Positions 1 to 64,000 are shown, counted from the first letter of the stretch. The stretch is DNA of 64,000 nucleotides from Pseudacidobacterium ailaaui (GCF_000688455.1 NZ_JIAL01000001.1:837001-901000); one strand, 5' to 3'. Notes: generated by a model from the letters alone, not told the origin. Program-made: numbers and translations.

Positions 1-64
1 CTACCCATACTTTTCTTGCCCATAAGATAGTCCTCACCTAGACCGCAGCCGATTGGAGGAAAGA

Positions 65-274
65 GTGGAGGTAAAAAAGATTCTAGCGGCGCTGGATACT
101 GAAATCGAGCGCCTGAAGGAGGCCCGCACTTTGCTTGCGGGAAATAGTTCCGGCCACACTCCGGGCCGTGCACGCGGCACAAAGATGAGCGCTGCGGCCC
201 GTAACAGAATTTCTGCCGCCATGAAAAAACGCTGGGCAGAACGCCGGAAGCAGACAAAACAAAAATCATCCTGA
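65..274 (+). CDS. Small basic protein with AxRxxISAAMKxRWAER-type tail
   Basis: A 69-residue protein of unknown function. The first half is a predicted charged helix (KKILAALDTEIERLKEAR). The second half is strongly basic and carries SAAARNRISAAMKKRWAER, a pattern I associate with small acidobacterial proteins and which could bind nucleic acid. I chose the GTG at 65 because a GGAGGA at 55-60 sits about 5 nt upstream. A TTG at 53 in the same frame would overlap that ribosome binding site. No partner gene is obvious. Function is unknown. Confidence 0.6.
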   Translation: MEVKKILAALDTEIERLKEARTLLAGNSSGHTPGRARGTKMSAAARNRISAAMKKRWAERRKQTKQKSS

Positions 275-300
275 ACTTTGCTGCTTGGTTCCGTTACTGT

Positions 301-324
301 CTGTCCGGCTTCTGCGCCGGACAG
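301..324. terminator. Perfect 9-bp hairpin after the small basic gene
   Basis: CTGTCCGGC (301-309) and GCCGGACAG (316-324) are perfect inverted repeats around a 6-nt loop. They lie 27 bp after the stop at 274. There is no T-run on either side, so this is a terminator-like hairpin rather than a canonical intrinsic terminator. Confidence 0.45.
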
Positions 325-470
325 AGGCGTGCCTTCCCAGCCGGTATGTCCCAACAGCACACTTCTCAGTACCCGTTTCCCTGCCCTCCGGCCTTGACAT
401 TGAAACCACAGAGATCAGCGCCTAAGATAGACAAATACCATCATGCCTTCTCTGAGGCGCGGATTAAGGA

Positions 471-1499
471 ATGCCGGAAAACTATAAGATTGCGATCGTG
501 GGCGCTGCCTCTCTGCGTGGAAAAGAACTGAACGAGACCCTGAACGACTCTGTCTTCAGCAGCGCCGAATTTCTGCTGATGGATGACGAGTCGGCCCTTG
601 GCCAGCTTGAGACCGTTGGCGATGAAGTCACCTTCATCCAGCGCATCGAGCCTGACGCCTTCCGTGGCGTGGACTTCGTCTTCTTCGCCTCTGATGAAGA
701 GATCACGCGCAAGCACTGGCAGAGTGCGCAGAAGGCAGGCGCCAGCATCATCGACATGAGTTACGCCCTTGAAAGCACACCGGGCGTCCTGCTGCGCGCG
801 CCCTGGGTACAGGATTGGAATGCCGCGCCGGACCTGAAAACCACGACTGTTTCTCCCGCGCATCCGGCCGCTTTCGTTCTCGCCCTGCTGCTTAAGCGTG
901 CGCAGACGGTGGCATCTGTGGTCTCCGCCGCCGCCACAGTGATGGAGCCGGCCTCTGAATATGGCCGCTCCGCCCTCGATGAGCTGCATCAGCAGACCGT
1001 GGGCCTGCTCAGCTTCCAGTCGCTTCCCAAACAGATGTACGATGCCCAGGTGGCCTTCAACGTCGTCCCCAGCCTTGGTGAAGCGGCCAGAGTCAGTCTC
1101 ATGGCCAGCGAGGCGCGCATCCGCCGCCACTACGCCCATCTCGCCGAAGCGATGCTTCCTGATGCCATGATCCAGCTGCTGCATGTTCCTGTCTTTCATG
1201 GATACGGCATCTCTCTGGCCATTTCCTTCGACGAGCCGGTCACGCTCGACCACCTCGAAACCGCCCTCGGGGGTGAACATGTTGAGGTGGTGCTCAGCGA
1301 CTCCGATGCACCCAGCAATCTCAGCTCCGCTGGACAGAGCGACGTCCTGGTCCGCGTGCGCACTGCTGACGGGACCGAACTCGCAACCAAGCACTTCTGG
1401 GTCTGGATGGTGGCCGACAATCTCAAGCTCGCCGCCTTAAACGCGCTGGCCTGCGCCCAGGAACTGCGCTTCCTCCGTCCCCAGGGAAAAGTCCAGTAG
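471..1499 (+). CDS. USG-1-type aspartate-semialdehyde dehydrogenase paralogue without catalytic Cys
   Basis: A 342-residue protein with the ASADH/ArgC fold: an N-terminal Rossmann start (YKIAIVGAASLRGKELNETL) and a C-terminal dimerisation/semialdehyde domain ending FWVWMVADNLKLAALNAL, which resembles the E. coli Usg C-terminus. In true ASADH the catalytic Cys lies in an NPxC segment. The corresponding stretch here is TVSPAHPAAFVLALLL, with no Cys, so normal dehydrogenase chemistry is unlikely. The role of such paralogues is not established. It is followed at once by a LacI-family gene on the same strand. Family placement is good; function is unknown. Confidence 0.75.
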   Translation: MPENYKIAIVGAASLRGKELNETLNDSVFSSAEFLLMDDESALGQLETVGDEVTFIQRIEPDAFRGVDFVFFASDEEITRKHWQSAQKAGASIIDMSYALESTPGVLLRAPWVQDWNAAPDLKTTTVSPAHPAAFVLALLLKRAQTVASVVSAAATVMEPASEYGRSALDELHQQTVGLLSFQSLPKQMYDAQVAFNVVPSLGEAARVSLMASEARIRRHYAHLAEAMLPDAMIQLLHVPVFHGYGISLAISFDEPVTLDHLETALGGEHVEVVLSDSDAPSNLSSAGQSDVLVRVRTADGTELATKHFWVWMVADNLKLAALNALACAQELRFLRPQGKVQ

Positions 1500-1550
1500 G
1501 TGGGCTTTTCCCGGTTGAACATTTTCTCTGCAGACGTTACAAAGGCTGGT

Positions 1551-2630
1551 ATGCCGAAAACGAAGTCTCATGCCAGAAAGGAAAAAAGTCCCTTCCTCCC
1601 TGGCCGGCCGATCAGCCTCAGGGTACTGGGCGATTACCTTGATCTGTCGCCTGCGACGATCTCTCTGGTCCTCAACAACGCGCCCGGTGTGCGCTCCATC
1701 CCTCAGGAAACACGCGACCGCGTCCTGGCGGCGGCAAAGAAGTTCGATTACCGCCCCAGCTTCTATGCACGCTCTCTGCGCCGTAAACAGACCTTTTCCG
1801 TCGGCGTCCTGGTCCCAGAACTCAGCGATGGTTACTCCGTCCTGATCATGGATGGCATCGAGCAGGTCCTCATCGAAGAGGGCTACTTCTATTTCACTGC
1901 CAGTCATCGCCGCAAGGCCGACCTCATCGAAGAATACCCGCGCCTGCTCATGGACCGCGCCGTCGAAGGCTTTGTTGCCATTGATACTGCCCTTCAACAT
2001 CCTCTCCCGCTGCCTGTGGTTGCTGTGGCCAACCACAAGAAGATCGAGGGCGTCACCAGCATCGTGCTCGACCATCGCCGGGCGGCCGAGCTGGCCCTGC
2101 ATCATCTCTACCAGTTGGGACACCGTCAGATCGCCTTCATGCGCGGGCAGCCCTTCAGCTCCGACTCCGAGGACCGCTGGAAGAGCCTGACCTCGGTGGC
2201 CAGAAAGCTCGGCCTTGAGGTCCATCCCGAGCTGACCGTCCAGTTGGAGGTCAATGTCTCCTCACCTGAGCTGGGCTATCCCGTCGTGCAGAAGCTGCTG
2301 GCGCAGAAGCGCCCGTTTACCGCATTGGTGTCTTTCAATGACATTGCAGCCATCGGCGCCATCCGCGCCCTGCGCGACTATGGCCTGCGCGTTCCGGAAG
2401 ACGTCTCAATTGTGGGATTTGACGATATCCAGGGTGCGGCCTATCACAACCCGAGTCTCACCACGATCCGCCAGCCGCTTCATGCCATGGGCACCACCGC
2501 TGCACGCATCCTGCTGCAGCGCATCCGCGGAGAAAAGGAGGTCCCCGGCCAGATTGCCATTGTTCCTGAACTGATCATCCGCGAATCCACCTGCCCCCCC
2601 AATCCCAGGCGCACCAGTCGCAGGACATAG
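1551..2630 (+). CDS. LacI-family transcriptional regulator
   Basis: A DNA-binding repressor/activator of 359 residues. After a short basic N-terminal extension comes the LacI helix-turn-helix and hinge (LGDYLDLSPATISLVLNN, then YRPSFYARSLRR). A periplasmic-binding-protein-like sugar-sensing domain follows (VGVLVPELSDGYS through GFDDIQGAAYHNPSLTTIRQP). The usual LacI C-terminal features are present. The ATG at 1551 is preferred over an in-frame GTG at 1500, which directly abuts the previous stop; AAAGG lies just upstream of 1551. Ligand and operator are not evident. Linkage to the USG-like gene suggests co-transcription but not a shared pathway. Confidence 0.88.
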   Translation: MPKTKSHARKEKSPFLPGRPISLRVLGDYLDLSPATISLVLNNAPGVRSIPQETRDRVLAAAKKFDYRPSFYARSLRRKQTFSVGVLVPELSDGYSVLIMDGIEQVLIEEGYFYFTASHRRKADLIEEYPRLLMDRAVEGFVAIDTALQHPLPLPVVAVANHKKIEGVTSIVLDHRRAAELALHHLYQLGHRQIAFMRGQPFSSDSEDRWKSLTSVARKLGLEVHPELTVQLEVNVSSPELGYPVVQKLLAQKRPFTALVSFNDIAAIGAIRALRDYGLRVPEDVSIVGFDDIQGAAYHNPSLTTIRQPLHAMGTTAARILLQRIRGEKEVPGQIAIVPELIIRESTCPPNPRRTSRRT

Positions 2631-2698
2631 CGAGACCGTCCGGCCCTGCAGGATTCCGCTATACTGCGGCTTGCGGTCCATCGAGAAAGGAAACTGTC

Positions 2699-3208
2699 AT
2701 GAAATCCCGTCTTTGCCGGTCTGCGTTTCTGCTCGCGCTGCTTGCCAGCTTTGCCCTGTCTTCCTTCGCCCAATCCGCCCCGGTGCTTCTCCACGCTGCG
2801 GAGGCGGGCAAAATCCTTCCCGATGCGGTCTTCTTCCGCGGCCAATCGGCCCAGGTCCAGGCGCGCAACTCTGCGGGCATCAAATTTCCCAATGGCATGT
2901 ATGTGCTCACCGCCCTGGTGGACAACTCCGGCTACTCCACCGGGATCCAGCAGAAATACCAGGCATATTTCATCACGGAAGTCCCTCTCAGCTTCAGCGG
3001 CCACACTCTTCGCCCCGGCGCGTATGGCGTGGGCATCGTAAACGGCAGCTTTCTCGTCATGGACATCGCTGCAAATGATCTCTTTTCCGTGCCCGCCACA
3101 CATGATGCTTCCATCAAACGCCCCACGCCCCTGCAATTGGATCCCGACGGAAACCACTACCGTCTTTACTTTGGCCGCAACTACGTTGTCTTTTCCAGCA
3201 CCCATTAA
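2699..3208 (+). CDS. Secreted protein of unknown function
   Basis: A 169-residue protein with a clear signal peptide (MKSRLCRSAFLLALLASFALSSFAQS), so it should be exported. The mature part is rich in beta-strand-like segments, such as AQVQARNSAGIKFPNGMYVL and RPGAYGVGIVNGSFLVMD, and has no Cys pair, metal site or catalytic motif I recognise. GAAAGGA lies just ahead of the ATG and supports the start. It lies between the LacI-family gene and cutC. Function unknown. Confidence 0.7.
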   Translation: MKSRLCRSAFLLALLASFALSSFAQSAPVLLHAAEAGKILPDAVFFRGQSAQVQARNSAGIKFPNGMYVLTALVDNSGYSTGIQQKYQAYFITEVPLSFSGHTLRPGAYGVGIVNGSFLVMDIAANDLFSVPATHDASIKRPTPLQLDPDGNHYRLYFGRNYVVFSSTH

Positions 3209-3285
3209 GGTAGCAGTAGCAGGCCCTGTCCGCAGGCTTGAAGTGTGGCCTGTCTGCGTTCCATAAAAGTCTGATACAAAAAAAC

Positions 3286-4026
3286 ATGGTCGTTGAAATC
3301 TGTCTTGAGTCTGTTGACTCCGTCCTTGCTGCCGAACGCGGAGGCGCGGCGCGCGTCGAACTCTGCGCCAATCTGCTGGAGGGCGGCACAACCCCCAGTG
3401 CTGGGACCATCCGCGCCGCACGCGAGTGCTCCCGCATCGCCATCCATGTGATGGTCCGCCCCCGGGGCGGCGACTTCCTCTACACAGAAACTGAATTTGC
3501 CGCCATGCAGCATGATGTCCGCATGGCGAAAGAGCTGGGAGCCGATGGCATTGTGCTGGGCCTTCTTCGGCCCGACGGTACTGTGGACGTTGAGCGCACA
3601 CGCCATCTGGTCGAGCTCGCATCCCCTCTGCCTGTCACCTTCCATCGGGCGATTGATGTTTCGCGCGACCTGCTCGAAGCGCTGGAAGCCGTCATCTCTA
3701 CGGGGGCCGCACGTGTGCTCACCTCGGGCGGCCAGCCCTCGGTTGTCGATGGAGCGCCGATGGTGGCCAGGATGGTCGAGGCCGCCCGTGACCGCATCAT
3801 CGTCATGCCTGGATGCGGCATCACGCCGGAAAACATTGTGTCTGTGCTGCAGACCATCGGCGCCCGGGAGGTCCATATCGCACTCGATGAACCCGTCCCC
3901 AGCCCCATGCACTTCCGTAAGGCGGAGATCCCGATGGGCGGAATCGAAGGCCGCGAATACCTCCGCTTCATGACCCCGGAAAGTGCGGTGCGCAGGACCG
4001 TCGAGGCGGTGAAGGCCCTGACCTAG
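3286..4026 (+). CDS. cutC: Copper homeostasis protein CutC
   Basis: A 246-residue CutC-family TIM barrel, the normal size for the family. It opens VVEICLESVDSVLAAERGGA and has the family segments RVELCANLLEGGTTPS, HVMVRPRGGDF and VLTSGGQPS. The ATG at 3286 matches the normal CutC N-terminus, whereas an upstream in-frame ATG at 3238 would add 16 unconserved residues. CutC was linked to copper tolerance in E. coli, but its biochemical activity is still uncertain, so the family name is more secure than the role. No other copper gene is adjacent. Confidence 0.9.
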   Translation: MVVEICLESVDSVLAAERGGAARVELCANLLEGGTTPSAGTIRAARECSRIAIHVMVRPRGGDFLYTETEFAAMQHDVRMAKELGADGIVLGLLRPDGTVDVERTRHLVELASPLPVTFHRAIDVSRDLLEALEAVISTGAARVLTSGGQPSVVDGAPMVARMVEAARDRIIVMPGCGITPENIVSVLQTIGAREVHIALDEPVPSPMHFRKAEIPMGGIEGREYLRFMTPESAVRRTVEAVKALT

Positions 4027-4073
4027 GTCCACTTCATGCCGAGGAACCGCTCTTGTGGGCCTTGCGAAAGATT

Positions 4074-5369
4074 TCAGACGGGTCCTTCGGCTGGAAGCAC
4101 GACTCCACGGCATTCGCCAAAGCCAATGCGCGGATGCCCCTCTCGCTCACAATATCCGCGCAAGATGACCTCATCCCCATCTTCGAGAAATCTGCGCTCC
4201 TCCCCGGTCGGAAGCAGCAAAGGGTCCGCGCCGCGGCGCGTCATTTCCAGCAGACATCCGACTGAATCTCTCGTTGGGCCGGAGACCGTACCAGTCCCCA
4301 GCAGGTCACCCGGACGCAGGTTACAGCCGTTGCTGGCATGGTGCGTCAGCATCTGGGCCAGCGTCCAGTAAAGGTCGCGCAAATGGCCCTGGCTGATTCT
4401 CACCGGGGCCATCCTTTCGCGCCGCATCAGGTTGGTCGAGAGCCAGACCTCCACCGTCAGGTCCACCCCGCCTCTTGCCTGGTCCTCGGCCCCAAGCAGA
4501 TAAGGAAGCGGATCGGGGTCTCCCGCGTCTCGCTGAAATGCGGAAATGCGGAATGGCTCCAGCGCATCAAGAGTGACCACCCACGGCGAGATGGATGTGG
4601 CAAAGTTCTTGGCCAGAAATGGCCCCAGAGGCTGGTATTCCCAGGACTGGATGTCTCTTGCCGACCAGTCATTCAGCAGACAGAGTCCGAAGATGTGCTC
4701 CTCTGCTTCTGAAATCGGGATGCATTGCCCCCGTGCATTGCCGCGCCCCGTAAAAAAGCCCACTTCCATCTCATAATCGAGCAGGCGAGAAGGACCGTAG
4801 ACCGGTCCTGCGGGATCGGTCGTCTTTCTCTGGCCGCAGGGCCGGTAGACCACCGCCCCACTCACCACTACGGACGAGGCCCGACCATGATAGGCAATCG
4901 GAACGTATTTGTAGTTCGGTAGAAGGGGCTGGTCCGGACGGAAGAGCCGTCCGACATTCGTCGCATGATAAATAGAGGCATAAAAATCCGTGTAGTCGCC
5001 AATGGCAGCAGGAAGGTGCATCGTCACCCGCGCCATCGGGAGCAGCAGTGCCTCCACCTGACTTCTTATCTTTGACGGAGCCTCCTCGTCCAGCAGTGCC
5101 TGCACGCGCTGACGCAACGCAGTGACCGCACCACGTCCGAGCTCCATCAGCGGATTGAGCACAGGCGCACAACATGCCCGTTGCAATGACCCTTCCAGGC
5201 TGTCCAGAAGCCCCTGACGGACGCAGCCGCCCAAATCAAGGACCTGGTCGCCAATGGCTATGCCAATCCGCGGGCCCTCCTCTCCAGACGAGAAGACACC
5301 GAAGGGAAGGTTCTGCAAGGGAAAGTCTGTCTGGCCGTCATTGGCTGACGCTACCCAGCTCTTCTGCAT
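4074..5369 (-). CDS. fahA: Fumarylacetoacetase
   Basis: Final step of tyrosine/homogentisate catabolism: hydrolyses fumarylacetoacetate to fumarate and acetoacetate in the cytoplasm. The protein has 431 residues, normal for the long bacterial/eukaryotic FAH type. Visible family features are the N-terminal SH3-like domain, YTDFYASIYHATNVG with the catalytic His, YEMEVGFF with two metal-binding Glu, LNDWSARDIQSWEY with the Asp ligand, and GTGTVSGP near the C-terminus. The ATG at 5369 shares one base with the TGA of the upstream gene (TGATG), so translation is probably coupled. A GTG at 5378 is an alternative start. Confidence 0.95.
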   Translation of the reverse strand: MQKSWVASANDGQTDFPLQNLPFGVFSSGEEGPRIGIAIGDQVLDLGGCVRQGLLDSLEGSLQRACCAPVLNPLMELGRGAVTALRQRVQALLDEEAPSKIRSQVEALLLPMARVTMHLPAAIGDYTDFYASIYHATNVGRLFRPDQPLLPNYKYVPIAYHGRASSVVVSGAVVYRPCGQRKTTDPAGPVYGPSRLLDYEMEVGFFTGRGNARGQCIPISEAEEHIFGLCLLNDWSARDIQSWEYQPLGPFLAKNFATSISPWVVTLDALEPFRISAFQRDAGDPDPLPYLLGAEDQARGGVDLTVEVWLSTNLMRRERMAPVRISQGHLRDLYWTLAQMLTHHASNGCNLRPGDLLGTGTVSGPTRDSVGCLLEMTRRGADPLLLPTGEERRFLEDGDEVILRGYCEREGHPRIGFGECRGVVLPAEGPV

Positions 5370-6241
5370 CACAACCACCCCAGCGCTTTCAAATCATCCA
5401 CCGGCTCGGTAAATGAGCAGGACCCGAAGCTGATGGCAAACCTCTGGCGTACTTCGCGGATCTGATCTGTGGAAAACCTCTTCCCATGCCAGGTGAGTGC
5501 TGCCGGGCTCCAGGCAAAGGCCGATGGGCTCTCTTCCAGCAGCACCGCACGGACCTCTTCCAGCCCCGCCCCGAAATATGCAACCACGGCGGCGACAAAT
5601 AGATTGATGAAGCCATGCATCCATGCAGAAGCGCTCTCGGGTTCATAGGTCAGCTTCTGTACCGAACGCAATGGATGATGCAGCCCAGCCGTCGCCTTGA
5701 AGGCCACTCTTGCTTCTGCACAGGAGACGAGAAACCGCGCAACCTCATCAGCCTCCGGAAAGGCATCCGGTGTCAGCCCTCCGGTCCTCAGTTTGGCCCG
5801 AAGACCAAGGCGCTGCACTACGGGAAGCACCTGCCTGCACTCCCTGGACGAAAACTCGACATACAGGGCAGAAGCTCGCCGCGTACTCATTACCCTCTGC
5901 TCCAGGTCCGCCGCATCCTCTGTCCTGCACTCGACAGACTGGATCCAGACGGCCCCCTCTTGAAAGCCTTCCATCCATTGCGCGTCCTGCTCCGGACTGC
6001 CGCTGCTCAGCACGCTCAGCAGCCACGGGGGCCCCTGCTCATCGCAGCAGTCCTGCTGAAATGCAGCGGCAAACTCTTTGAGCCGCTGCGCAGGAACAAT
6101 GAAACGGCCCAGCATCCATGCTTGTTCACCGGAACGATAGCGGGCAAAGTTGCTGACGGCGGTCCGCATATCGAGCCCGGCGGGAGGAAACAGTCCCGCA
6201 TAATCCACCAGCCCGTCCAGCAGGGCCTCAATCGCGGTCAT
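5369..6241 (-). CDS. Unknown protein in the homogentisate operon
   Basis: A 290-residue protein lying between hmgA and fahA, overlapping both (ATGA with hmgA, TGATG with fahA), so it is almost certainly translated with them. I do not recognise the family. It has no signal peptide and looks soluble. Alternating hydrophobic strands and helices plus two phosphate-loop-like segments, [16 protein letters not shown] and [14 protein letters not shown], suggest a TIM-barrel-like fold, but this is a visual guess. Maleylacetoacetate isomerase is expected at this place in the pathway, but no glutathione-S-transferase features are visible. The ATG at 6241 is preferred over one at 6283 because of the ATGA overlap. 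Confidence 0.75.
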
Positions 6242-7542
6242 CCTTTGTTTCCCCTGAAATGCTTCTTCAGTCCCTGCCAGCATTCGTAATACTCATGCTG
6301 AAGGACCTTCGTCTCCAGGGCAAACTTTGTTGGACGGACCGCCAGCTGGGTCTCAAACATAAAGGCCAGGGTATTGCCCAGATATTGCGGCTTCAGCTCT
6401 GCCGAGCTGGCCTTCTCAAAGGTCTCCGCATCCGGACCATGGCCAGCCATGCAGTTGTGCAGGCTGGCCCCACCCGGTACAAACCCTTCAGCCTTGGCAT
6501 CGTATTGGCCGAAAATCAGCCCCATAAACTCATTCATCATGTTCCGGTGGAACCACGGCGGGCGGAAGGTGTGCTCGGCCACCATCCATCGCGGCGGGAA
6601 GATTGCAAAGTCCACATTTGCCGTACCTGGAACCGTGCTCGGTGATGTCAGGACGGTATAGATGGATGGGTCCGGGTGATCAAAGGAAACCGTATTGATG
6701 CAGTTGAAGTTCTTCAGATCATATTTGTAAGGAGCATAGTTGCCATGCCACCCCACAACATCCAGAGGCGAGTGGTCGATCTCAGCCACCCAAAGCCTCC
6801 CTAAAAATTTGCTGACTATCTGGAATGTGCCTTCTCGGTCCTCATAGGCAGCCTGCGGATAGAGAAAGTCCCGGGGATTTGCCAGGCCATTGGCGCCAAT
6901 CGGCCCCAGCTCCGGCAGACGAAAATGCTGCCCATAGTTCTCGCAGATGTATCCACGCGCCGCACTCCCCTCCAGCACGACCCGAAACTTCACCCCGCGC
7001 GGAAGGATGCAGATTTCCCCCGGAGATACGGCCAGAATTCCCAGCTCGGTATGGAAGCGCAACGCTCCTTCCTGCGGGACCACCAGCATCTCGCCGTCGG
7101 CGTTGTAGAAAAACCGGTCTTCCATGGAGCGGTTGATCGCATAAATATGAATGGCCACGCCCACCTGCATGGCAGGATCGCCATTGCCGCCCATGGTCAT
7201 CATTCCATCCACAAAGTCCGACGGTCCTGTTGGAATCGGGACCGGGTCCCAGCGCAACTGATTGGGCGGTGTGGGGACCTCCGTAAACGGACCGCTGCGG
7301 ATCAGCTTCAGGGGAGCTTCTTCGTATGGCTTGTGCGTCACAGAAGGACGGATGCGATACGTCCACGTGCGACGGTTCACATGGCGCGGCGAGGTAAAGG
7401 ACGTCCCGCTGAGCTGCTCCGTATACAGTCCAAGAGGGTGCTTCTGGGGAGCATTCTGCCCCAAAGGCAGCGCCCCAGCCATGGCTTCGGTTGCGAACTC
7501 GTTGCCAAATCCAGACTGATATTTCCATGTGGAAGCCGACAT
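6238..7542 (-). CDS. hmgA: Homogentisate 1,2-dioxygenase
   Basis: Non-haem iron ring-cleavage enzyme turning homogentisate into maleylacetoacetate. Its 434 residues match the family. The N-terminus ([13 protein letters not shown]) is diagnostic, and the iron-binding region near residues 330-375 shows [18 protein letters not shown] and [11 protein letters not shown], with the His and Glu ligands. A strong GGAGGG stands 4 nt before the ATG. It is the first gene of the minus-strand operon hmgA-unknown-fahA, divergent from glpK with about 100 bp between the starts. The 4-hydroxyphenylpyruvate dioxygenase that makes its substrate is not in this window. Confidence 0.97.
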
Positions 7543-7645
7543 CGTTCCCTCCAGTGAAAACTCTATAAGCTATCTGCTGCCAGGGTCGTTTGGCAAATGC
7601 TTGCACAAAGGCCGCGGACATTGTTTACTCATCCTTGCCGCGCTT

Positions 7646-9145
7646 ATGTCATACATTCTCGCTTTGGACCAGGGAACGACCAGCTCACGCGCCATTCTCT
7701 TCTCGCCGAATGGTGAGATTGCCGCACAGGCGCACCAGGAATTCCGGCAGATTTACCCCGAAGGCGGATGGGTCGAGCATGACCCGTTTGACATTCTGAC
7801 CACACAGCTCAGCTCCGCCATCGAGGCACTGGCCCGCGCCGGAGCGCGTCCGCGCGATGTCGCGGCGCTGGGCATCACCAACCAGCGCGAGACGGTCATC
7901 GTCTGGGACCGGGAAACCAGCCGGCCCATCTATAACGCCATTGTCTGGCAGGACCGTCGCACCGCACCACTCTGCCAACGTCTGGCAGCAGATGGCGTAG
8001 AGAGCACCATCGTGGAACGGACGGGCCTGCTGCTCGATCCCTATTTTTCCGCAACCAAAATCGCCTGGCTGCTCGAAAATGTCCCCGGCGCACGGGAAAG
8101 GGCTGAAGCCGGCAAGCTGGCGTTCGGGACCGTCGACTCCTGGCTAATCTGGAACCTGACCAGCGGCAAAACGCACGTCACCGACTACACCAATGCATCA
8201 CGCACCATGCTCTTCAACCTCGCGAAGGGCAGGTGGGACGAGGACCTTCTGAAGCTCTTCAACATCCCTGAGCAAATGATGCCCGAGGTCGTCTGGTCCA
8301 GCGGAATGATAGGTGAAGTCACAACCACCCTTGGCCTGGGCTCAATTCCCATTGCTGGCATTGCCGGTGACCAGCAGTCGGCACTCTTCGGGCAGCTTTG
8401 CCTGCATCCAGGCGATGCAAAAAACACTTATGGTACGGGATGCTTCCTTTTGCAAAACATCGGGGAGAAGTTTGTAACTTCAAAAAACCGCCTCATCACC
8501 ACTCTGGTCTGCAGCCTGGACCGCAAACTCGAATACGCTTTTGAAGGAAGCATCTTTATCGGCGGAGCCGTCGTCCAGTGGTTGCGCGACAATCTCCGGC
8601 TCATCCAGAAATCATCCGAAGTGGAAGCACTGGCCAATACGGTACACGACTCGGACGGCGTCGTGCTGGTGCCGGCATTCGTCGGTCTGGGTGCCCCGCA
8701 CTGGGATGCGCACGCAAGCGGCCTGCTCATTGGCCTGCGCCGCAGCACGCAGCCAGGACACATTGCCCGGGCGGCGCTGGAAAGCATTGCCTTCCAGGTT
8801 GCTGATGTGATGGACGCGATGCTCTCCGGCTCAGGACATTCCTTCTCAGAACTTCGCGTGGACGGTGGGGCAGCAGTCAATGACATGCTGATGCAGTTTC
8901 AGGCCGACCTGCTCGGTCTGCCTGTGCTGCGCCCTGCGGTGACAGAAACAACAGCGCTCGGAGCAGCCTATCTGGCCGGACTCGCCGTTGGTTTCTGGAA
9001 AGATCCCAGAGAGCTCTGGTCTCTGCGAAAGAACGATGTGCGCTTTGAACCCAGCCGCGACCGGGCAGAAATTACCGCCATGCGTGAACGCTGGCGGCAG
9101 GCCGTGGAGCGCAGTAAGCACTGGACAGAGGAAGAAATTGCATGA
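7646..9145 (+). CDS. glpK: Glycerol kinase
   Basis: Phosphorylates glycerol to sn-glycerol 3-phosphate with ATP. 499 residues, the usual length. It starts [18 protein letters not shown] (phosphate-1 motif of the FGGY family), with [30 protein letters not shown] and the C-terminal [18 protein letters not shown]. The ATG at 7646 fits the family N-terminus; the reading frame is open further upstream from 7529 but that part is not conserved. The 3' end overlaps glpD by ATGA, so glpK-glpD-glpF form a tightly coupled operon for glycerol use. Confidence 0.97.
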
Positions 9146-10722
9146 TTCGCGAACAGATGTTGGCGCAGATTGCGCGGCGTACCACTCCCTGGGACATCAT
9201 TGTGATTGGCGGCGGGGCCACCGGCATGGGCATCGCCGTGGATGCAGCCACCCGCGGCTTTGACGTGCTGCTGCTGGAGGCCAAAGACTTTGGCAAAGGC
9301 ACCTCCAGTCGCAGCACCAAGCTGGTCCATGGCGGCGTGCGGTATCTGGAGCAGGGCAACGTCTCGCTGGTCATGGAGGCCCTCAAGGAACGCGGCATCC
9401 TGCGGCAGAATGCTCCGCATCTGGTCCATGACCTGGCCTTCATTGTTCCCAATTATTCCTGGTGGGAAGCACCGTTTTACGGCATCGGACTGAAGCTGTA
9501 TGACATGCTTGCCGGCAAGTATGGCTTCGGCAAGTCCCGACTTCTCTCCTCAGAAGAAACGCTGGACCGGTTGCCAACCTTGCAGAAAGAAGGTCTGCGC
9601 GGCGGCGTCATCTATTACGACGGGCAATTCGATGACTCCCGCCTTTTGATTCACCTCGCCGCGACCGCCGCCGACCACGGCGCCGTGCTCGCAAATTACA
9701 TGCCGGTCATTGGAATCACCAGGGACGATGAAGGCTATGTGAACGGCGTGATGGCAAAGGACGAGGAAAGTGGACAGCAATACAGGCTTCCGGCCCGCGT
9801 CGTCATCAATGCTACAGGGATCTTTACGGACCACGTCCGCCAGATGGCTGACCCGCAGGTGCCTGCCATGGTCGAACCAAGCCAGGGGATTCACCTGGTC
9901 TTTGAGCGCTCCTTCCTCGCCGGAGACACGGCCATCATGGTCCCCCGCACGCGCGATGGGCGCGTCATGTTTGCCATCCCGTGGCACCAGCACACGCTGG
10001 TCGGCACCACCGACACACCCATCGAAGGACCATCCTATGAACCGCTTCCTCTCGAAGAGGAAATTGCCTTCATTCTGGATACGGCGGCGCAATACCTCAG
10101 CCGTCCGCCGCAGCGCCGCGATGTGCTCAGTGTCTTTGTGGGCATCCGCCCTCTGGTAAAAGCCACAGGCGCGGCGGGCAAGACCTCCTCACTCTCCCGG
10201 GACCACACCATCCACGTAGACAATTCCGGCCTGCTCACCATCACCGGAGGAAAATGGACCACTTACCGCCACATGGCAGAAGACTGCGTAGACCATGCCA
10301 TCACGCTGGGCCGTCTGCGTGAGGAACCCTGCGCCACCCGAAACCTGAAAATCCACGGCTATAGAAAAGAAGTGGATGACCAGGACAGCCTGTGGGTCTA
10401 TGGCTCCGATGCGGACGCCATCCGCCAGATTGCCGCGCGAGACCCTCATCTGGGCGAACCTCTGCATCCCGCCCTTCCTTACATCGGAGCCGAAGTGGTC
10501 TGGGCCGTGCAGCAGGAGATGGCGCGGACCGTGGAAGATGTTCTCGCGCGGCGTACCCGGGCACTCTTCCTCAATGCAAAGGCCGCACATGCAATGGCCC
10601 TCCCGGTCGCACGCATCATGGCCCAGCACCTGCACAAAGACGAAAGTTGGATCACACGACAGGTGGCCGAGGTTCAGTCCCTGGCACAGCAATACTCTCT
10701 GAACGGGGAAAGCGAAAAATGA
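9142..10722 (+). CDS. glpD: Aerobic glycerol-3-phosphate dehydrogenase
   Basis: FAD enzyme oxidising glycerol 3-phosphate to dihydroxyacetone phosphate and passing electrons to the respiratory quinone pool at the inner membrane face. 526 residues. The FAD dinucleotide fold is at residues 17-45 ([20 protein letters not shown]). It is followed by the GlpD signature [13 protein letters not shown] and a C-terminal cap domain containing [16 protein letters not shown]. The start codon overlaps the glpK stop (ATGA) and the stop overlaps the glpF start, again by ATGA. Confidence 0.96.
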
Positions 10723-11447
10723 GGTCTCCATTTTTTGGTGAATTTATGGGCACACTGGTGCTCATCCTGCTGGGCAATGGCGTCGTTGCCGGGGTCTTGC
10801 TAAAACGTTCCAAGGCCGAAAACAGCGGATGGATGGTCATTACCACTGGCTGGGCCTTTGCGGTACTCTGCGGAATCTTCGTTGCTGTGCTGTGTGGCAG
10901 CACGGACGCGCATCTGAATCCGGCCATCACGCTGGCCATGGCAGTGCAGACGGGCCACTTCAGCAAATGCCTGCCCTACATGGCCGCACAACTGCTGGGC
11001 GCCTTCACCGGAGCTACACTCGTCTGGCTCCATTACCTGCCGCACTGGGAACTGACCGCAGATGCTGAGGCCAAGCGCGCCACCTTCTGCACGATTCCCG
11101 CCATACGGAACTTTGCCGCCAATCTCCTTTCGGAGATCATCGGCACGGCGGTCCTTGTGCTTGTCGTGGGTGCTGTCAGTTCCAGGCTTGTACTCTCCAC
11201 CGGGGCTGCGGCCGGACTGTCGCCCTATCTCGTCGCCTGCATTGTCTGGTCTATCGGATTGTCTCTGGGCGGGACCACTGGATACGCCATCAATCCTGCC
11301 CGCGACCTTGGCCCTCGTCTTGCCCATTTTCTGCTTCCCCTGGCCGGGAAGGGCCCAAGCGACTGGAGCTACGCGCCGGTCCCTGTTCTGGGGCCCTGCA
11401 TTGGCGGCCTGCTGGCAGGATGGCTCCTGCGGGTCCTTGGCGCTTGA
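10719..11447 (+). CDS. glpF: Glycerol facilitator (aquaglyceroporin)
   Basis: A 242-residue MIP-family channel with six hydrophobic segments and the two half-helix NPA motifs: AHLNPAITLAM in the first repeat and AINPARDLGPR in the second. The Asp after the second NPAR is typical of glycerol-conducting rather than water-only channels. The ATG at 10719 overlaps the glpD stop (10720-10722), so GlpF is translated as the third gene of the operon. A longer open frame begins upstream inside glpD but is not conserved. Confidence 0.95.
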   Translation: MRSPFFGEFMGTLVLILLGNGVVAGVLLKRSKAENSGWMVITTGWAFAVLCGIFVAVLCGSTDAHLNPAITLAMAVQTGHFSKCLPYMAAQLLGAFTGATLVWLHYLPHWELTADAEAKRATFCTIPAIRNFAANLLSEIIGTAVLVLVVGAVSSRLVLSTGAAAGLSPYLVACIVWSIGLSLGGTTGYAINPARDLGPRLAHFLLPLAGKGPSDWSYAPVPVLGPCIGGLLAGWLLRVLGA

Positions 11448-11451
11448 CACG

Positions 11452-11479
11452 AAAAAAGCGGGCCTGAACTCAGGCCCGC
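11452..11479 (-). terminator. Intrinsic terminator for the SYLF gene, shared with glpF
   Basis: GCGGGCCTG (11458-11466) pairs perfectly with CAGGCCCGC (11471-11479) around a 4-nt loop. Six A residues at 11452-11457 give a T-run on the minus strand. This makes a good terminator for the minus-strand SYLF gene. It lies 11-32 bp past the glpF stop and may also end the glp operon. Confidence 0.8.
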
Positions 11480-11509
11480 CCATTTCTTAGCAAAATCGTT
11501 GCCACAGAA

Positions 11510-12196
11510 TTACTGGTTCTGTGCTGCATGGAAGTACTTCGCCACCGTGCGCAAAAACGGCTTGGAATCTGGCGGAGGAAGCACGTTCCCCTTCAGGATT
11601 TCCTCAAAGGTGTGGGGCGCACCGTAAAGGGCCGTCGTGTCATCCATGTTCTGGCTGACCGTGGTCCCATCCAGGTCAATCCCGGCAAACAGACCTTTAC
11701 TGCGGGAGTAGGTCAAAAGCTCAGCATTCAGCTTCCAGTCCGTCGAAGCCTGCGCATTGCGGCCCACCGGTCCGGCTGAAGCCGCAGCGTCGCCGCCAAT
11801 CTTAAATTTGTTCTTCAGCAGGTCCTGCATCCCTTTCTGGTTTACGGCCACCAGGACCAGGTCTGTTCCCTGACCACCAATCTGGAATCCGAAAGATCCA
11901 CCTGCCATGCGGATGAAGACAGGCCCGCTCCAGCCATGTCCTGTACGGCAGGTCACAACGCCCTGTCCATACTGTCCGCCAACAATGAACGCAGCCTTCT
12001 TCAGGCTGGGCACCACGGCAATGCACGTCGCCTGCTTGACGATGCTGTCTGGAATGCCTTTATCTGGGGTCTGCATAATCTGCTCAATGACGGTCCTGGA
12101 ATTTTCCAACCGCTCATCCAGGGTCGCCTTGTCACTAGCAGCAAGCGCTGGGATGGAAATTCCCGCAACGCATAACAGTGTTAAAAACTTTTTCAT
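11510..12196 (-). CDS. Secreted SYLF (Ysc84-type) lipid-binding protein
   Basis: A 228-residue exported protein: signal peptide MKKFLTLLCVAGISIPALAA, then a helical segment and the SYLF domain (CIAVVPSLKKAAFIVGGQYG, GHGWSGPVFIRMAGGSFGFQIG, DLVLVAVNQKGM, and the C-terminal LTYSRSKGLFAGIDLDGT). SYLF domains bind phosphoinositides in eukaryotes; the bacterial role is not settled. The ATG at 12196 is chosen because it starts the signal peptide and follows GAAAG; a longer frame from 12283 has no sense as a leader. Terminated by the hairpin at 11452-11479. Confidence 0.88.
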   Translation of the reverse strand: MKKFLTLLCVAGISIPALAASDKATLDERLENSRTVIEQIMQTPDKGIPDSIVKQATCIAVVPSLKKAAFIVGGQYGQGVVTCRTGHGWSGPVFIRMAGGSFGFQIGGQGTDLVLVAVNQKGMQDLLKNKFKIGGDAAASAGPVGRNAQASTDWKLNAELLTYSRSKGLFAGIDLDGTTVSQNMDDTTALYGAPHTFEEILKGNVLPPPDSKPFLRTVAKYFHAAQNQ

Positions 12197-12534
12197 TTCT
12201 TTCGTTCTCCCTATTCTGCTGATTTCACTGATCTCAATTGTCGCTGGAAACGGGGGCATCACCGCAACGCCGACCGTCGGCACTTGTATGACACATGTTA
12301 AGCCGACTTGGTTGCTAAGGATTAAGGAGAATCCTCACCGAAAGCAAAAGAGGACCCTCTCGTTTCGAATCCTCTTGTCAAAATACCAAACAAAAAAAGG
12401 GGGGCTGAACTAGCCAGCCCCGTTCCCCAGATCTGCGTTGTTGCTGATTACGTTTGTAAGGCAAAAGTAGTTACCTCGCAAGATACCAGAGGTCTGCTGA
12501 CCTTTGTGCCAGGTATTTACTGGAAAGATACTAG
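12197..12534. other. Intergenic region between the SYLF gene start and the regulator end
   Basis: 338 bp without a convincing gene. It holds the upstream region of the minus-strand SYLF gene and, at 12392-12421, a terminator for the minus-strand regulator. An imperfect hairpin AAGAGGA/TCCTCTT lies around 12347-12375. Only short open frames are present and none has a ribosome binding site or recognisable product. Confidence 0.5.
12392..12421 (-). terminator. Intrinsic terminator downstream of the dcd-regulator pair
   Basis: GGGGCTG (12401-12407) and CAGCCCC (12415-12421) form a 7-bp stem with a 7-nt loop. Seven A residues at 12392-12398 read as a T-run on the minus strand. It lies about 115 bp past the stop of the minus-strand regulator ending at 12535. 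Confidence 0.75.
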
Positions 12535-13197
12535 TTAGAAATTCCGCACAGGGGGAACAAGGGCATTTTTTGCAGCATGGACGGACAGGGCCGTACGATT
12601 GCCCACACCGGCCTTTTTCATCATACGGCCGATATAAGACTTTACGGTGCGCACTTCAATACCAAGTGCCTGCGCAATCTCGCGGTTGGACCGCGCAGAT
12701 ACCAGCAACTGCAGAACATCCAGCTCCCGCTGCGTAAATTGTGGAGCAAAGCGCGGATTCAGCGATCCGTGGGCCAGCATACGGTCCACCATCAGAGACA
12801 AAGTGTGCCGAGGGGCCCAGATCGACCCTCCCGCCACGATCTCAATCGCCTGCTTTACCTCTTCCGGAGTGGCTGTGTCGGTCAGATACCCCTTGGCCCC
12901 GGCAGAAATGGCCCCGATGATCGTCTCATCATCTCCGTCCGTACTCATGACAACGATCCTCATCTGCGGCTGCTGGGTACGGAGACGGTGGATGACCGGC
13001 AGCACGTCCTCGGGATACATCAGGCTGATGACCGCGACATCCAGGGACTGCAGCTGCTCCAGGCGGTCCAGGTCTGCTTCCACCAGATCGGCCCCGCGAA
13101 TCTCCTCAAGAATGCTTCGCAAGCCAGCTCGGCGAATCGGCTCAACCGCATATAAGCCGATGCGAAGATTCTTTCCGTATTGGACCCGGTCTTCCAT
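12535..13197 (-). CDS. NarL/LuxR-type regulator with a degenerate receiver domain
   Basis: 220 residues: a receiver-like domain (about 10-130) and a LuxR-type helix-turn-helix (about 150-215: FTQRELDVLQLLVSARSNRE, EVRTVKSYIGRMMKKAG). The receiver lacks the phosphorylation site. The beta-3 segment reads DVAVISLMYPED, where family members have an Asp in place of the Ser, and the acidic pair after beta-1 and the Lys of beta-5 are also missing. It probably works without phosphorylation. It starts 4 bp after the dcd stop, implying one transcript. Target genes are unknown. Confidence 0.85.
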   Translation of the reverse strand: MEDRVQYGKNLRIGLYAVEPIRRAGLRSILEEIRGADLVEADLDRLEQLQSLDVAVISLMYPEDVLPVIHRLRTQQPQMRIVVMSTDGDDETIIGAISAGAKGYLTDTATPEEVKQAIEIVAGGSIWAPRHTLSLMVDRMLAHGSLNPRFAPQFTQRELDVLQLLVSARSNREIAQALGIEVRTVKSYIGRMMKKAGVGNRTALSVHAAKNALVPPVRNF

Positions 13198-13201
13198 TCA
13201 C

Positions 13202-13756
13202 CTACAATTTTGGCAGCACGATCCCCTGCTGTCTCTGGTATTTTCCCTTCCGGTCGGCATAACTGATCTCGCAGATCTCGTCTGACTGGAAAAACAAGAT
13301 CTGGCAAAGCCCTTCATTTGCATACACCCGGGCTGGCAGCGGCGTCGTGTTGGATATTTCCAGCGTGACGAAACCTTCCCACTCCGGCTCAAAGGGTGTC
13401 ACATTCACGATAATTCCACATCGCGCATAGGTGGATTTCCCGACACAAATGGTCAACACGTCGCGGGGAATCTTAAAATACTCGACCGAGCGCGCCAATG
13501 CAAACGAATTCGGGGGAATAATGACGGAATCCGCCTGCACGGTCACAAAGGACCGCTCATCAAAGTTCTTAGGATCTATAATAGCGGAATTTACGTTGGT
13601 GAAGATTTTAAATTCATCGGACACCCGCAAATCGTACCCGTAGGACGACAATCCATAGGAAACCACCCCCTCCTTCACCTGTTTTTCGCTGAAGGGATGG
13701 ATCATTCCGTGCCTGGTCGCCATTTCGCGGATCCAGCGGTCGCTTTTGATGGACAT
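13202..13756 (-). CDS. dcd: dCTP deaminase
   Basis: Deaminates dCTP to dUTP in pyrimidine deoxynucleotide synthesis. 184 residues, normal length. Family marks are [12 protein letters not shown] at the start, [20 protein letters not shown], and the active-site region [18 protein letters not shown] followed by [13 protein letters not shown] with the catalytic Glu. CAGGA stands about 6 nt before the ATG. It is the upstream gene of a two-gene unit with the regulator that begins 4 bp later, and is divergent from the HU gene. Confidence 0.95.
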
Positions 13757-13829
13757 GAAATTCCTGCCTTTTTCTATTGTGTACCAGATAATTTGCCTGA
13801 AATCTGCATCTTATGTGACAATCGGCGCG

Positions 13830-13858
13830 TTGACAATGCCCGGAAAGCTTTCTACCAT
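13830..13858 (+). promoter_or_regulatory. Sigma-70-type promoter for the HU gene
   Basis: TTGACA at 13830-13835 and TACCAT at 13853-13858 are separated by exactly 17 bp. The predicted start near 13865 leaves a leader of about 45 nt before the HU start codon at 13912. The consensus -35 and ideal spacing make this the clearest promoter in the window. It faces away from dcd. Confidence 0.7.
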
Positions 13859-13911
13859 CCACAGTAGTCGGGCAGTTGGTTGAAGATTCCTGCGGTCGAA
13901 GGAGAAACGCC

Positions 13912-14181
13912 TTGATAAAACAAGACATTATCCATCACGTGATTGAGCGGACCGGACTGCCTCGCAATAAGGCCGAGGCGGCAGTGGACAAGGTGTTTGA
14001 CAGCCTGAAAAAAGCGCTTGCCGCCGGAGACCGCATCGAGCTGCGCGGCTTCGGCGTCTTTACCGTGCGCCCCCGCAAAACGGGAATCGGACGCAATCCC
14101 CGCACCGGGGCCGAGGTCACCATCACGCCCGGTAAGGCCGTGCGTTTTAAACCAGGCAAAGAGCTCCATCTGACCGACTGA
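13912..14181 (+). CDS. HU/IHF-family nucleoid protein
   Basis: An 89-residue DNA-bending protein. It has the HU helical N-terminus (IKQDIIHHVIERTGLPRNKA), the signature RIELRGFGVFTVRPRKTG and the flexible arm GRNPRTGAEVTI, with the Pro that intercalates into DNA. The TTG start is set by AAGGAG at 13899-13904, 7 nt upstream; the N-terminus then matches HU. The ideal promoter at 13830-13858 suggests strong expression, with the TTG possibly lowering translation. Whether it acts as HU or as an IHF subunit cannot be told from sequence alone. Confidence 0.93.
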   Translation: MIKQDIIHHVIERTGLPRNKAEAAVDKVFDSLKKALAAGDRIELRGFGVFTVRPRKTGIGRNPRTGAEVTITPGKAVRFKPGKELHLTD

Positions 14182-14298
14182 CTCGCTTTCCTATTTCCGC
14201 AGTTTCCTTGCTATGCGGGAAAGGTATTCGCTCACGCCGGTACCATGTTCCCGTCAGGCGCCTTCTGCCTTGCTGGCAATGCGCTAAACTATCTGGTT

Positions 14299-15894
14299 AT
14301 GGCCACCGCCGAAATTTCCACTGTCATCCTTCCGCGCTCGCCCCAGGGTGAGTTCCGCAATGAGCCTTTTACCGATTTCACAGACCGGGAGAACGTCCAT
14401 GCCCTCAAGGAGGCCCTGGTCTACGTGGGTGACCGGTTGGGCCATGAGTATGACCTCATCATTGGCGGCGAACGCCTGAAAACTTCCGGGAAGATTGAAT
14501 CGCGTAATCCTGCCCGGCCCAGCCAGATCGTAGGCATCCATCAGAAGGCCGGCGCCGAACACGCGGAACTGGCCATGCAGGCCGCACTCAAAGCATTTGA
14601 GCGCTGGCGCTTTGTCTCTGCCGAAGAGCGCGCCTCCTTGCTGTTGCACGCAGCTGAAATCATCCGCAAGCGCAAATTCGAGTTCTGTGCCTGGCTGATT
14701 TACGAAGTAGGCAAAAACTGGGCCGAGGCAGACGCCGACGTGGGTGAGACGATTGACTTCCTGGAATTTTATGCACGTGAGGCCCTGCGTCTGGCCAAAG
14801 CCAGCACACCAATTCAATACCCTGGGGAACGCAATGAGCTCCTTTATATCCCCCTTGGAGTCGGCGCGGTGATTCCTCCCTGGAATTTCCCCTTCGCCAT
14901 TATGGCTGGCATGACGTCGGCAGCCATTGTGGCCGGAAACACCGTGGTCCTGAAGCCTTCCAGCGATTCTCCTACCATTGCGGAACGGTTTGTGGATGTT
15001 CTGGAGGAAGCTGGAATGCCCGCAGGAGTGGTGAATTTCTGCCCTGGCTCCGGAGCGACCTTTGGAAATGCCATCGTCGAACACCCGAAGACGCGCTTCA
15101 TCGCCTTCACCGGCTCGAAGGAAGTTGGACTCGATATCCACGAGCGCGCGGCCAGGCACCGTCCCGGCCAGATCTGGATCAAGCGGACCATCCTCGAAAT
15201 GGGCGGCAAGGACTCCATCATCGTAAGCTCCGACGCCGACCTGGACGCGGCGGTCGAGGGGGTAGTGGCTTCTGCCTTTGGGTTCAGTGGGCAGAAATGC
15301 TCCGCCTGCTCCCGCGCCATCGTAGAAGAGCCTCTTTATGATGTGTTTGTAGACCGCATCCGGGAGCGGGTGGCCCGACTGACCGTGGGCGATCCGGTAC
15401 AGAATCCAAACATGGGCCCCGTGGTCAATGCCGCCGCCATGAAGTCCATCCTTGAATACATTGAAATTGGCAAACGCGAGGGGCGTCTGATTGCCGGCGG
15501 GAATACCATCCAGACCCCGGAACAGGGATACTTCCTCGAACCCACTGTTTTTGCTGATGTAGCACCCGATGCGCGCATCGCGCAGGAAGAAATCTTCGGC
15601 CCGGTCATGGCCATCATCCAGGCCAGGGACTATGACCATGCGCTCGAAATCGCCAACAATACGGAGTATGGTCTTACCGGGGCCGTCTATAGCAATGACC
15701 GCGAAAAGCTGAACAAGGCACGATTGCTCTTCCACGTGGGAAATCTTTACTTCAATCGGAAGTGCACGGGGGCCATGGTCGGCGCGCATCCATTTGGCGG
15801 CTTTAATATGTCGGGCACGGACTCCAAGGCAGGGGGCCCCGACTATCTGTATCTGTTTACCCAGGCAAAATCTGTAGCAGAAAAACTCCGTTAG
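14299..15894 (+). CDS. pruA: 1-pyrroline-5-carboxylate (glutamate semialdehyde) dehydrogenase
   Basis: NAD-dependent aldehyde dehydrogenase making glutamate from P5C, the second step of proline catabolism. 531 residues, the size of RocA/PruA-type enzymes. Marks include IPLGVGAVIPPWNFPFAIMA, the catalytic Glu in ILEMGGKDSIIV, the catalytic Cys in GFSGQKCSACSR, and QEEIFGPVMAII. The N-terminal FRNEPFTDFTDRENV is typical of P5C dehydrogenases and separates it from generic ALDHs. The start is uncertain: 14299 matches the family, but 14245 is also in frame. No proline dehydrogenase gene is adjacent. Confidence 0.92.
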   Translation: MATAEISTVILPRSPQGEFRNEPFTDFTDRENVHALKEALVYVGDRLGHEYDLIIGGERLKTSGKIESRNPARPSQIVGIHQKAGAEHAELAMQAALKAFERWRFVSAEERASLLLHAAEIIRKRKFEFCAWLIYEVGKNWAEADADVGETIDFLEFYAREALRLAKASTPIQYPGERNELLYIPLGVGAVIPPWNFPFAIMAGMTSAAIVAGNTVVLKPSSDSPTIAERFVDVLEEAGMPAGVVNFCPGSGATFGNAIVEHPKTRFIAFTGSKEVGLDIHERAARHRPGQIWIKRTILEMGGKDSIIVSSDADLDAAVEGVVASAFGFSGQKCSACSRAIVEEPLYDVFVDRIRERVARLTVGDPVQNPNMGPVVNAAAMKSILEYIEIGKREGRLIAGGNTIQTPEQGYFLEPTVFADVAPDARIAQEEIFGPVMAIIQARDYDHALEIANNTEYGLTGAVYSNDREKLNKARLLFHVGNLYFNRKCTGAMVGAHPFGGFNMSGTDSKAGGPDYLYLFTQAKSVAEKLR

Positions 15895-15906
15895 CCCACT
15901 TTTCAA

Positions 15907-15963
15907 CCGGCATCTCAATGGAGCTTGCTCAAACCTTGAAATCAAGATCCAGAGAGATGCCGG
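15907..15963. terminator. Nested inverted repeat between pruA and the convergent regulator
   Basis: CCGGCATCTC (15907-15916) pairs perfectly with GAGATGCCGG (15954-15963). A small hairpin CTTGA/TCAAG lies inside near 15935-15946. The element sits between the convergent pruA and regulator stops and could end both transcripts. There is no T-run, so the terminator call is tentative. Confidence 0.5.
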
Positions 15964-15975
15964 CTGATGCCGCTC

Positions 15976-16638
15976 TCAATACATTTGGGCCATCATTTCA
16001 TTTCCGACCGCTTCTGCCGCCTCGGCCAGCATTTTGTGGTGGATGATAAAGAGGGCCAGCTCCAGACGGTCTGAAACACCTGTCTTGTCGTAGATGCTCC
16101 GCAGATAGTTTTTGATGACCTGCTCGCTTGTTCCCAGTCTGAGGGCAATCTCTTTGTTTTTGCAGCCCTGCACGATGAGGGCAACGATCTTCATCTCCTT
16201 GGGGGTCAAACGGTCCCGAACACGCGCCCCGACCTCATCCTCATTCTGATGCCGCACCATCACATCGAGCGCATGCTGTAAATATGCTTCTCCGGTGGCC
16301 ACTTTTCGGACACACTCCATGAGGACCGAACCGCTGACCGAACGGTAAAGGATGCCCTGTACCCCCTGTTCCAACCAAGGGCGCGGTGATTCCTGCACCT
16401 CAAGGACCACGATGGTACGGCAGCCTGAGCGCTGACAGCGGTCCATCAGTTGTGGCACGTCTAACTTCAAAGTAGAAGTGAAAATGAGCACTGAGTTACG
16501 AAAGGCATCCAGCGCATGATAGAGGCGTTCAGCGTCCTGGCACTGGGCGATGATGCGGAAATCATCCTCCATGGCCAGGATTTTTGCAGTGCCGGCGCGA
16601 AAGACCGCCTGATTGTCAGCAAGAATGATCTTAAACAT
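15976..16638 (-). CDS. NarL/LuxR-type regulator with a modified receiver
   Basis: 220 residues with an N-terminal receiver-like domain (about 1-125) and a C-terminal LuxR helix-turn-helix (LTPKEMKIVALIVQGCKNKE, TSEQVIKNYLRSIYDKTGVS). The first acidic residue survives (IILADNQAVFRAG), but the phosphoacceptor Asp is absent: beta-3 reads SVLIFTSTLKL. The beta-5 Lys also appears replaced (GILYRSVSG). It is therefore probably not phosphorylated in the normal way. It is convergent with pruA and divergent from the redox two-component pair; its targets are unknown. Confidence 0.85.
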   Translation of the reverse strand: MFKIILADNQAVFRAGTAKILAMEDDFRIIAQCQDAERLYHALDAFRNSVLIFTSTLKLDVPQLMDRCQRSGCRTIVVLEVQESPRPWLEQGVQGILYRSVSGSVLMECVRKVATGEAYLQHALDVMVRHQNEDEVGARVRDRLTPKEMKIVALIVQGCKNKEIALRLGTSEQVIKNYLRSIYDKTGVSDRLELALFIIHHKMLAEAAEAVGNEMMAQMY

Positions 16639-17163
16639 AGCGAGCGTGCTTTTCCCCCGATAACCGCTCTGCGGTTTTTATCATTACCGCAGGTTAAAGA
16701 CAAATTGTATGCAACGCTGAATACCTTTCAGGTCGCATCCGCAAGACAGATCAAACACTTCCATTGGCATCCCGAAATTGCTGCATGGAGGAGCAAATCC
16801 CAGATGCCGAACTTACTAAAGTACAGATTGATGTCTGGTAAGTGAACATAGGTTACGCAAAAATCCTGTTTTGGGAAAGAGTTTTCCATAGTTATTTCAT
16901 AGTCTCTTTCGTTATCTGGATTTTCTTTGATTTTTCTATATTTCTACCTATCTTCCTGAAGGTTAGGACTTACTTTTGCTAGACGGAGAATATAGGGTAA
17001 CTCTGATTATCGTAAATAAGTAATCTATAGTGATTACTTATGTTCAATTTTTATGGTTACTTCATGCCATGGTGCTCCCGGGCTGCCACCCTTTTTTTCT
17101 TCCGGAGGCCCCGCTCCTGCTGCACTTGGGAATTCTTCGTCGCTCCCCTTACACTGGTAGCGC
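16639..17163. other. AT-rich intergenic region between two divergent regulators
   Basis: 525 bp with no supportable gene. Roughly 16850-17060 is much richer in A+T than the surroundings. The region must carry the promoters of the minus-strand regulator and of the plus-strand receiver-reductase gene. A perfect 10-bp palindrome at 17016-17041 stands out and is listed separately. Confidence 0.6.
17016..17041. promoter_or_regulatory. Palindromic candidate operator
   Basis: ATAAGTAATC (17016-17025) and GATTACTTAT (17032-17041) are perfect inverted repeats separated by TATAGT. The element lies 123 bp upstream of the ATG at 17164 in an A+T-rich tract. Symmetry and spacing fit a homodimer binding site. 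A cruciform or hairpin role is also possible. No cognate regulator is proven. Confidence 0.5.
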
Positions 17164-18816
17164 ATGGCAAAGCCAGTCATTCTCGCGGTCGATGATGACA
17201 TCAGTGTGCTGGAAGCTGTAGTCCAGGACCTGCGGCGGCAGTACGCAGCGCAGTACCGTATCCTGCGTGCGGGCTCCGGGCAGGCTGCTTTGGACACCTG
17301 CACCCAGTTAAAGCAGCGGGGAGACGCGGTGGCGCTCTTTCTTTCCGACCAACGCATGCCCGGAATGAGCGGCGTGGAGTTTCTCGAAAAAGCGCAGGCC
17401 ATTTACCCCGATGCCAGACGTGCCCTGCTCACCGCCTATGCGGACACTGAGGCGGCCATCAAAGCCATCAATACGGCAAAAATTAACTACTACCTCACCA
17501 AGCCCTGGGACCCTCCGGAGGAGAAGCTTTATCCGGTCCTGGATGATCTGCTGGAAAACTGGAGCGCGGGCTATAAGCCTCCCTTTGAAGGGCTGCGCGT
17601 GGTAGGTCCGCGCTGGTCGGCGCGAGACCACGAAGTGCGTGACTTCCTCTCCCGCAACCAGGTCCCGTATGTCTGGCTGGACCCCGAACAGCACGACGAA
17701 GCCGTCCGGCTGCTGGAGCAGTATCAGATTGGGGACGGGCGTCTGCCCGCGGTGCTGTTTCCGGATGGATCTTCGCTGGTCCAGCCGACCCGTACCGAGC
17801 TGGCGGCCCGGGTGGGCCTCAGGACCCAGGCCGAAAAGGACTTCTATGACGTGGCGATCATCGGTGCTGGCCCTGCCGGGCTGGCCGCCGCTGTCTACGC
17901 CGCTTCTGAGGGGCTGAGGGCCATCGTGATCGAACCCGATGCTCCAGGAGGGCAGGCGGGCAGCAGTTCCCGGATTGAAAACTATCTTGGTTTTCCGTCC
18001 GGACTCAGCGGGGCGGACCTGGCGCGGCGCGCTTATGCCCAGGCCTCGCGGTTTGGCGCGGAATTTCTGACGCAAAGCGCTACTGCGATCCGCACCCAGG
18101 CCCCCTACCATTTCGTGCAATTGGCCGATGGGCGCGAGATTTCCTGCCACATTGTTCTGGTCGCCACCGGCGTGGCCTACCGGAAACTGAATATCCCTGG
18201 GATCGAAAAATTCACCGGGGCCGGGGTCTATTACGGGGCCGCCCTGGCGGAGGCCCTCTCCTGCCGGGACGAAGAGATATACATCGTAGGCGGGGCGAAC
18301 TCGGCCGGACAGGCCGCCGTGCATTTCGCACGGTATGCCCGCAAGGTGACGATGCTGGTACGGGCAGACTCGCTCGAAAAGAGCATGTCAAAATATTTAA
18401 TCAATCAGATCACTGGCACATCCAATATTGAGGTACTGACCGGCGCTGAGGTGCAGGAAGTTGCGGGGGACGGTCGTCTGGAGTGCCTGAAGGTACGCAA
18501 CCGGCATGGAGAAATGGTCTGCCCGGCAAGCGCCCTGTTTATCTTTATTGGCGCTGAGCCGAAGACAGAATGGCTGCCGGAAAATGTGATGCGGGACCCA
18601 CGGGGTTTTGTGCTTTCAGGCAATGAGCTGAGGATCGAGGGCAAAATGCCAAGAATCTGGAAGGAAGACCGTCCGCCGTTTCTGCTGGAAACCAGCACTC
18701 CGGGGATCTTTGTGGCCGGAGACGTCCGTCACGGGTCCGTCAAGCGGGTGGCCTCTGCCGTTGGAGAAGGCTCTATTTCGGTGCAGTTTATGCACCAGTA
18801 CCTTGCACGTTTTTAG
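17164..18816 (+). CDS. Receiver domain fused to a thioredoxin-reductase-like flavoprotein
   Basis: 550 residues. Residues 1-125 form a canonical receiver: AVDDD near 8-12, phosphoacceptor Asp about 62 (LFLSDQRMPGMSG), Lys in NYYLTKPWD. Residues 140-225 resemble a thioredoxin/glutaredoxin fold without a CxxC. Residues 235-550 form a two-domain FAD/NAD(P)H reductase: DVAIIGAGPAGLAAAVYA for FAD, IYIVGGANSAGQAAVHFA for NAD(P)H, and GIFVAGDVRHGSVKRVAS at the C-terminus. The redox CxxC of true thioredoxin reductase is absent; the region reads FTGAGVYYGAALAEALSC. The output is thus probably enzymatic or redox-sensing rather than DNA binding. The kinase gene starts 8 bp downstream. Confidence 0.9.
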   Translation: MAKPVILAVDDDISVLEAVVQDLRRQYAAQYRILRAGSGQAALDTCTQLKQRGDAVALFLSDQRMPGMSGVEFLEKAQAIYPDARRALLTAYADTEAAIKAINTAKINYYLTKPWDPPEEKLYPVLDDLLENWSAGYKPPFEGLRVVGPRWSARDHEVRDFLSRNQVPYVWLDPEQHDEAVRLLEQYQIGDGRLPAVLFPDGSSLVQPTRTELAARVGLRTQAEKDFYDVAIIGAGPAGLAAAVYAASEGLRAIVIEPDAPGGQAGSSSRIENYLGFPSGLSGADLARRAYAQASRFGAEFLTQSATAIRTQAPYHFVQLADGREISCHIVLVATGVAYRKLNIPGIEKFTGAGVYYGAALAEALSCRDEEIYIVGGANSAGQAAVHFARYARKVTMLVRADSLEKSMSKYLINQITGTSNIEVLTGAEVQEVAGDGRLECLKVRNRHGEMVCPASALFIFIGAEPKTEWLPENVMRDPRGFVLSGNELRIEGKMPRIWKEDRPPFLLETSTPGIFVAGDVRHGSVKRVASAVGEGSISVQFMHQYLARF

Positions 18817-18823
18817 GATTTCG

Positions 18824-20272
18824 ATGTCAGAACCGATGGCCATCGCCCACGTCAGGAAGGTCGCAGTGCAGGAGCTCTATCCTGAACTGAAAAAAATCCC
18901 CACCTTTTCCCAAACCTCCCACCACGACCTGGCTTGTCTCGGTGATTTAGAAATCCTGGAGGTCCCTGCTGATGTCCCGATTCTCCATCCCGGAGATAGT
19001 CCGGATTATTTCTGGATGGTGCTCAGGGGCGGGGTACGGGTCTATAAGACAGAAAAAGACGGCTCGACGATCTTCGTCACCGCGGCCAAAGAGGGCGACA
19101 CTTTTGGCGAAGTCCCCATTCTGGCTGGGACCTCGCGTGTGCATGTCACCGTAGAATCCACGGCGGACTGCACGCTGGCCCGGGTGCCACAGGAGAGGTT
19201 CTGGCGATTGATGGCCACTTGCCCTACGGTGCGGAACATCATCCTTAAGAACATGTCCCGCCGTTTGGAAGCGCATACGGCCCTGACCTTGCACCGGGAA
19301 AAGCTCATCTCTCTGGGCACTCTGGCGGCGGGGTTAATGCATGAGCTGAACAATCCCGGGACCGCCGCCAAACGCGCAGCCTCGCAGCTTAGGGACAACA
19401 TGACCCGGCTTCAGGAAATCAGTCTGCGGATGACCCGCACTCGGCTCAGTGAGGAACAGATCCTGTGCTTGCATCAATTGCTGGCTGAGGCCTTCGCGGC
19501 GCAAAAAAAGCCCCAGGCCATGAGTTCTCTGGATGAGGCCGATGCCCAGGAGGCGCTGGCCGAATGGCTGGAAGGCATCGGCGTTACGAATGCCTGGAAA
19601 CTTGCGCCTACCCTGGTGGCCGCAGGATGGACCCAGCAGGACATCGAATGCACCCATCATGCATTTCCTCCTGAGATCCTTTCCGACGCATTGAACTGGC
19701 TTGAAGCCGTCATTTCCAACATCCAACTCGTAGGCACCATCGAAGAAAGCATCACCCGGGTCACGGATCTGGTCATGGCGGTCAAAAAATACGCCTACGA
19801 AGACAAAAACAAAGAGCACAAGCTGGACATTCACGACACACTCCGCAGCACGCTTACCATCCTCGGCCACAAATTCCGCCATAAACAGATAGCCATCGAA
19901 AAGCAGTTCTCGCCTGATGTGCCCGTCCTGACGACCTGTGGGACCGGAATCAGCCAAGTCTGGACAAACCTGCTAGACAATGCCATTGATGCCTCGCCGG
20001 AGGGCGGAAAAATCACCATTCGGACCTGGACAGAGGGCAAGTGGGTCTGTGTTGGGATCGCAGACCGGGGACCCGGCATTCCTCCGGAACACCGCGACAA
20101 GGTCTTTGAGCCTTTCTTCACAACAAAGCCTGTGGGTGTGGGCACCGGGCTAGGACTGGACATCGCTCATCGTGTAGTGACCGGACACTACAATGGCCAG
20201 ATTGGCTTTACGACGGAGGCGGGAAAAACAGAGTTTATCGTCAAGCTGCCGATAGAAAAAGCCGCCTTGTAG
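18824..20272 (+). CDS. Cyclic-nucleotide-binding-domain histidine kinase
   Basis: 482 residues, no membrane segment. Residues about 25-145 form a Crp-like cNMP-binding fold (LEVPADVPILHPGDSPDYFW, EGDTFGEVPILAG). The phosphoacceptor helix follows (ISLGTLAAGLMHELNNP), then a helical spacer and an HATPase domain with N box NLLDNAIDASPEGG, G1 ADRGPGIP and GVGTGLGLDIAHRVV. It is probably the partner kinase of the receiver-reductase, with which it forms an operon (7 nt between the genes). The input signal could be a nucleotide or another ligand. trpC follows within about 70 bp, so read-through is possible. Confidence 0.9.
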   Translation: MSEPMAIAHVRKVAVQELYPELKKIPTFSQTSHHDLACLGDLEILEVPADVPILHPGDSPDYFWMVLRGGVRVYKTEKDGSTIFVTAAKEGDTFGEVPILAGTSRVHVTVESTADCTLARVPQERFWRLMATCPTVRNIILKNMSRRLEAHTALTLHREKLISLGTLAAGLMHELNNPGTAAKRAASQLRDNMTRLQEISLRMTRTRLSEEQILCLHQLLAEAFAAQKKPQAMSSLDEADAQEALAEWLEGIGVTNAWKLAPTLVAAGWTQQDIECTHHAFPPEILSDALNWLEAVISNIQLVGTIEESITRVTDLVMAVKKYAYEDKNKEHKLDIHDTLRSTLTILGHKFRHKQIAIEKQFSPDVPVLTTCGTGISQVWTNLLDNAIDASPEGGKITIRTWTEGKWVCVGIADRGPGIPPEHRDKVFEPFFTTKPVGVGTGLGLDIAHRVVTGHYNGQIGFTTEAGKTEFIVKLPIEKAAL

Positions 20273-20343
20273 CCGCCTTGCCGCCAGTCCCCAGAAGCCA
20301 GAACGTTATACTGGACTTATTCCGTTTCCCATTGAGAACCTCT

Positions 20344-21138
20344 GTGCATCTGGAACGCATTCTGGCCAAGACCCGCGAAACAGTCGCTGTAAGCAAACAG
20401 CGCGTTCCCATGCGCGAATTGGAAAGGCTCGCTGCCCTGCACACTCCGCGGGGCTTTGCGACGGCACTGTGCATGCGCGCCAAGGCGGGCCCGGCAATCA
20501 TCGCCGAGCTGAAGAAGGCCTCGCCCTCGAAAGGGCTGATCCGGCCTGCATTGGATGTTCGTTTGCTCGCTTCGGAGCTGGAACAGGCAGGCGCTGCGGC
20601 ACTCTCCGTTCTGACCGACGAACCATTCTTTCAGGGAAGCCTTGAAAATCTTGAGATGGCTTCGGCTGCGGTCTCCATTCCCTGCCTGCGCAAGGACTTC
20701 GTGGTGGATGAGTACCAGATCATTGAGGCACGTGCGCATAAGGCTGATGCAATTCTGCTGATCGTGGCTGCGCTGACGGACCCAGAATTGCGCAGTCTGC
20801 ATGAGGCAGCGCGGCGCTGTGGACTTGATGTGCTATGCGAGGTGCATACTGCGGAAGAGCTGGAGCGGGCGCAGGACCTGGGCTGCGCGGCTTTTGGCGT
20901 AAACAATCGCAACCTGAAGTCATTTGACGTACGCCTGGAGACCTCGCTGGAGCTGGCCGACAGACTGCCCATGGGAGCAGTGCATGTAGCCGAGAGCGGC
21001 ATCGATACGGCGGACGATATTCAGCGGCTCAGGACGGCTGGATATCACGCATTTCTAGTAGGCGAATCGCTGATGCGCCACCCCTCACCTGGAGCGGCAT
21101 TGGCCCGGCTTTTGCAGCCTGTTCCGGAGCAGGTGTAG
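20344..21138 (+). CDS. trpC: Indole-3-glycerol phosphate synthase
   Basis: Closes the indole ring in tryptophan synthesis. 264 residues with the family pattern: HLERILAKTRETVAVSK at the start, AIIAELKKASPSKGLI, ALSVLTDEPFFQGSLENL, CLRKDFVVDEYQIIEA, FGVNNRNLKSFDV and VAESGIDTADDI. The GTG at 20344 gives the normal N-terminus; the frame is open to an earlier GTG/ATG-like codon near 20278 that would add 22 unconserved residues. First gene of trpC-trpF-trpB-trpA-CM-aroF-tyrA. Confidence 0.95.
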   Translation: MHLERILAKTRETVAVSKQRVPMRELERLAALHTPRGFATALCMRAKAGPAIIAELKKASPSKGLIRPALDVRLLASELEQAGAAALSVLTDEPFFQGSLENLEMASAAVSIPCLRKDFVVDEYQIIEARAHKADAILLIVAALTDPELRSLHEAARRCGLDVLCEVHTAEELERAQDLGCAAFGVNNRNLKSFDVRLETSLELADRLPMGAVHVAESGIDTADDIQRLRTAGYHAFLVGESLMRHPSPGAALARLLQPVPEQV

Positions 21139-21142
21139 CTCC

Positions 21143-21805
21143 ATGTGGATCAAAATCTGCGCCAACACGAACCTGGAAGATGCGCTGCTCGCGGCTGAAG
21201 CCGGAGCGGATGCGGTCGGCTTTGTGTTCGCGGAGAGTCCGCGGCGGGTCACGGCAAAACAGGTCAGCGCGATCACGCAACACCTTCCTTCAGCGCTTGA
21301 AAAACTTGGCGTTTTTGTAGATTCCAGCTTTGAGGAAATTGCGCAGACGGTCACAGAATGCGGGCTGACCGGTGTGCAATTGCATACTTCTCGCGATCCG
21401 CGTCTGGTGGAAAAACTCAGCGCCCACTTTGGTTCGGGACTGACCATTCTGCGCGTGATCCATTACTCGCAGGCCTTCGAAGAGCAATTAAAAGCGGTGC
21501 AGGCCGACGCCGGCCTTTCCGGCGTTCTGGTGGATTCCCGCACGGCCACAGCGGTGGGCGGAACTGGCCTCTGCTTTGACTGGAATGCGGCGCGGCGCGG
21601 GTTTGTTGCCGCGGCCCCGCGGCTGAAGTTGATTGCTGCCGGAGGACTGCATCCGGCAAACGTTGCCGAGGCGATCCAGACGCTGGAGCCGTGGGGGGTG
21701 GATGTGGCCAGCGGAGTAGAGTCTGCTCCGGGAAAGAAGGACCCGGCGCTGGTGCGGGCCTTTGTCAGCGCGGCCCGGGCAGCGGCGGCGGCCAGCATGG
21801 CGTAA
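21143..21805 (+). CDS. trpF: Phosphoribosylanthranilate isomerase
   Basis: Amadori rearrangement step of tryptophan synthesis, a 220-residue TIM barrel. It begins [20 protein letters not shown], with the catalytic Cys, and has [17 protein letters not shown] and [20 protein letters not shown]. The phosphate-binding part is [16 protein letters not shown], followed by [17 protein letters not shown]. The start is 4 bp after the trpC stop, and the gene leads into trpB with 22 bp between. Confidence 0.95.
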
Positions 21806-21827
21806 TCTGGTAAGACACGAGGAAATT

Positions 21828-23042
21828 GTGAGCACGACGCAACTCATTCAGTCTGCAAGCGCAGGCCGCTTTGGCCCCTACGGAGGCCGCTATGTCCCGG
21901 AAACGCTGATGGCTGCTCTGGAGGAACTGGAGCATGCCTATGCGCGGGCGCAGGCCGATCCCGCCTTCCATGCCGAGCTGGACTCGCTGCTGCGCGATTA
22001 TGCCGGACGCCCCACGCCGCTCTCTTATGCTTCGCGCCTGACCGAACAGCTGGGCGGAGCCAAGATTTATCTCAAGCGTGAGGACCTTCTGCACACCGGC
22101 GCGCACAAAATCAACAACTGCCTGGGACAGGTCCTGCTGGCCAGACGCATGGGCAAAAAGCGCATCATCGCCGAAACCGGCGCGGGGCAGCACGGCGTAG
22201 CAACCGCCACCGTTTGCGCCCTGCTGGGGCTGGAATGCGTTGTGTATATGGGCGAGGAAGACATGCAGCGGCAGGAGCTGAATGTCTACCGGATGCGGCT
22301 GCTTGGCGCGGAAGTGCGCGGCGTCAGCTCTGGCTCGCGCACGCTGAAGGACGCCATCAATGAAGCCATGCGCGACTGGGTGACGAATGTCCGCACGACG
22401 CATTATCTGCTGGGAAGCGTACTCGGAGCACATCCGTATCCCATGATGGTGCGTGATTTTCACCGCGTCATCAGCAAAGAGGCGCGGCAGCAGATCCTCG
22501 AAAAGGAAGAACGCCTGCCCAGTGCCGTCATCGCTTGCGTGGGCGGTGGCTCGAATGCCATCGGAGCGTTCTACGAATTTATTCCCGACAAGGAAGTGCG
22601 CCTGATCGGCGTGGAAGCCGGCGGACGCGGCACCAAGCTCGGCGAACATGCCGCACGTTTTCGCGGCGGATCGCCGGGAGTCTTGCAGGGCACCTATTCC
22701 TATGTTCTTCAGGACGAGGCCGGGCAGATTGCCCTGACTCAATCTGTTTCCGCCGGACTCGACTACGCTTCCATCGGCCCCGAACACGCTATGCTGCATG
22801 ATATGGGACGGGCCGAATACACCTCTGCATCCGATGAAGCAGCGCTGAAGGCAACCGTCACTTTGGCGCGCACGGAAGGCATTCTTCCAGCGCTGGAAAG
22901 TGCCCATGCGGTCGCAGAATGCATTCGGCTTGCGCCCACACTCTCCCGGCATGAAATACTGTTAGTCAACATCTCAGGACGCGGCGACAAAGACATGGGT
23001 ATCCTTTCGCGCGAACTGAAGTTGAAAGGCGCCACGGAGTAA
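21828..23042 (+). CDS. trpB: Tryptophan synthase beta chain
   Basis: PLP enzyme condensing indole with serine. 404 residues. It has [20 protein letters not shown], the PLP lysine in [39 protein letters not shown], and the phosphate loop [15 protein letters not shown]. The GTG at 21828 follows GAGGA by 4-5 nt, while a longer open frame extends back into trpF. It forms the alpha2beta2 complex with TrpA, encoded 10 bp downstream. Confidence 0.96.
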
Positions 23043-23052
23043 GACTGGATCC

Positions 23053-23832
23053 ATGCCGATTTGCTTCAACCACAAACCAGGACTGGTCGCATATCTCACG
23101 GCCGGGGACCCTGACCTGGCAACGACCCGCAAGATCGCGCTGGCCGCCATTGATTCGGGCGCGGAGGTGCTTGAGCTGGGTGTTCCCTTCAGCGACCCGC
23201 TTGCGGACGGCCCTGTGATTCAACGTGCCAGCGAGCGCGCCCTGCGCAATGGAACCAAGCTCGCAGACGTCCTTACTCTGGCCGCAGAAATTCGCCGCGA
23301 GCGTCCTCAGGCAGGACTCGTCCTCTTCTCTTACTACAATCCCGTGCTGCGCTTTGGCCTCGAACGGTTCTGCGCGACGGCCGAACAGGCCGGCGTCGAT
23401 GGCGTGCTCATCACGGACATGATTGTCGAAGAGGCCGACGAGTATCTACGGCACCTGCGCGCACATCATCTTGCCCCAATCTTCCTGGCCGCACCTACCA
23501 GTCCTGATGAACGACTGGAAAGAATCGCCAAGGCTTCCCAGGGATTTGTCTACGCCATCTCGCGCACAGGCATTACCGGGACGCAGCAGCAACTTGCCTC
23601 CGACGCCGAACAGCTTGTGAAACGTCTGCGCAGATTTACCGACTTGCCCATTGCGGTTGGTTTTGGCATCTCAAATGCGGACCACGTCGCCGCAGTGAGT
23701 GAATTTGCAGATGCAGCGGTGGTCGGCAGCGCACTGGTGGCCCTCATTGAGAAGTCCACGCGCGAGGAAGCGCCCAGCTCCATCGCGCGATTTATCAAGG
23801 GTCTGCGCCAACCTGTGGCGCTGGCCCGTTAA
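23053..23832 (+). CDS. trpA: Tryptophan synthase alpha chain
   Basis: Cleaves indole-3-glycerol phosphate to indole and glyceraldehyde 3-phosphate, passing indole to TrpB. 259-residue TIM barrel. Signature segments are LVAYLTAGDPDLATTRKIAL, the catalytic Glu in VLELGVPFSDPLADGPVIQ, the catalytic Asp region VDGVLITDMIVEEA, and FVYAISRTGITGTQ. Fourth trp gene of the cluster. No trpE, trpG or trpD is in the window, so anthranilate synthesis is encoded elsewhere. Confidence 0.96.
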   Translation: MPICFNHKPGLVAYLTAGDPDLATTRKIALAAIDSGAEVLELGVPFSDPLADGPVIQRASERALRNGTKLADVLTLAAEIRRERPQAGLVLFSYYNPVLRFGLERFCATAEQAGVDGVLITDMIVEEADEYLRHLRAHHLAPIFLAAPTSPDERLERIAKASQGFVYAISRTGITGTQQQLASDAEQLVKRLRRFTDLPIAVGFGISNADHVAAVSEFADAAVVGSALVALIEKSTREEAPSSIARFIKGLRQPVALAR

Positions 23833-23912
23833 TTCCGCGCAAAGTTTTTTCAAGGCAAGCTGGATTTTCCGGCGCAGGCAGATTGCCATACGCTCGGTAA
23901 GGAAAGGCATAC

Positions 23913-24224
23913 ATGGACATTGCAGACTGGCGCAAGAAGATTGATGAGATTGACCGTCAGATTGTGGCGCTGCTCAGCCAGCGCGCCGAAGCGGCCAAGG
24001 CCATCGGCAAGCTGAAACAGGCCACCAGCCTGCCCGTGTATGAGCCGAACCGCGAGCGCATCATCTTCGACAATGTTCGCGCAGCCAATCAAGGACCTCT
24101 GCCCGACATCGAGCTGGTGCACATTTACGAACGCATCATTGACGTGATGCGTGCCTTGCAGCAGGACGAGCTGGCCTCACAAAGATCCGCATCATCGGCA
24201 GGGGAGACAGGAAAGAAACCATGA
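23913..24224 (+). CDS. Chorismate mutase (AroQ class)
   Basis: Converts chorismate to prephenate, diverting flux to Phe and Tyr. 103 residues of the all-helical AroQ type: [40 protein letters not shown] with the active-site Lys/Arg, and RERIIFDNV. The C-terminal 15 or so residues are polar and unconserved-looking. AAGGAAAGG precedes the ATG. Its stop overlaps the DAHP synthase start by ATGA, so the two enzymes are translationally coupled and might associate, as separately encoded AroQ and DAHP synthase do in some bacteria. Confidence 0.93.
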
Positions 24225-25240
24225 TTGTTGCCATGCAGGAACAGGCGACTGAAGAGCAGATCCAGCACGTCACCGAGCGCATGATGGAGCTTGGCTTCAA
24301 AGTCCATCGCACTACCGGAGCGGTACAGACAATCCTGGCCGGGGTCGGGACTCCGACGGCCTTTGACGTAAAAGATTTTCAGGTGATGGATGGCGTGGCC
24401 GAAGCCTACCGCATTACCTCACCCTACAAGCTGGCCGGCCGCGGCTTTCGTCCGGAAGGGACCGTCATCCGGTTCAAAAACGGCGTCACCATCGGCAACT
24501 CTGAGGCCGTCGTGATGGCCGGTCCCTGCTCGGTGGAAAACCGCGAGCAGATCTTCACCGCAGCAGAGCAGGTAAAGGCCGCAGGCGCAAAGTTTCTCCG
24601 CGGAGGCGCATTCAAACCACGCAGTTCGCCATACTCCTTCCAGGGACTCGGACTGGAAGGCCTGAAGCTGCTGCGTGAAGTGGGCGAGACCACCGGGCTG
24701 CTCATCATCAGCGAAGTCATGGAGATTTCGCAGATCGAGCTGATGATGCCTTATGTGGATGTCTTCCAGGTAGGCGCGCGAAACATGCAGAATTTCAACC
24801 TGCTGCGCGAGTTAGGACAGGTACGCAAACCGGTCCTGCTCAAACGCGGCATCGCTGCTACCATGGAAGAACTGCTGCTTTCTGCTGAATACATCCTCTC
24901 CGGCGGGAATTACGAAGTCATGCTCTGTGAGCGCGGCATCCGCACCTTTGAGACATACACACGGAACACAATGGACATCTCGGCCATTCCAGTCCTGAAA
25001 AAGCTCTCGCACCTGCCTGTGCTGGGCGACCCCTCGCATGGTGTGGGTCTTCGCGACAAAGTACCCGCCATGGCGCGGGCGGCCATTGCCGCTGGTGCCG
25101 ACGGCCTGCTGATTGAGGTCCACCCCAACCCGGAGAAGGCCGTTTCCGACGGCGCACAAACCCTCTTCCCCGAACAATTCGCGAAGCTCATGCAGGAGCT
25201 TCGCCTCATCGCAACTGCAATTGGGAGAAGCATCGCATAA
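24221..25240 (+). CDS. aroF: DAHP synthase, type I-beta with N-terminal regulatory domain
   Basis: First step of the shikimate pathway, from phosphoenolpyruvate and erythrose 4-phosphate. 339 residues: an N-terminal ferredoxin-like domain (about 1-70) as in feedback-regulated I-beta enzymes, then the KDO8PS-like barrel. Key segments are [56 protein letters not shown] and [16 protein letters not shown]. The extra domain suggests allosteric inhibition by Tyr or Phe. It overlaps the mutase by 4 nt and its stop shares a base with the tyrA start. Confidence 0.95.
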
Positions 25241-26148
25241 TGGCCATCGAGCGCATTGCCATTCTGGGAACAGGGCTCATCGGCGGCTCGGTAGGGATGG
25301 CTTTGCGCCAGAATGGCTTCACCGGTCCCATCCTCGGGTGGGACCGCGAGGTCGTGCAGGCCGCCATTGCGCTGGCCCGGGAAACCATCACGGAAATTGC
25401 AGGCGATCCGATCACCGCCGCGCAGCAGAGCGATGTCGTCCTGCTGAGTGGTCCGGTCTTCAGCATTCTGGAATGGCTGGAGAAGCTGGCCCCTGTTCTG
25501 CGTCCGGACCAGCTTGTGACCGACGTAGGCAGCGTAAAGGGCATTCTCTGTGAGCGCGCGGCGGGCCTTTACAACCAGCCCGGCAGGCCCGGGTTCCTCC
25601 CCGGGCACCCCATGGCTGGAAAAGAGGTCAGCGGGGCAGCCAACGCTGATGGCAGCATCTTTCACGGGGCCGTCTGGCTTTTTACCGAAGGCGCAGACGG
25701 TGCGGAAATGTCCGCAGAAGCGCGCGAGCGAGCAAACGCATGGCGGGAATGGACGCACCGCTTTGGCTGCCGCACCATTGATCTCGACCCCAAACGTCAC
25801 GACGAACTCTGCGCCTGGGTCAGCCACCTGCCGCAGTTTGTTTCCACCGCGCTGAGCGCACTGCTTGAAGACAAATTCCGCGACGACGAAGACCTGCGCG
25901 CCATTGGCGGACGCGCCCTCCGTGAAATGACGCGCCTCGGGGCCAGCCCTTATTCCATGTGGCGCGACATCGCACACACCAATGAAGAAGCAGTAGCAGC
26001 AAGCCTTTACGCTCTAGAGCAGCGCCTCACGCACCTGCGCGAAAACCTGAAGACGCCGGAGCTGCGCAAAGAGTTCGACCTTGCCAACCGGTTTCGCCTG
26101 GGCAGACCTCATAAGCCCGCGAAGACAGAAAAACGGCCCAACCAATAA
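25240..26148 (+). CDS. tyrA: Prephenate dehydrogenase
   Basis: NAD(P)-dependent oxidative decarboxylation of prephenate (or arogenate) in tyrosine synthesis. 302 residues. Rossmann start ERIAILGTGLIGGSVGMAL, then LVTDVGSVKGIL, PGHPMAGKEVSG and the C-terminal helical dimerisation domain with WVSHLPQFVSTALS and ALREMTRLGASPYSMW. Its ATG overlaps the aroF stop (TAATG). Last gene of the aromatic cluster; the C-terminal tail is basic and probably disordered. No ACT domain is present. Confidence 0.94.
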   Translation: MAIERIAILGTGLIGGSVGMALRQNGFTGPILGWDREVVQAAIALARETITEIAGDPITAAQQSDVVLLSGPVFSILEWLEKLAPVLRPDQLVTDVGSVKGILCERAAGLYNQPGRPGFLPGHPMAGKEVSGAANADGSIFHGAVWLFTEGADGAEMSAEARERANAWREWTHRFGCRTIDLDPKRHDELCAWVSHLPQFVSTALSALLEDKFRDDEDLRAIGGRALREMTRLGASPYSMWRDIAHTNEEAVAASLYALEQRLTHLRENLKTPELRKEFDLANRFRLGRPHKPAKTEKRPNQ

Positions 26149-26280
26149 CAGCGGGCCATCGCCGTGCCGATCACAGGAAGAAACGGTACGCTGCTGGCCG
26201 CGCCCGACAACAGAACTCCGGAGGCAGCTCTGCTCCCCAGCACAGGCTGAACCTTCTGCTTTGTGAGTAAAATGGACGCC

Positions 26281-28092
26281 ATGCGGAAACATGGTCTGAC
26301 CACTGCCCTATTCTGTTTTTGCTTTTTCGCCCTCGCTCCCTTGTGCGCCCAGCAGCCCACCACGTTATTAGTGGATGTGGACCATCGCCAGCAGACCAGC
26401 CTGGATGGACCCTGGCACTTTATCGTGGACCCCTACAACCAGGGATGGGGAAACAATCCGGAAAAGCCCAGCCTGAATGGGTATGCAAAAAACGCCCATT
26501 TTGTTCCCGGTGACGGCCTGTTGGAATACGACTTTGCTCTCTCGCCCACCCTTCAGGTGCCCGGTGACTGGAACTCACAAAGACCCGACCTCTTCTTCTA
26601 TGAAGGGCTGCTCTGGTATGAGAAGGACTTTCAATACCAGCCCAGGCCGCAGACGCACGTCTTTTTGCATTTTGGTGCGGTGAATTACGCCGCCCATGTC
26701 TTTGTGAATGACACCTATGTCTGCCAGCACGAGGGCGGCTTCACGCCCTTCGATTGCGAAGTAACCAATGTACTCAGACCAGAGAACAACTTTGTCGTTG
26801 TCGCAGCGGACAATCGGCGCGAGCTCGCCCGCGTTCCCGGCATCAAAACTGACTGGTGGAACTATGGAGGCATCACCCGCGAAGTCTCCCTTGTGGAAGT
26901 GCCGGAAAGTTTTGTGGATGACTACTCGCTCCAGTTGAAACGAGGCACGGAAAACCAGTTGGAAGGTCATGTGCACCTTGTTGGGGCCAATGCAGGCGAG
27001 AAGGTCACACTGCGCATTCCCGAGCTGAACATGGAAAAGACCGCAGAGACCGACGCCTCCGGAAATGCGGCATTTTCCTTCACGGCCACAGGACTCAGGC
27101 TCTGGTCGCCGGAAGACCCAAAGTTGTACCAGATTGAAATCCATGCCGGTCCTGACACGCTTCGGGACGAGGTCGGCTTCCGCACCATCGAGGTCAAGGG
27201 TGAACAAGTGCTACTCAACGGGAAGCCCGTCTTTCTGCGGGGCGTCTGCATCCATGCGGAGGCGCCGTACCGCTCAGGCCGCGCATGGTCCAGACAGGAT
27301 GCGGAGACGCTGCTGGGATGGGCCCATGAGCTTCACGCCAATTTTGTGCGGCTGGCGCATTATCCGCATGATGAGACCATGACGCGCACGGCAGACCGGA
27401 TGGGCATCATGGTCTGGTCGGAAATTCCCGTGTACTGGGGCAATGACTGGACCAATCCTCACACCTTTGATGTTGCTGCACAGCAGCTTCATGAGATGAT
27501 CCGACGCGACCACAACAAGGCATCCGTCATCCTGTGGTCCATGTCCAATGAGACGCCCATCAGCCCTGAGCGCACAGCGTTTATCGCAAGGCTGGCATCG
27601 CTTGCCCGTCAGCAGGACCCCTCGCGCCTGATTACCTCCGCGGTTGTCACGCATTTTCAGGGACAGAAGGCCGTGCTGAATGATCCTCTGGGACAGTATC
27701 TCGACGTACTTGGATACAACGAATACATCGGATGGTACAACGGCAAACCGAACGACGCTCCCGACTATGTTTGGGAAGATCCGCTGCACAAGCCGCTGAT
27801 CATCAGCGAATTCGGGGGCGGCGCCAAGGCCGGGCTCCACAAGGACGCGGACTATCGCTTTAGCGAGGAATATCAGGCAAATCTGTATCATCAGCAGTTC
27901 CAGATGTTCAAAAACATTCCCTTCCTCGCAGGCATCACGCCGTGGGTGCTCATGGACTTCCGTTCGCCCATGCGGCAGCTTCCGGGCATTCAGGACTACT
28001 ACAACCGCAAGGGCCTGGTTTCCGACAAAGGAGAAAAGAAGAAGGCATTCTTTGTCCTTGAAGACTACTACCAGCATCTGCAACAGAAATGA
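26281..28092 (+). CDS. Secreted GH2 beta-glucuronidase/beta-galactosidase-like enzyme
   Basis: About 604 residues with signal peptide (MRKHGLTTALFCFCFFALAPLCAQ). It has the GH2 order: sugar-binding jelly roll (SLDGPWHFIVDPYNQGWGN, VFLHFGAVNYAAHVFVN), immunoglobulin-like domain, then TIM barrel with VLLNGKPVFLRGVCIHAEAP. The acid/base Glu is in WSMSNETPISPERT and the nucleophile Glu in PLIISEFGGGAKAG. These fit beta-glucuronidase more than LacZ, but substrate is inferred. Start codons at 26263, 26272 and 26281 are all possible; none has a clear ribosome binding site. A terminator follows. Confidence 0.88.
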   Translation: MRKHGLTTALFCFCFFALAPLCAQQPTTLLVDVDHRQQTSLDGPWHFIVDPYNQGWGNNPEKPSLNGYAKNAHFVPGDGLLEYDFALSPTLQVPGDWNSQRPDLFFYEGLLWYEKDFQYQPRPQTHVFLHFGAVNYAAHVFVNDTYVCQHEGGFTPFDCEVTNVLRPENNFVVVAADNRRELARVPGIKTDWWNYGGITREVSLVEVPESFVDDYSLQLKRGTENQLEGHVHLVGANAGEKVTLRIPELNMEKTAETDASGNAAFSFTATGLRLWSPEDPKLYQIEIHAGPDTLRDEVGFRTIEVKGEQVLLNGKPVFLRGVCIHAEAPYRSGRAWSRQDAETLLGWAHELHANFVRLAHYPHDETMTRTADRMGIMVWSEIPVYWGNDWTNPHTFDVAAQQLHEMIRRDHNKASVILWSMSNETPISPERTAFIARLASLARQQDPSRLITSAVVTHFQGQKAVLNDPLGQYLDVLGYNEYIGWYNGKPNDAPDYVWEDPLHKPLIISEFGGGAKAGLHKDADYRFSEEYQANLYHQQFQMFKNIPFLAGITPWVLMDFRSPMRQLPGIQDYYNRKGLVSDKGEKKKAFFVLEDYYQHLQQK

Positions 28093-28108
28093 TGGTACAT
28101 CCCTCAGT

Positions 28109-28151
28109 GCGGAAACCGTGAAAAGCGTGGCCTTTTCCCGGTTTCTGCTTT
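28109..28151 (+). terminator. Terminator after the GH2 gene
   Basis: GCGGAAACCG (28109-28118) pairs with CGGTTTCTGC (28139-28148) with one G-T pair. GAAAAG and CTTTTC inside extend the stem around a 6-nt loop. TTT follows at 28149-28151. It separates the GH2 gene from the hydrolase gene starting at 28177. Confidence 0.7.
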
Positions 28152-28176
28152 AGACTGTCCCTTCGCTGAGGTCTCC

Positions 28177-30084
28177 ATGAAAACCAGAAAATCCCTTTGC
28201 CTTTGTCTTTTTCTTTGCACGCTCTTTTCCGCCCTCGCGCAGGACAGGCCCTCTGCGCCTGAACAGGACTACGTCAAAGCGCATTACACCAAGTATGAAT
28301 ACCGCATCCCAATGCGCGATGGAGTGCGGTTGTTTACCTCAGTCTATGTACCGAAGGACACCTCGCAAAGCTACCCGTTTCTGATTGACCGCACTCCCTA
28401 CAGCGTCGCCCCTTATGGCCCGGACCAATACAAAAAATCGCTCGGACCATCTGATGAGTTTGAGAAGGCAGGCTACATCTTCGTCTATCAGGACGTGCGC
28501 GGACGCTACATGTCTGAGGGTAAGTTCGTTGAGATGCGGCCACACATCGACAACAAAAGGTCCTCAAAAGACGTAGACGACAGCACGGACATGTATGACA
28601 CGCTGGAGTTCCTGCTGAAAAATGTTCCTAATAACAACGGTAAGGCCGGAATCTGGGGCATCTCCTATCCTGGCTTTTATACCTCGGCCAGCATGATTGA
28701 TTCGCATCCGGCACTCAAAGCCGCCTCGCCGCAGGCCCCGATGACCAATCTTTTTATGGGGGATGACGCGTATCATGGTGGCGCATTTATGCTGGATGCC
28801 AATTTTGGCTTCTACACATTTTTCAAGCCCTTTGAGGAGCCTTCCGTTCCTCAACCTTCTGTGCCATTCGAGATGGGCACACCCAATGCGTATGAGTTTT
28901 ATCTGAATGCGGGGCCAACCGCAAATCTCGACAAGAAGTATCTAAAAGGCGGAAACTGGCTCTTTGCCGACCAGTTGTATCATACGACCTACGATGATTA
29001 CTGGAAGGCACGCGACCTTTCCCAGCACATGAAGAATGTAAAGTGCGCTGTGCTCGTGGTCGGTGGATGGTTCGACGCCGAAGACCTCTCCGGCCCCTTC
29101 CGGACCTACGATGCCGTCAGCAAATTCAATCCTGAGACGCCGACCACCCTGGTTGAAGGCCCTTGGGTGCATGGCGGATGGGCGCGCAACAATGGAGACC
29201 ATCTGGGCGATGTACAGTTCAACTCCAACACATCCGAGTATTTCCGGAAAAACATTCAGTTTCCCTTCTTTGAGTACTATCTCAAAGGCAAAGGAACTCC
29301 TGTCGCAAAAGTCTATGCCTTTCAGACGGGCACCAATGTCTGGCGCACCCTCGACCAATGGCCTCCCGCGCAGGCAAAGCCGAAAATGCTCTATTTCCAT
29401 GCAGATGGAAAGCTCTCTTTCGATCCTCCCTCTGCCAGCGAAGGTCAGGATGAGTACGTAAGCGATCCGGTGCATCCCGTACCCTTTGTCGGCTATGTGA
29501 CCGACACTGTACCGCAGCGCTATATGGTGGACGACCAGCGCTTTGCCGCGACCCGCCCCGATGTTCTGGTTTACCAGACCGGTCCGCTTGCAGAAGACCT
29601 CACCATTGCCGGCCCCATCTCACCCCGACTGAAGGTCGCCAGCACCGGCACGGACTCTGACTTTGTGGTCAAGCTGATTGATGTATATCCGGATGACTAT
29701 CCCGATCCGGACGATCAGAGCAAAGCGGGCAAGCGCGTCATTGATACGCCAGCCGTCCGGATGGGCGGATATCAGCAGCTCCTGCGCGGCGAGCCCATGC
29801 GCGCCAAATTCCGTAATAGCTGGGAAAAACCCGCCCCCCTCACCCCGGGCAAGATGGAAGAGGTGGACTTTACCATGCCGGACCTCTATCACACCTTCCG
29901 TCGCGGACATCGCATCATGGTACAGGTGCAGAGCTCGTGGTTCCCGCTGGTCGACCGCAACCCGCAGACCTTTACCGATATTCCCAATGCCAAACCGGAA
30001 GACTTCAGGAAAGCCACGGAAACGGTCTTTCATCAAGCCGGTGCCGCTTCTGGAGTTGAAGTGCTGGTGATGCCGCAGCCTTAA
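28177..30084 (+). CDS. Secreted CocE/NonD (S15-like) alpha/beta hydrolase
   Basis: 635 residues with a signal peptide ending at SALAQ. Family features are the N-terminal YRIPMRDGVRLFTSVYVPKD, YIFVYQDVRGRYMSEGKF, and the nucleophile elbow GIWGISYPGFYTSASM (Ser near 170). The C-terminal jelly-roll domain has GPLAEDLTIAGPI and YHTFRRGHRIMVQVQSSWFP. The family includes X-Pro dipeptidyl-peptidases, cocaine esterase and alpha-amino-acid ester hydrolases. Overall layout is closest to the last group, so it probably acts on peptide or ester bonds outside the cytoplasm. GAGG precedes the ATG. Confidence 0.88.
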   Translation: MKTRKSLCLCLFLCTLFSALAQDRPSAPEQDYVKAHYTKYEYRIPMRDGVRLFTSVYVPKDTSQSYPFLIDRTPYSVAPYGPDQYKKSLGPSDEFEKAGYIFVYQDVRGRYMSEGKFVEMRPHIDNKRSSKDVDDSTDMYDTLEFLLKNVPNNNGKAGIWGISYPGFYTSASMIDSHPALKAASPQAPMTNLFMGDDAYHGGAFMLDANFGFYTFFKPFEEPSVPQPSVPFEMGTPNAYEFYLNAGPTANLDKKYLKGGNWLFADQLYHTTYDDYWKARDLSQHMKNVKCAVLVVGGWFDAEDLSGPFRTYDAVSKFNPETPTTLVEGPWVHGGWARNNGDHLGDVQFNSNTSEYFRKNIQFPFFEYYLKGKGTPVAKVYAFQTGTNVWRTLDQWPPAQAKPKMLYFHADGKLSFDPPSASEGQDEYVSDPVHPVPFVGYVTDTVPQRYMVDDQRFAATRPDVLVYQTGPLAEDLTIAGPISPRLKVASTGTDSDFVVKLIDVYPDDYPDPDDQSKAGKRVIDTPAVRMGGYQQLLRGEPMRAKFRNSWEKPAPLTPGKMEEVDFTMPDLYHTFRRGHRIMVQVQSSWFPLVDRNPQTFTDIPNAKPEDFRKATETVFHQAGAASGVEVLVMPQP

Positions 30085-30091
30085 GCGGCAT
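30070..30091. terminator. Hairpin between convergent hydrolase genes
   Basis: ATGCCGC (30070-30076) and GCGGCAT (30085-30091) form a 7-bp stem spanning the stop codon at 30082-30084 and touching the stop of the opposite gene. It may serve both strands. No T-run is present. Confidence 0.35.
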
Positions 30092-32778
30092 CACTTTCCG
30101 TGCTCACTGCGTGGTTGAAGGGCCTCCTCCGGCACCAGCAGGATTTTGCCGAGGATGCCTGAGGGCAGTGCTTCCAGATGGTCCATGTCCTGCGGGATGA
30201 ATTTCTGTCCGTAGCGCAGATTCAGCAACCGGTAATCCGGGCGCGCCTGCCCAGCCAATGCGTTGATGGCAGTGTTGGCCACTTCGATCTCGATGTGGTT
30301 TTTTCCTGCTCGCAAAAACGGCGTAACGTCCAGACGGTACGGCGGCGCCCAGAGGGAGCAGACCTTCTGCCCATTGATGCTGATGATGGCCGTCTCCCGG
30401 ATGGGGCCCTCCAGAAGTGCATGAGTGCCTGGCTTGCGTGGATCGCCTGGCGGCAGCGTCTTTCCCTCACCGAAATCGAGAAAGAGATGTCGTTTCCCTT
30501 GGAGCAACGTTGCCGGAACCTCAAAGTCGCGGCTGTAACTTGCTGTTCCTGAGTAGTAGCGCGTCCGCTCTTCCTCCGTCCACGATGCCAGATTTTTCAT
30601 CGTTTCTGTGTCGTGGGTCCTGTTGAAGGAAACCAGCCAGTTGCGGCCGAGGTCGATCTGCTCTCCAGCAACAGGCTGACCTCGCCATGGTGATGGCAAT
30701 GGCCCTGTGGTCTTCTGGAAGATAAAGACGCGCGACTCATACGGAGCAAGTGTGATCTTCGTTTCGTGCGCGTCCGCGCGATATCGCACCCCTGAGAGAG
30801 CGTCCCATTCCTCGGCAGCTTGCCATGGTGTACGGAAATGCGCTGTTGTTGTCACGCTGTGGTTGCCGGTGTTGACCACGAAGTAGAGGTCTGCATCAGA
30901 CAATTTGCGATGGAGAAAGCCAATCTCTGGAGCAGGTGTGTCAAGCCGCATGTCCGGCTGAAGAAATTTACCAATCTGTGTGCCTGTCGCGGCCTCAGAG
31001 ATCGCACCCTGAGGAAAAAGCCTCTGCGAGATGGCAGCGATCTGTGGCGAATCCGAGGCAAACGCAAGCAGTCCTGGTGCGTGCTCCGGCAGCCTGCCTA
31101 CGGCAATCACTCGGCCGCCGTGCTGCGCATAGGCTTCAATCCTGCGATAGACCGCGAGCGGAATACGGTCCACCTGGGGCAGGACCAATATCGGATAGGG
31201 GACGCCGAGTTTCTCGATTGCAGCATCGTCTATGTAGTCCAGGTTGTAACCTGCGTCCAGAATGCTGGCCGTCAAGCCAGGCGTCACATATCTGCGCATC
31301 GCATCGGCCAGGTCTACATGACCGGGAGTAAAGCCTGCCTGGGCATCATCCGTGGGCAGATACACAGCGACATCATTTGCCGGACTGCCCTGCCGCAGCA
31401 GAAAAGACACGCGCTGAAGATACCGCGTGATCTCCGGCATCACTGGCCACCATGGGTTATGGTCATTGAAAACGGCCGCTGCATAAAAGGCGTATCCCGG
31501 TTCGCCCGCATAGGACGGAGAGTACGCCCACCCATGACCGACAAACTGGTTGATTCCTTCCAGAAAGAAAAGGTCGGCTTCGGCCTTCATGTCCAGCGGA
31601 ACCGCGCGGAAAGCGGGCGAGTGCAGCCATGTCCAGGCTTCGGCCGAGGTAACTGGCCGTCCGTACAGATGGCTGGCCGAGGTGGCCCATCGTGTATAGG
31701 AAAATGCTCGCCACTGTGGCCCTTCGCCTTCGGGCAAATCTACCAGTGCATTGCTCGACAAAGTGACCGCGGGCGCTCCATAGGTCTGCGAGCGGAAGAG
31801 CGTATGGTGCTCATGTGCCCAGGCCGTAATGGGCTCAAGATAATTTTCCTCAATCAACTCACACAGGGTCTGGCCCCAGTCGTGACGCACACTCTTTGCC
31901 GTTTCATCCTGGCCGAAATAGAGTTCCGGAAGATACGGCGTCAGATCGTAGCCCCGCCGCTTCCTGAACTGCTCCAGAAAATCTGGCGTCCAGTCTGACC
32001 CGTACACTTCAAGGCTGTCGCTGAAAACGGAATAGGGTGGCTGCTCGCGGAACGCCGTCATCAGGCGGTCGCCGACCGCGTGCAGGTGGTGCTCAACGGC
32101 TGCACGATCAAAGTGGTCGAGCACGAACCCTTCGGCCCCCACTGCGGGGCGTTTGACCTGCTGGCCAGTCCGGCTGGAGATGAAAAAGAACACCTCCCGG
32201 TCTGTATTTTCTGGCGCTATCGTCAATCGAAGGCCCTGGTCAGGCAACGCAAGCTGCGTGGTTCCGACAAATGCAGCGATGAGCTTTTCCCCATTTTCAA
32301 GACTGGGCAAAGGCACTTGGTCCTGCCCTGCGGGCAGCGGCATTTTCACCATTCGCAGATGTCCGGCGGCCTCCGTAATGGGAATGTGCGGGCCCCCATA
32401 GGGCCATCCGCTGCCGAGCGTAATGCTGACGCGCATCCCAAGCTGGCGCGCTGTCTCATTGGCAAAGCGCACATGCTCCAGAAACTCCTCGGAGAGATAC
32501 GGACCGTTTTTGATGTTTTTTGCCGGGTCATCGAGCGCCAGCGCGTACACGGGTTGAATTTCCACTCCGCCGATGCCGGCGGCACTCATCACGCGCAGTT
32601 CCCGTTCGATCTCACTGTTTTCCACCGCAGGACCAAACCACCACCAACGCATCATCACCCGCGCATCTGCGGGGGGATGCAGAAACTGCTGATAGAGTGA
32701 CTGGGCCTTCGCAGGCAAGGACAAAGACAAGACAAGGACAGACAGCACAAAAAAATGCCACCGAACACGGCTCATCAA
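30091..32778 (-). CDS. Secreted GH106-like (alpha-L-rhamnosidase family) hydrolase
   Basis: About 895 residues with a signal peptide (VRWHFFVLSVLVLSLSLPAKAQ). The conserved N-terminal barrel start is ADARVMMRWWWFGPAVENSE, GIGGVEIQPVYAL and SITLGSGWPYGGPHI. The middle has FLEQFRKRRGYDLTPYLPEL, TSAEAWTWLHSP and FFLEGINQFVGHGWAYSP, and the C-terminus has a beta-sandwich with an ISINGQKVCSLWAPPYRLDV segment. This pattern matches large proteins annotated as GH106 or glycosyl hydrolase. The ATG at 32778 starts the signal peptide best; 32799 is an alternative. Likely released or periplasmic, acting on pectic or rhamnose-containing glycans. Confidence 0.8.
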   Translation of the reverse strand: MMSRVRWHFFVLSVLVLSLSLPAKAQSLYQQFLHPPADARVMMRWWWFGPAVENSEIERELRVMSAAGIGGVEIQPVYALALDDPAKNIKNGPYLSEEFLEHVRFANETARQLGMRVSITLGSGWPYGGPHIPITEAAGHLRMVKMPLPAGQDQVPLPSLENGEKLIAAFVGTTQLALPDQGLRLTIAPENTDREVFFFISSRTGQQVKRPAVGAEGFVLDHFDRAAVEHHLHAVGDRLMTAFREQPPYSVFSDSLEVYGSDWTPDFLEQFRKRRGYDLTPYLPELYFGQDETAKSVRHDWGQTLCELIEENYLEPITAWAHEHHTLFRSQTYGAPAVTLSSNALVDLPEGEGPQWRAFSYTRWATSASHLYGRPVTSAEAWTWLHSPAFRAVPLDMKAEADLFFLEGINQFVGHGWAYSPSYAGEPGYAFYAAAVFNDHNPWWPVMPEITRYLQRVSFLLRQGSPANDVAVYLPTDDAQAGFTPGHVDLADAMRRYVTPGLTASILDAGYNLDYIDDAAIEKLGVPYPILVLPQVDRIPLAVYRRIEAYAQHGGRVIAVGRLPEHAPGLLAFASDSPQIAAISQRLFPQGAISEAATGTQIGKFLQPDMRLDTPAPEIGFLHRKLSDADLYFVVNTGNHSVTTTAHFRTPWQAAEEWDALSGVRYRADAHETKITLAPYESRVFIFQKTTGPLPSPWRGQPVAGEQIDLGRNWLVSFNRTHDTETMKNLASWTEEERTRYYSGTASYSRDFEVPATLLQGKRHLFLDFGEGKTLPPGDPRKPGTHALLEGPIRETAIISINGQKVCSLWAPPYRLDVTPFLRAGKNHIEIEVANTAINALAGQARPDYRLLNLRYGQKFIPQDMDHLEALPSGILGKILLVPEEALQPRSEHGK

Positions 32779-32804
32779 ACAACTTCGCCTCGAAATCATA
32801 GAGT

Positions 32805-33086
32805 TCAGGCCGATTGCAAAAAGGCCACGGACTGCACTCCCGCTACTTCAAACCGCTTACGGCAACGGATGTTCTTGCATGCCACCATATCGTCTTTTCG
32901 CACCATGTATGATTGTGCTTTTGCGAAGCGAGCGCGGTCGCGCTCATCGGCATGGCGCGGCAGCGAAGCTTTTTTCTGGCGGACAATCCATCCAAGCTGA
33001 TATTCCTCGGCCTTTCCGCAATGCGGGCAGGTGAGGATGTGGGACCGCTGCTCATGCGTCTCGTTAAAAAATTCCCGTTCTTCCAT
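32805..33086 (-). CDS. Small putative zinc-ribbon protein
   Basis: 93 residues. CPHC near position 20 and CKNIRC near position 75 provide four Cys that could bind one zinc. Between them is a charged helix containing RHADERDRARFAKAQ. No enzyme motif is seen. GGAGG-like sequence (GGGAGGTTGCC) precedes the ATG. It is divergent, by 60 bp, from the small basic gene at 33146. Function unknown; nucleic-acid or protein binding is possible. Confidence 0.65.
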   Translation of the reverse strand: MEEREFFNETHEQRSHILTCPHCGKAEEYQLGWIVRQKKASLPRHADERDRARFAKAQSYMVRKDDMVACKNIRCRKRFEVAGVQSVAFLQSA

Positions 33087-33145
33087 GGCAACCTCCCTGT
33101 GACTGTCGAAGAAAGTATTTCACAATAGAAACTGTGAGGCACGCT

Positions 33146-33316
33146 ATGGCCAGGAAAAAACCGAAAAAATTCTCCATCGTCAAGGCCGTCAAGGCAACTG
33201 CCCGGCAGCGCGTAGGGCAGCCCCGGCCCGAGCGCGCGATCCAGGAAAAGCCGGACAATGCTTCGCGTAAGGCCAAACACAAGACAAGTTTGAGCGACCT
33301 GCTGGCGGACGAATGA
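33146..33316 (+). CDS. Small lysine-rich basic protein
   Basis: 56 residues beginning MARKKPKKFSIVKAVKATAR with a basic, probably disordered body and an acidic end (SLSDLLADE). TGAGG lies about 7 nt before the ATG at 33146, which I prefer over an in-frame ATG at 33134. The composition suggests RNA or DNA contact, but no domain is recognised. It is divergent from the zinc-ribbon gene and convergent with the beta-lactamase-like gene. Confidence 0.55.
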   Translation: MARKKPKKFSIVKAVKATARQRVGQPRPERAIQEKPDNASRKAKHKTSLSDLLADE

Positions 33317-33327
33317 AGGCGCGGCGT

Positions 33328-34518
33328 TTACTTGGCCGACCGTGCTGCCAGGGCGGAAAGGACCTCTGTGTAGAAAGAGAAAAACGTCTTCTCATCGAGC
33401 GGCGCGGAATTGTTCCACGACGCGGACACACAGTAGCGCTTATGATTTTTCCCCACCAGGGCCGTGGTCATATTCATCACTCCGCTTTCTGACCCGCCCT
33501 TATAGGCCACCTGCTTCCAATCCGATACCTGCGCAAGACCAGGATTGATATGCATTGCAGGAATGTCAGCCACATTTTCAATCAAATGGCACAGTTCACT
33601 TGTCTTGAATTGCCACTCGATGTCCAGTGCAATGGGGGCCATGTTGACTTCAGTTTCTCTGGGCAGAGGCTTTGCGTCGATTTCCGGCAGAAGCGCACGC
33701 CGGCCGTTTTCGTCTGCTTCGCGCCATCGCTTGAGCAGCGCCGCATTTGCAGAAGACTTGAGGGTAAAGGCCTCGCGGGTCGAGAGAAACGGTCTGTTTC
33801 GCGGCGCCAGCGCCTCCACATTTTCCCGGCCGGCAATGGAAAGCAGCGCGTCCGCGGCCGTGTTGTCGCTGATTGCAATCATCTCATTCGCAAGTGTCGC
33901 CAGGGTCAGCGGAGTATCGTCCGGCCACTGCCACAGCACACCCGAGGGAAGGGACTTCCACTCCGGACGCAGCGGAACAACTTCGTCCCAGCGGTGCCTG
34001 CCTCGGCGCACCTGTTCGCTGATGGCATTCAGTATCGCCAGCTTGAATGCTGAGCCAACGGCGAGCACATCCTCGGGATGAAGCGACGCCAGCGGTGAGC
34101 CTTCTTCTGTAACAAGAACAGATACTTTTCCCGGAAGCCGCGCAAACTGCGCCATGACCACGTCCAGGCTGGGGACCTGCAGGGCCGACGGGTAGCCAAA
34201 CCAGAGGCCGGTGATCCGGCCTTCAGCATTCAGCACGATGCGCGCAGGCACTGTGGCATGTGCCAGCGTGATCGTAAAAGACCCGTCGGGATTCTGTGTC
34301 GCCTTCTGAAAGGCCCCGTTTTGCTGCGTATATTGCTGCAGAATCGCATTCACGCGCTCCACCGGGACCTGGTTGAGAAAGTTTGTGTCAAACCATGCTG
34401 CCGACGCCGGAGTCTGCTCAAAAAGCCGCTCCAGCGCTGCCTGCGGGGTAAGGACCTGCTGACAGTAGGCCGGAATCGTCACAAAGGAGAAAAGGAATGC
34501 GAGAAATTTGCCAGGCAT
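33328..34518 (-). CDS. Secreted class-A beta-lactamase-like serine hydrolase
   Basis: 396 residues with a signal peptide ending near AYCQQ. The N-terminal region (about 25-130) resembles the NTF2-like domain found in LpqF-type proteins. The class-A fold follows with all three motifs: SxxK in VGSAFKLA, SDN in AISDNTAADA, and KGG in QVAYKGGSESG, replacing the common KTG. It is clearly longer than clinical class-A enzymes (about 290). It could be a beta-lactamase or a cell-wall-linked hydrolase; resistance function is not shown. Confidence 0.8.
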   Translation of the reverse strand: MPGKFLAFLFSFVTIPAYCQQVLTPQAALERLFEQTPASAAWFDTNFLNQVPVERVNAILQQYTQQNGAFQKATQNPDGSFTITLAHATVPARIVLNAEGRITGLWFGYPSALQVPSLDVVMAQFARLPGKVSVLVTEEGSPLASLHPEDVLAVGSAFKLAILNAISEQVRRGRHRWDEVVPLRPEWKSLPSGVLWQWPDDTPLTLATLANEMIAISDNTAADALLSIAGRENVEALAPRNRPFLSTREAFTLKSSANAALLKRWREADENGRRALLPEIDAKPLPRETEVNMAPIALDIEWQFKTSELCHLIENVADIPAMHINPGLAQVSDWKQVAYKGGSESGVMNMTTALVGKNHKRYCVSASWNNSAPLDEKTFFSFYTEVLSALAARSAK

Positions 34519-34610
34519 AGGATTGTCCTTGATCAGGAGCCAACATCATTTCATCATGAAAGGCGGCCGGAACACGATCGCAGCCTTACACTTCTCGTCC
34601 CGACAAGCTT

Positions 34611-34637
34611 CTGGCGCGGAACTCCGGTCGGCGCCAG
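34611..34637. repeat. Inverted repeat upstream of the omega-like gene
   Basis: CTGGCGC (34611-34617) and GCGCCAG (34631-34637) form a perfect 7-bp stem with a 13-nt loop. It lies 138 bp before the start of the small omega-like gene and 93 bp upstream of the divergent beta-lactamase-like gene. It may be an operator or an RNA hairpin. Confidence 0.35.
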
Positions 34638-34774
34638 GGGCCGTTAGGAGAAATGCCTGGGGAGGCGTATGCTTAAGGCAGGGGTCCTGTACCTCTCTTC
34701 CCTTCCTCTGGCAGTCCTCCTTTTACGGGCCGCCTCTTGACCTGAGGTTACACAACCTGAAAAACGAGGCGTCC

Positions 34775-35002
34775 ATGCGTTCTGAATTGGTTTATTCCGC
34801 AAATGTAAAGATTGAAAACCGCTTCTTGCTGGCATCGGTGACGATGAAAGCCGTCAAGAGCCTGCACATCGCATCCACACGCACGGAAGACACAGCAAAC
34901 AGCGTGCTTCGCGAGATTGCCACGGGAAAATATCTTGAGGTGCAGCCACCACCGATCAAACCAGCGCCACCCATTGATCTGTTGCCGATTTCCGCTGCGT
35001 AA
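34775..35002 (+). CDS. RNA polymerase omega-subunit-like protein
   Basis: 75 residues. MRSELVYSANVKIENRFLLA, then TMKAVKSLHIASTRTEDTAN and SVLREIATGKYLEV follow the pattern of acidobacterial omega proteins as I know them: NRF near the start, a helical core with paired basic residues, and a C-terminal helix with xxIxxGK. The last 20 residues are Pro-rich and unlike omega. It may be a diverged paralogue rather than the main RpoZ. CGAGG precedes the ATG at 34775; the frame is open much further upstream but that part has no conserved look. Confidence 0.5.
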   Translation: MRSELVYSANVKIENRFLLASVTMKAVKSLHIASTRTEDTANSVLREIATGKYLEVQPPPIKPAPPIDLLPISAA

Positions 35003-35025
35003 AAAGCTGGCTACGGCGTCCTGTG

Positions 35026-37236
35026 TCACTGCATCCGGTCCAGACGGAACGCCGTGGCCTGAAAGTCACCCCGTAAATCCAGATCGACTCCATGGTCCAT
35101 CCAATAGGCGCCGCTCGCAGACTCTGGCAGATGTCCTTCGGGCCTTTCCGTAATCCAATGCAGGCGGTACTGTGCATTCCGGTCCAGACCCCGCAGAAAC
35201 ACACGCGGAAACGGATGGCCCATCTGGCTAGAGTGCAGAAAGGCAAAGACCACGGCCTGGTCATGATTGTCTGCAACTGATTCTGTTACAGATTCTTCGC
35301 TGCCGTTTTCTGGTGAAATGATCCGATAAAGAGCGCCGTGCTGCACGGTGTCCCGGACCTGCTTGTATTCCTCAATCATGTGCTTTGCTGTGGCAAAGTC
35401 TTCATCATTCCAGAGGTTCAGGTTCGCACCTACACCGAGCGATCCCTGCATGGAAGACAGAAAGCGGTATTCGAGCGAAGTGCTCCGGCGGTTCACCCAG
35501 TTTGGCGAATCGGTCACCCAGGCCATCATCACGCCGGGGGTGTATGCATAGGTGAATCCATCCTGAATGGAGAGCCGGTCAAATGGGTCCGTATTGTCCG
35601 AAGGCCATACCTCATCGGTGTAATGCAGAATGCCGAGGTCCACGCGGCCCCCGCCGCCGGAACAGTCTTCGATCTCTACGTTCGGATGTTTTGCGCGCAG
35701 TTCTTTGAGAATCGAATAGAGATTTTGCATGTACCTGACGTAGACTTCCTTCTGCTCATCAGGCGCGACCGCGGGCCAGCCGGGTTCAGACCAGTTCCGG
35801 TTATCGTCCCACTTGAGGAAGGCGATGTCATTCTCGCTCAGCAGTTTGTCGAGAAAGCCGAAGATGAAATCGCGCACGTCCTGCCGCGCCAGATTCAACA
35901 CGAGCTGGTTGCGTCCTTCCGTACGGGGCCGTCCGGCAAAGTTCAGCACCCAATCCGGATGCTTGCGGTAAAGGTCGCTGTCCGGATTGACCATCTCCGG
36001 CTCGACCCAGATGCCAAAGTCCATGCCGAGCGAATGGACTTTCTCAATCAGCGGCTTCAGCCCATTGGGAAACTTCTGCTTGTTCACGTACCAGTCGCCA
36101 AGTCCAGCGTGGTCGTCTTTCCGCTGGCCAAACCATCCGTCATCGATCACAAAGCGTTCCACACCGATTTTCGCGGCCTTTTCCGCCAGTGCCTCCTGCC
36201 CCTGCTCGGTCACGTTGAAGGTCGTTGCTTCCCATGAGTTGTAAAGCACAGGACGCGGACGCGGCTTCGGGGCCTGGGGCAGAATCCTTGCCAGTTCAAA
36301 CTGGTGCAGCAGACGCGAGGCCCCGCCGATGCCGTGCAGCGTAAACCCGCCATAAAAAACCGGCGTCTCCAGCTGCTCTCCTGGAGCGAGTTTGTAACCG
36401 AAATCAAACGGATTGTAGCCACCGGTGATCCGTACCTGGTCGAGGACGTCCTGCTGAATGGTGATGCGCCACGAGCCGCTCCAGGCCAGGGCCCCAAACC
36501 ATACATCGCCCGTGTCCTGGTCATGATGGTCGCCGCGCTCGATGGCAAACCACGGATTGTTCTGATGTCCGGTAGAGCCGCGGCGGCTTTCCAGGACACG
36601 CGCTCCGGGACGAATGGCCTCATGCTGTACGTTCCACTCACCCGCCCACCGGCCCGTCAAATAGTAGAGCCAGTAATCTTTGCTATTGGGCAGCGACCAC
36701 GATGCCGCTGCGGCCTCTTCGATCATCAGAGGCGCGCTTGTCTTGTTGGTGATGACAGCAGATCGGGCAAGAATCCCCGTCTTCGGGTCGATCTGATACT
36801 GGAGCTCGACGTAGACCTCGCGCTCAATGTCCTTGAGGCGGACCTTCAGTTGATTGCCATCAATCGCATGGTCCACATAATGCAGCACCAGATCACGGTT
36901 CCCATCCGGGAAAGTGATTTTCAACGCAGGCTCGTAGTACAGCCCTTCACCCCACCCGGGAAACTCCTGCAATGTGCTGCCACTGGGCAGATCAAACGAT
37001 GCATGGCCCTGGTTCCTGTGCGCCGGACCAAGAGGGTCACCCGCAGAGAGGCGCGCACCCCAGTAAAGCGGCTGCAACTCATTGGCATCATTGATGCCGA
37101 ATGCATAGGAAACATTGCCTCCCTCCATCCGGAAGACCCGCGTTTGCGCCTCGAACGTGACCGATGCGCTCTGCGCGAATGTATACGTGTACATCAGAAC
37201 AAAAGCAGCCGCCACAAGCAGCCTTACGGACCTCAT
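35026..37236 (-). CDS. Secreted GH36 alpha-galactosidase
   Basis: 736 residues with a signal peptide (VRLLVAAAFVLMYTYTFAQS). It has the GH36 N-terminal beta-supersandwich, then the catalytic barrel: RFVIDDGWFGQRKDD, LGMDFGIWVEPEMVNPDSDL, the nucleophile Asp in FLKWDDNRNW, EDCSGGGGRVDLGIL, and the acid/base Asp in WPSDNTDPFDRLSIQ. Cleaves terminal alpha-1,6-galactose from oligosaccharides or galactomannan. It stands beside the GH106-like and GH2 enzymes in a region of extracellular glycan breakdown. Confidence 0.95.
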   Translation of the reverse strand: MRSVRLLVAAAFVLMYTYTFAQSASVTFEAQTRVFRMEGGNVSYAFGINDANELQPLYWGARLSAGDPLGPAHRNQGHASFDLPSGSTLQEFPGWGEGLYYEPALKITFPDGNRDLVLHYVDHAIDGNQLKVRLKDIEREVYVELQYQIDPKTGILARSAVITNKTSAPLMIEEAAAASWSLPNSKDYWLYYLTGRWAGEWNVQHEAIRPGARVLESRRGSTGHQNNPWFAIERGDHHDQDTGDVWFGALAWSGSWRITIQQDVLDQVRITGGYNPFDFGYKLAPGEQLETPVFYGGFTLHGIGGASRLLHQFELARILPQAPKPRPRPVLYNSWEATTFNVTEQGQEALAEKAAKIGVERFVIDDGWFGQRKDDHAGLGDWYVNKQKFPNGLKPLIEKVHSLGMDFGIWVEPEMVNPDSDLYRKHPDWVLNFAGRPRTEGRNQLVLNLARQDVRDFIFGFLDKLLSENDIAFLKWDDNRNWSEPGWPAVAPDEQKEVYVRYMQNLYSILKELRAKHPNVEIEDCSGGGGRVDLGILHYTDEVWPSDNTDPFDRLSIQDGFTYAYTPGVMMAWVTDSPNWVNRRSTSLEYRFLSSMQGSLGVGANLNLWNDEDFATAKHMIEEYKQVRDTVQHGALYRIISPENGSEESVTESVADNHDQAVVFAFLHSSQMGHPFPRVFLRGLDRNAQYRLHWITERPEGHLPESASGAYWMDHGVDLDLRGDFQATAFRLDRMQ

Positions 37237-37346
37237 TGCAGAAGAGCTCCCCCAGAAAATTCGCTCAACGTAACGATATACGCAAAGGCACGTGCTGTCA
37301 CCGCTGCCGCAGTATTTCTTGACTCAGGGAGCGGAAGCCCGGCCCG

Positions 37347-37742
37347 TTACGGAACAGGCTGGGCATCGCTGGTGGCAGGAAGGGTCGGCAGTTTGCTGGT
37401 ATGTCCGGCTTCGCGCAGCACGACGTCCAGCAGCTCCAGAACTTCATCGACGCTCATGGTGTACATTTCACGGCCGTTGTCATATCCCGATTCGATGGCC
37501 CGCTTCAGATAAAGTCCGGCAATCTGCGCCGCCAGTTGGTCCGTAATCACGTGCCCGGTGCGCTTCTTCTGCTCAACCCATGCCTGACAAGGCATGGCGA
37601 CCCACACGGGCCTGCCGTTTACATCAAATCGAATGTCCACCGCATCCGCGTGACGGGTAGCGATGGCAACGATATTGGCCTTCCAGCGAACATGGAGGTC
37701 TTCGCCGGTCCAACGGTCGGTTACGTGAAAATCTTCGTACAT
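37347..37742 (-). CDS. Hypothetical protein
   Basis: 131 residues, no signal peptide, not recognised. It has an N-terminal mixed strand region (EDLHVRWKANIVAIATRHAD, IRFDVNGRPVWVAMPCQ) and a C-terminal helical region (TDQLAAQIAGLYLKRAIESG, SVDEVLELLDVVLREAG). Codon use matches the neighbours. It is divergent from the DksA-like gene by 182 bp. No ribosome binding site is clear. Function unknown. Confidence 0.55.
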   Translation of the reverse strand: MYEDFHVTDRWTGEDLHVRWKANIVAIATRHADAVDIRFDVNGRPVWVAMPCQAWVEQKKRTGHVITDQLAAQIAGLYLKRAIESGYDNGREMYTMSVDEVLELLDVVLREAGHTSKLPTLPATSDAQPVP

Positions 37743-37924
37743 GACTGGTCTTAGTGTATCAAGGCCGCTTGAACCGCTCCCCTTTGCTGCATACAGACGG
37801 GCCTTGGCCTTTTATCACAGATAAGAAAACTTATCGTGAGGGAAACAAATCTTTCCCCTTGCTTGCGCGTCCAATATCTGAACGAGCACGTAAAACATTT
37901 CGGAGAGTTAAAGGAGTACGGACC

Positions 37925-38311
37925 GTGACACTTTCCCCGCAGGAAATCAAACATCTGGAAAACAAGCTGCACCAGCAAGCGAAGCTTATCGAGCGCTCCA
38001 TGATCACTGCTGTTGAACAGGGACGCCAGACTGTGGCTGAAGAAGCGCTGGACCCGGCCGATCTGGCCGTCACTGCCTACCAAAAAGAAATGCTGTTCAC
38101 CCAAGGCACGACTGGGGCTGACCAGCTCTCTCTCATCCGTCTGGCCCTGGAACGCCTCCGGGAAGGCGGCTATGGCGAGTGTATGGAGTGCGGCAACAGT
38201 ATCGGCAGAAAACGCCTGGAAGCGCTCCCCTGGACCCCCTATTGCATTGAGTGCCAGGAAAAAATTGAAAAGGGCGAACTGGAGCCTGTGGCCCCCGGCC
38301 GCGTGGCCTAG
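37925..38311 (+). CDS. DksA/TraR-family transcription factor
   Basis: 128 residues. A coiled-coil N-terminal half ends in the tip motif LDPADLAVTAYQ, which keeps the DxxDxA of functional DksA. The C-terminal zinc finger follows (CMECGNSIGRKRLE, then TPYCIECQEKI; CxxC-x17-CxxC). DksA binds the RNA polymerase secondary channel and works with ppGpp. The GTG at 37925 is preceded by AAAGGAG; an open frame extends back to 37754 but lacks coding character. The stop is directly followed by the inverted-repeat-rich region at 38311. Confidence 0.88.
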   Translation: MTLSPQEIKHLENKLHQQAKLIERSMITAVEQGRQTVAEEALDPADLAVTAYQKEMLFTQGTTGADQLSLIRLALERLREGGYGECMECGNSIGRKRLEALPWTPYCIECQEKIEKGELEPVAPGRVA

Positions 38312-38629
38312 TTGCCTCGTTTCGGCATTTGATGGTGCAGGGTTCACAACCGCATCCAAATGCCGGGACCCAACACCTCGGGTGGCAGGCAACTCATTTT
38401 CTGTATCGGCACATCCATCTTAAGCAAACAGCGCACATTTCAGACTGCGCTTACATATCTGCAAACAAAGGTTGCAGAGCTGACGACCTGCCTGTCCCTC
38501 TGAGAGCTGACCATGGGTGAAGCCTGTGCTGGCGCGCCCGATGGCCCGGGCACAGGCTGCCTGGTATCTCTCAAAGGGCCACACGCAGGCTTGCTTCAGG
38601 TTCGCTGATTACAGGAGAACAGTACACAC
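38311..38629 (+). ncRNA. Candidate structured RNA between the DksA-like gene and the GT4 gene
   Basis: A 318-bp gap without a gene, unusually full of inverted repeats. GTTGCCT (38311-38317) with AGGCAAC (38387-38393) closes a domain. Inside it CGGCATTTG (38323-38331) pairs with CAAATGCCG (38357-38365), and a GGTT/AACC tip lies within. Downstream are GCGCA/TGCGC (38431-38450) and TCTGCAA/TTGCAGA (38458-38478). A long imperfect stem spans 38501-38572: TGAGAG/CTCTCA outside, ACCA/TGGT, and AGCCTGTGC/GCACAGGCT (38521-38529, 38549-38557). It could be a leader riboregulator of the downstream gene, an independent RNA, or a terminator followed by a leader. I recognise no known family. Confidence 0.4.
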
Positions 38630-39703
38630 ATGAAAATTGCCCAGGTCGCCCCGCTTTATGAAAGTGTGCCTCCCAAATTGTATGGCGGTACAGAAAGGAT
38701 CGTTTCCTATCTGACCGAGGAGTTAGTGCGGCAGGGACACGAGGTGACCCTATTTGCCAGTGGCGACTCTGAAACCGCCGCTGATCTGCGTGCCATCTGC
38801 CCTCGTTCTCTTCGCCTGGAAGGCAGCAAAGTCATAGATCCCTTTGCGCACCACATAAGAATGCTGGAAATGGTGGCCAAAGAAGCAGAGGACTTCGACA
38901 TCATCCACTATCACGTGGACTATCTGCACTTTCCTTTGACCCGCCGTCTGGGTGTTCCCGCCGTCACCACGCTTCACGGCCGTCTGGACATTCCCGACAT
39001 TCACCCGCTTTTTCGCGAGTTTGCCGAAATGCATCTGGTCTCCATCTCCGATGCACAGCGCCTGCCTGTGCCCTGGGCCAACTGGGTGTCCACGGTGCAT
39101 CATGGACTACCAGAGCATCTGTATCACCCGCATCAGAGGCCGGGAAATTACCTGGCCTTTCTGGGCCGTATTTCGCCGGAAAAGCGCGTGGACCGCGCCA
39201 TTGAAATTGCCATCCGAGCGGATATGCCGATCAAAATTGCCGCCAAGGTAGACCGCGCCGACAAAGAGTATTTTGATGAGAAGATCCGCAAACTCCTCAA
39301 ACATCCACTGGTCGAATATATTGGCGAGATCGGCGAAAAGGAAAAGAACGAGTTTCTCGGTCGTGCTCATGCTTTGCTTCTGCCCATCGATTGGCCTGAA
39401 CCCTTTGGACTGGTCATGATTGAAGCAATGGCCTGCGGAACTCCCGTAATTGCATGGAAAATGGGGTCCGTTCCGGAGGTCCTTGAGGACGGGACCACGG
39501 GCTTTATCGTTTCCTCGATCGAGGAGGCTGCTGCTGCCGTGGACCGCGCGTCTGCTCTCGACCGCCAGAAATGTCGGCAGCGTTTTGAACAGCGATTCAC
39601 GGCCAGCCGCATGGCAAAGGACTATCTTGATGTCTATGCAAAGATCTGCGGCCAGGAGCCGGAATTTACCTTGCTCGATAAAACAGTCCCCGTGGCTGCA
39701 TAA
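38630..39703 (+). CDS. GT4-family glycosyltransferase
   Basis: 357 residues of the GT-B fold. The acceptor half begins [20 protein letters not shown] and the nucleotide-sugar half contains [20 protein letters not shown] and [20 protein letters not shown], with the ExFGxxxxEAMA signature of GT4. ACAGGAG precedes the ATG. The gene for a glycogen-debranching-like enzyme starts 22 bp downstream, so they form an operon. The acceptor is unknown; a role in storage or compatible-solute glycan metabolism is inferred from the neighbour only. Confidence 0.88.
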
Positions 39704-39725
39704 AATTTCTCCGGAGACGGAAGCT

Positions 39726-41912
39726 ATGGCTGTAAAGCAGATGCCGGATTCCGACGTCATCGAGATAGGCAATCAGTTCTACATCCGTGCCCAGTCCTCC
39801 TTTGCAGACAGCAGAACACTGGTGCTCATGCATCGGGACACCTTTGCCGTCTTTGACCGCAACGGCGACATCCTTCCTCTCGGCGTAGGCCAACAGGGCC
39901 TCTTCTTCAATGAGACCCGTCACCTTTCACGGCTGGAAATGCGCATCTGCGGCATGCGCCCCTTGCTGCTGAGCTCCAATATTCGCCAGGACAACATCCT
40001 GCTGTCGGTTGACCTCACCAATCCTGATCTCGAACTGCCTTCTGGTGAGTCTCTTCCCAGCGGGTCCATCCATGTCTACCGGGCAAAATTCCTTTCCGAC
40101 GGATATTGCCTCGACCACATCACCGTTCACAACTACAGCCAAAAAACGGTAGACATTGAACTGTCTTTTTTCTTTGACGCGGATTTTGCAGACATCTTTG
40201 AGGTGCGCGGGCAGCACCGTCCGGCCCGCGGCCAGGTGCTTGCTCCGCAGACCTCTTCCTCGGGAATGACTCTCGCCTATGAAGGCCTGGACCATGTGCT
40301 GCGGCAGACCCGAATCACCTGCTCCGCTGTTTCCTGTATGCCTGACGAAAGGTCGCTGACAGTCCCGCTTCATCTTCAGGAAAAGGAAGAGGCCACCTTT
40401 CTGTTGAAGATTCAATGCCTGAGTAATGGAAGCGAGATGGTGGCTCCGGATTTTGACCTGGGCCTCCAGCAAATCAGCACATCGCGGCGCACCTCGCCGT
40501 TGTCAGGCATCGACATATTCACTTCCAACGAGCAGTTCAACGACTGGCTCAACCGCTCCAAGGCCGACCTGGAGATGCTTACGGCCGAGACTCCATTTGG
40601 GCCTTATCCCTACGCCGGCGTGCCCTGGTTCAGTACTGTCTTTGGACGGGATGGCATCATCACGGCCCTGGAAACGCTATGGCTCGCTCCGGACATCGCC
40701 CAAGGAGTGCTTTCTTATCTGTCGGCCACGCAAGCCACCGGCCTCGATCCGGAAAGGGACGCAGAGCCAGGCAAGATCCTCCACGAGACGCGAAAAGGGG
40801 AGATGGCAGAGCTGCGCGAAGTGCCCTTCGGCCGCTACTACGGCAGCGTAGATGCCACTCCACTCTTTGTTGTTCTGGCTGCCGCTTACTACCAGCGCAC
40901 AGGCGACCTCGGGTTCCTGCGCGAGATCTGGCCCCACATCGATGCCGCACTGCACTGGATCGACGAGTATGGCGACATCGACCGAGATGGCTTCGTGGAA
41001 TATGCCCGGCAGAATGAGAAGGGGCTGCTTCAGCAGGGGTGGAAAGACTCACAGGACTCCGTCTTTCATGCCAACGGCGCAATCGCAAAAGGTCCGATCG
41101 CCCTCTGTGAAGTACAGTCTTACGTGTATGCCGCCAAATCCGGAATCGCCACTGTTGCTGAAGACCTGGGTAAAACAGAGCTCGCTGCAGAATTAAGAAA
41201 GCAGGCCGAAGAACTGCGCCGTCAGTTCACTTCCGCCTTCTGGTGCGATGAGCTGTCCACCTTCGCCCTCGCACTCGATGGCGATAAAAAACAATGTCGG
41301 GCCCGCAGCTCCAACGCCGGACACTGCCTTTTTTCCGGCATCGCTTCCCCTGCTCATGCACGCAGCGTTGCCGAGACCCTGTTCTCTCCGGCATTCTTCT
41401 CTGGCTGGGGGGTCCGCACCATCGCTGCAGGAGAAAAACGCTACAACCCCATGTCTTACCACAATGGATCGGTGTGGCCGCATGACAATGCGCTCATCGC
41501 CTATGGCCTGGCCGCAGCCCCCGGCAAAGACCTGGCACTCAAGATCCTCTCTGGTCTTCTCGACCTCTCCCTGTTTGTGGACATGCACCGCCTGCCGGAA
41601 CTCATCTGCGGATTTCCGCGCCGCCCGGGGAAAGGTCCTACCCTCTATCCGGTGGCCTGCTCTCCTCAGGCGTGGGCTGCCGGCGCGGTCTTCATGGCGC
41701 TTCAGGCCTGCCTGGGCCTCTCCATCGACGCGAAAGAGTCCCGCGTCTACCTCAAATATGCTTCCTTGCCTGAGGCCTTACAGCGCGTCCGCATCCGCGG
41801 CCTTCAGGTGGGAAGTGCTTCGCTTGACCTTGCCATTGAACGACATGCCCAGAGCGTGAGCGTGGACATCCTGCACCGCAGCGGCACCGTTGAGCTGGTG
41901 ACTCTGAAATGA
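39726..41912 (+). CDS. Glycogen-debranching-type amylo-alpha-1,6-glucosidase
   Basis: 728 residues, cytoplasmic. The N-terminal beta domain (about 10-340) matches the GDE N-terminal type ([47 protein letters not shown]). An alpha/alpha-toroid catalytic domain follows, with [40 protein letters not shown] and [19 protein letters not shown]. Probably removes alpha-1,6 branches from glycogen-like glucan. The ATG at 39726 is after CGGAGACGG. It overlaps nothing but is 22 bp from the GT4 gene. The exact glycan is not certain. Confidence 0.88.
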
Positions 41913-41919
41913 TGCCGCC

Positions 41920-43611
41920 TTATGGCTTCGCGACCGGCTCATCCACCGTCACATAACGGTCCGCCTTTACGTCCTTAAGCGTCTGGACGATACCGCTTGG
42001 CCAGCGGATCTCGACCGTCTGGGCCTGCGTATCTCTACCCAGACCAAAATGCACACGCGGATCATTGGCAGAAAGATAGCTGGCTGTTGATGTGACCGTC
42101 TGCCATTGAGGTCCACCTGACGTTATGACCTTCACGACTGCGCCAATGCCATCGCGATTGCTCTTGTGCCCCACCAGCTTCAGGCCCAGCCAATGATTGC
42201 TTGTCTCAGTCTGGTTGATGAGTACATGGGCCGGACCTCCATTCTCTGTCACTACGGCATCCAGTCGGCCGTCATTGTTGATGTCACCGACGGCCATGCC
42301 CCGCCCCACCCAGCGCCTGGTAAACACATCGCCTGAAACCGCAGAAACATCCACAAATTTTTTGCCGCCAATGTTGCGCGCCAACAGGACCGGCTCGCGA
42401 TAATGCAGCTGAGGAAAGGTCTTTTCAATCGTGTCCAGGTCATGCCCCTGCGCAATCAGCAGGTCTTTCCAGCCATCATTGTCGTAATCCATGAAGCGGA
42501 TGCCCCATCCGGAATGCAGCAAAGTCATGCCTCCGATTCCGGAAAGATAGCTGGCATAAGTAAACGAGCCATCGCCGCTGTTCTGGTAGAGCGCATATTT
42601 CTGGTTGGCCAGATTATCAATCACCAGATCGGGCCAGCCATCATTGTTATAGTCAGCGAAGTCTACGCCCATCCCGGCATAGGTGCGGCCTTCGCCGTCC
42701 ACAGCAATCTCTGATTCCAGTCCCACTTCCTCAAAGGTCCCATTCCCCTTGTTGTGGAAGAGGTACTCCACCATGGAATCGTTGGCAACAATGATGTCAA
42801 TGTGCCCGTCTCGGTCGTAGTCTGCAATGGCGATCCCCAGGGCCTTGGCCGGCTTGTCCAGTCCCAGCTTGTGGGCCTCTTCCGTAAAGGTGCCATTGCC
42901 GTTGTTGTGGTATACCAGCATGGAAATCGGCTGGAAAACATCAGGATGGCAGTATCCGCGGTACCCTTCGCGATGCTCGCCGCACCAGAGATCGTCCCAG
43001 TCCCATTGGATATAGCGGAGGACCACAAGGTCCAGCAGCCCGTCATTGTCCAGGTCCACCCATGCGGCGCTGGTGGACCAGCCGCTGCCGCCCACTCCTG
43101 CTTTTTCTGTCACATCGGTAAACGTGCCGTTGCCGTTATTGTGGTAAAGCCTGTTGCCGCCGTAGGCAGTCACGTAGAGGTCTTCGTAGCCGTCGTTGTC
43201 ATAATCTCCGACTGCCACCCCCATTCCGTAACCCACACCCTGAAGGCCGGCCTTCTCGGTCACGTCCTCAAAGGTCCCGTTTGCCTTTTGGTGATAGAGC
43301 CGGTTCCAAAATTGCGGGCCTGTTTTTTGCGGAATGGTGCCTTTCGGTGTGGGATCTCCGAACGGGGCACCATTAACCAGAAACAGATCCAGTCGCCCAT
43401 CATTGTCATAATCAAACAGGGCCACCCCGGATCCCATCGTCTCAATCAGATATTTCCGCGACGTGTGCGGGGCCTGATGCAGAAAGTGGACGCCGACCTG
43501 GTCGGTAACTTCCACAAATTTTCCCGGAACCAGATTGGGGTCAGCAGCTTGTGCGAAGCACCCAGCAACCGAAATCACTCCTAAACAAAGCGATGACAGC
43601 AAATCCTTCAT
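41920..43611 (-). CDS. Secreted FG-GAP/UnbV (CRTAC1-type) protein
   Basis: 563 residues with a signal peptide (LLSSLCLGVISVAGCFAQA). The body is a chain of FG-GAP/VCBS repeats such as VALFDYDNDGRLDLFLVNG, VAVGDYDNDGYEDLYVTAYG and VDFADYNNDGWPDLVIDNL, each carrying a DxDxDG-type calcium site. This implies a beta-propeller. The C-terminal ASPIC/UnbV domain is visible as RVHFGLGRDTQAQTVEIRWP and GIVQTLKDVKAD. Likely extracellular binding; no enzyme motif. It overlaps the next gene upstream by ATGA. Confidence 0.9.
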   Translation of the reverse strand: MKDLLSSLCLGVISVAGCFAQAADPNLVPGKFVEVTDQVGVHFLHQAPHTSRKYLIETMGSGVALFDYDNDGRLDLFLVNGAPFGDPTPKGTIPQKTGPQFWNRLYHQKANGTFEDVTEKAGLQGVGYGMGVAVGDYDNDGYEDLYVTAYGGNRLYHNNGNGTFTDVTEKAGVGGSGWSTSAAWVDLDNDGLLDLVVLRYIQWDWDDLWCGEHREGYRGYCHPDVFQPISMLVYHNNGNGTFTEEAHKLGLDKPAKALGIAIADYDRDGHIDIIVANDSMVEYLFHNKGNGTFEEVGLESEIAVDGEGRTYAGMGVDFADYNNDGWPDLVIDNLANQKYALYQNSGDGSFTYASYLSGIGGMTLLHSGWGIRFMDYDNDGWKDLLIAQGHDLDTIEKTFPQLHYREPVLLARNIGGKKFVDVSAVSGDVFTRRWVGRGMAVGDINNDGRLDAVVTENGGPAHVLINQTETSNHWLGLKLVGHKSNRDGIGAVVKVITSGGPQWQTVTSTASYLSANDPRVHFGLGRDTQAQTVEIRWPSGIVQTLKDVKADRYVTVDEPVAKP

Positions 43612-45479
43612 GGTCTGGCTTTCGCCTCTTTTTTAGGCTGCCCTTCGCAGACTGTACAAAGCTCGCCGGTGATTCCCTTGCCTTCCTGCACCGTATAAAT
43701 GCGGTCTACATTCGGAGGAATGATTTTCTCCCTCTGCCCGTCAGGCCACCGGACTTCCACCATGTCCACCTTCGTCGCATCGCCCAGTCCAAAATGCGGA
43801 CGCATGTCATTGGACGACAAATAGCTTCCGCCGCTGATGACATCCTGCCGCTGCCGGGTCCCGTTCACCGTCAGATAGACCTGCGCCCCTATCGCGTCCC
43901 GCGGACCCTTCGGCCCTCCTACCAGCTTAAATGCGATCCAATGATGCTTGTCTGCATTGACGTTGCGCAGCAGCACGGGGGTATTGTCGATCACGTTGAC
44001 AACAACATCCATTTTGCCGTCGTTAAACAGATCTCCGAAGGCCGCACCGCGTCCTGCAAACACATCGGCCAGTCCTGTGCCCTTGACCGGAGGCACCAGC
44101 TCAAATTTTTTTCCCTGGTTGTTGTGATACAGCAACGGACGTTCGGCAAAGGTTGTCCCCCAGTCCTGCTTGTCCACCTGCGGGTAGACGTGGCCATTGA
44201 TCATCATCAGGTCCAGCCATCCGTCATTGTCGTAGTCCAGAAAACCAGTGCCCCATCCCAGAAAGGGAATCGTGTCCTGCGCAATCCCTGCGTGATAGCT
44301 CACATCTGTAAAATTCCCGTCCCCGTCATTGTGATAGAGCACTTTGTAATCATCCGAAAAGTCCGTGGCCAGAAGGTCCAGCCGGCCGTTGTTCTCATAG
44401 TCCCCTACCGCAATGCCCATGGCTGCAATCTCGCGTCCATCCTGGTTCAGGGCAAAGCCGGAAGCATAGCTGTCGTCCTCAAAAGTCCCGTCGCCTTTAT
44501 TGATGTAAAGATAATTCGGCGTGGAGTCGTCGCCCACAACCAGGTCCACTTTGCCATCATTGTTCACATCCGCAAAAATTCCAGTAAACCCGTAATACCC
44601 GTTCGGGTCATTGACGCCCGCCTTCACGCTTACATCGGTAAAGGTTCCGTCTCCATTGTTATGGAACAGATGGTCGTGTTCTCCCTGTAAGCCGCGCGGG
44701 CCACACATTACGCTGATTCCGCGAAACTGGCAGAAGTTAAACGAGACAGCCTTGGTCCCCGGAACCGGAGGATTGTCCATGTCATAGTGCACATATCCTG
44801 GAACAAAAAGGTCCAACCGACCGTCCCCATCATAGTCGCCCCAGGTCGGACCGGTAGACCAGTTCCCCAGCGTCACTCCTGCCTTTTCGGCCACATCGGT
44901 AAAGGTCCCGTCATGGTTGTTACGGTACAAACGGTTTTTGCCAAAGTTGGTCACATACAGATCAGGCCAGCCATCGTTGTCAAAATCGCCCACGGCACAG
45001 CCAAACCCCCAGCGGTCATTGGTGGTGCCCGTCTTTTCCGCCACGTTGGTAAAGGTACCGTCGTGATTATTGTGAAAGAGGGCTGCGTGCGGCGGAGTGG
45101 CCTTGCCCTGCATCGCGTCATAGGTCGAGCCATTGACCAGGTAGATGTCCAGCCAGCCGTCATTGTCATAATCAATCAGACATACTCCGGAGCCATTTGT
45201 TTCAATAATGAACTGCTTCTCCGAAGTCCCCATCGTGTGGTGCCAGGCCGCCAGACCGGACTCCTTTGTGATGTCCTTGAAAACCACTGGCCCTGAGTCC
45301 ACAAATCCGCCCGCAGTAATTGGGCGGTTCTGGGCATCACGAATGGGAGCATGGACTCCTCCGGTGGCATTGCCCCCTCCGCCCATGGGCTGCTGCGGAC
45401 CGGAACTCTGGGCCTGTAAAGCTCCAGCAAGAGCAAGAAAAATGAAGCTGATACACACTCGGCTGCTCGACGACACCAT
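43608..45479 (-). CDS. Secreted FG-GAP/UnbV (CRTAC1-type) protein
   Basis: About 623 residues, a paralogue of the gene downstream. Signal peptide VCISFIFLALAGALQAQ is followed by FG-GAP repeats (VCLIDYDNDGWLDIYLVNGS, CAVGDFDNDGWPDLYVTNFG, LLATDFSDDYKVLYHNDGDG). A C-terminal UnbV domain contains RPHFGLGDATKVDMVEVRWP, and the end has a short Cys-containing tail (GELCTVCEGQPKKEAKA). The ATG at 45479 follows AGGTGAG and gives a clean signal peptide; a GTG at 45503 is alternative. The stop overlaps the second copy's ATG, so the pair is co-translated. Confidence 0.88.
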   Translation of the reverse strand: MVSSSSRVCISFIFLALAGALQAQSSGPQQPMGGGGNATGGVHAPIRDAQNRPITAGGFVDSGPVVFKDITKESGLAAWHHTMGTSEKQFIIETNGSGVCLIDYDNDGWLDIYLVNGSTYDAMQGKATPPHAALFHNNHDGTFTNVAEKTGTTNDRWGFGCAVGDFDNDGWPDLYVTNFGKNRLYRNNHDGTFTDVAEKAGVTLGNWSTGPTWGDYDGDGRLDLFVPGYVHYDMDNPPVPGTKAVSFNFCQFRGISVMCGPRGLQGEHDHLFHNNGDGTFTDVSVKAGVNDPNGYYGFTGIFADVNNDGKVDLVVGDDSTPNYLYINKGDGTFEDDSYASGFALNQDGREIAAMGIAVGDYENNGRLDLLATDFSDDYKVLYHNDGDGNFTDVSYHAGIAQDTIPFLGWGTGFLDYDNDGWLDLMMINGHVYPQVDKQDWGTTFAERPLLYHNNQGKKFELVPPVKGTGLADVFAGRGAAFGDLFNDGKMDVVVNVIDNTPVLLRNVNADKHHWIAFKLVGGPKGPRDAIGAQVYLTVNGTRQRQDVISGGSYLSSNDMRPHFGLGDATKVDMVEVRWPDGQREKIIPPNVDRIYTVQEGKGITGELCTVCEGQPKKEAKARP

Positions 45480-45576
45480 ACTCACCTGGCTGTAATGGGA
45501 CACGCGCTGAATATAGCAGATTCAGGTGGAGGCCCGTCTCCACCCGGAGTTGGGGAGCGCCCACGCTCATTCTTCC

Positions 45577-46692
45577 TCACCGCTCCCGGGTGAGTTCCCG
45601 GATCAGGTCCACCTCTCGCTGCCGGTAGGGTCTGCCGTCAGCATAAAATACATCGTGAAACCAGACAGTAGGCTTGACCAGGACATAAGGCCGCTCCCAT
45701 GAATCCCATGGTAGATAGGTCTGCGTCTTGCCCGCCACCAGTCCCCAGTTGATGGCTGCCACATGGTATTTCTTTGCCACCGGCAGGATCGTATCGAAGG
45801 TGCTGCCTGCGCCACGCGCCATATATTCGGTGCAAAGCACAGGGCGGTGGAACTGCTTCAGCCACTCAATCCGCTGCTCAAACTCCTCCGGCCAGCCATA
45901 GTTGTGAAAAGAAATTACATCGGATTCCTGCACCTGAATCCGTGAAATCGCATCCATGTTCTCGGGCGAGGACCAATCTCCTGTCCAAACTCCGCTGGTC
46001 AGGGGTTGGATCGGGTGTTCTTCCCGGGCCCAGGCAAAGACCTGCGGCAGCAGGCCCTGCACGAGCTCTGCCTTGTTCTGAAGCTCTCTCTTTCCATAGG
46101 AGCTCTCATTTCCATTACTCGGCTCATTCCACAGGTCCCATGCCAGAACACGCCTGTCCTGTCCGAAGGCCCCGACAACGCCCTGTACGTATGCCTTCAG
46201 GCGTGGATACTGTGACTTGTCCGCCAGGGCCTGGTCCCCTGGGCTCTGCACCCAGCCGGAATTGTGCACTCCCGGAATTGGTGGATGCTGCGGCCCCAGC
46301 TTCGGGTCTGGGTCCCAGCAGGAATCAAACAGAACAAAGATGGGGCGGATATGGTGCATGCTGGCAATCGTCAGGAAAGTGTCGATTCTCTGGCGAAAAC
46401 CCGCCTCGTCCTGCTCCCACAGAAGATCATGCAGAAAGACACGCATCGTGTTCATGCCGATGGCCTCGGCCCAGCCCAGCTCCCGGTCGATTTCCTGCGG
46501 ATCGAAGGTGTCGGCCTGCCACATCTCAAGCTGATTGATCGCATTGGCTGGAATGAAATTGCTGCCCACCAGCCACGGCAGTTGTGCGTACCAGGCATTG
46601 GCCTTGTCCTCAGACCATCGCTGGGCCGGAAGCGGGAACGCAGCCACAAAGAGCCAGAGGGACAAGAAGAGCAAATAAGACTTGCGCAGCAA
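45577..46692 (-). CDS. Secreted GH5-like glycoside hydrolase
   Basis: 371 residues with signal peptide LRKSYLLFLSLWLFVAAFPLPAQ. A TIM barrel with the clan GH-A pair: acid/base Glu in VLAWDLWNEPSNG and nucleophile Glu in RPVLCTEYMARG. Other segments are LPWLVGSNFIPANAINQLEM and ALGWAEAIGMNTMRVFLHDL-like barrel strands. Probably acts on beta-mannan, beta-glucan or xylan; substrate unknown. The start is TTG at 46692, with GGGAGG 6 nt upstream. An ATG at 46716 in frame would place that ribosome binding site inside the gene. Confidence 0.85.
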   Translation of the reverse strand: MLRKSYLLFLSLWLFVAAFPLPAQRWSEDKANAWYAQLPWLVGSNFIPANAINQLEMWQADTFDPQEIDRELGWAEAIGMNTMRVFLHDLLWEQDEAGFRQRIDTFLTIASMHHIRPIFVLFDSCWDPDPKLGPQHPPIPGVHNSGWVQSPGDQALADKSQYPRLKAYVQGVVGAFGQDRRVLAWDLWNEPSNGNESSYGKRELQNKAELVQGLLPQVFAWAREEHPIQPLTSGVWTGDWSSPENMDAISRIQVQESDVISFHNYGWPEEFEQRIEWLKQFHRPVLCTEYMARGAGSTFDTILPVAKKYHVAAINWGLVAGKTQTYLPWDSWERPYVLVKPTVWFHDVFYADGRPYRQREVDLIRELTRER

Positions 46693-46785
46693 GACAGACC
46701 TCCCAGGAAAACACAAGGTGAATCATAAATGGAAGCGCTTACACCGTCCACCCGTCATCCTCTCGCATAAAATTGATTTCAGCCT

Positions 46786-47379
46786 ATGATGCTGCGTTCT
46801 TTTCTTACCCTCGTTCTGGCTGCCGTCGTTATGGGACCAGCCGCGCACCCACAGGACGCCCTCAAACCCCCGCCAGGCGCCAAGGTAGCGCTGATTGAAT
46901 TTGCCGACCTCGAATGTCCGGCCTGCGCACATGAAAATCCGCTGCTCAAAGAGGCTGCCGCCCAGTACCATGTTCCCCGTGTATGGCACGACTTCCCCAT
47001 TCCGATCCATCGCTGGAGCACACAGGCCGCCATCAACGCCCGTTGGTTTGACGAAAAGTCGAAAAAGCTGGGCGATGACTATCGCGACGCCGTCTTCGCC
47101 AATCAAATCAACATCGTAACGCCGGACGACCTGCGCACATTTACTGAGAAGTTCGCCCGCGACCACGGCATCGCCCTGCCCTTTGTCATGGACCCGCAGG
47201 GCAAGCTGGCAGCGGCTGTAAAGGCCGATGCCGACCTCGGCACCAGGCTTGGTGTACATCAGACCCCGACTGTCTGGGTGGTGACCGACCGGAATGGCAT
47301 TATCCATGCTTCCGAAGTCAAGGACTTCAGCAAGCTGTACTCGATGCTTGACCAGGCCACTGCGGAAACGAGGAAGTAG
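46786..47379 (+). CDS. Exported DsbA-like thioredoxin-fold protein
   Basis: 197 residues with a signal peptide (LRSFLTLVLAAVVMGPAAH). The active site is ADLECPACAHENPLLKE (CPAC), and the cis-Pro loop is VHQTPTVWVV. The inserted helical domain is between, as in DsbA/DsbG-type thiol oxidoreductases. Probably works on disulfides outside the cytoplasm. It starts 93 bp from the divergent GH5-like gene and era begins 3 bp after its stop, so the two may share a transcript. Confidence 0.87.
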   Translation: MMLRSFLTLVLAAVVMGPAAHPQDALKPPPGAKVALIEFADLECPACAHENPLLKEAAAQYHVPRVWHDFPIPIHRWSTQAAINARWFDEKSKKLGDDYRDAVFANQINIVTPDDLRTFTEKFARDHGIALPFVMDPQGKLAAAVKADADLGTRLGVHQTPTVWVVTDRNGIIHASEVKDFSKLYSMLDQATAETRK

Positions 47380-47381
47380 CC

Positions 47382-48341
47382 TTGCGCTCTGGTTTTGTCT
47401 CCATTCTTGGCCGGCCGAATGCCGGCAAGTCTACCCTGCTCAATCAACTTATTGGGGAAAAGGTCGCCATTGTCTCCAGTAAGCCGCAGACGACCCGCAC
47501 CCGCATTCACGGCATTCTTGAGGTGCCAGCCAGGAAGGGCAACCACCCTGCCGCACAGATTGTCTTTGTTGACACACCCGGTGTTCACAAAGCCGAGTCC
47601 TGGCTGGACAAGCGCATGATGCAGGAGGTCTACGATGCCCTTGAAAGCCGCGACATCGTTCTACTTATGGTAGATGCAGCCCGGCGTTTGGACCTCTCCC
47701 GGCCTGACAGCGAGGATTCCTTTGTGTTTGGCCTGGTCCGCAGGCTGGACTGTCCGGTCTTTCTCGTCCTCAATAAGATCGACCTCGTCCCCAAAGACAG
47801 ACTGCTGCCGCTGATCGCAGAGTTGAGCGCGCTGCATTCTTTCGCCGAAGTGGTGCCCATTTCCGCCCGCAAAGCCGATGGCCTCGACCTTCTGGTGCGT
47901 AAGCTGGTCGAATATCTTCCTGAAGGGGAACGTTATTTTCCCAAAGACCAGTTCACAGACCAGCCTCTGCGCTTTATGGTGGCGGAGCTGATACGTGAAC
48001 GCATTCTCAAGGAGACCGGAGAAGAGGTCCCCTATGCCTCTGCCGTGGTCATCGAGCGGTTTGAGGAGCCGGACCCGGAAGACAGCCGCCCGCTTACGCG
48101 GATCTCTGCTGCCATCTACTGCGAGCGCCCCGGGCAGAAGGCCATCCTGATTGGCAAAGCGGGGAGCAAATTGAAAGACATCGGCACCCATGCGCGGAAG
48201 GAGATCGAGTCCCTGCTTGGGACCCGTGTATTTCTGGAGCTACACGTCATCGTCGAGCAAAACTGGCGCGAGCGGCGCAGTTTTGTGGAATCCCTGGACT
48301 GGCGTAGGCAGCTTGAAGAAATGAGCAAGAAGGAAGAATAA
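47382..48341 (+). CDS. era: GTPase Era
   Basis: Ribosome-assembly GTPase that binds the 3' end of 16S rRNA. 319 residues: G1 GRPNAGKST, switch region SSKPQTTRTRIHGI, G3 VDTPGVHK, G4 LNKIDLVP, G5 ISARKADG. A C-terminal KH domain follows with KAILIGKAGSKLKDIGTHAR. The start is TTG at 47382, giving RSGFVSILGRPNAGK, the normal Era N-terminus. It lies 3 bp after the DsbA-like stop and is convergent with the NtrX-like gene. Confidence 0.96.
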   Translation: MRSGFVSILGRPNAGKSTLLNQLIGEKVAIVSSKPQTTRTRIHGILEVPARKGNHPAAQIVFVDTPGVHKAESWLDKRMMQEVYDALESRDIVLLMVDAARRLDLSRPDSEDSFVFGLVRRLDCPVFLVLNKIDLVPKDRLLPLIAELSALHSFAEVVPISARKADGLDLLVRKLVEYLPEGERYFPKDQFTDQPLRFMVAELIRERILKETGEEVPYASAVVIERFEEPDPEDSRPLTRISAAIYCERPGQKAILIGKAGSKLKDIGTHARKEIESLLGTRVFLELHVIVEQNWRERRSFVESLDWRRQLEEMSKKEE

Positions 48342-48357
48342 TTCCCTCCCCGCCGTC

Positions 48358-49713
48358 CTACTCTCGTACGCTGATTCCCAGGGCGCGCATCTTCCGGTAA
48401 AGATGACTGCGCTCCAGCCCCAGCGTCTCTGCGGCGCGGCTGATGTTGCCGTGGCACTCATCAATCTTTTTCAGAATGTAGTCCCGCTCATAGGCCTCGC
48501 GCGCCTGCTGCAGCGTAGTAAAGTCTTCCCTACGGTTGCCTGTCCCGCGATGCACCAGCATGGGCAGATGTTTGCGTTCAATGCGCAGAGCATGGGGATT
48601 CAAAATCAGAATGCGCTCAATCAGGTTCTTCAGCTCGCGCACGTTTCCCGGCCAGTGGTATTGCTTGAGCTGCTCCATTGCATCTTCTGCGATCTCGATG
48701 CGGGGCCGTCCATACTGCCGCCCAAACTCCCGCAGGAATTCCCGGGTAAGCAGCGGAATGTCCTCTCTCCGCTCCCTGAGGGGCGGCACATAAAAGGGAA
48801 TGACATTGAGGCGATAAAAAAGGTCTTCCCGGAAATTTCCTTTGGCAATTTCCTCTTCCAGGTTTTTGTTTGTGGCTGCAATCACCCGCACATCCACACT
48901 CATCGCGTGTGCGGCACCCACCGGAGTAAACCGCTGCTCATCCAGAGCGCGCAGCACCTTGGCCTGCGTCTTCAGGCTCATGTCGCCCACTTCATCCAGA
49001 AAAAGCGTGCCGCCGTCGGCGCGTTCAAAGGTCCCTCGCTTTTCTGCAGGCCCTCCTGCGATGGCACTGTTTCGATAGCCAAAAAGCTCGCTCTCGATAT
49101 AGTCCTCAGGAATCGCCGCGCAGTTCAACTCCACAAAGACGCGGTCCCGGCGCAGACTTTCCGCATGGATGGCGCGTGCAATCAGTTCTTTTCCGCTTCC
49201 CGACTCCCCATAAATCAGCACACGACCATTCGTGGGCGCCATCAGCTTGATCTGCTGGCGCAAGGCCTTGGCTGCGACACTTTCTCCTGTGATGGCAGCA
49301 TGCAGCGACAACTGGCGCTTGAATTCCTCATTTTCACTTCGTAGCCTTCTTGCCTCAATGGCATTTTTGACCACAATCAGCGTGCGCTCCAGAGAGAGCG
49401 GCTTTTCAAGAAAGTCAAATGCGCCCAACTTGGTTGCGCGCACTGCTGATTCGATGGTTCCATGTCCGGAGATAATAATCACTTCTGGCTTGTTGCCGGA
49501 ATCCAGCGTGCGGATCTCATTCAGAACATCCAGCCCATCGCGGTCCGGCAGCCAGATGTCCAGCAGCATCACGTCATAGGTCACATCACGCAGCAGCACC
49601 AGGGCCTCACCCGCTGATCCGGTGCTGGCCACTGCATACCCTTCCTCACGCAGGATGTCTTCCAGAAGCCTGCGGATGTCTGCTTCGTCATCTACAATCA
49701 GGATGTGTTTCAT
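48358..49713 (-). CDS. ntrX: NtrX-like sigma-54-type response regulator lacking GAFTGA
   Basis: 451 residues: receiver (about 1-120; ILIVDDEADIRR, VMLLDIWLPDRDG), AAA+ domain (about 150-385; Walker A GESGSGKELIARAI, Walker B GGTLFLDEVGDM, REDLFYRLNVIPFYVPPLRE) and a Fis-type helix-turn-helix (ISRAAETLGLERSHLYRK). The sigma-54 contact loop, normally GAFTGA, reads NSAIAGGPAEKRGTFE. Loss of GAFTGA is also known in some NtrX proteins. It may not activate sigma-54 polymerase. The ATG overlaps the upstream kinase stop by ATGA. Confidence 0.9.
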   Translation of the reverse strand: MKHILIVDDEADIRRLLEDILREEGYAVASTGSAGEALVLLRDVTYDVMLLDIWLPDRDGLDVLNEIRTLDSGNKPEVIIISGHGTIESAVRATKLGAFDFLEKPLSLERTLIVVKNAIEARRLRSENEEFKRQLSLHAAITGESVAAKALRQQIKLMAPTNGRVLIYGESGSGKELIARAIHAESLRRDRVFVELNCAAIPEDYIESELFGYRNSAIAGGPAEKRGTFERADGGTLFLDEVGDMSLKTQAKVLRALDEQRFTPVGAAHAMSVDVRVIAATNKNLEEEIAKGNFREDLFYRLNVIPFYVPPLRERREDIPLLTREFLREFGRQYGRPRIEIAEDAMEQLKQYHWPGNVRELKNLIERILILNPHALRIERKHLPMLVHRGTGNRREDFTTLQQAREAYERDYILKKIDECHGNISRAAETLGLERSHLYRKMRALGISVRE

Positions 49714-51980
49714 GAGGCCGTTTTTTGTGCAGTGGTCTTGATGGAGTCGACGCCGCCCGCGCCATTGGCCAGCGGTAATTCGATGATAAACCGCGCACCC
49801 GCCGGATAATTCTGTTCTGCCCGGATGGAGCCCTGATGGTCCTGAATGATTTTGGCGGCAATGGCCAGCCCGAGTCCGGTGCCTCGCTGTTTGGTGGAAA
49901 AGTAAGGAAGAAACAACCGCTCGCGTAGCTCATCGGTGAGTCCGTGACCCGTGTCTGATACCACAATTTCCGCCATCTCATGGCGGTCTGCAAGGCCGGT
50001 TGTAATTGTCAACACGCGTAGGCGGCTCTCCTGCATCGCCTCGGCGGCGTTGTCAATCAGGTTGGCAATGGCGCGCTTCAGCGCCTCAGCGTCGGCCATT
50101 ACCGCGGGCAGATCCGGAGTAAAGTGCGAATCCATGTGGATGCCCTGCAGTCGGCCGTCAAACAACCGCAGCGCACCCTCTACGATTTTGTTCAGGTCCG
50201 AGGGCCGGGGCTGGGCCGTGGGAAACTGTGCCAGCGCGGCAAACTGGTCCACCAGCCTGCGCAGCGTCTCTACGGAACTGAGGATGATCTCGCTGCAGGA
50301 ACGAATGATGCTTTGCGACTCGGCCGTGTTGCGCTCCACATGTCGCTGGATCCGCTCCGCTGACAAGGCAATGGGAGTAAGCGGGTTCTTGATTTCATGT
50401 GCGACCCGTTGCGCCACCTCCTTCCAGGCCACCTGGCGCTGCGCCTGCAGAAATTCTGTAATATTTTCCAGCACCAGCACAGACCCTCGGCGGTCCTGGC
50501 CCAGATGCAGCATGGCCATGGTCGCAGACAGGTCCAGCTTGCCCCGCGCATGGCGCATTTCCAGCTCTGTGGAAGAAACCCCCATGCGCTGCGCGCGCCG
50601 CGAAAGCAGCGTCAGCTCGCTGGAAATCTCTTCCGGAAAGATCTCCGACAGTCGCAGCCCCTTCAGAGACTGCGGCCGCCCGTGGGGCAGCAGGTCGGCA
50701 AAGGCCTGGTTGGCCTGCGTAATCCGCAGGTCCGGATCCAGCGTCACCACTCCGCCAGGAATGGTCTCAAGAATGGTCTCCAGTTCGCGGCGCCTCTCTT
50801 CAAGCGCGGCATTGGCCTCAAAGAGCTGTTTGGTGGATTGCTCGGCAATCAGGCGACTCTGCTCAAGGTCTGCCGCCATATGATTGAACGCCTGCAACAG
50901 TTCACCCAGCTCTTCGGTCGCCGAGATGTTGACCCGCTGATGATAGTGCCCTTCGGCAATCTCATCCATGGCTTCAGCAAGACTTTCAAGCGGTCGCGTG
51001 ATCTGTTTTGAGAAAAACCAGGCCAGCCAGCTGCTGGCAAAAAATGTGAGCGCAGTCAGCAGCAGAAGAAGTAGAAGATATGTGCTGCGAATGCTGCGCC
51101 GCTCCCGATAGACTGCCCAGTACTGCGCTGCGCCTTTGCGGATGTCTGCCACCGTGCTGCTCAGCCCGGAGGGCATCGGCAGTCCTACCACGACCAGACC
51201 GCCTCCGGGCATGGTGGCCATACCCAGCGCGTATCCGGTATCACCAATCTCCAAAACAGGCTCGTCTGTGCGTTGCGCAGCCTTGCGGATGGTCTGCGCC
51301 AAGGGCTGGGCCGTCTGCACTTCCACAGAAGTTGGATCCAGCCAGGCCTGGACGCTCACCTTCTGCCCTGATGCTGGCAATTGATACTGCACCACCGGGT
51401 TTTCATCGCGGTACAGGACCGCAAAGCCGCCCTGCAGGGTAATGCGGTGCGTCCGGATCTCATCCAGCAAAGCATTGGTATTGCCAGCCTGAAAGTTCAG
51501 CGCCACAGATTCTGAACGCGCCAGGGACTCAGCCTCTGCGCGCGCATTTTGTGTAACGTAATGCGACAATTCCAGGGCGATCCGGGTCGAGTCCTCTCGC
51601 AGTTGCGCCACCGGCTGCGAGAACCACCGGTCAATCGATCGGTTCATCAGCCCGAAACTGAAAAAAAACATGAATGCCGCCGGCGCAAAAGAGAGCAGAA
51701 GTGCGCCTACCAGCATCCGCGAGCGCAGACGCGAACCCAGGACACGGCTGCGGCGGTCAGCGTAAACCTTGAGTACGTTGCGGGAAAACAGGACCAGCAG
51801 TGTAAGAAACAGCAGAAAAACGACGACTGAAAGCGCAGTGAAAAGAAAGATGGCCCCAACGCTGTGCGGATACAGAAAAGCGTTCAGGTTGAAAGCATTC
51901 AGGGCGGCAAACAGCAGGAGCAGCAGGAGCACGACCGCGCCCAGGGCCACAATCGCAACGCGCTTGTGTTTGACAGGCAT
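49710..51980 (-). CDS. ntrY: NtrY-like membrane histidine kinase
   Basis: 756 residues. Three hydrophobic segments near the N-terminus (about 8-27, 42-65, 90-112), an extracytoplasmic stretch, another membrane segment near 295-315, HAMP, PAS, and the kinase core with H box VAHEIKNPLTPIALSAERIQ, N box NLIDNAAEAMQES and G box VSDTGHGLTDELRERL. The H-box sequence and layout are those of NtrY. It overlaps the NtrX-like gene by ATGA and so is its probable partner. Signal unknown. Convergent with nothing; divergent from the lipoprotein gene at 52092. Confidence 0.9.
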   Translation of the reverse strand: MPVKHKRVAIVALGAVVLLLLLLFAALNAFNLNAFLYPHSVGAIFLFTALSVVVFLLFLTLLVLFSRNVLKVYADRRSRVLGSRLRSRMLVGALLLSFAPAAFMFFFSFGLMNRSIDRWFSQPVAQLREDSTRIALELSHYVTQNARAEAESLARSESVALNFQAGNTNALLDEIRTHRITLQGGFAVLYRDENPVVQYQLPASGQKVSVQAWLDPTSVEVQTAQPLAQTIRKAAQRTDEPVLEIGDTGYALGMATMPGGGLVVVGLPMPSGLSSTVADIRKGAAQYWAVYRERRSIRSTYLLLLLLLTALTFFASSWLAWFFSKQITRPLESLAEAMDEIAEGHYHQRVNISATEELGELLQAFNHMAADLEQSRLIAEQSTKQLFEANAALEERRRELETILETIPGGVVTLDPDLRITQANQAFADLLPHGRPQSLKGLRLSEIFPEEISSELTLLSRRAQRMGVSSTELEMRHARGKLDLSATMAMLHLGQDRRGSVLVLENITEFLQAQRQVAWKEVAQRVAHEIKNPLTPIALSAERIQRHVERNTAESQSIIRSCSEIILSSVETLRRLVDQFAALAQFPTAQPRPSDLNKIVEGALRLFDGRLQGIHMDSHFTPDLPAVMADAEALKRAIANLIDNAAEAMQESRLRVLTITTGLADRHEMAEIVVSDTGHGLTDELRERLFLPYFSTKQRGTGLGLAIAAKIIQDHQGSIRAEQNYPAGARFIIELPLANGAGGVDSIKTTAQKTAS

Positions 51981-52091
51981 TCTGGAAAAGCTATCTGACC
52001 TCCCGATTATAGACGTATGGAAATCTCTTCACAGGAAAAGAAGCAATCCGCACAACTGCGCCCCCAACCATCAGCATCTTACGATGCTGCT

Positions 52092-52847
52092 ATGCAAGTC
52101 AGCCGAAAGACACTTCCATTTCTCTCTCTCCCGCTGGCCGCAGCCCTGATGGTGGGCGGATGCAATAAGAAATCAGACCAGCCTGCACAAACAACCACGG
52201 ACCAGAATGCCCAAGCATCGGAGTCCGTGCCACCGCCTCCTCCGGACGCTTCGGCACGAAGCGCCGCACCAGCCTCACAAACGCCCGCGTCTGCGCCGGT
52301 GGTCAGTCCGGCCGCTGCTCCGGCTCCGGCACCGCAGCCTCTTGTCGTCCCCGCGGGAACACGCATTCGTGTTTCGCTGGGACAGGCACTGGGCTCGAAA
52401 CTGAGCGCGCCCGGCGAGGGCTTCAGCGCTACCGTCGCGGACCCGGTTGTCGTGAATGGAGTCACCGTCATACCCGCCGGCGCTGCCGCCACTGGGACCG
52501 TTGTTGTGGCCCATCCGCTGGGCCGCTTTAAAGGGGCCGCTGAGCTCGCCGTGCGCCTCGACACGGTTCGGGCCTACGGCAACACCTACTCGATTGCCTC
52601 CAGCACGGTGGAGCGCGCCGAAAAAGGAAAAGGGAAACGCACGGCCGGATTGATTGGAGGCGGGGCAGGTCTGGGCGCCCTGATCGGCGGTCTGGCCGGC
52701 GGCGGCAAAGGCGCTCTGATTGGTGGACTTGTAGGCGCTGGGGCGGGCACCGCTGGCACAGCCTTCACCGGAAACAGAGAGATCGTGATTCCGGCCGAGA
52801 GCCTGCTGACCTTCCGTCTGGAGCAGCCTCTCACCATCCGCCGTTAA
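52092..52847 (+). CDS. Glycine-zipper lipoprotein
   Basis: About 251 residues. The lipoprotein signal is KTLPFLSLPLAAALMVGGC, with the Cys near position 24. A Pro/Ala-rich spacer follows (about 30-90), then a beta domain (PLVVPAGTRIRVSLGQALGS, GVTVIPAGAAATGTVVVAHP). A C-terminal glycine zipper contains TAGLIGGGAGLGALIGGLAG, which could insert in or pack against a membrane. The ATG at 52092 starts the signal; the frame is open from 52017. Function unknown; an envelope role is likely. Confidence 0.8.
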   Translation: MQVSRKTLPFLSLPLAAALMVGGCNKKSDQPAQTTTDQNAQASESVPPPPPDASARSAAPASQTPASAPVVSPAAAPAPAPQPLVVPAGTRIRVSLGQALGSKLSAPGEGFSATVADPVVVNGVTVIPAGAAATGTVVVAHPLGRFKGAAELAVRLDTVRAYGNTYSIASSTVERAEKGKGKRTAGLIGGGAGLGALIGGLAGGGKGALIGGLVGAGAGTAGTAFTGNREIVIPAESLLTFRLEQPLTIRR

Positions 52848-52868
52848 AGAGGACTTTGCCAACAGCCG

Positions 52869-52898
52869 GGCCGTGAACAGAGTGCTTCTGTTCCGGCC
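52869..52898. terminator. Hairpin between convergent lipoprotein and ald genes
   Basis: GGCCG-T-GAACAG (52869-52880) pairs with CTGTTC-CGGCC (52888-52898), an 11-bp stem with one bulged T and a 7-nt loop. It lies 21 bp after the lipoprotein stop and 21 bp before the ald end. No T-run, but the position between convergent stops fits a shared terminator. Confidence 0.6.
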
Positions 52899-52918
52899 TC
52901 GGCTTGCCCTTGCCTTGG

Positions 52919-54034
52919 CTATGCCAGTAACTCCCGCACGGGCTTCCAGCTCCTCTTCTGCGACACCGCGACCGGCTCGCAGGTCAGCGTACCTTCGTAA
53001 GTGTTCACACCATCGCGAATGCCATCATCTGCAAGAATCGCCTTTCTTGCCCCCATCTGGGCCAGGCGCATCACGTAGGGGAAGGTCGCATTGGTCAGCG
53101 CGAGCGTCGAGGTGTTCGGTACGGCTGCCGGCATGTTCGTCACGCAGTAGTGCACCACGCCATGGACCTCATACGCAGGATTGCTGTGTGTCGTCGGCTT
53201 TGCAGTTTCAATACAGCCTCCCTGGTCAATGGCCACATCTACAATGACCGCACCCTTCTTCATCTTTGAAACCATCTCTCGGGTGACAATCTTCGGCGCA
53301 GCAGCTCCTGGAATCAATACGCCACCAATGACAAGGTCGGCCTCCTGCACCGCGCGCGAAACATTGTAGGAGTTCGACGCCAGCGTGAAGACCTTGCCGT
53401 TGAAGATATCGTCCAGCTCGCGCAGACGGTTCAGGTTCAGGTCGACGATGGTGACCTTTGCACCCATGCCCACGGCGATCTTCGCGGCGTTTGTGCCCAC
53501 AATGCCTCCGCCGATGATACAGACATTCGCAGGGGGAACTCCGGGGACACCGCCGAGAAGCACACCGCGTCCGCCTTTTTCCTTTTCCAGATAGGAAGCC
53601 CCCACCTGCACGGACATGCGTCCTGCGACCTCGGACATGGGCGTAAGCAGCGGCAGCGTTCCTGCTTTGTCACGGATGGTCTCGTAGGCAATGCCCGTCA
53701 CTTTCTTTTCCAGGAGCTGCTGCGTCAGCTCGGGCACCGGGGCCAGGTGCAGATAGGTGAAGAGCACGAGGCCCTCGCGGAAGAAGCCGTATTCTTTTTC
53801 AATCGGCTCTTTCACCTTCACTACCATGTCCGCGTTGTTCCAGACGTTGTGGGCCGAGCCCACAATCTCTGCACCGGCGGACTGGTATTCGTCGTCAGTA
53901 AAGGCGGAAAGCTCGCCCGCATGGGTCTCGACGAGGACTTTGTGTCCCGCTTCCGCCAGGGCCTTCACTCCCGCCGGAGTAATCCCCACACGGCTCTCAT
54001 GGTCTTTTACTTCTTTTGGTATTCCGATGATCAT
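52919..54034 (-). CDS. ald: Alanine dehydrogenase
   Basis: NAD-dependent oxidative deamination of L-alanine to pyruvate and ammonia. 371 residues, the family's normal length. It starts [20 protein letters not shown], with the substrate-site [13 protein letters not shown], the catalytic region LFTYLHLAP, the NAD fold [20 protein letters not shown], and [20 protein letters not shown] near the end. The ATG at 54034 follows GAGGA by 4 nt. A longer frame to 54253 exists but is not conserved. Confidence 0.96.
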
Positions 54035-54174
54035 GCAGTCCTCAAATTGGGCCTTCTTTGGAAAGATGCCAAACAAACAAGAATACCTTACTCGGCAGGA
54101 AATACGGCGGGAGATAAAAATTTCCAAAAAGACAGCAGAAAGGGCCGCACTCCAAGTAGAGTGGGAATACCGGC

Positions 54175-55346
54175 ATGAATACACCTCCCAGTATTCGTTT
54201 TGGCCAGACACAAGCGTCGGTTTTGCTTGACCTACTGCGTGCTCTTGCCGCATTGCTCGTTTGCCTGGAACACTGGCGCAATCTGTTCTACGTAGACTAC
54301 GGCCAGATTGCCTCGCATCGCATTTTGTTGCGCTCCCCTATGTAGTTTGCGGAGCAGGGCATCAGGCGGTCGTGATCTTTTTTGTATTAAGTGGCTATCT
54401 GATCAGTGGCAGCATCTTCCGGATGATGCGACATGGAGGATGGAGCTGGCGGCTCTATCTCACACACCGGCTGGTCCGCTTATGGATCGTTCTCGTCCCT
54501 GCTCTTCTGCTTGGGGCGGCCCTGGACTTTGCCGGGCTGCATTTCCATCTGGCTCCAGCCTTATATGCTGGGCAGACCGGAACACACATGATGAACCGCG
54601 TTCCGGAAACTTTTCGCGCCAGCTCCTTCTTTGGCAATCTGTTTTTCCTTCAGGGAATCCTGACCACTACATTTGGCAGCAACACGCCGCTTTGGAGTCT
54701 TGCGAACGAATTCTGGTATTACATATTGTTTCCCTGCGCCTTCCTGGCTTTTCGAAAAAAAACGTCCAGGCTGTCACGTGTTCTGAATGCGGTCACCTTT
54801 TTTCTGTTCGCATGGTTTGTTGGCCGGACGATTCTGCTGCTCTTTCCGTTATGGCTGCTTGGCACAGTGCTTGCTGTGATACCGGTCCCAAATGTTGGTT
54901 CGAAAATGCGCGTTGCTGCCGCGCTCCTGTACTGTCCAATTTTGTTTTTCCTTGCGAAAACGAGTGTGGTGAAGGGCGTGCTTTCCGATTACATCCTCGG
55001 AGCGGCGACCTTTGGGTTTCTATGGTTGCTGCTTGCTGCTCGGGACGTGGCTCCAGCCAGGAAATGGGTGAGCACCGTTCGGGGAAGCGCTCGTTTTTCT
55101 TATACTCTTTATCTCGTTCATGTGCCAATGCTGGTCCTGCTGGTGGCACTTGTCGGTGCAGATGTCCGGTGGCAGCCGGACATACGCCATCTGCTATACG
55201 GTTTCCCTCTTCTGTTCCTAACGATTGGATATGCCTATTTGGTGGCCAGCATGACAGAGTTCCGCACGGATAGCGTACGCACCTGGGTCGAAACAAGATT
55301 GATGGGGAAAAGAGTGCGCAGCAGAGAACCTGTTGTTTCGTCCTGA
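54175..55346 (+). pseudogene. Acyltransferase 3 family gene with a frameshift
   Basis: A membrane acyltransferase (family 3, OafA/YrhL-like) whose reading frame is broken. The N-terminal part from ATG 54175 reads [20 protein letters not shown] and then runs to a stop at about 54343-54345. The homologous continuation is in another frame: GAGHQAVVIFFVLSGYLISG, then RLVRLWIVLVPALLLGAALD, NTPLWSLANEFWYYILFPCA and SARFSYTLYLVHVPMLVLLV, ending at 55346. The change is equivalent to a 1-bp deletion (or 2-bp insertion) near 54300-54345. It may be a real pseudogene, a sequencing error or programmed shifting; the first two are likelier. Confidence 0.8.
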
Positions 55347-55369
55347 ATGGGCCAAGCCGAAGACTGCCG

Positions 55370-55393
55370 GCCGCCGTACGTGGTACCGGCGGC
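55370..55393. terminator. Hairpin between convergent acyltransferase and ALDH genes
   Basis: GCCGCCGTAC (55370-55379) pairs with GTAC-C-GGCGGC (55383-55393), a 10-bp stem with one bulged C and a 3-nt loop. It lies 23 bp past the acyltransferase stop and 77 bp before the aldehyde dehydrogenase end, fitting a shared terminator without a T-run. Confidence 0.55.
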
Positions 55394-55470
55394 ATCGTGC
55401 AGCAATCTGTTTGCGTTTTTGAGTCATTTTGGGCCGCCTCTCACAGCCTTAAAACGACAGAGGACAATCG

Positions 55471-56955
55471 CTAATCAATCTGTGCCCGTTGCAGTTTGTC
55501 CGAGTAGTCCACGTACACGGCCTTCCAAGTGGAGTAGAAATCGAGCGCGCCCGTGCCGCCCTCGCGATGTCCGTTTCCGGTTTGCTTTACGCCGCCGAAG
55601 GGCAGATGCACCTCGGCCCCAATGGTCGGCGCGTTGATGTAGGTAATGCCTGCTTCAAGGTCCCGCATGGCGCGGTAGGCATGGTTCACATTGCGCGAGT
55701 AAAGCGCGGTCGATAAGCCATACTGGATGCCATTGGCAATCTCGATGGCTTCATCAAAGCTGCCGCACTCGATCAGCGCCACGACTGGGCCAAAGACCTC
55801 TTCCTGCGCAATGCGCATCTCTGGCCTGACCCCGGAGAAGACCGTTGGCGCAAAAAATGTTCCATTGGCATAGGCCCCTTCGGTCAGGCGCTTTCCACCA
55901 CAGAGCAGTTTTGCACCTTCCTGCTGCGCAATCTCGCAGTATTTCGTGGATGTCTCAATCTGCTGCTCGTTGATCTGCGGTCCCATCTCGACGGATTCGT
56001 CCAGACCATCGCCGACTTTCAACGCGTTTGCGCGGGCCACCAGCTTTTCCGTGAACTCAGCAGCGATGCTTCGGTGCAGGATGATACGGCTGGTCGCCGT
56101 GCAACGCTGTCCGGTGGTCCCAAATGCTCCCCATACCGCGCCATCCAGTGCCAGGTCCAGGTTCGCATCGTCGAGGACGATCATGGCATTCTTGCCGCCC
56201 ATTTCGAGCGAGCATGGTTTAAAATTCGCAGCGGCCGTCTGGCCCACGATGCGGCCCACCTCGCTCGACCCGGTAAAGGAAACAGCGCGTACGCCCGGAT
56301 GCGAAACCAGCGGCGCTCCCGCATCAGGGCCGTATCCGGTGACGACGTTGACCACGCCTCTTGGCAGCCCGGCATCGATGAGCGTCTGCACCAGGTTGAA
56401 CGTTGAAAGCGGAGTGTCCTCTGCCGGCTTGATGACGCACGTATTTCCACAAACCAATGCGGGAAAGAGCTTCCACGATGGGATGGCCATGGGGAAGTTC
56501 CATGGGGCGATCATCCCGCAGACGCCGACAGGCATCCGCACGGACATGGCGAATTTATTTGGCAGCTCGGAGGGCGTGGTCTGGCCGAAGAGACGGCGGC
56601 CTTCGCCTGCCATATAGTAGGCCGTATCAATGGCCTCCTGGACGTCGCCGCGCGTTTCCGCCAACACCTTGCCCATTTCGCGGGTCATTTCTTTGGCGTA
56701 CTGCTCTTTGCGCTGCTCCAGAAGCTGTCCGGTACGGTAGAGGATCTCAGCGCGCTTCGGCGCCGGGACGAGCCGCCAGCTCTTGAAGGCCTCCTGCGCT
56801 GCTTTTACCGCGGCATCCACGTCCTCGGCGCCGGAGGACTGAAATTCGCCGACAACGTCATTCTTATTGGCCGGATTCACATTGAGAAATGTCTTTCCGG
56901 TCTTTGCCGACACCCATTCACCACCAATCAGGTTTTGATAAAGCTTGTGTGACAT
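55471..56955 (-). CDS. Aldehyde dehydrogenase (NAD(P)-dependent)
   Basis: 494 residues. It has the ALDH pattern: [36 protein letters not shown], the catalytic Glu in [14 protein letters not shown], the catalytic Cys in [24 protein letters not shown] and [19 protein letters not shown]. It resembles semialdehyde dehydrogenases (alpha-ketoglutarate semialdehyde or aminoadipate semialdehyde types), but substrate cannot be fixed by eye. The ATG at 56955, after GAGGG, gives [13 protein letters not shown], the usual start; an ATG at 56988 is alternative. Confidence 0.88.
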
Positions 56956-57124
56956 GGAACATGCCCTCTGAAATACGAAATAAGCCAAACTAGGAAGGAT
57001 ATCGCATCTGGCGGCATTTCAGGGATGGCCGAAGACAGATTTGAGCACTGCCAGGGACGGCCTTTGCATGCCTGCCCTGGCGTGGCAGTCCTCCTGCCGC
57101 TTACACATAGGACCTACGCCAGCA

Positions 57125-57361
57125 TCAGTACAAGAAGAAATTTCCTGTTTGGATGGCTTCCAGCAAAATACCGGCTTCTTCAAGCTCGTGCGGCAAAAGA
57201 TATTCTTCAGCTCCCGTAATCTCATGAAAGATGTAAAACCTGGCCCCATCAAACCGGATATATTTTGAGGAGCGCAAGCCGCCATTCAAGCGAACAAAGG
57301 TGTAGGCGCCGTTTACGGCACATTTCATGAGTTCCTCGACTGTAGTTATTGGGACAGGCAT
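57125..57361 (-). CDS. Small hypothetical protein divergent from the DpnI-like gene
   Basis: 78 residues, not recognised. It opens PVPITTVEELMKCAVNGAYT and has alternating strands and a C-terminal helix (PHELEEAGILLEAIQTGNFF). No signal peptide or Cys pair. GGGAG stands about 5 nt before the ATG, and codon use is plausible. The ATG is 58 bp from the divergent restriction gene, so they share a promoter region. It might regulate or accompany that gene, but this is only positional. Confidence 0.5.
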   Translation of the reverse strand: MPVPITTVEELMKCAVNGAYTFVRLNGGLRSSKYIRFDGARFYIFHEITGAEEYLLPHELEEAGILLEAIQTGNFFLY

Positions 57362-57419
57362 TGGTCTCCCGATAAAATTCTTTTCAAGAATGGCTTAATG
57401 TTACTGTTCAGGCACCCAG

Positions 57420-58190
57420 ATGGAAGCCGTTTTCGATCCTAGCATAGCTGCCCGATACAAAAGCAGACCGCAACTTGCCCGCGTCATCTCTGAAGCGTGG
57501 CTTGCGTCCAACGGATATTGTCTCGCATGCACGTCGGACAAGCTGAGGCAATCAAAAGCCAATACAAAATGCATGGATTTCATTTGCAGTCATTGCAATC
57601 ATGGCTACGAATTAAAGACATTCTTGCGCAGGCCTTTGAAGGCCCTTCCTGATGGCGCATACGCAGCCATGATGTCACGCATCGACGAGGGGACCGCGCC
57701 GTCTTTATTGCTTTTGGAGCGCACTGCAAACTGGCATATTAAGTCCTTGACTGCCATACCTTCCATGTTTTTGACGCCAATTGTGATTGAAAAGAGGAAT
57801 CCCCTGGGCCCGAGCGCTGCCCGTGCAGGCTGGATTGGATGCAACATCCGGCTGGACAGGATTGGCTTGGATGGTCAGATTTCCATCATTGATCAAGGTG
57901 AATTTGTTCCCAAAAAACAGGTGCGGGAACAGTTCAAAAAGTTTCTGCCCCTCGCAAAAAAGAAACCGGAGGAGCGCGGCTGGACCGCTCTGACGCTGAT
58001 GGTCTTGCGCGGATTGGGAAAACCGAGCTTTTCCCTGCCCGACATTTACGAGAAAGAACAGACCTTCATGGAGGCTTATCCGGAAAACCGGCATGTGAGA
58101 GACAAAATACGTCAGCAACTTCAAGTGCTACGGGACATGAAAATCATCCGGTTCGAAGGGAGGGGAAATTATTCATTCCTAATACCTTGA
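57420..58190 (+). CDS. DpnI-like methyl-directed type IIM restriction endonuclease
   Basis: 256 residues that follow the DpnI family end to end. The catalytic D-x10-ExK is at the same numbering I recall for DpnI (Asp53, Glu64, Lys66). Zinc Cys pairs are at 34/37 (CLAC) and 56/59 (CSHC). The middle keeps DGAYAAMMSRIDEG and ARAGWIGCNIRLDRIG, and the C-terminal winged helix reads RDKIRQQLQVLRDMKIIRFE. DpnI cuts DNA methylated at adenine in GATC. No methyltransferase is adjacent, as expected for an enzyme that attacks methylated DNA. The window's A+T content rises here, hinting at transfer. Confidence 0.88.
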   Translation: MEAVFDPSIAARYKSRPQLARVISEAWLASNGYCLACTSDKLRQSKANTKCMDFICSHCNHGYELKTFLRRPLKALPDGAYAAMMSRIDEGTAPSLLLLERTANWHIKSLTAIPSMFLTPIVIEKRNPLGPSAARAGWIGCNIRLDRIGLDGQISIIDQGEFVPKKQVREQFKKFLPLAKKKPEERGWTALTLMVLRGLGKPSFSLPDIYEKEQTFMEAYPENRHVRDKIRQQLQVLRDMKIIRFEGRGNYSFLIP

Positions 58191-58353
58191 GTGGCGTAGA
58201 TGCAATGGACGGAACTGTGCCGGAATGGCGATTGTTTCCGCGCGAATCGTTCCCGGACTTGCAGTACGCCATCCTTCGCGCAGCAAAGGATGGGAGGGCA
58301 GGAACCGAAATTCACGACCTGTAGGTCCGTGTGACTGGTCATTGGAAAGTTTC

Positions 58354-58370
58354 ACCGATGTTTTATCGGT
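58354..58370 (+). terminator. Weak hairpin terminator after the DpnI-like gene
   Basis: ACCGAT (58354-58359) and ATCGGT (58365-58370) form a 6-bp stem with a 5-nt loop, followed by a pyrimidine tract CTTCCCCTTT. It lies about 165 bp past the restriction gene stop. The stem is short, so confidence is low. Confidence 0.4.
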
Positions 58371-58415
58371 CTTCCCCTTTCGTCAAAAATCACGATAAAC
58401 GGACGGGGAAAGGAT

Positions 58416-59626
<1,211 letters not shown>

Positions 59627-59674
59627 TTGTGAGTACTTTGCTGGAAGGTCAACAATCAATCAGGCATCAGAACC

Positions 59675-61315
59675 GTGGAATCTTTCTTCAGCCGCTATAG
59701 GAACGCCCTGGTCCTGATTCTGGTGCTTCTGGTGCAGGTCATCGGGGTGGCCATTCAGGTGCGCCGGCCTCTCCCCCGGGAGCACGCGCAGCCGGACGCG
59801 GGTGGTGTGCGCCTGGTCCGCTACTGGGCCATCAGCCTGGTTTCGCCGCCCGAGCGCTTCGTGCACTGGATCGGCAACGGAATCCGCAACATGTGGCTGA
59901 ATTATGTAGACCTGGTCCATGTCCGCCAGCAAAACAAAGAACTTCAGGCCGAGCTGCGCCGCCTCCGCATCGAGGAGGGCGGCGTAGCGGAGGACGCCCG
60001 CCAGGCCCAGCGCCTCCAGCAACTGCTTGCATTTACGGAAAAGTACATCTATCAGACCCTCCCGGCGCAGATCATCGGCACTTCCGGCCTCGACCAGTCC
60101 CGTATTCTCTACATTGACAAAGGCGCAAAAGACGGCATCGCCGTAGACATGCCGGTCATCACCCCCGACGGCATTGTCGGGCGCGTCCGCGAAGTCTTTC
60201 CGCACACGGCACAGGTATTGGAAATCAACGACCCAACCAGCGGTGCCGGGGTGGTCCTCGCCGATACGCGCATCCGCGGCATTTTGCGCGGCAACGCCCT
60301 GGGCCAGCCCGTCATCGTGGGTGTAATGCCTGATGAGCGGATCAAGCCCGGCGAAAAAGTCATCACCAGCGGCGGCGACCAGATCTTCCCTCGCGGACTG
60401 GCCGTAGGCACAGTAGACAGGGTCGTCCCTGACCCGGAACGCGACCCTATGGTCGACATTGTCCTCCGGCCGGCCGCCGACCTGTCCCGCCTGGAGGAGG
60501 TCCTGGTCATCACGAGCACCGGACAGACCATCCCTCCGCAGGAAAAGCTCGATCTGATACAGAGCCAGGCCGTGGCTGATACCGAACAGCTCCGCGCCTC
60601 TGAGGTGCTGGCCGAGCGCCTTCCCAGCCGCATCGATCCCGACAACCCGGACGCGGCCGAGGAGACCGACACCGTGGGTGCTGACGGCGAAATCTCCCGC
60701 CCTATCCAGCCCCCTCCGCCATTGCATCCCGACCACTTTTCGCCGAATACCACGCCGCCTGCCACCAGCCTGGTGCCCGGCGCTCGGACCGCTGCCCTGT
60801 TGCAGAACCCGGAAGACAAGACAGCAGTGACTTCCTCTCGGCCCCGTGCCGCTGTGACGACGGGCCCTGGCGGAACGACCGCCTCGAATACTGCATCAGC
60901 CGTTCCACCAAAGAAGAAAACTCCAGAGCTCGTCCCGGATGACGGCAGCCGCCCGCCAGCCACTGCGGTACACCCGGCGGGAACGGCACAACGCGCTCCG
61001 GCATCCGCCCAGTCAGGGCCTGAAAGCGCCCCAGTCCGGCGAAATGCACCAGCCACCTCCTCCGGGACGCCTCCTACCGTTCTGCCAAGGACCACAATTG
61101 TAACGGATGGTCCGCTGCCATCCGGCGCGCGAAAGATCAGGCCGCCTGTCCCTGGAACTACGGCAACCACGCCCCAAAAGCCGACAGTACAGCCACGCAA
61201 AGGGCCGCAACTGGTTCCTGATGACGGCAGCCGTCCTCCGGACTCCATGCTGCACAAGCCAGTCAAACCCCAGACGCAATCCTCCACGCAGCCTGCGGGA
61301 GGCCCACAGAGGTAA
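59675..61315 (+). CDS. mreC: Rod-shape protein MreC with a long Pro-rich tail
   Basis: 546 residues, far longer than usual for MreC (about 280-370). A membrane segment is near the N-terminus (NALVLILVLLVQVIGVAIQV), then a coiled coil (about 80-120) and the beta-barrel pair (GLDQSRILYIDKGAKDGIAV, GVVLADTRIRGILRGNALGQ, KVITSGGDQIFPRGLAVGTV). From about residue 300 it is a low-complexity Pro/Thr/Ala-rich tail with two copies of LVPDDGSRPP, probably disordered and periplasmic. The start is GTG at 59675. It scaffolds the elongasome together with MreD. Confidence 0.93.
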   Translation: MESFFSRYRNALVLILVLLVQVIGVAIQVRRPLPREHAQPDAGGVRLVRYWAISLVSPPERFVHWIGNGIRNMWLNYVDLVHVRQQNKELQAELRRLRIEEGGVAEDARQAQRLQQLLAFTEKYIYQTLPAQIIGTSGLDQSRILYIDKGAKDGIAVDMPVITPDGIVGRVREVFPHTAQVLEINDPTSGAGVVLADTRIRGILRGNALGQPVIVGVMPDERIKPGEKVITSGGDQIFPRGLAVGTVDRVVPDPERDPMVDIVLRPAADLSRLEEVLVITSTGQTIPPQEKLDLIQSQAVADTEQLRASEVLAERLPSRIDPDNPDAAEETDTVGADGEISRPIQPPPPLHPDHFSPNTTPPATSLVPGARTAALLQNPEDKTAVTSSRPRAAVTTGPGGTTASNTASAVPPKKKTPELVPDDGSRPPATAVHPAGTAQRAPASAQSGPESAPVRRNAPATSSGTPPTVLPRTTIVTDGPLPSGARKIRPPVPGTTATTPQKPTVQPRKGPQLVPDDGSRPPDSMLHKPVKPQTQSSTQPAGGPQR

Positions 61316-61318
61316 GGT

Positions 61319-61837
61319 ATGCTCTCTGCTGCAACCCGCTCCGATCCGGAAATCCAGACGCATCCTTTCTTGGTCTATGTGCTGGCGCCCCTTCTTGCTT
61401 TGGGCCTGCAGTCATTTCTGGTCCTGCATTTTCACAGCTTTGCCATTTTGGACCTACCTCTGCTGGTGACCATCTACTTTGCCATCTCCCATCGGCATCC
61501 GGTTGTGGGCACCATCACGGGTGCGCTGATCGGCATCGCACAGGACGCGCTGACACGCCAGCCGCTGGGCATCTTTGGCATCTGTAAATCCATCGTCGGG
61601 TATCTTGCCGCATCCCTGGGCGTTCGCATTGACACGGAAAACCACCTCACTCGGCTCATCCTTACCTTCTGCTTTGTCTTTCTGCACAGCGGAATCGATT
61701 GGCTGCTAGTGCGGCGTCTGCTGGCGCAGCCCTTTGTATGGGGCTGGCTGCACGAATCCCTCCGCGCCATTCTGAATGCCTTGGCGGCAGTTGTGCTCTT
61801 TGCTCTTTTGGATAAAACCAGAAGGCGCGAGTACTGA
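61319..61837 (+). CDS. mreD: Rod-shape protein MreD
   Basis: 172-residue polytopic membrane protein of the elongasome, with about five hydrophobic segments, including FLVYVLAPLLALGLQSFLVL, GTITGALIGIAQDALTRQPL and RLILTFCFVFLHSGIDWLLV. The internal GxxxGxxxDAL pattern is typical of MreD. AGGTAAGG precedes the ATG, 3 bp after the mreC stop. The genes for PBP2 (mrdA) and RodA, often next, are not here: a convergent beta-galactosidase follows after 10 bp. Confidence 0.9.
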   Translation: MLSAATRSDPEIQTHPFLVYVLAPLLALGLQSFLVLHFHSFAILDLPLLVTIYFAISHRHPVVGTITGALIGIAQDALTRQPLGIFGICKSIVGYLAASLGVRIDTENHLTRLILTFCFVFLHSGIDWLLVRRLLAQPFVWGWLHESLRAILNALAAVVLFALLDKTRRREY

Positions 61838-61847
61838 TCGCCGTACG

Positions 61848-63665
61848 CTACTCCACTGCTGCATCGAGGACCGGCGTCTTGAGCCCTTGCAGGCTACGTC
61901 CAGGTGCTCCGTCCAGATCAAAGACGATGACCTCGTTGTCCCCTGCCTTCAGCCATGGGCCAGGAACATAAAGCGTCTTCTGCGGCCCGATGTTCCAGAT
62001 CCGGCCCAGCGCATGTCCATTCAGCCAGACCTCTCCCTTGGTGAAGGCGCTGGTGTCCAGGAAGGTATCAGCAGGCTTTTCTACGTGGAAGGCGGCGCGG
62101 TAAAAACAGGCCCCCGTACAGGGAGCGCTGCCGTAACGCAGGGCCCCTGGATTCGTCATGGGTAGAGAATAGATCTCCCAGCCGGTGAGTGGTTTGCCGG
62201 CCAGCGTCACCTGCTTCGTGATGCCCTTGCGCTCCCCGCGCAACACTTTGGTGAAGTTCACCCGCCCAGTATTTTCAACCAGGATGTCCAGCTGCGCGCT
62301 TGCTGCCGCGACCTTCAGCGGAAGCGAGTCCTGGTCCAGTCGACGGTCGAGCTTGCCCATGAGCTTTCCATCTAGATAAATCTGCGCGTAATCATGGAGC
62401 TGGTCGAGCACCAGATCGCCGTTCACCGGGCCTTTCAGCCTTGTCCGATAAAGGATGTATCCGTATGCCTGCCCGATGTCTTCCATGGAAAGCGGCCCTT
62501 GGCTTTGTACTGGCCGAGGAAGGTTCGCCCAAAGCGAGGCCGATTGTGCCAGATTAAAGGCCGGGACCTCCATCGGCGGGGCAAATGGAGGCACAGGAGG
62601 AGGGGTCTTTCCAGTGGCTTTCGCGATGGTGTCACGAAAGAGAAAATATTTCGGTGTAGGCCGTCCGCTCTCATCGAGCGGTGCGTCGTAGTCGTAACTG
62701 GTGACGTCCGGCTCATAATTTTTACCATTGGAATTGGCGCCATTCATCCATCCAAAACTGGTGCCGCCATGAAACATATACAGGCTGATGGAGTAGCCTT
62801 GGCGCAGGGTCCAGTCCAGATCAGCATTCTGCTGCCGGGCGTCCGTGCGCGCATGTTTTGCTCCCCAATGGTCAAACCATCCGTCCCAGTATTCGCTATT
62901 CATCCACGGCCCGTCAGGACGCAGCTTTTTGAGCGTGGCAAAACCCTTTTGCGACTCTCCCGGGCCAAAGTTGATGGCAGCGGGCAGCTCGGGCAGCGAA
63001 CCGTCCGGCACCTGCTCTGGTCCATCTGCGGTATAAAGCTGCGCACGGGTGAATCCGGCATCCACAAACATCTGGTGAATGTCTTCCATGTATTGATGGT
63101 CTTGACCAAAAGACCCGTACTCGTTTTCCACCTGGACCAGAATGATGGGACCGCCATTGCCGATCTGCAACGGGGCCAGCTCCTGTCCCAGACGCATCAT
63201 CCAGCGCCGCGCGGCGGCAAGAAATTTCGGATCGCGGGAACGGACCACCATATCGTGGTCTTTCAGCAGCCATGCCGGATAGCCGCCGAAGTCCCATTCC
63301 GCGCAGGCATAAGGACCAGGGCGAAGAATTAAATACAAACCTTCCTGCTGCGCTTCGCGAATAAATTCAGCCACATCCTTGTCTCCGGAAAAGTCATACA
63401 CTCCCGGGCTGGTCTCATGTATGTTCCAGAAAACATAGGTGGTAATGGTGTTCAGGCCCATGGCCTTGGCCATGCGCAGACGATCACGCCAATAAGCACG
63501 CGGAATACGCGCATAGTGCATCTCGCCGGAGATGACCTGGAAGGGTTGACCATCCAGCGTGAACTGGCCGTTTTCTGCCCGGAAAGAATGCGCGGCCGCA
63601 GCAGGGGACGGCGGGATGATGAAACCGGTTGCACAGAGAAGGACTACGACGAAGATACGTTTCAT
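61848..63665 (-). CDS. Secreted GH35 beta-galactosidase
   Basis: 605 residues with a signal peptide (RIFVVVLLCATGFIIPPSPA). The GH35 barrel begins FTLDGQPFQVISGEMHYARI, with YLILRPGPYACAEWDFGGYP, the acid/base Glu in PIILVQVENEYGSFG and the nucleophile Glu in PWMNSEYWDGWFDHWG. C-terminal beta domains include GEVWLNGHALGRIWNIGPQK. It releases terminal beta-galactose from plant glycans such as galactans or xyloglucan. Convergent with mreD. Confidence 0.95.
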   Translation of the reverse strand: MKRIFVVVLLCATGFIIPPSPAAAAHSFRAENGQFTLDGQPFQVISGEMHYARIPRAYWRDRLRMAKAMGLNTITTYVFWNIHETSPGVYDFSGDKDVAEFIREAQQEGLYLILRPGPYACAEWDFGGYPAWLLKDHDMVVRSRDPKFLAAARRWMMRLGQELAPLQIGNGGPIILVQVENEYGSFGQDHQYMEDIHQMFVDAGFTRAQLYTADGPEQVPDGSLPELPAAINFGPGESQKGFATLKKLRPDGPWMNSEYWDGWFDHWGAKHARTDARQQNADLDWTLRQGYSISLYMFHGGTSFGWMNGANSNGKNYEPDVTSYDYDAPLDESGRPTPKYFLFRDTIAKATGKTPPPVPPFAPPMEVPAFNLAQSASLWANLPRPVQSQGPLSMEDIGQAYGYILYRTRLKGPVNGDLVLDQLHDYAQIYLDGKLMGKLDRRLDQDSLPLKVAAASAQLDILVENTGRVNFTKVLRGERKGITKQVTLAGKPLTGWEIYSLPMTNPGALRYGSAPCTGACFYRAAFHVEKPADTFLDTSAFTKGEVWLNGHALGRIWNIGPQKTLYVPGPWLKAGDNEVIVFDLDGAPGRSLQGLKTPVLDAAVE

Positions 63666-63820
63666 GCTTGCGGCTTCTCCTGACGGTGGCGAAAAGACAG
63701 TGTATCAGCGCAAGACGGACCATCTCGAAGGAACTGCAGAGTCACGGATCTAATGGCTCAAAGCAGGCAATCGGCCCATTCCTGCATCTGAGTGAGTAAA
63801 ACAGAGAATGAGGGACCCTC

Positions 63821-64000
63821 ATGCCGAATCCGACCCGTTTTGTCTGCGTCCATGGCCACTTCTATCAGCCTCCTCGGGAAAATCCCTGGCTGGAGCAGGT
63901 AGAAACGCAGGACTCCGCCGCCCCCTTCCATGACTGGAATGAGCGCATCACCTCAGAGTGCTATGCACCCAACGGCGCTTCACGCATCGTGGACCAGAAG
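63821..64000 (+). CDS. GH57/DUF3536 alpha-glucan hydrolase (5' part only)
   Basis: The first 60 codons of a gene cut by the window edge. TRFVCVHGHFYQPPRENPWL, DSAAPFHDWNERITSECYAP and NGASRIVDQK match the N-terminus of DUF3536-type GH57 proteins (HGHFYQPPRENPW motif, HDWNERI). GAGGGA precedes the ATG at 63821. GH57 enzymes act on alpha-glucans, so this would complement the glycogen-debranching-like gene at 39726. The rest of the gene lies outside the window. Confidence 0.85.
   Translation, partial: MPNPTRFVCVHGHFYQPPRENPWLEQVETQDSAAPFHDWNERITSECYAPNGASRIVDQK

Follow-up and report, generated by a model that had tools for sequence, protein, structure and literature searches.

A response regulator with a cysteine-less, thioredoxin reductase-like flavoprotein as its putative output, encoded beside a soluble histidine kinase in Pseudacidobacterium ailaaui

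The window, a 64,000-nucleotide stretch of Pseudacidobacterium ailaaui DNA that is part of a complete 3.69-Mb genome of Acidobacteriaceae type, contains two neighbouring plus-strand genes (Table 1): one for a response regulator in which a receiver (REC) domain is fused to a mycoredoxin-like domain and a thioredoxin reductase (TrxR)-fold domain, and one for a histidine kinase. Both genes and their order are conserved as originally predicted; the predicted span of 16981-20272, however, begins too early, as the regulator starts at 17164, the first possible start in its frame, and 16981-17163 is intergenic DNA. The kinase starts at the ATG at 18824, leaving a gap of 7 nt to the regulator stop; a longer kinase ORF from a TTG at 18710 is a mechanical call only, and we preferred the ATG. 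Full-length homologs with 49–88% identity rule out a chance ORF or a wrong frame, and the closest loci are those of an Acidobacteriaceae MAG (88% identical) and of Acidipila rosea (77%). A perfect palindrome at 17015-17040 was rejected as a conserved operator because it is absent from the orthologous upstream regions. Downstream of the kinase are genes that read, by inspection, as tryptophan biosynthesis.

Table 1. Features of the regulator and kinase genes, in coordinates of the window.
Feature	Position	Strand	Basis
Gene for the response regulator (550 aa), with REC, Cys-less mycoredoxin-like and Cys-less TrxR-fold domains	17164..18816	+	ORF/translation, Pfam, AlphaFold2
REC domain, residues 1-136; phosphoacceptor D62 (17347-17349), K113 (17500-17502)	17164..17571	+	Pfam; conservation, 77 orthologs
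Mycoredoxin/glutaredoxin-like domain, residues about 142-222; S152/D155 at CxxC positions	17587..17829	+	TIGR02200, column counts, model secondary structure
TrxR-fold FAD/NAD(P)H domain, residues 224-550	17833..18813	+	phmmer against solved TrxRs, E 5.5e-45; VIA-align
Site of the TrxR redox CxxC, occupied by GAAL (G358-L361)	18235..18246	+	HMMER, family alignment, own TrxR
C367, sole semi-conserved cysteine (68/77)	18262..18264	+	Ortholog columns
Gene for the partner kinase, a soluble histidine kinase of 482 aa	18824..20272	+	Pfam; adjacency at 75/79 loci
cNMP-fold domain, residues about 9-132	18848..19219	+	Pfam, AlphaFold2 model
DHp helices (134-204, 283-325) with H173 (19340-19342); insert about 205-282 between them	19223..19798	+	Conservation, AlphaFold2
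ATP-binding CA domain; N386, D414/G416/G418, G440/G444 conserved	19817..20257	+	Pfam, conservation, fold match

Divergent from the pair is a NarL-type regulator gene (15976-16638, minus strand), itself preceded by a gene for L-glutamate gamma-semialdehyde dehydrogenase. A NarL-type regulator acting as the transcriptional output of the pair would fit the finding that this gene keeps its divergent position next to the pair at 41 of the 42 close loci, but it is also found in 18 of 20 Acidobacteriaceae genomes that have no REC-TrxR protein, is unlinked in others that do have one, and is absent beside the pair in other phyla. In addition, its receiver has F53 at the position of NarL D59 and R99 in place of the Lys, and so has no phosphoacceptor Asp. 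We rejected it as a dedicated partner, taking it for a core gene whose position reflects inherited gene order, and an output role for it appears very improbable.

The REC domain of the regulator matches Pfam Response_reg at residues 6-118 (E-value 3.5e-14) and has the residues that define a response regulator, namely the acidic pocket D10/D11/D12, the phosphoacceptor D62, T90 and K113, each kept in at least 95% of 77 orthologs. Thus the canonical receiver that had been predicted is present with its Asp at 62, and the Lys, which had been placed near 117, is K113. The adjoining segment, predicted to be thioredoxin-like, is indeed there, and is better typed as mycoredoxin/glutaredoxin-like by its matches to TIGR02200 (8.3e-6 for this protein and 6.9e-12 for a Nostoc relative, both under the curated cut-off). 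The first of its former CxxC positions (S152) is never Cys in the aligned set and the second (D155) is Cys in a few members, while P195, at the cis-Pro position, is invariant; with S152 and D155 in place, the redox CxxC that marks the N-terminal Trx-fold domain of AhpF is missing.

The TrxR-fold domain matches Pfam Pyr_redox_2 at residues 228-536 (3.4e-37). It combines, as TrxB does, a FAD GxGxxG motif (GAGPAG) with an NAD(P)H GxGxxA motif (GGANSA, with Ala for the third Gly), both of which are invariant or nearly so in the family, as are R400, S409, Y411, D520 and R528. The NADPH-specific HRRxxxR is partly kept (R400). Cysteine loss was checked, as had been proposed, by alignment against solved TrxRs: HMMER places their CATC opposite G358-A359-A360-L361, and superposing the AlphaFold2 model on TrxR structures gives the same result. 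Column 358 is Gly in all 77 REC orthologs, and in the 57-member family set Cys occurs at neither 358 nor 361. We inspected every cysteine column of the orthologs for a CxxC elsewhere in the protein that might match TrxR structurally, and none pairs. The original prediction of a TrxR-like reductase without CxxC is thereby confirmed, and with the motif lost across the family, reduction of thioredoxin by the usual route is, as also predicted, not expected. By the motif definitions for TrxR (PMC9025218), the thioredoxin-docking sites are altered as well: FF is replaced by E363-A364, and the GR/KG position reads GAG here, with R in 24 of the 77 orthologs. The protein scores 211 bits against TIGR01292, the TrxR equivalog model, for which the cut-off is 343. 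The TrxR encoded elsewhere in this genome and those of 12 relatives read SSCATCDGFFF at the CxxC site, and a normal CATC TrxR is retained by this genome and by two checked relatives that carry the REC-TrxR-like protein. Because the FAD and NAD(P)H residues are conserved and the dithiol is lost, selection seems to act on a functional flavin/nicotinamide site and not on dithiol chemistry.

C367 is kept in 68 of the 77 orthologs and in 13 of 15 sister proteins that have a cNMP domain in place of REC (see below), and in Rhodococcus trxA adjoins the gene for this cNMP form. These facts could point to a disulfide or mixed-thiol reductase that works by another route, using either C367 as a single Cys or the cysteines of a docked external thioredoxin or mycoredoxin. 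However, C367 sits nine residues past the first CxxC position, HMMER aligns it immediately ahead of the NAD(P)H-binding strand and not with the CxxC, and some members that are otherwise intact have F, T, Y or I in its place. As it is not invariant we rejected C367 as a catalytic Cys, and we consider a thiol route of either kind improbable.

The AlphaFold2 model of the regulator, built with 48 family sequences from which plasmid-record sequences were left out, had a mean pLDDT of 89.5 and a pTM of 0.73, with the lowest confidence at about residues 91-120, a stretch that takes in the switch face of REC. Fold-search matches were to TrxR domains and, for the kinase, CA domains. With VIA-align, the flavin domain superposed best on TrxRs in the flavin-reducing (FR) arrangement, namely 3r9u (Z 36.5, rmsd 1.5), 5mh4 (Z 36.2, rmsd 1.7) and 1f6m, a complex of TrxR with Trx (Z 34.7, rmsd 2.3); its fit to the flavin-oxidising 5mjk was poorer (Z 30.0, rmsd 7.5). 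The model thus resembles flavin-reducing more than flavin-oxidising TrxRs, which fits, and does not prove, a specialist in NAD(P)H-to-FAD transfer; an AlphaFold conformation is weak evidence and says little on the working state.

The product of the second gene has the H-box His, the N and G boxes and the DHp-CA fold of a histidine kinase, with Pfam matches to HATPase_c (7.2e-25) and cNMP_binding (2.7e-17), and the phospho-acceptor H173 is present in 80 of 80 kinases. Its AlphaFold2 model (mean pLDDT 88.4, pTM 0.63) consists of a cNMP domain, a long helix with H173, a helical insert and a standard CA domain, the last matching that of ThkA with a Z of 23.1. We saw no transmembrane-like stretch in the kinase, the highest 19-residue Kyte-Doolittle mean being 1.31. 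A soluble kinase with an N-terminal cNMP-binding domain had been predicted; its solubility and the cNMP fold hold, and the phosphate-binding cassette Arg is not conserved in the kinase family. The kinase itself carries cassette E96 and R105, with one extra residue after R105, and the strict pattern occurs in five of 80 kinases and two of 11 cNMP-TrxR-like proteins. A search of the genome for class III adenylate cyclases, the only class sought, found none. Given the variable Arg and the lack of a class III cyclase we withhold the label of cyclic-nucleotide sensor, and cyclic-nucleotide binding by this domain is doubtful. The genome encodes a second kinase of the same family, unlinked to the pair and adjoining ilvC, and in Caballeronia two kinases flank the REC-TrxR-like gene; on the basis of these two arrangements, the regulator may be served by more than a single kinase.

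The kinase gene lies directly beside a full-length REC-TrxR-like gene at 75 of 79 loci (downstream at 70 and upstream at five). At two of the others there are kinase fragments, cut by the contig end or split over frames (L081, L096), and two loci of Cytophagales have no adjacent kinase (L078, L079). Partner kinases sampled from six bacterial groups scored over the Pfam cut-off for cNMP_binding, and, in one case, a neighbouring kinase on a Nostoc plasmid carries a receiver in place of the cNMP domain. The pair spans Acidobacteriota, Cyanobacteriota, Deinococcota, Burkholderiales, Actinomycetota and others, and the REC-TrxR-like protein is encoded in plasmid records of Nostoc, Gloeothece, Deinococcus, Caballeronia, Paraburkholderia, Streptomyces, Nocardia, Tsukamurella and Nonomuraea, with the kinase adjoining in those of Deinococcus, Caballeronia, Streptomyces, Gloeothece and Tsukamurella. 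The full protein occurs in 17 of 61 relatives' genomes; in the wider survey of Acidobacteriota that had been suggested, about 39 of 297 genomes had the regulator (full-length matches counted), a patchy distribution within the phylum for a protein that also occurs far beyond it. Linkage across phyla, together with the intact catalytic residues of REC and kinase, supports the predicted pairing. No acceptor gene is conserved next to the pair. A UBP-type zinc finger gene is the third gene in Streptomyces and Tsukamurella and adjoins the cNMP form in Rhodococcus; in this genome it is elsewhere, beside mnmG, and we rejected it as a part of the system.

The strongest hint to the role of the flavoprotein comes from a sister group of proteins, annotated as 'cyclic nucleotide-binding domain-containing thioredoxin-disulfide reductase', in which a cNMP domain replaces REC in front of the same Cys-less TrxR-like module, with the mycoredoxin-like region aligned in most of them. 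In a quick flavin-domain tree the REC and cNMP forms separated from 13 true TrxRs with a support of 100, and within this Cys-less group the input domain has been swapped at least once. As REC and cNMP forms share the module, these comparisons hint at an exchangeable input, with the Cys-less flavoprotein as the output. The REC family is annotated as FAD-dependent oxidoreductase, and since the catalytic cysteines are missing, the label of thioredoxin-disulfide reductase given to the sister group is very likely wrong.

The original prediction held that the receiver controls an enzyme or a redox sensor rather than DNA; an enzyme-like, non-DNA output with a putative activity agrees with our results. 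We give roughly even chances to a scheme, drawn from these sequence comparisons, in which phosphorylation of D62 by the kinase gates a flavoprotein that oxidises NAD(P)H (or senses it) and has a non-dithiol acceptor. The soluble kinase with its cNMP-fold sensor would autophosphorylate at H173 and pass the phosphate to D62, and the phosphorylation state of REC would then gate a FAD/NAD(P)H unit incapable of dithiol chemistry. Electrons would move from NAD(P)H to FAD in a flavin-reducing arrangement and on to a non-dithiol acceptor, a protein or small molecule other than thioredoxin. The Cys-less mycoredoxin-like domain, placed as is the Trx-fold domain of AhpF, would lie between REC and the flavin domain to dock or couple them, and in the sister proteins the same module would be gated by the fused cNMP-fold domain. 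Phosphotransfer, electron flow to a non-thiol acceptor and the role of the middle domain are all inferred. Against the scheme stand the HRRxxxR kept only in part, the lack of a conserved electron-acceptor gene beside the pair, the limited weight of a modelled conformation and the two Cytophagales loci that have no adjacent kinase.

The lost dithiol, the swapping of the module between signalling inputs and the absence of a linked acceptor gene would also suit a redox sensor, in which the FAD/NAD(P)H domain monitors the redox state of NAD(P)H/NAD(P)+ or of the flavin and acts back on the phosphorylation of REC or on the phosphatase activity of the kinase, any turnover being incidental. The strictly conserved cofactor-site residues are, however, compatible with an enzyme too, and the protein has no further output domain to relay a sensed state; we regard a pure sensor as rather unlikely. 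REC domains often act by dimerisation and the TrxR fold is a dimer, so that phosphorylation might only alter dimerisation or partner binding, with FAD in a structural role. Such a scaffold would make the invariant NAD(P)H-site residues superfluous, and we think it quite improbable. Returning to the gated flavoprotein, we speculate, more tentatively than for the single pair, that a Cys-free relay, in which a mycoredoxin-like domain docks on a TrxR-like flavoprotein, gave up thiol reduction and became a switchable NAD(P)H flavoprotein within a widespread signalling module, controlled interchangeably by phosphorylation or by a fused cNMP-fold sensor.

A fusion of REC with thioredoxin reductase was, as the original prediction stated, already known: the same arrangement appears in a census of response regulators as a 'Mycobacterium-like combination' (PMC5847659), where the mention is not accompanied by any treatment of cysteine loss, the middle domain, pairing with a kinase or mechanism. 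Our search of the open-licence literature turned up no work on the function of the REC form and no description of the cysteine loss, the mycoredoxin-like insert or the exchange of REC and cNMP domains. Response regulators that directly control a redox flavoenzyme have barely been studied, and work on one such pair would reveal whether phosphorylation serves bacteria as a gate for NAD(P)H/flavin chemistry and put right how a large family is annotated.

Among known systems, TrxB has the same fold and the same order of FAD and NAD(P)H domains (about 30% identity, Z up to 36.5); unlike TrxB, the regulator has no CxxC, no FF, a partial HRRxxxR, and fused REC and mycoredoxin-like domains. AhpF, too, has a Trx-fold domain N-terminal to a TrxR-like domain, and has redox cysteines in both parts, whereas here they are gone from both, and the score against TIGR03140 is 155 bits where the cut-off is 503. 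Enzymes with a TrxR fold and without CxxC are known as the FNR type (PMC8564101), and pass electrons to acceptors other than thioredoxin. The regulator shares the missing CxxC with them but has a fused signalling domain, and it matches them more weakly (E-values of about 1e-10 to 1e-12; 8c16 with Z 29.2, rmsd 2.8), being nearer in sequence and fold to TrxR than to FNR of the YumC type. The cNMP-domain TrxR-like proteins have the same Cys-less module and fall in the same tree group; with cNMP for REC, they lack a phosphoacceptor and need no kinase as partner.

The degenerate receiver of the NarL-type regulator encoded in the window lacks the phosphoacceptor Asp and carries an invariant Arg at the Lys position; this regulator is an Acidobacteriaceae core gene, and its proximity to the glutamate-semialdehyde dehydrogenase gene is retained here. 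The perfect palindrome preceding the REC-TrxR-like regulator was not found in the upstream regions of orthologous regulators, several of which (loci L042, L043, L044, and L075) have a different palindrome, TGTGACGTACGTCAC. The helical insert of the pair's kinase is common to its family, which includes an orphan in the same genome whose gene adjoins ilvC.

Coordinates of the features discussed (L, other loci compared)
Feature	Location	Remarks
NarL-type regulator gene, degenerate receiver	window 15976-16638 (-)	
Perfect palindrome ATAAGTAATC-TATAGT-GATTACTTAT	window 17015-17040	~125 bp upstream of regulator start
Helical insert between two DHp helices	window 19436-19669	kinase residues about 205-282
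Second cNMP-fold histidine kinase gene, same genome	L138:964-2409 (-)	
UBP-type zinc-finger gene	L122:9110-9463	
UBP-type zinc-finger gene	L124:9137-9487	
UBP-type zinc-finger gene	L127:4280-4546	

In three Actinomycetota loci (L122, L124, and L127) a UBP-type zinc-finger gene lies beside the pair or its cNMP form; one in the window's genome neighbors mnmG (L139). On a Rhodococcus plasmid (region L127:872-6239) the cNMP-TrxR-like gene is preceded by cbpM, clpB, trxA, and the zinc-finger gene, which suggests a protein-stress context.
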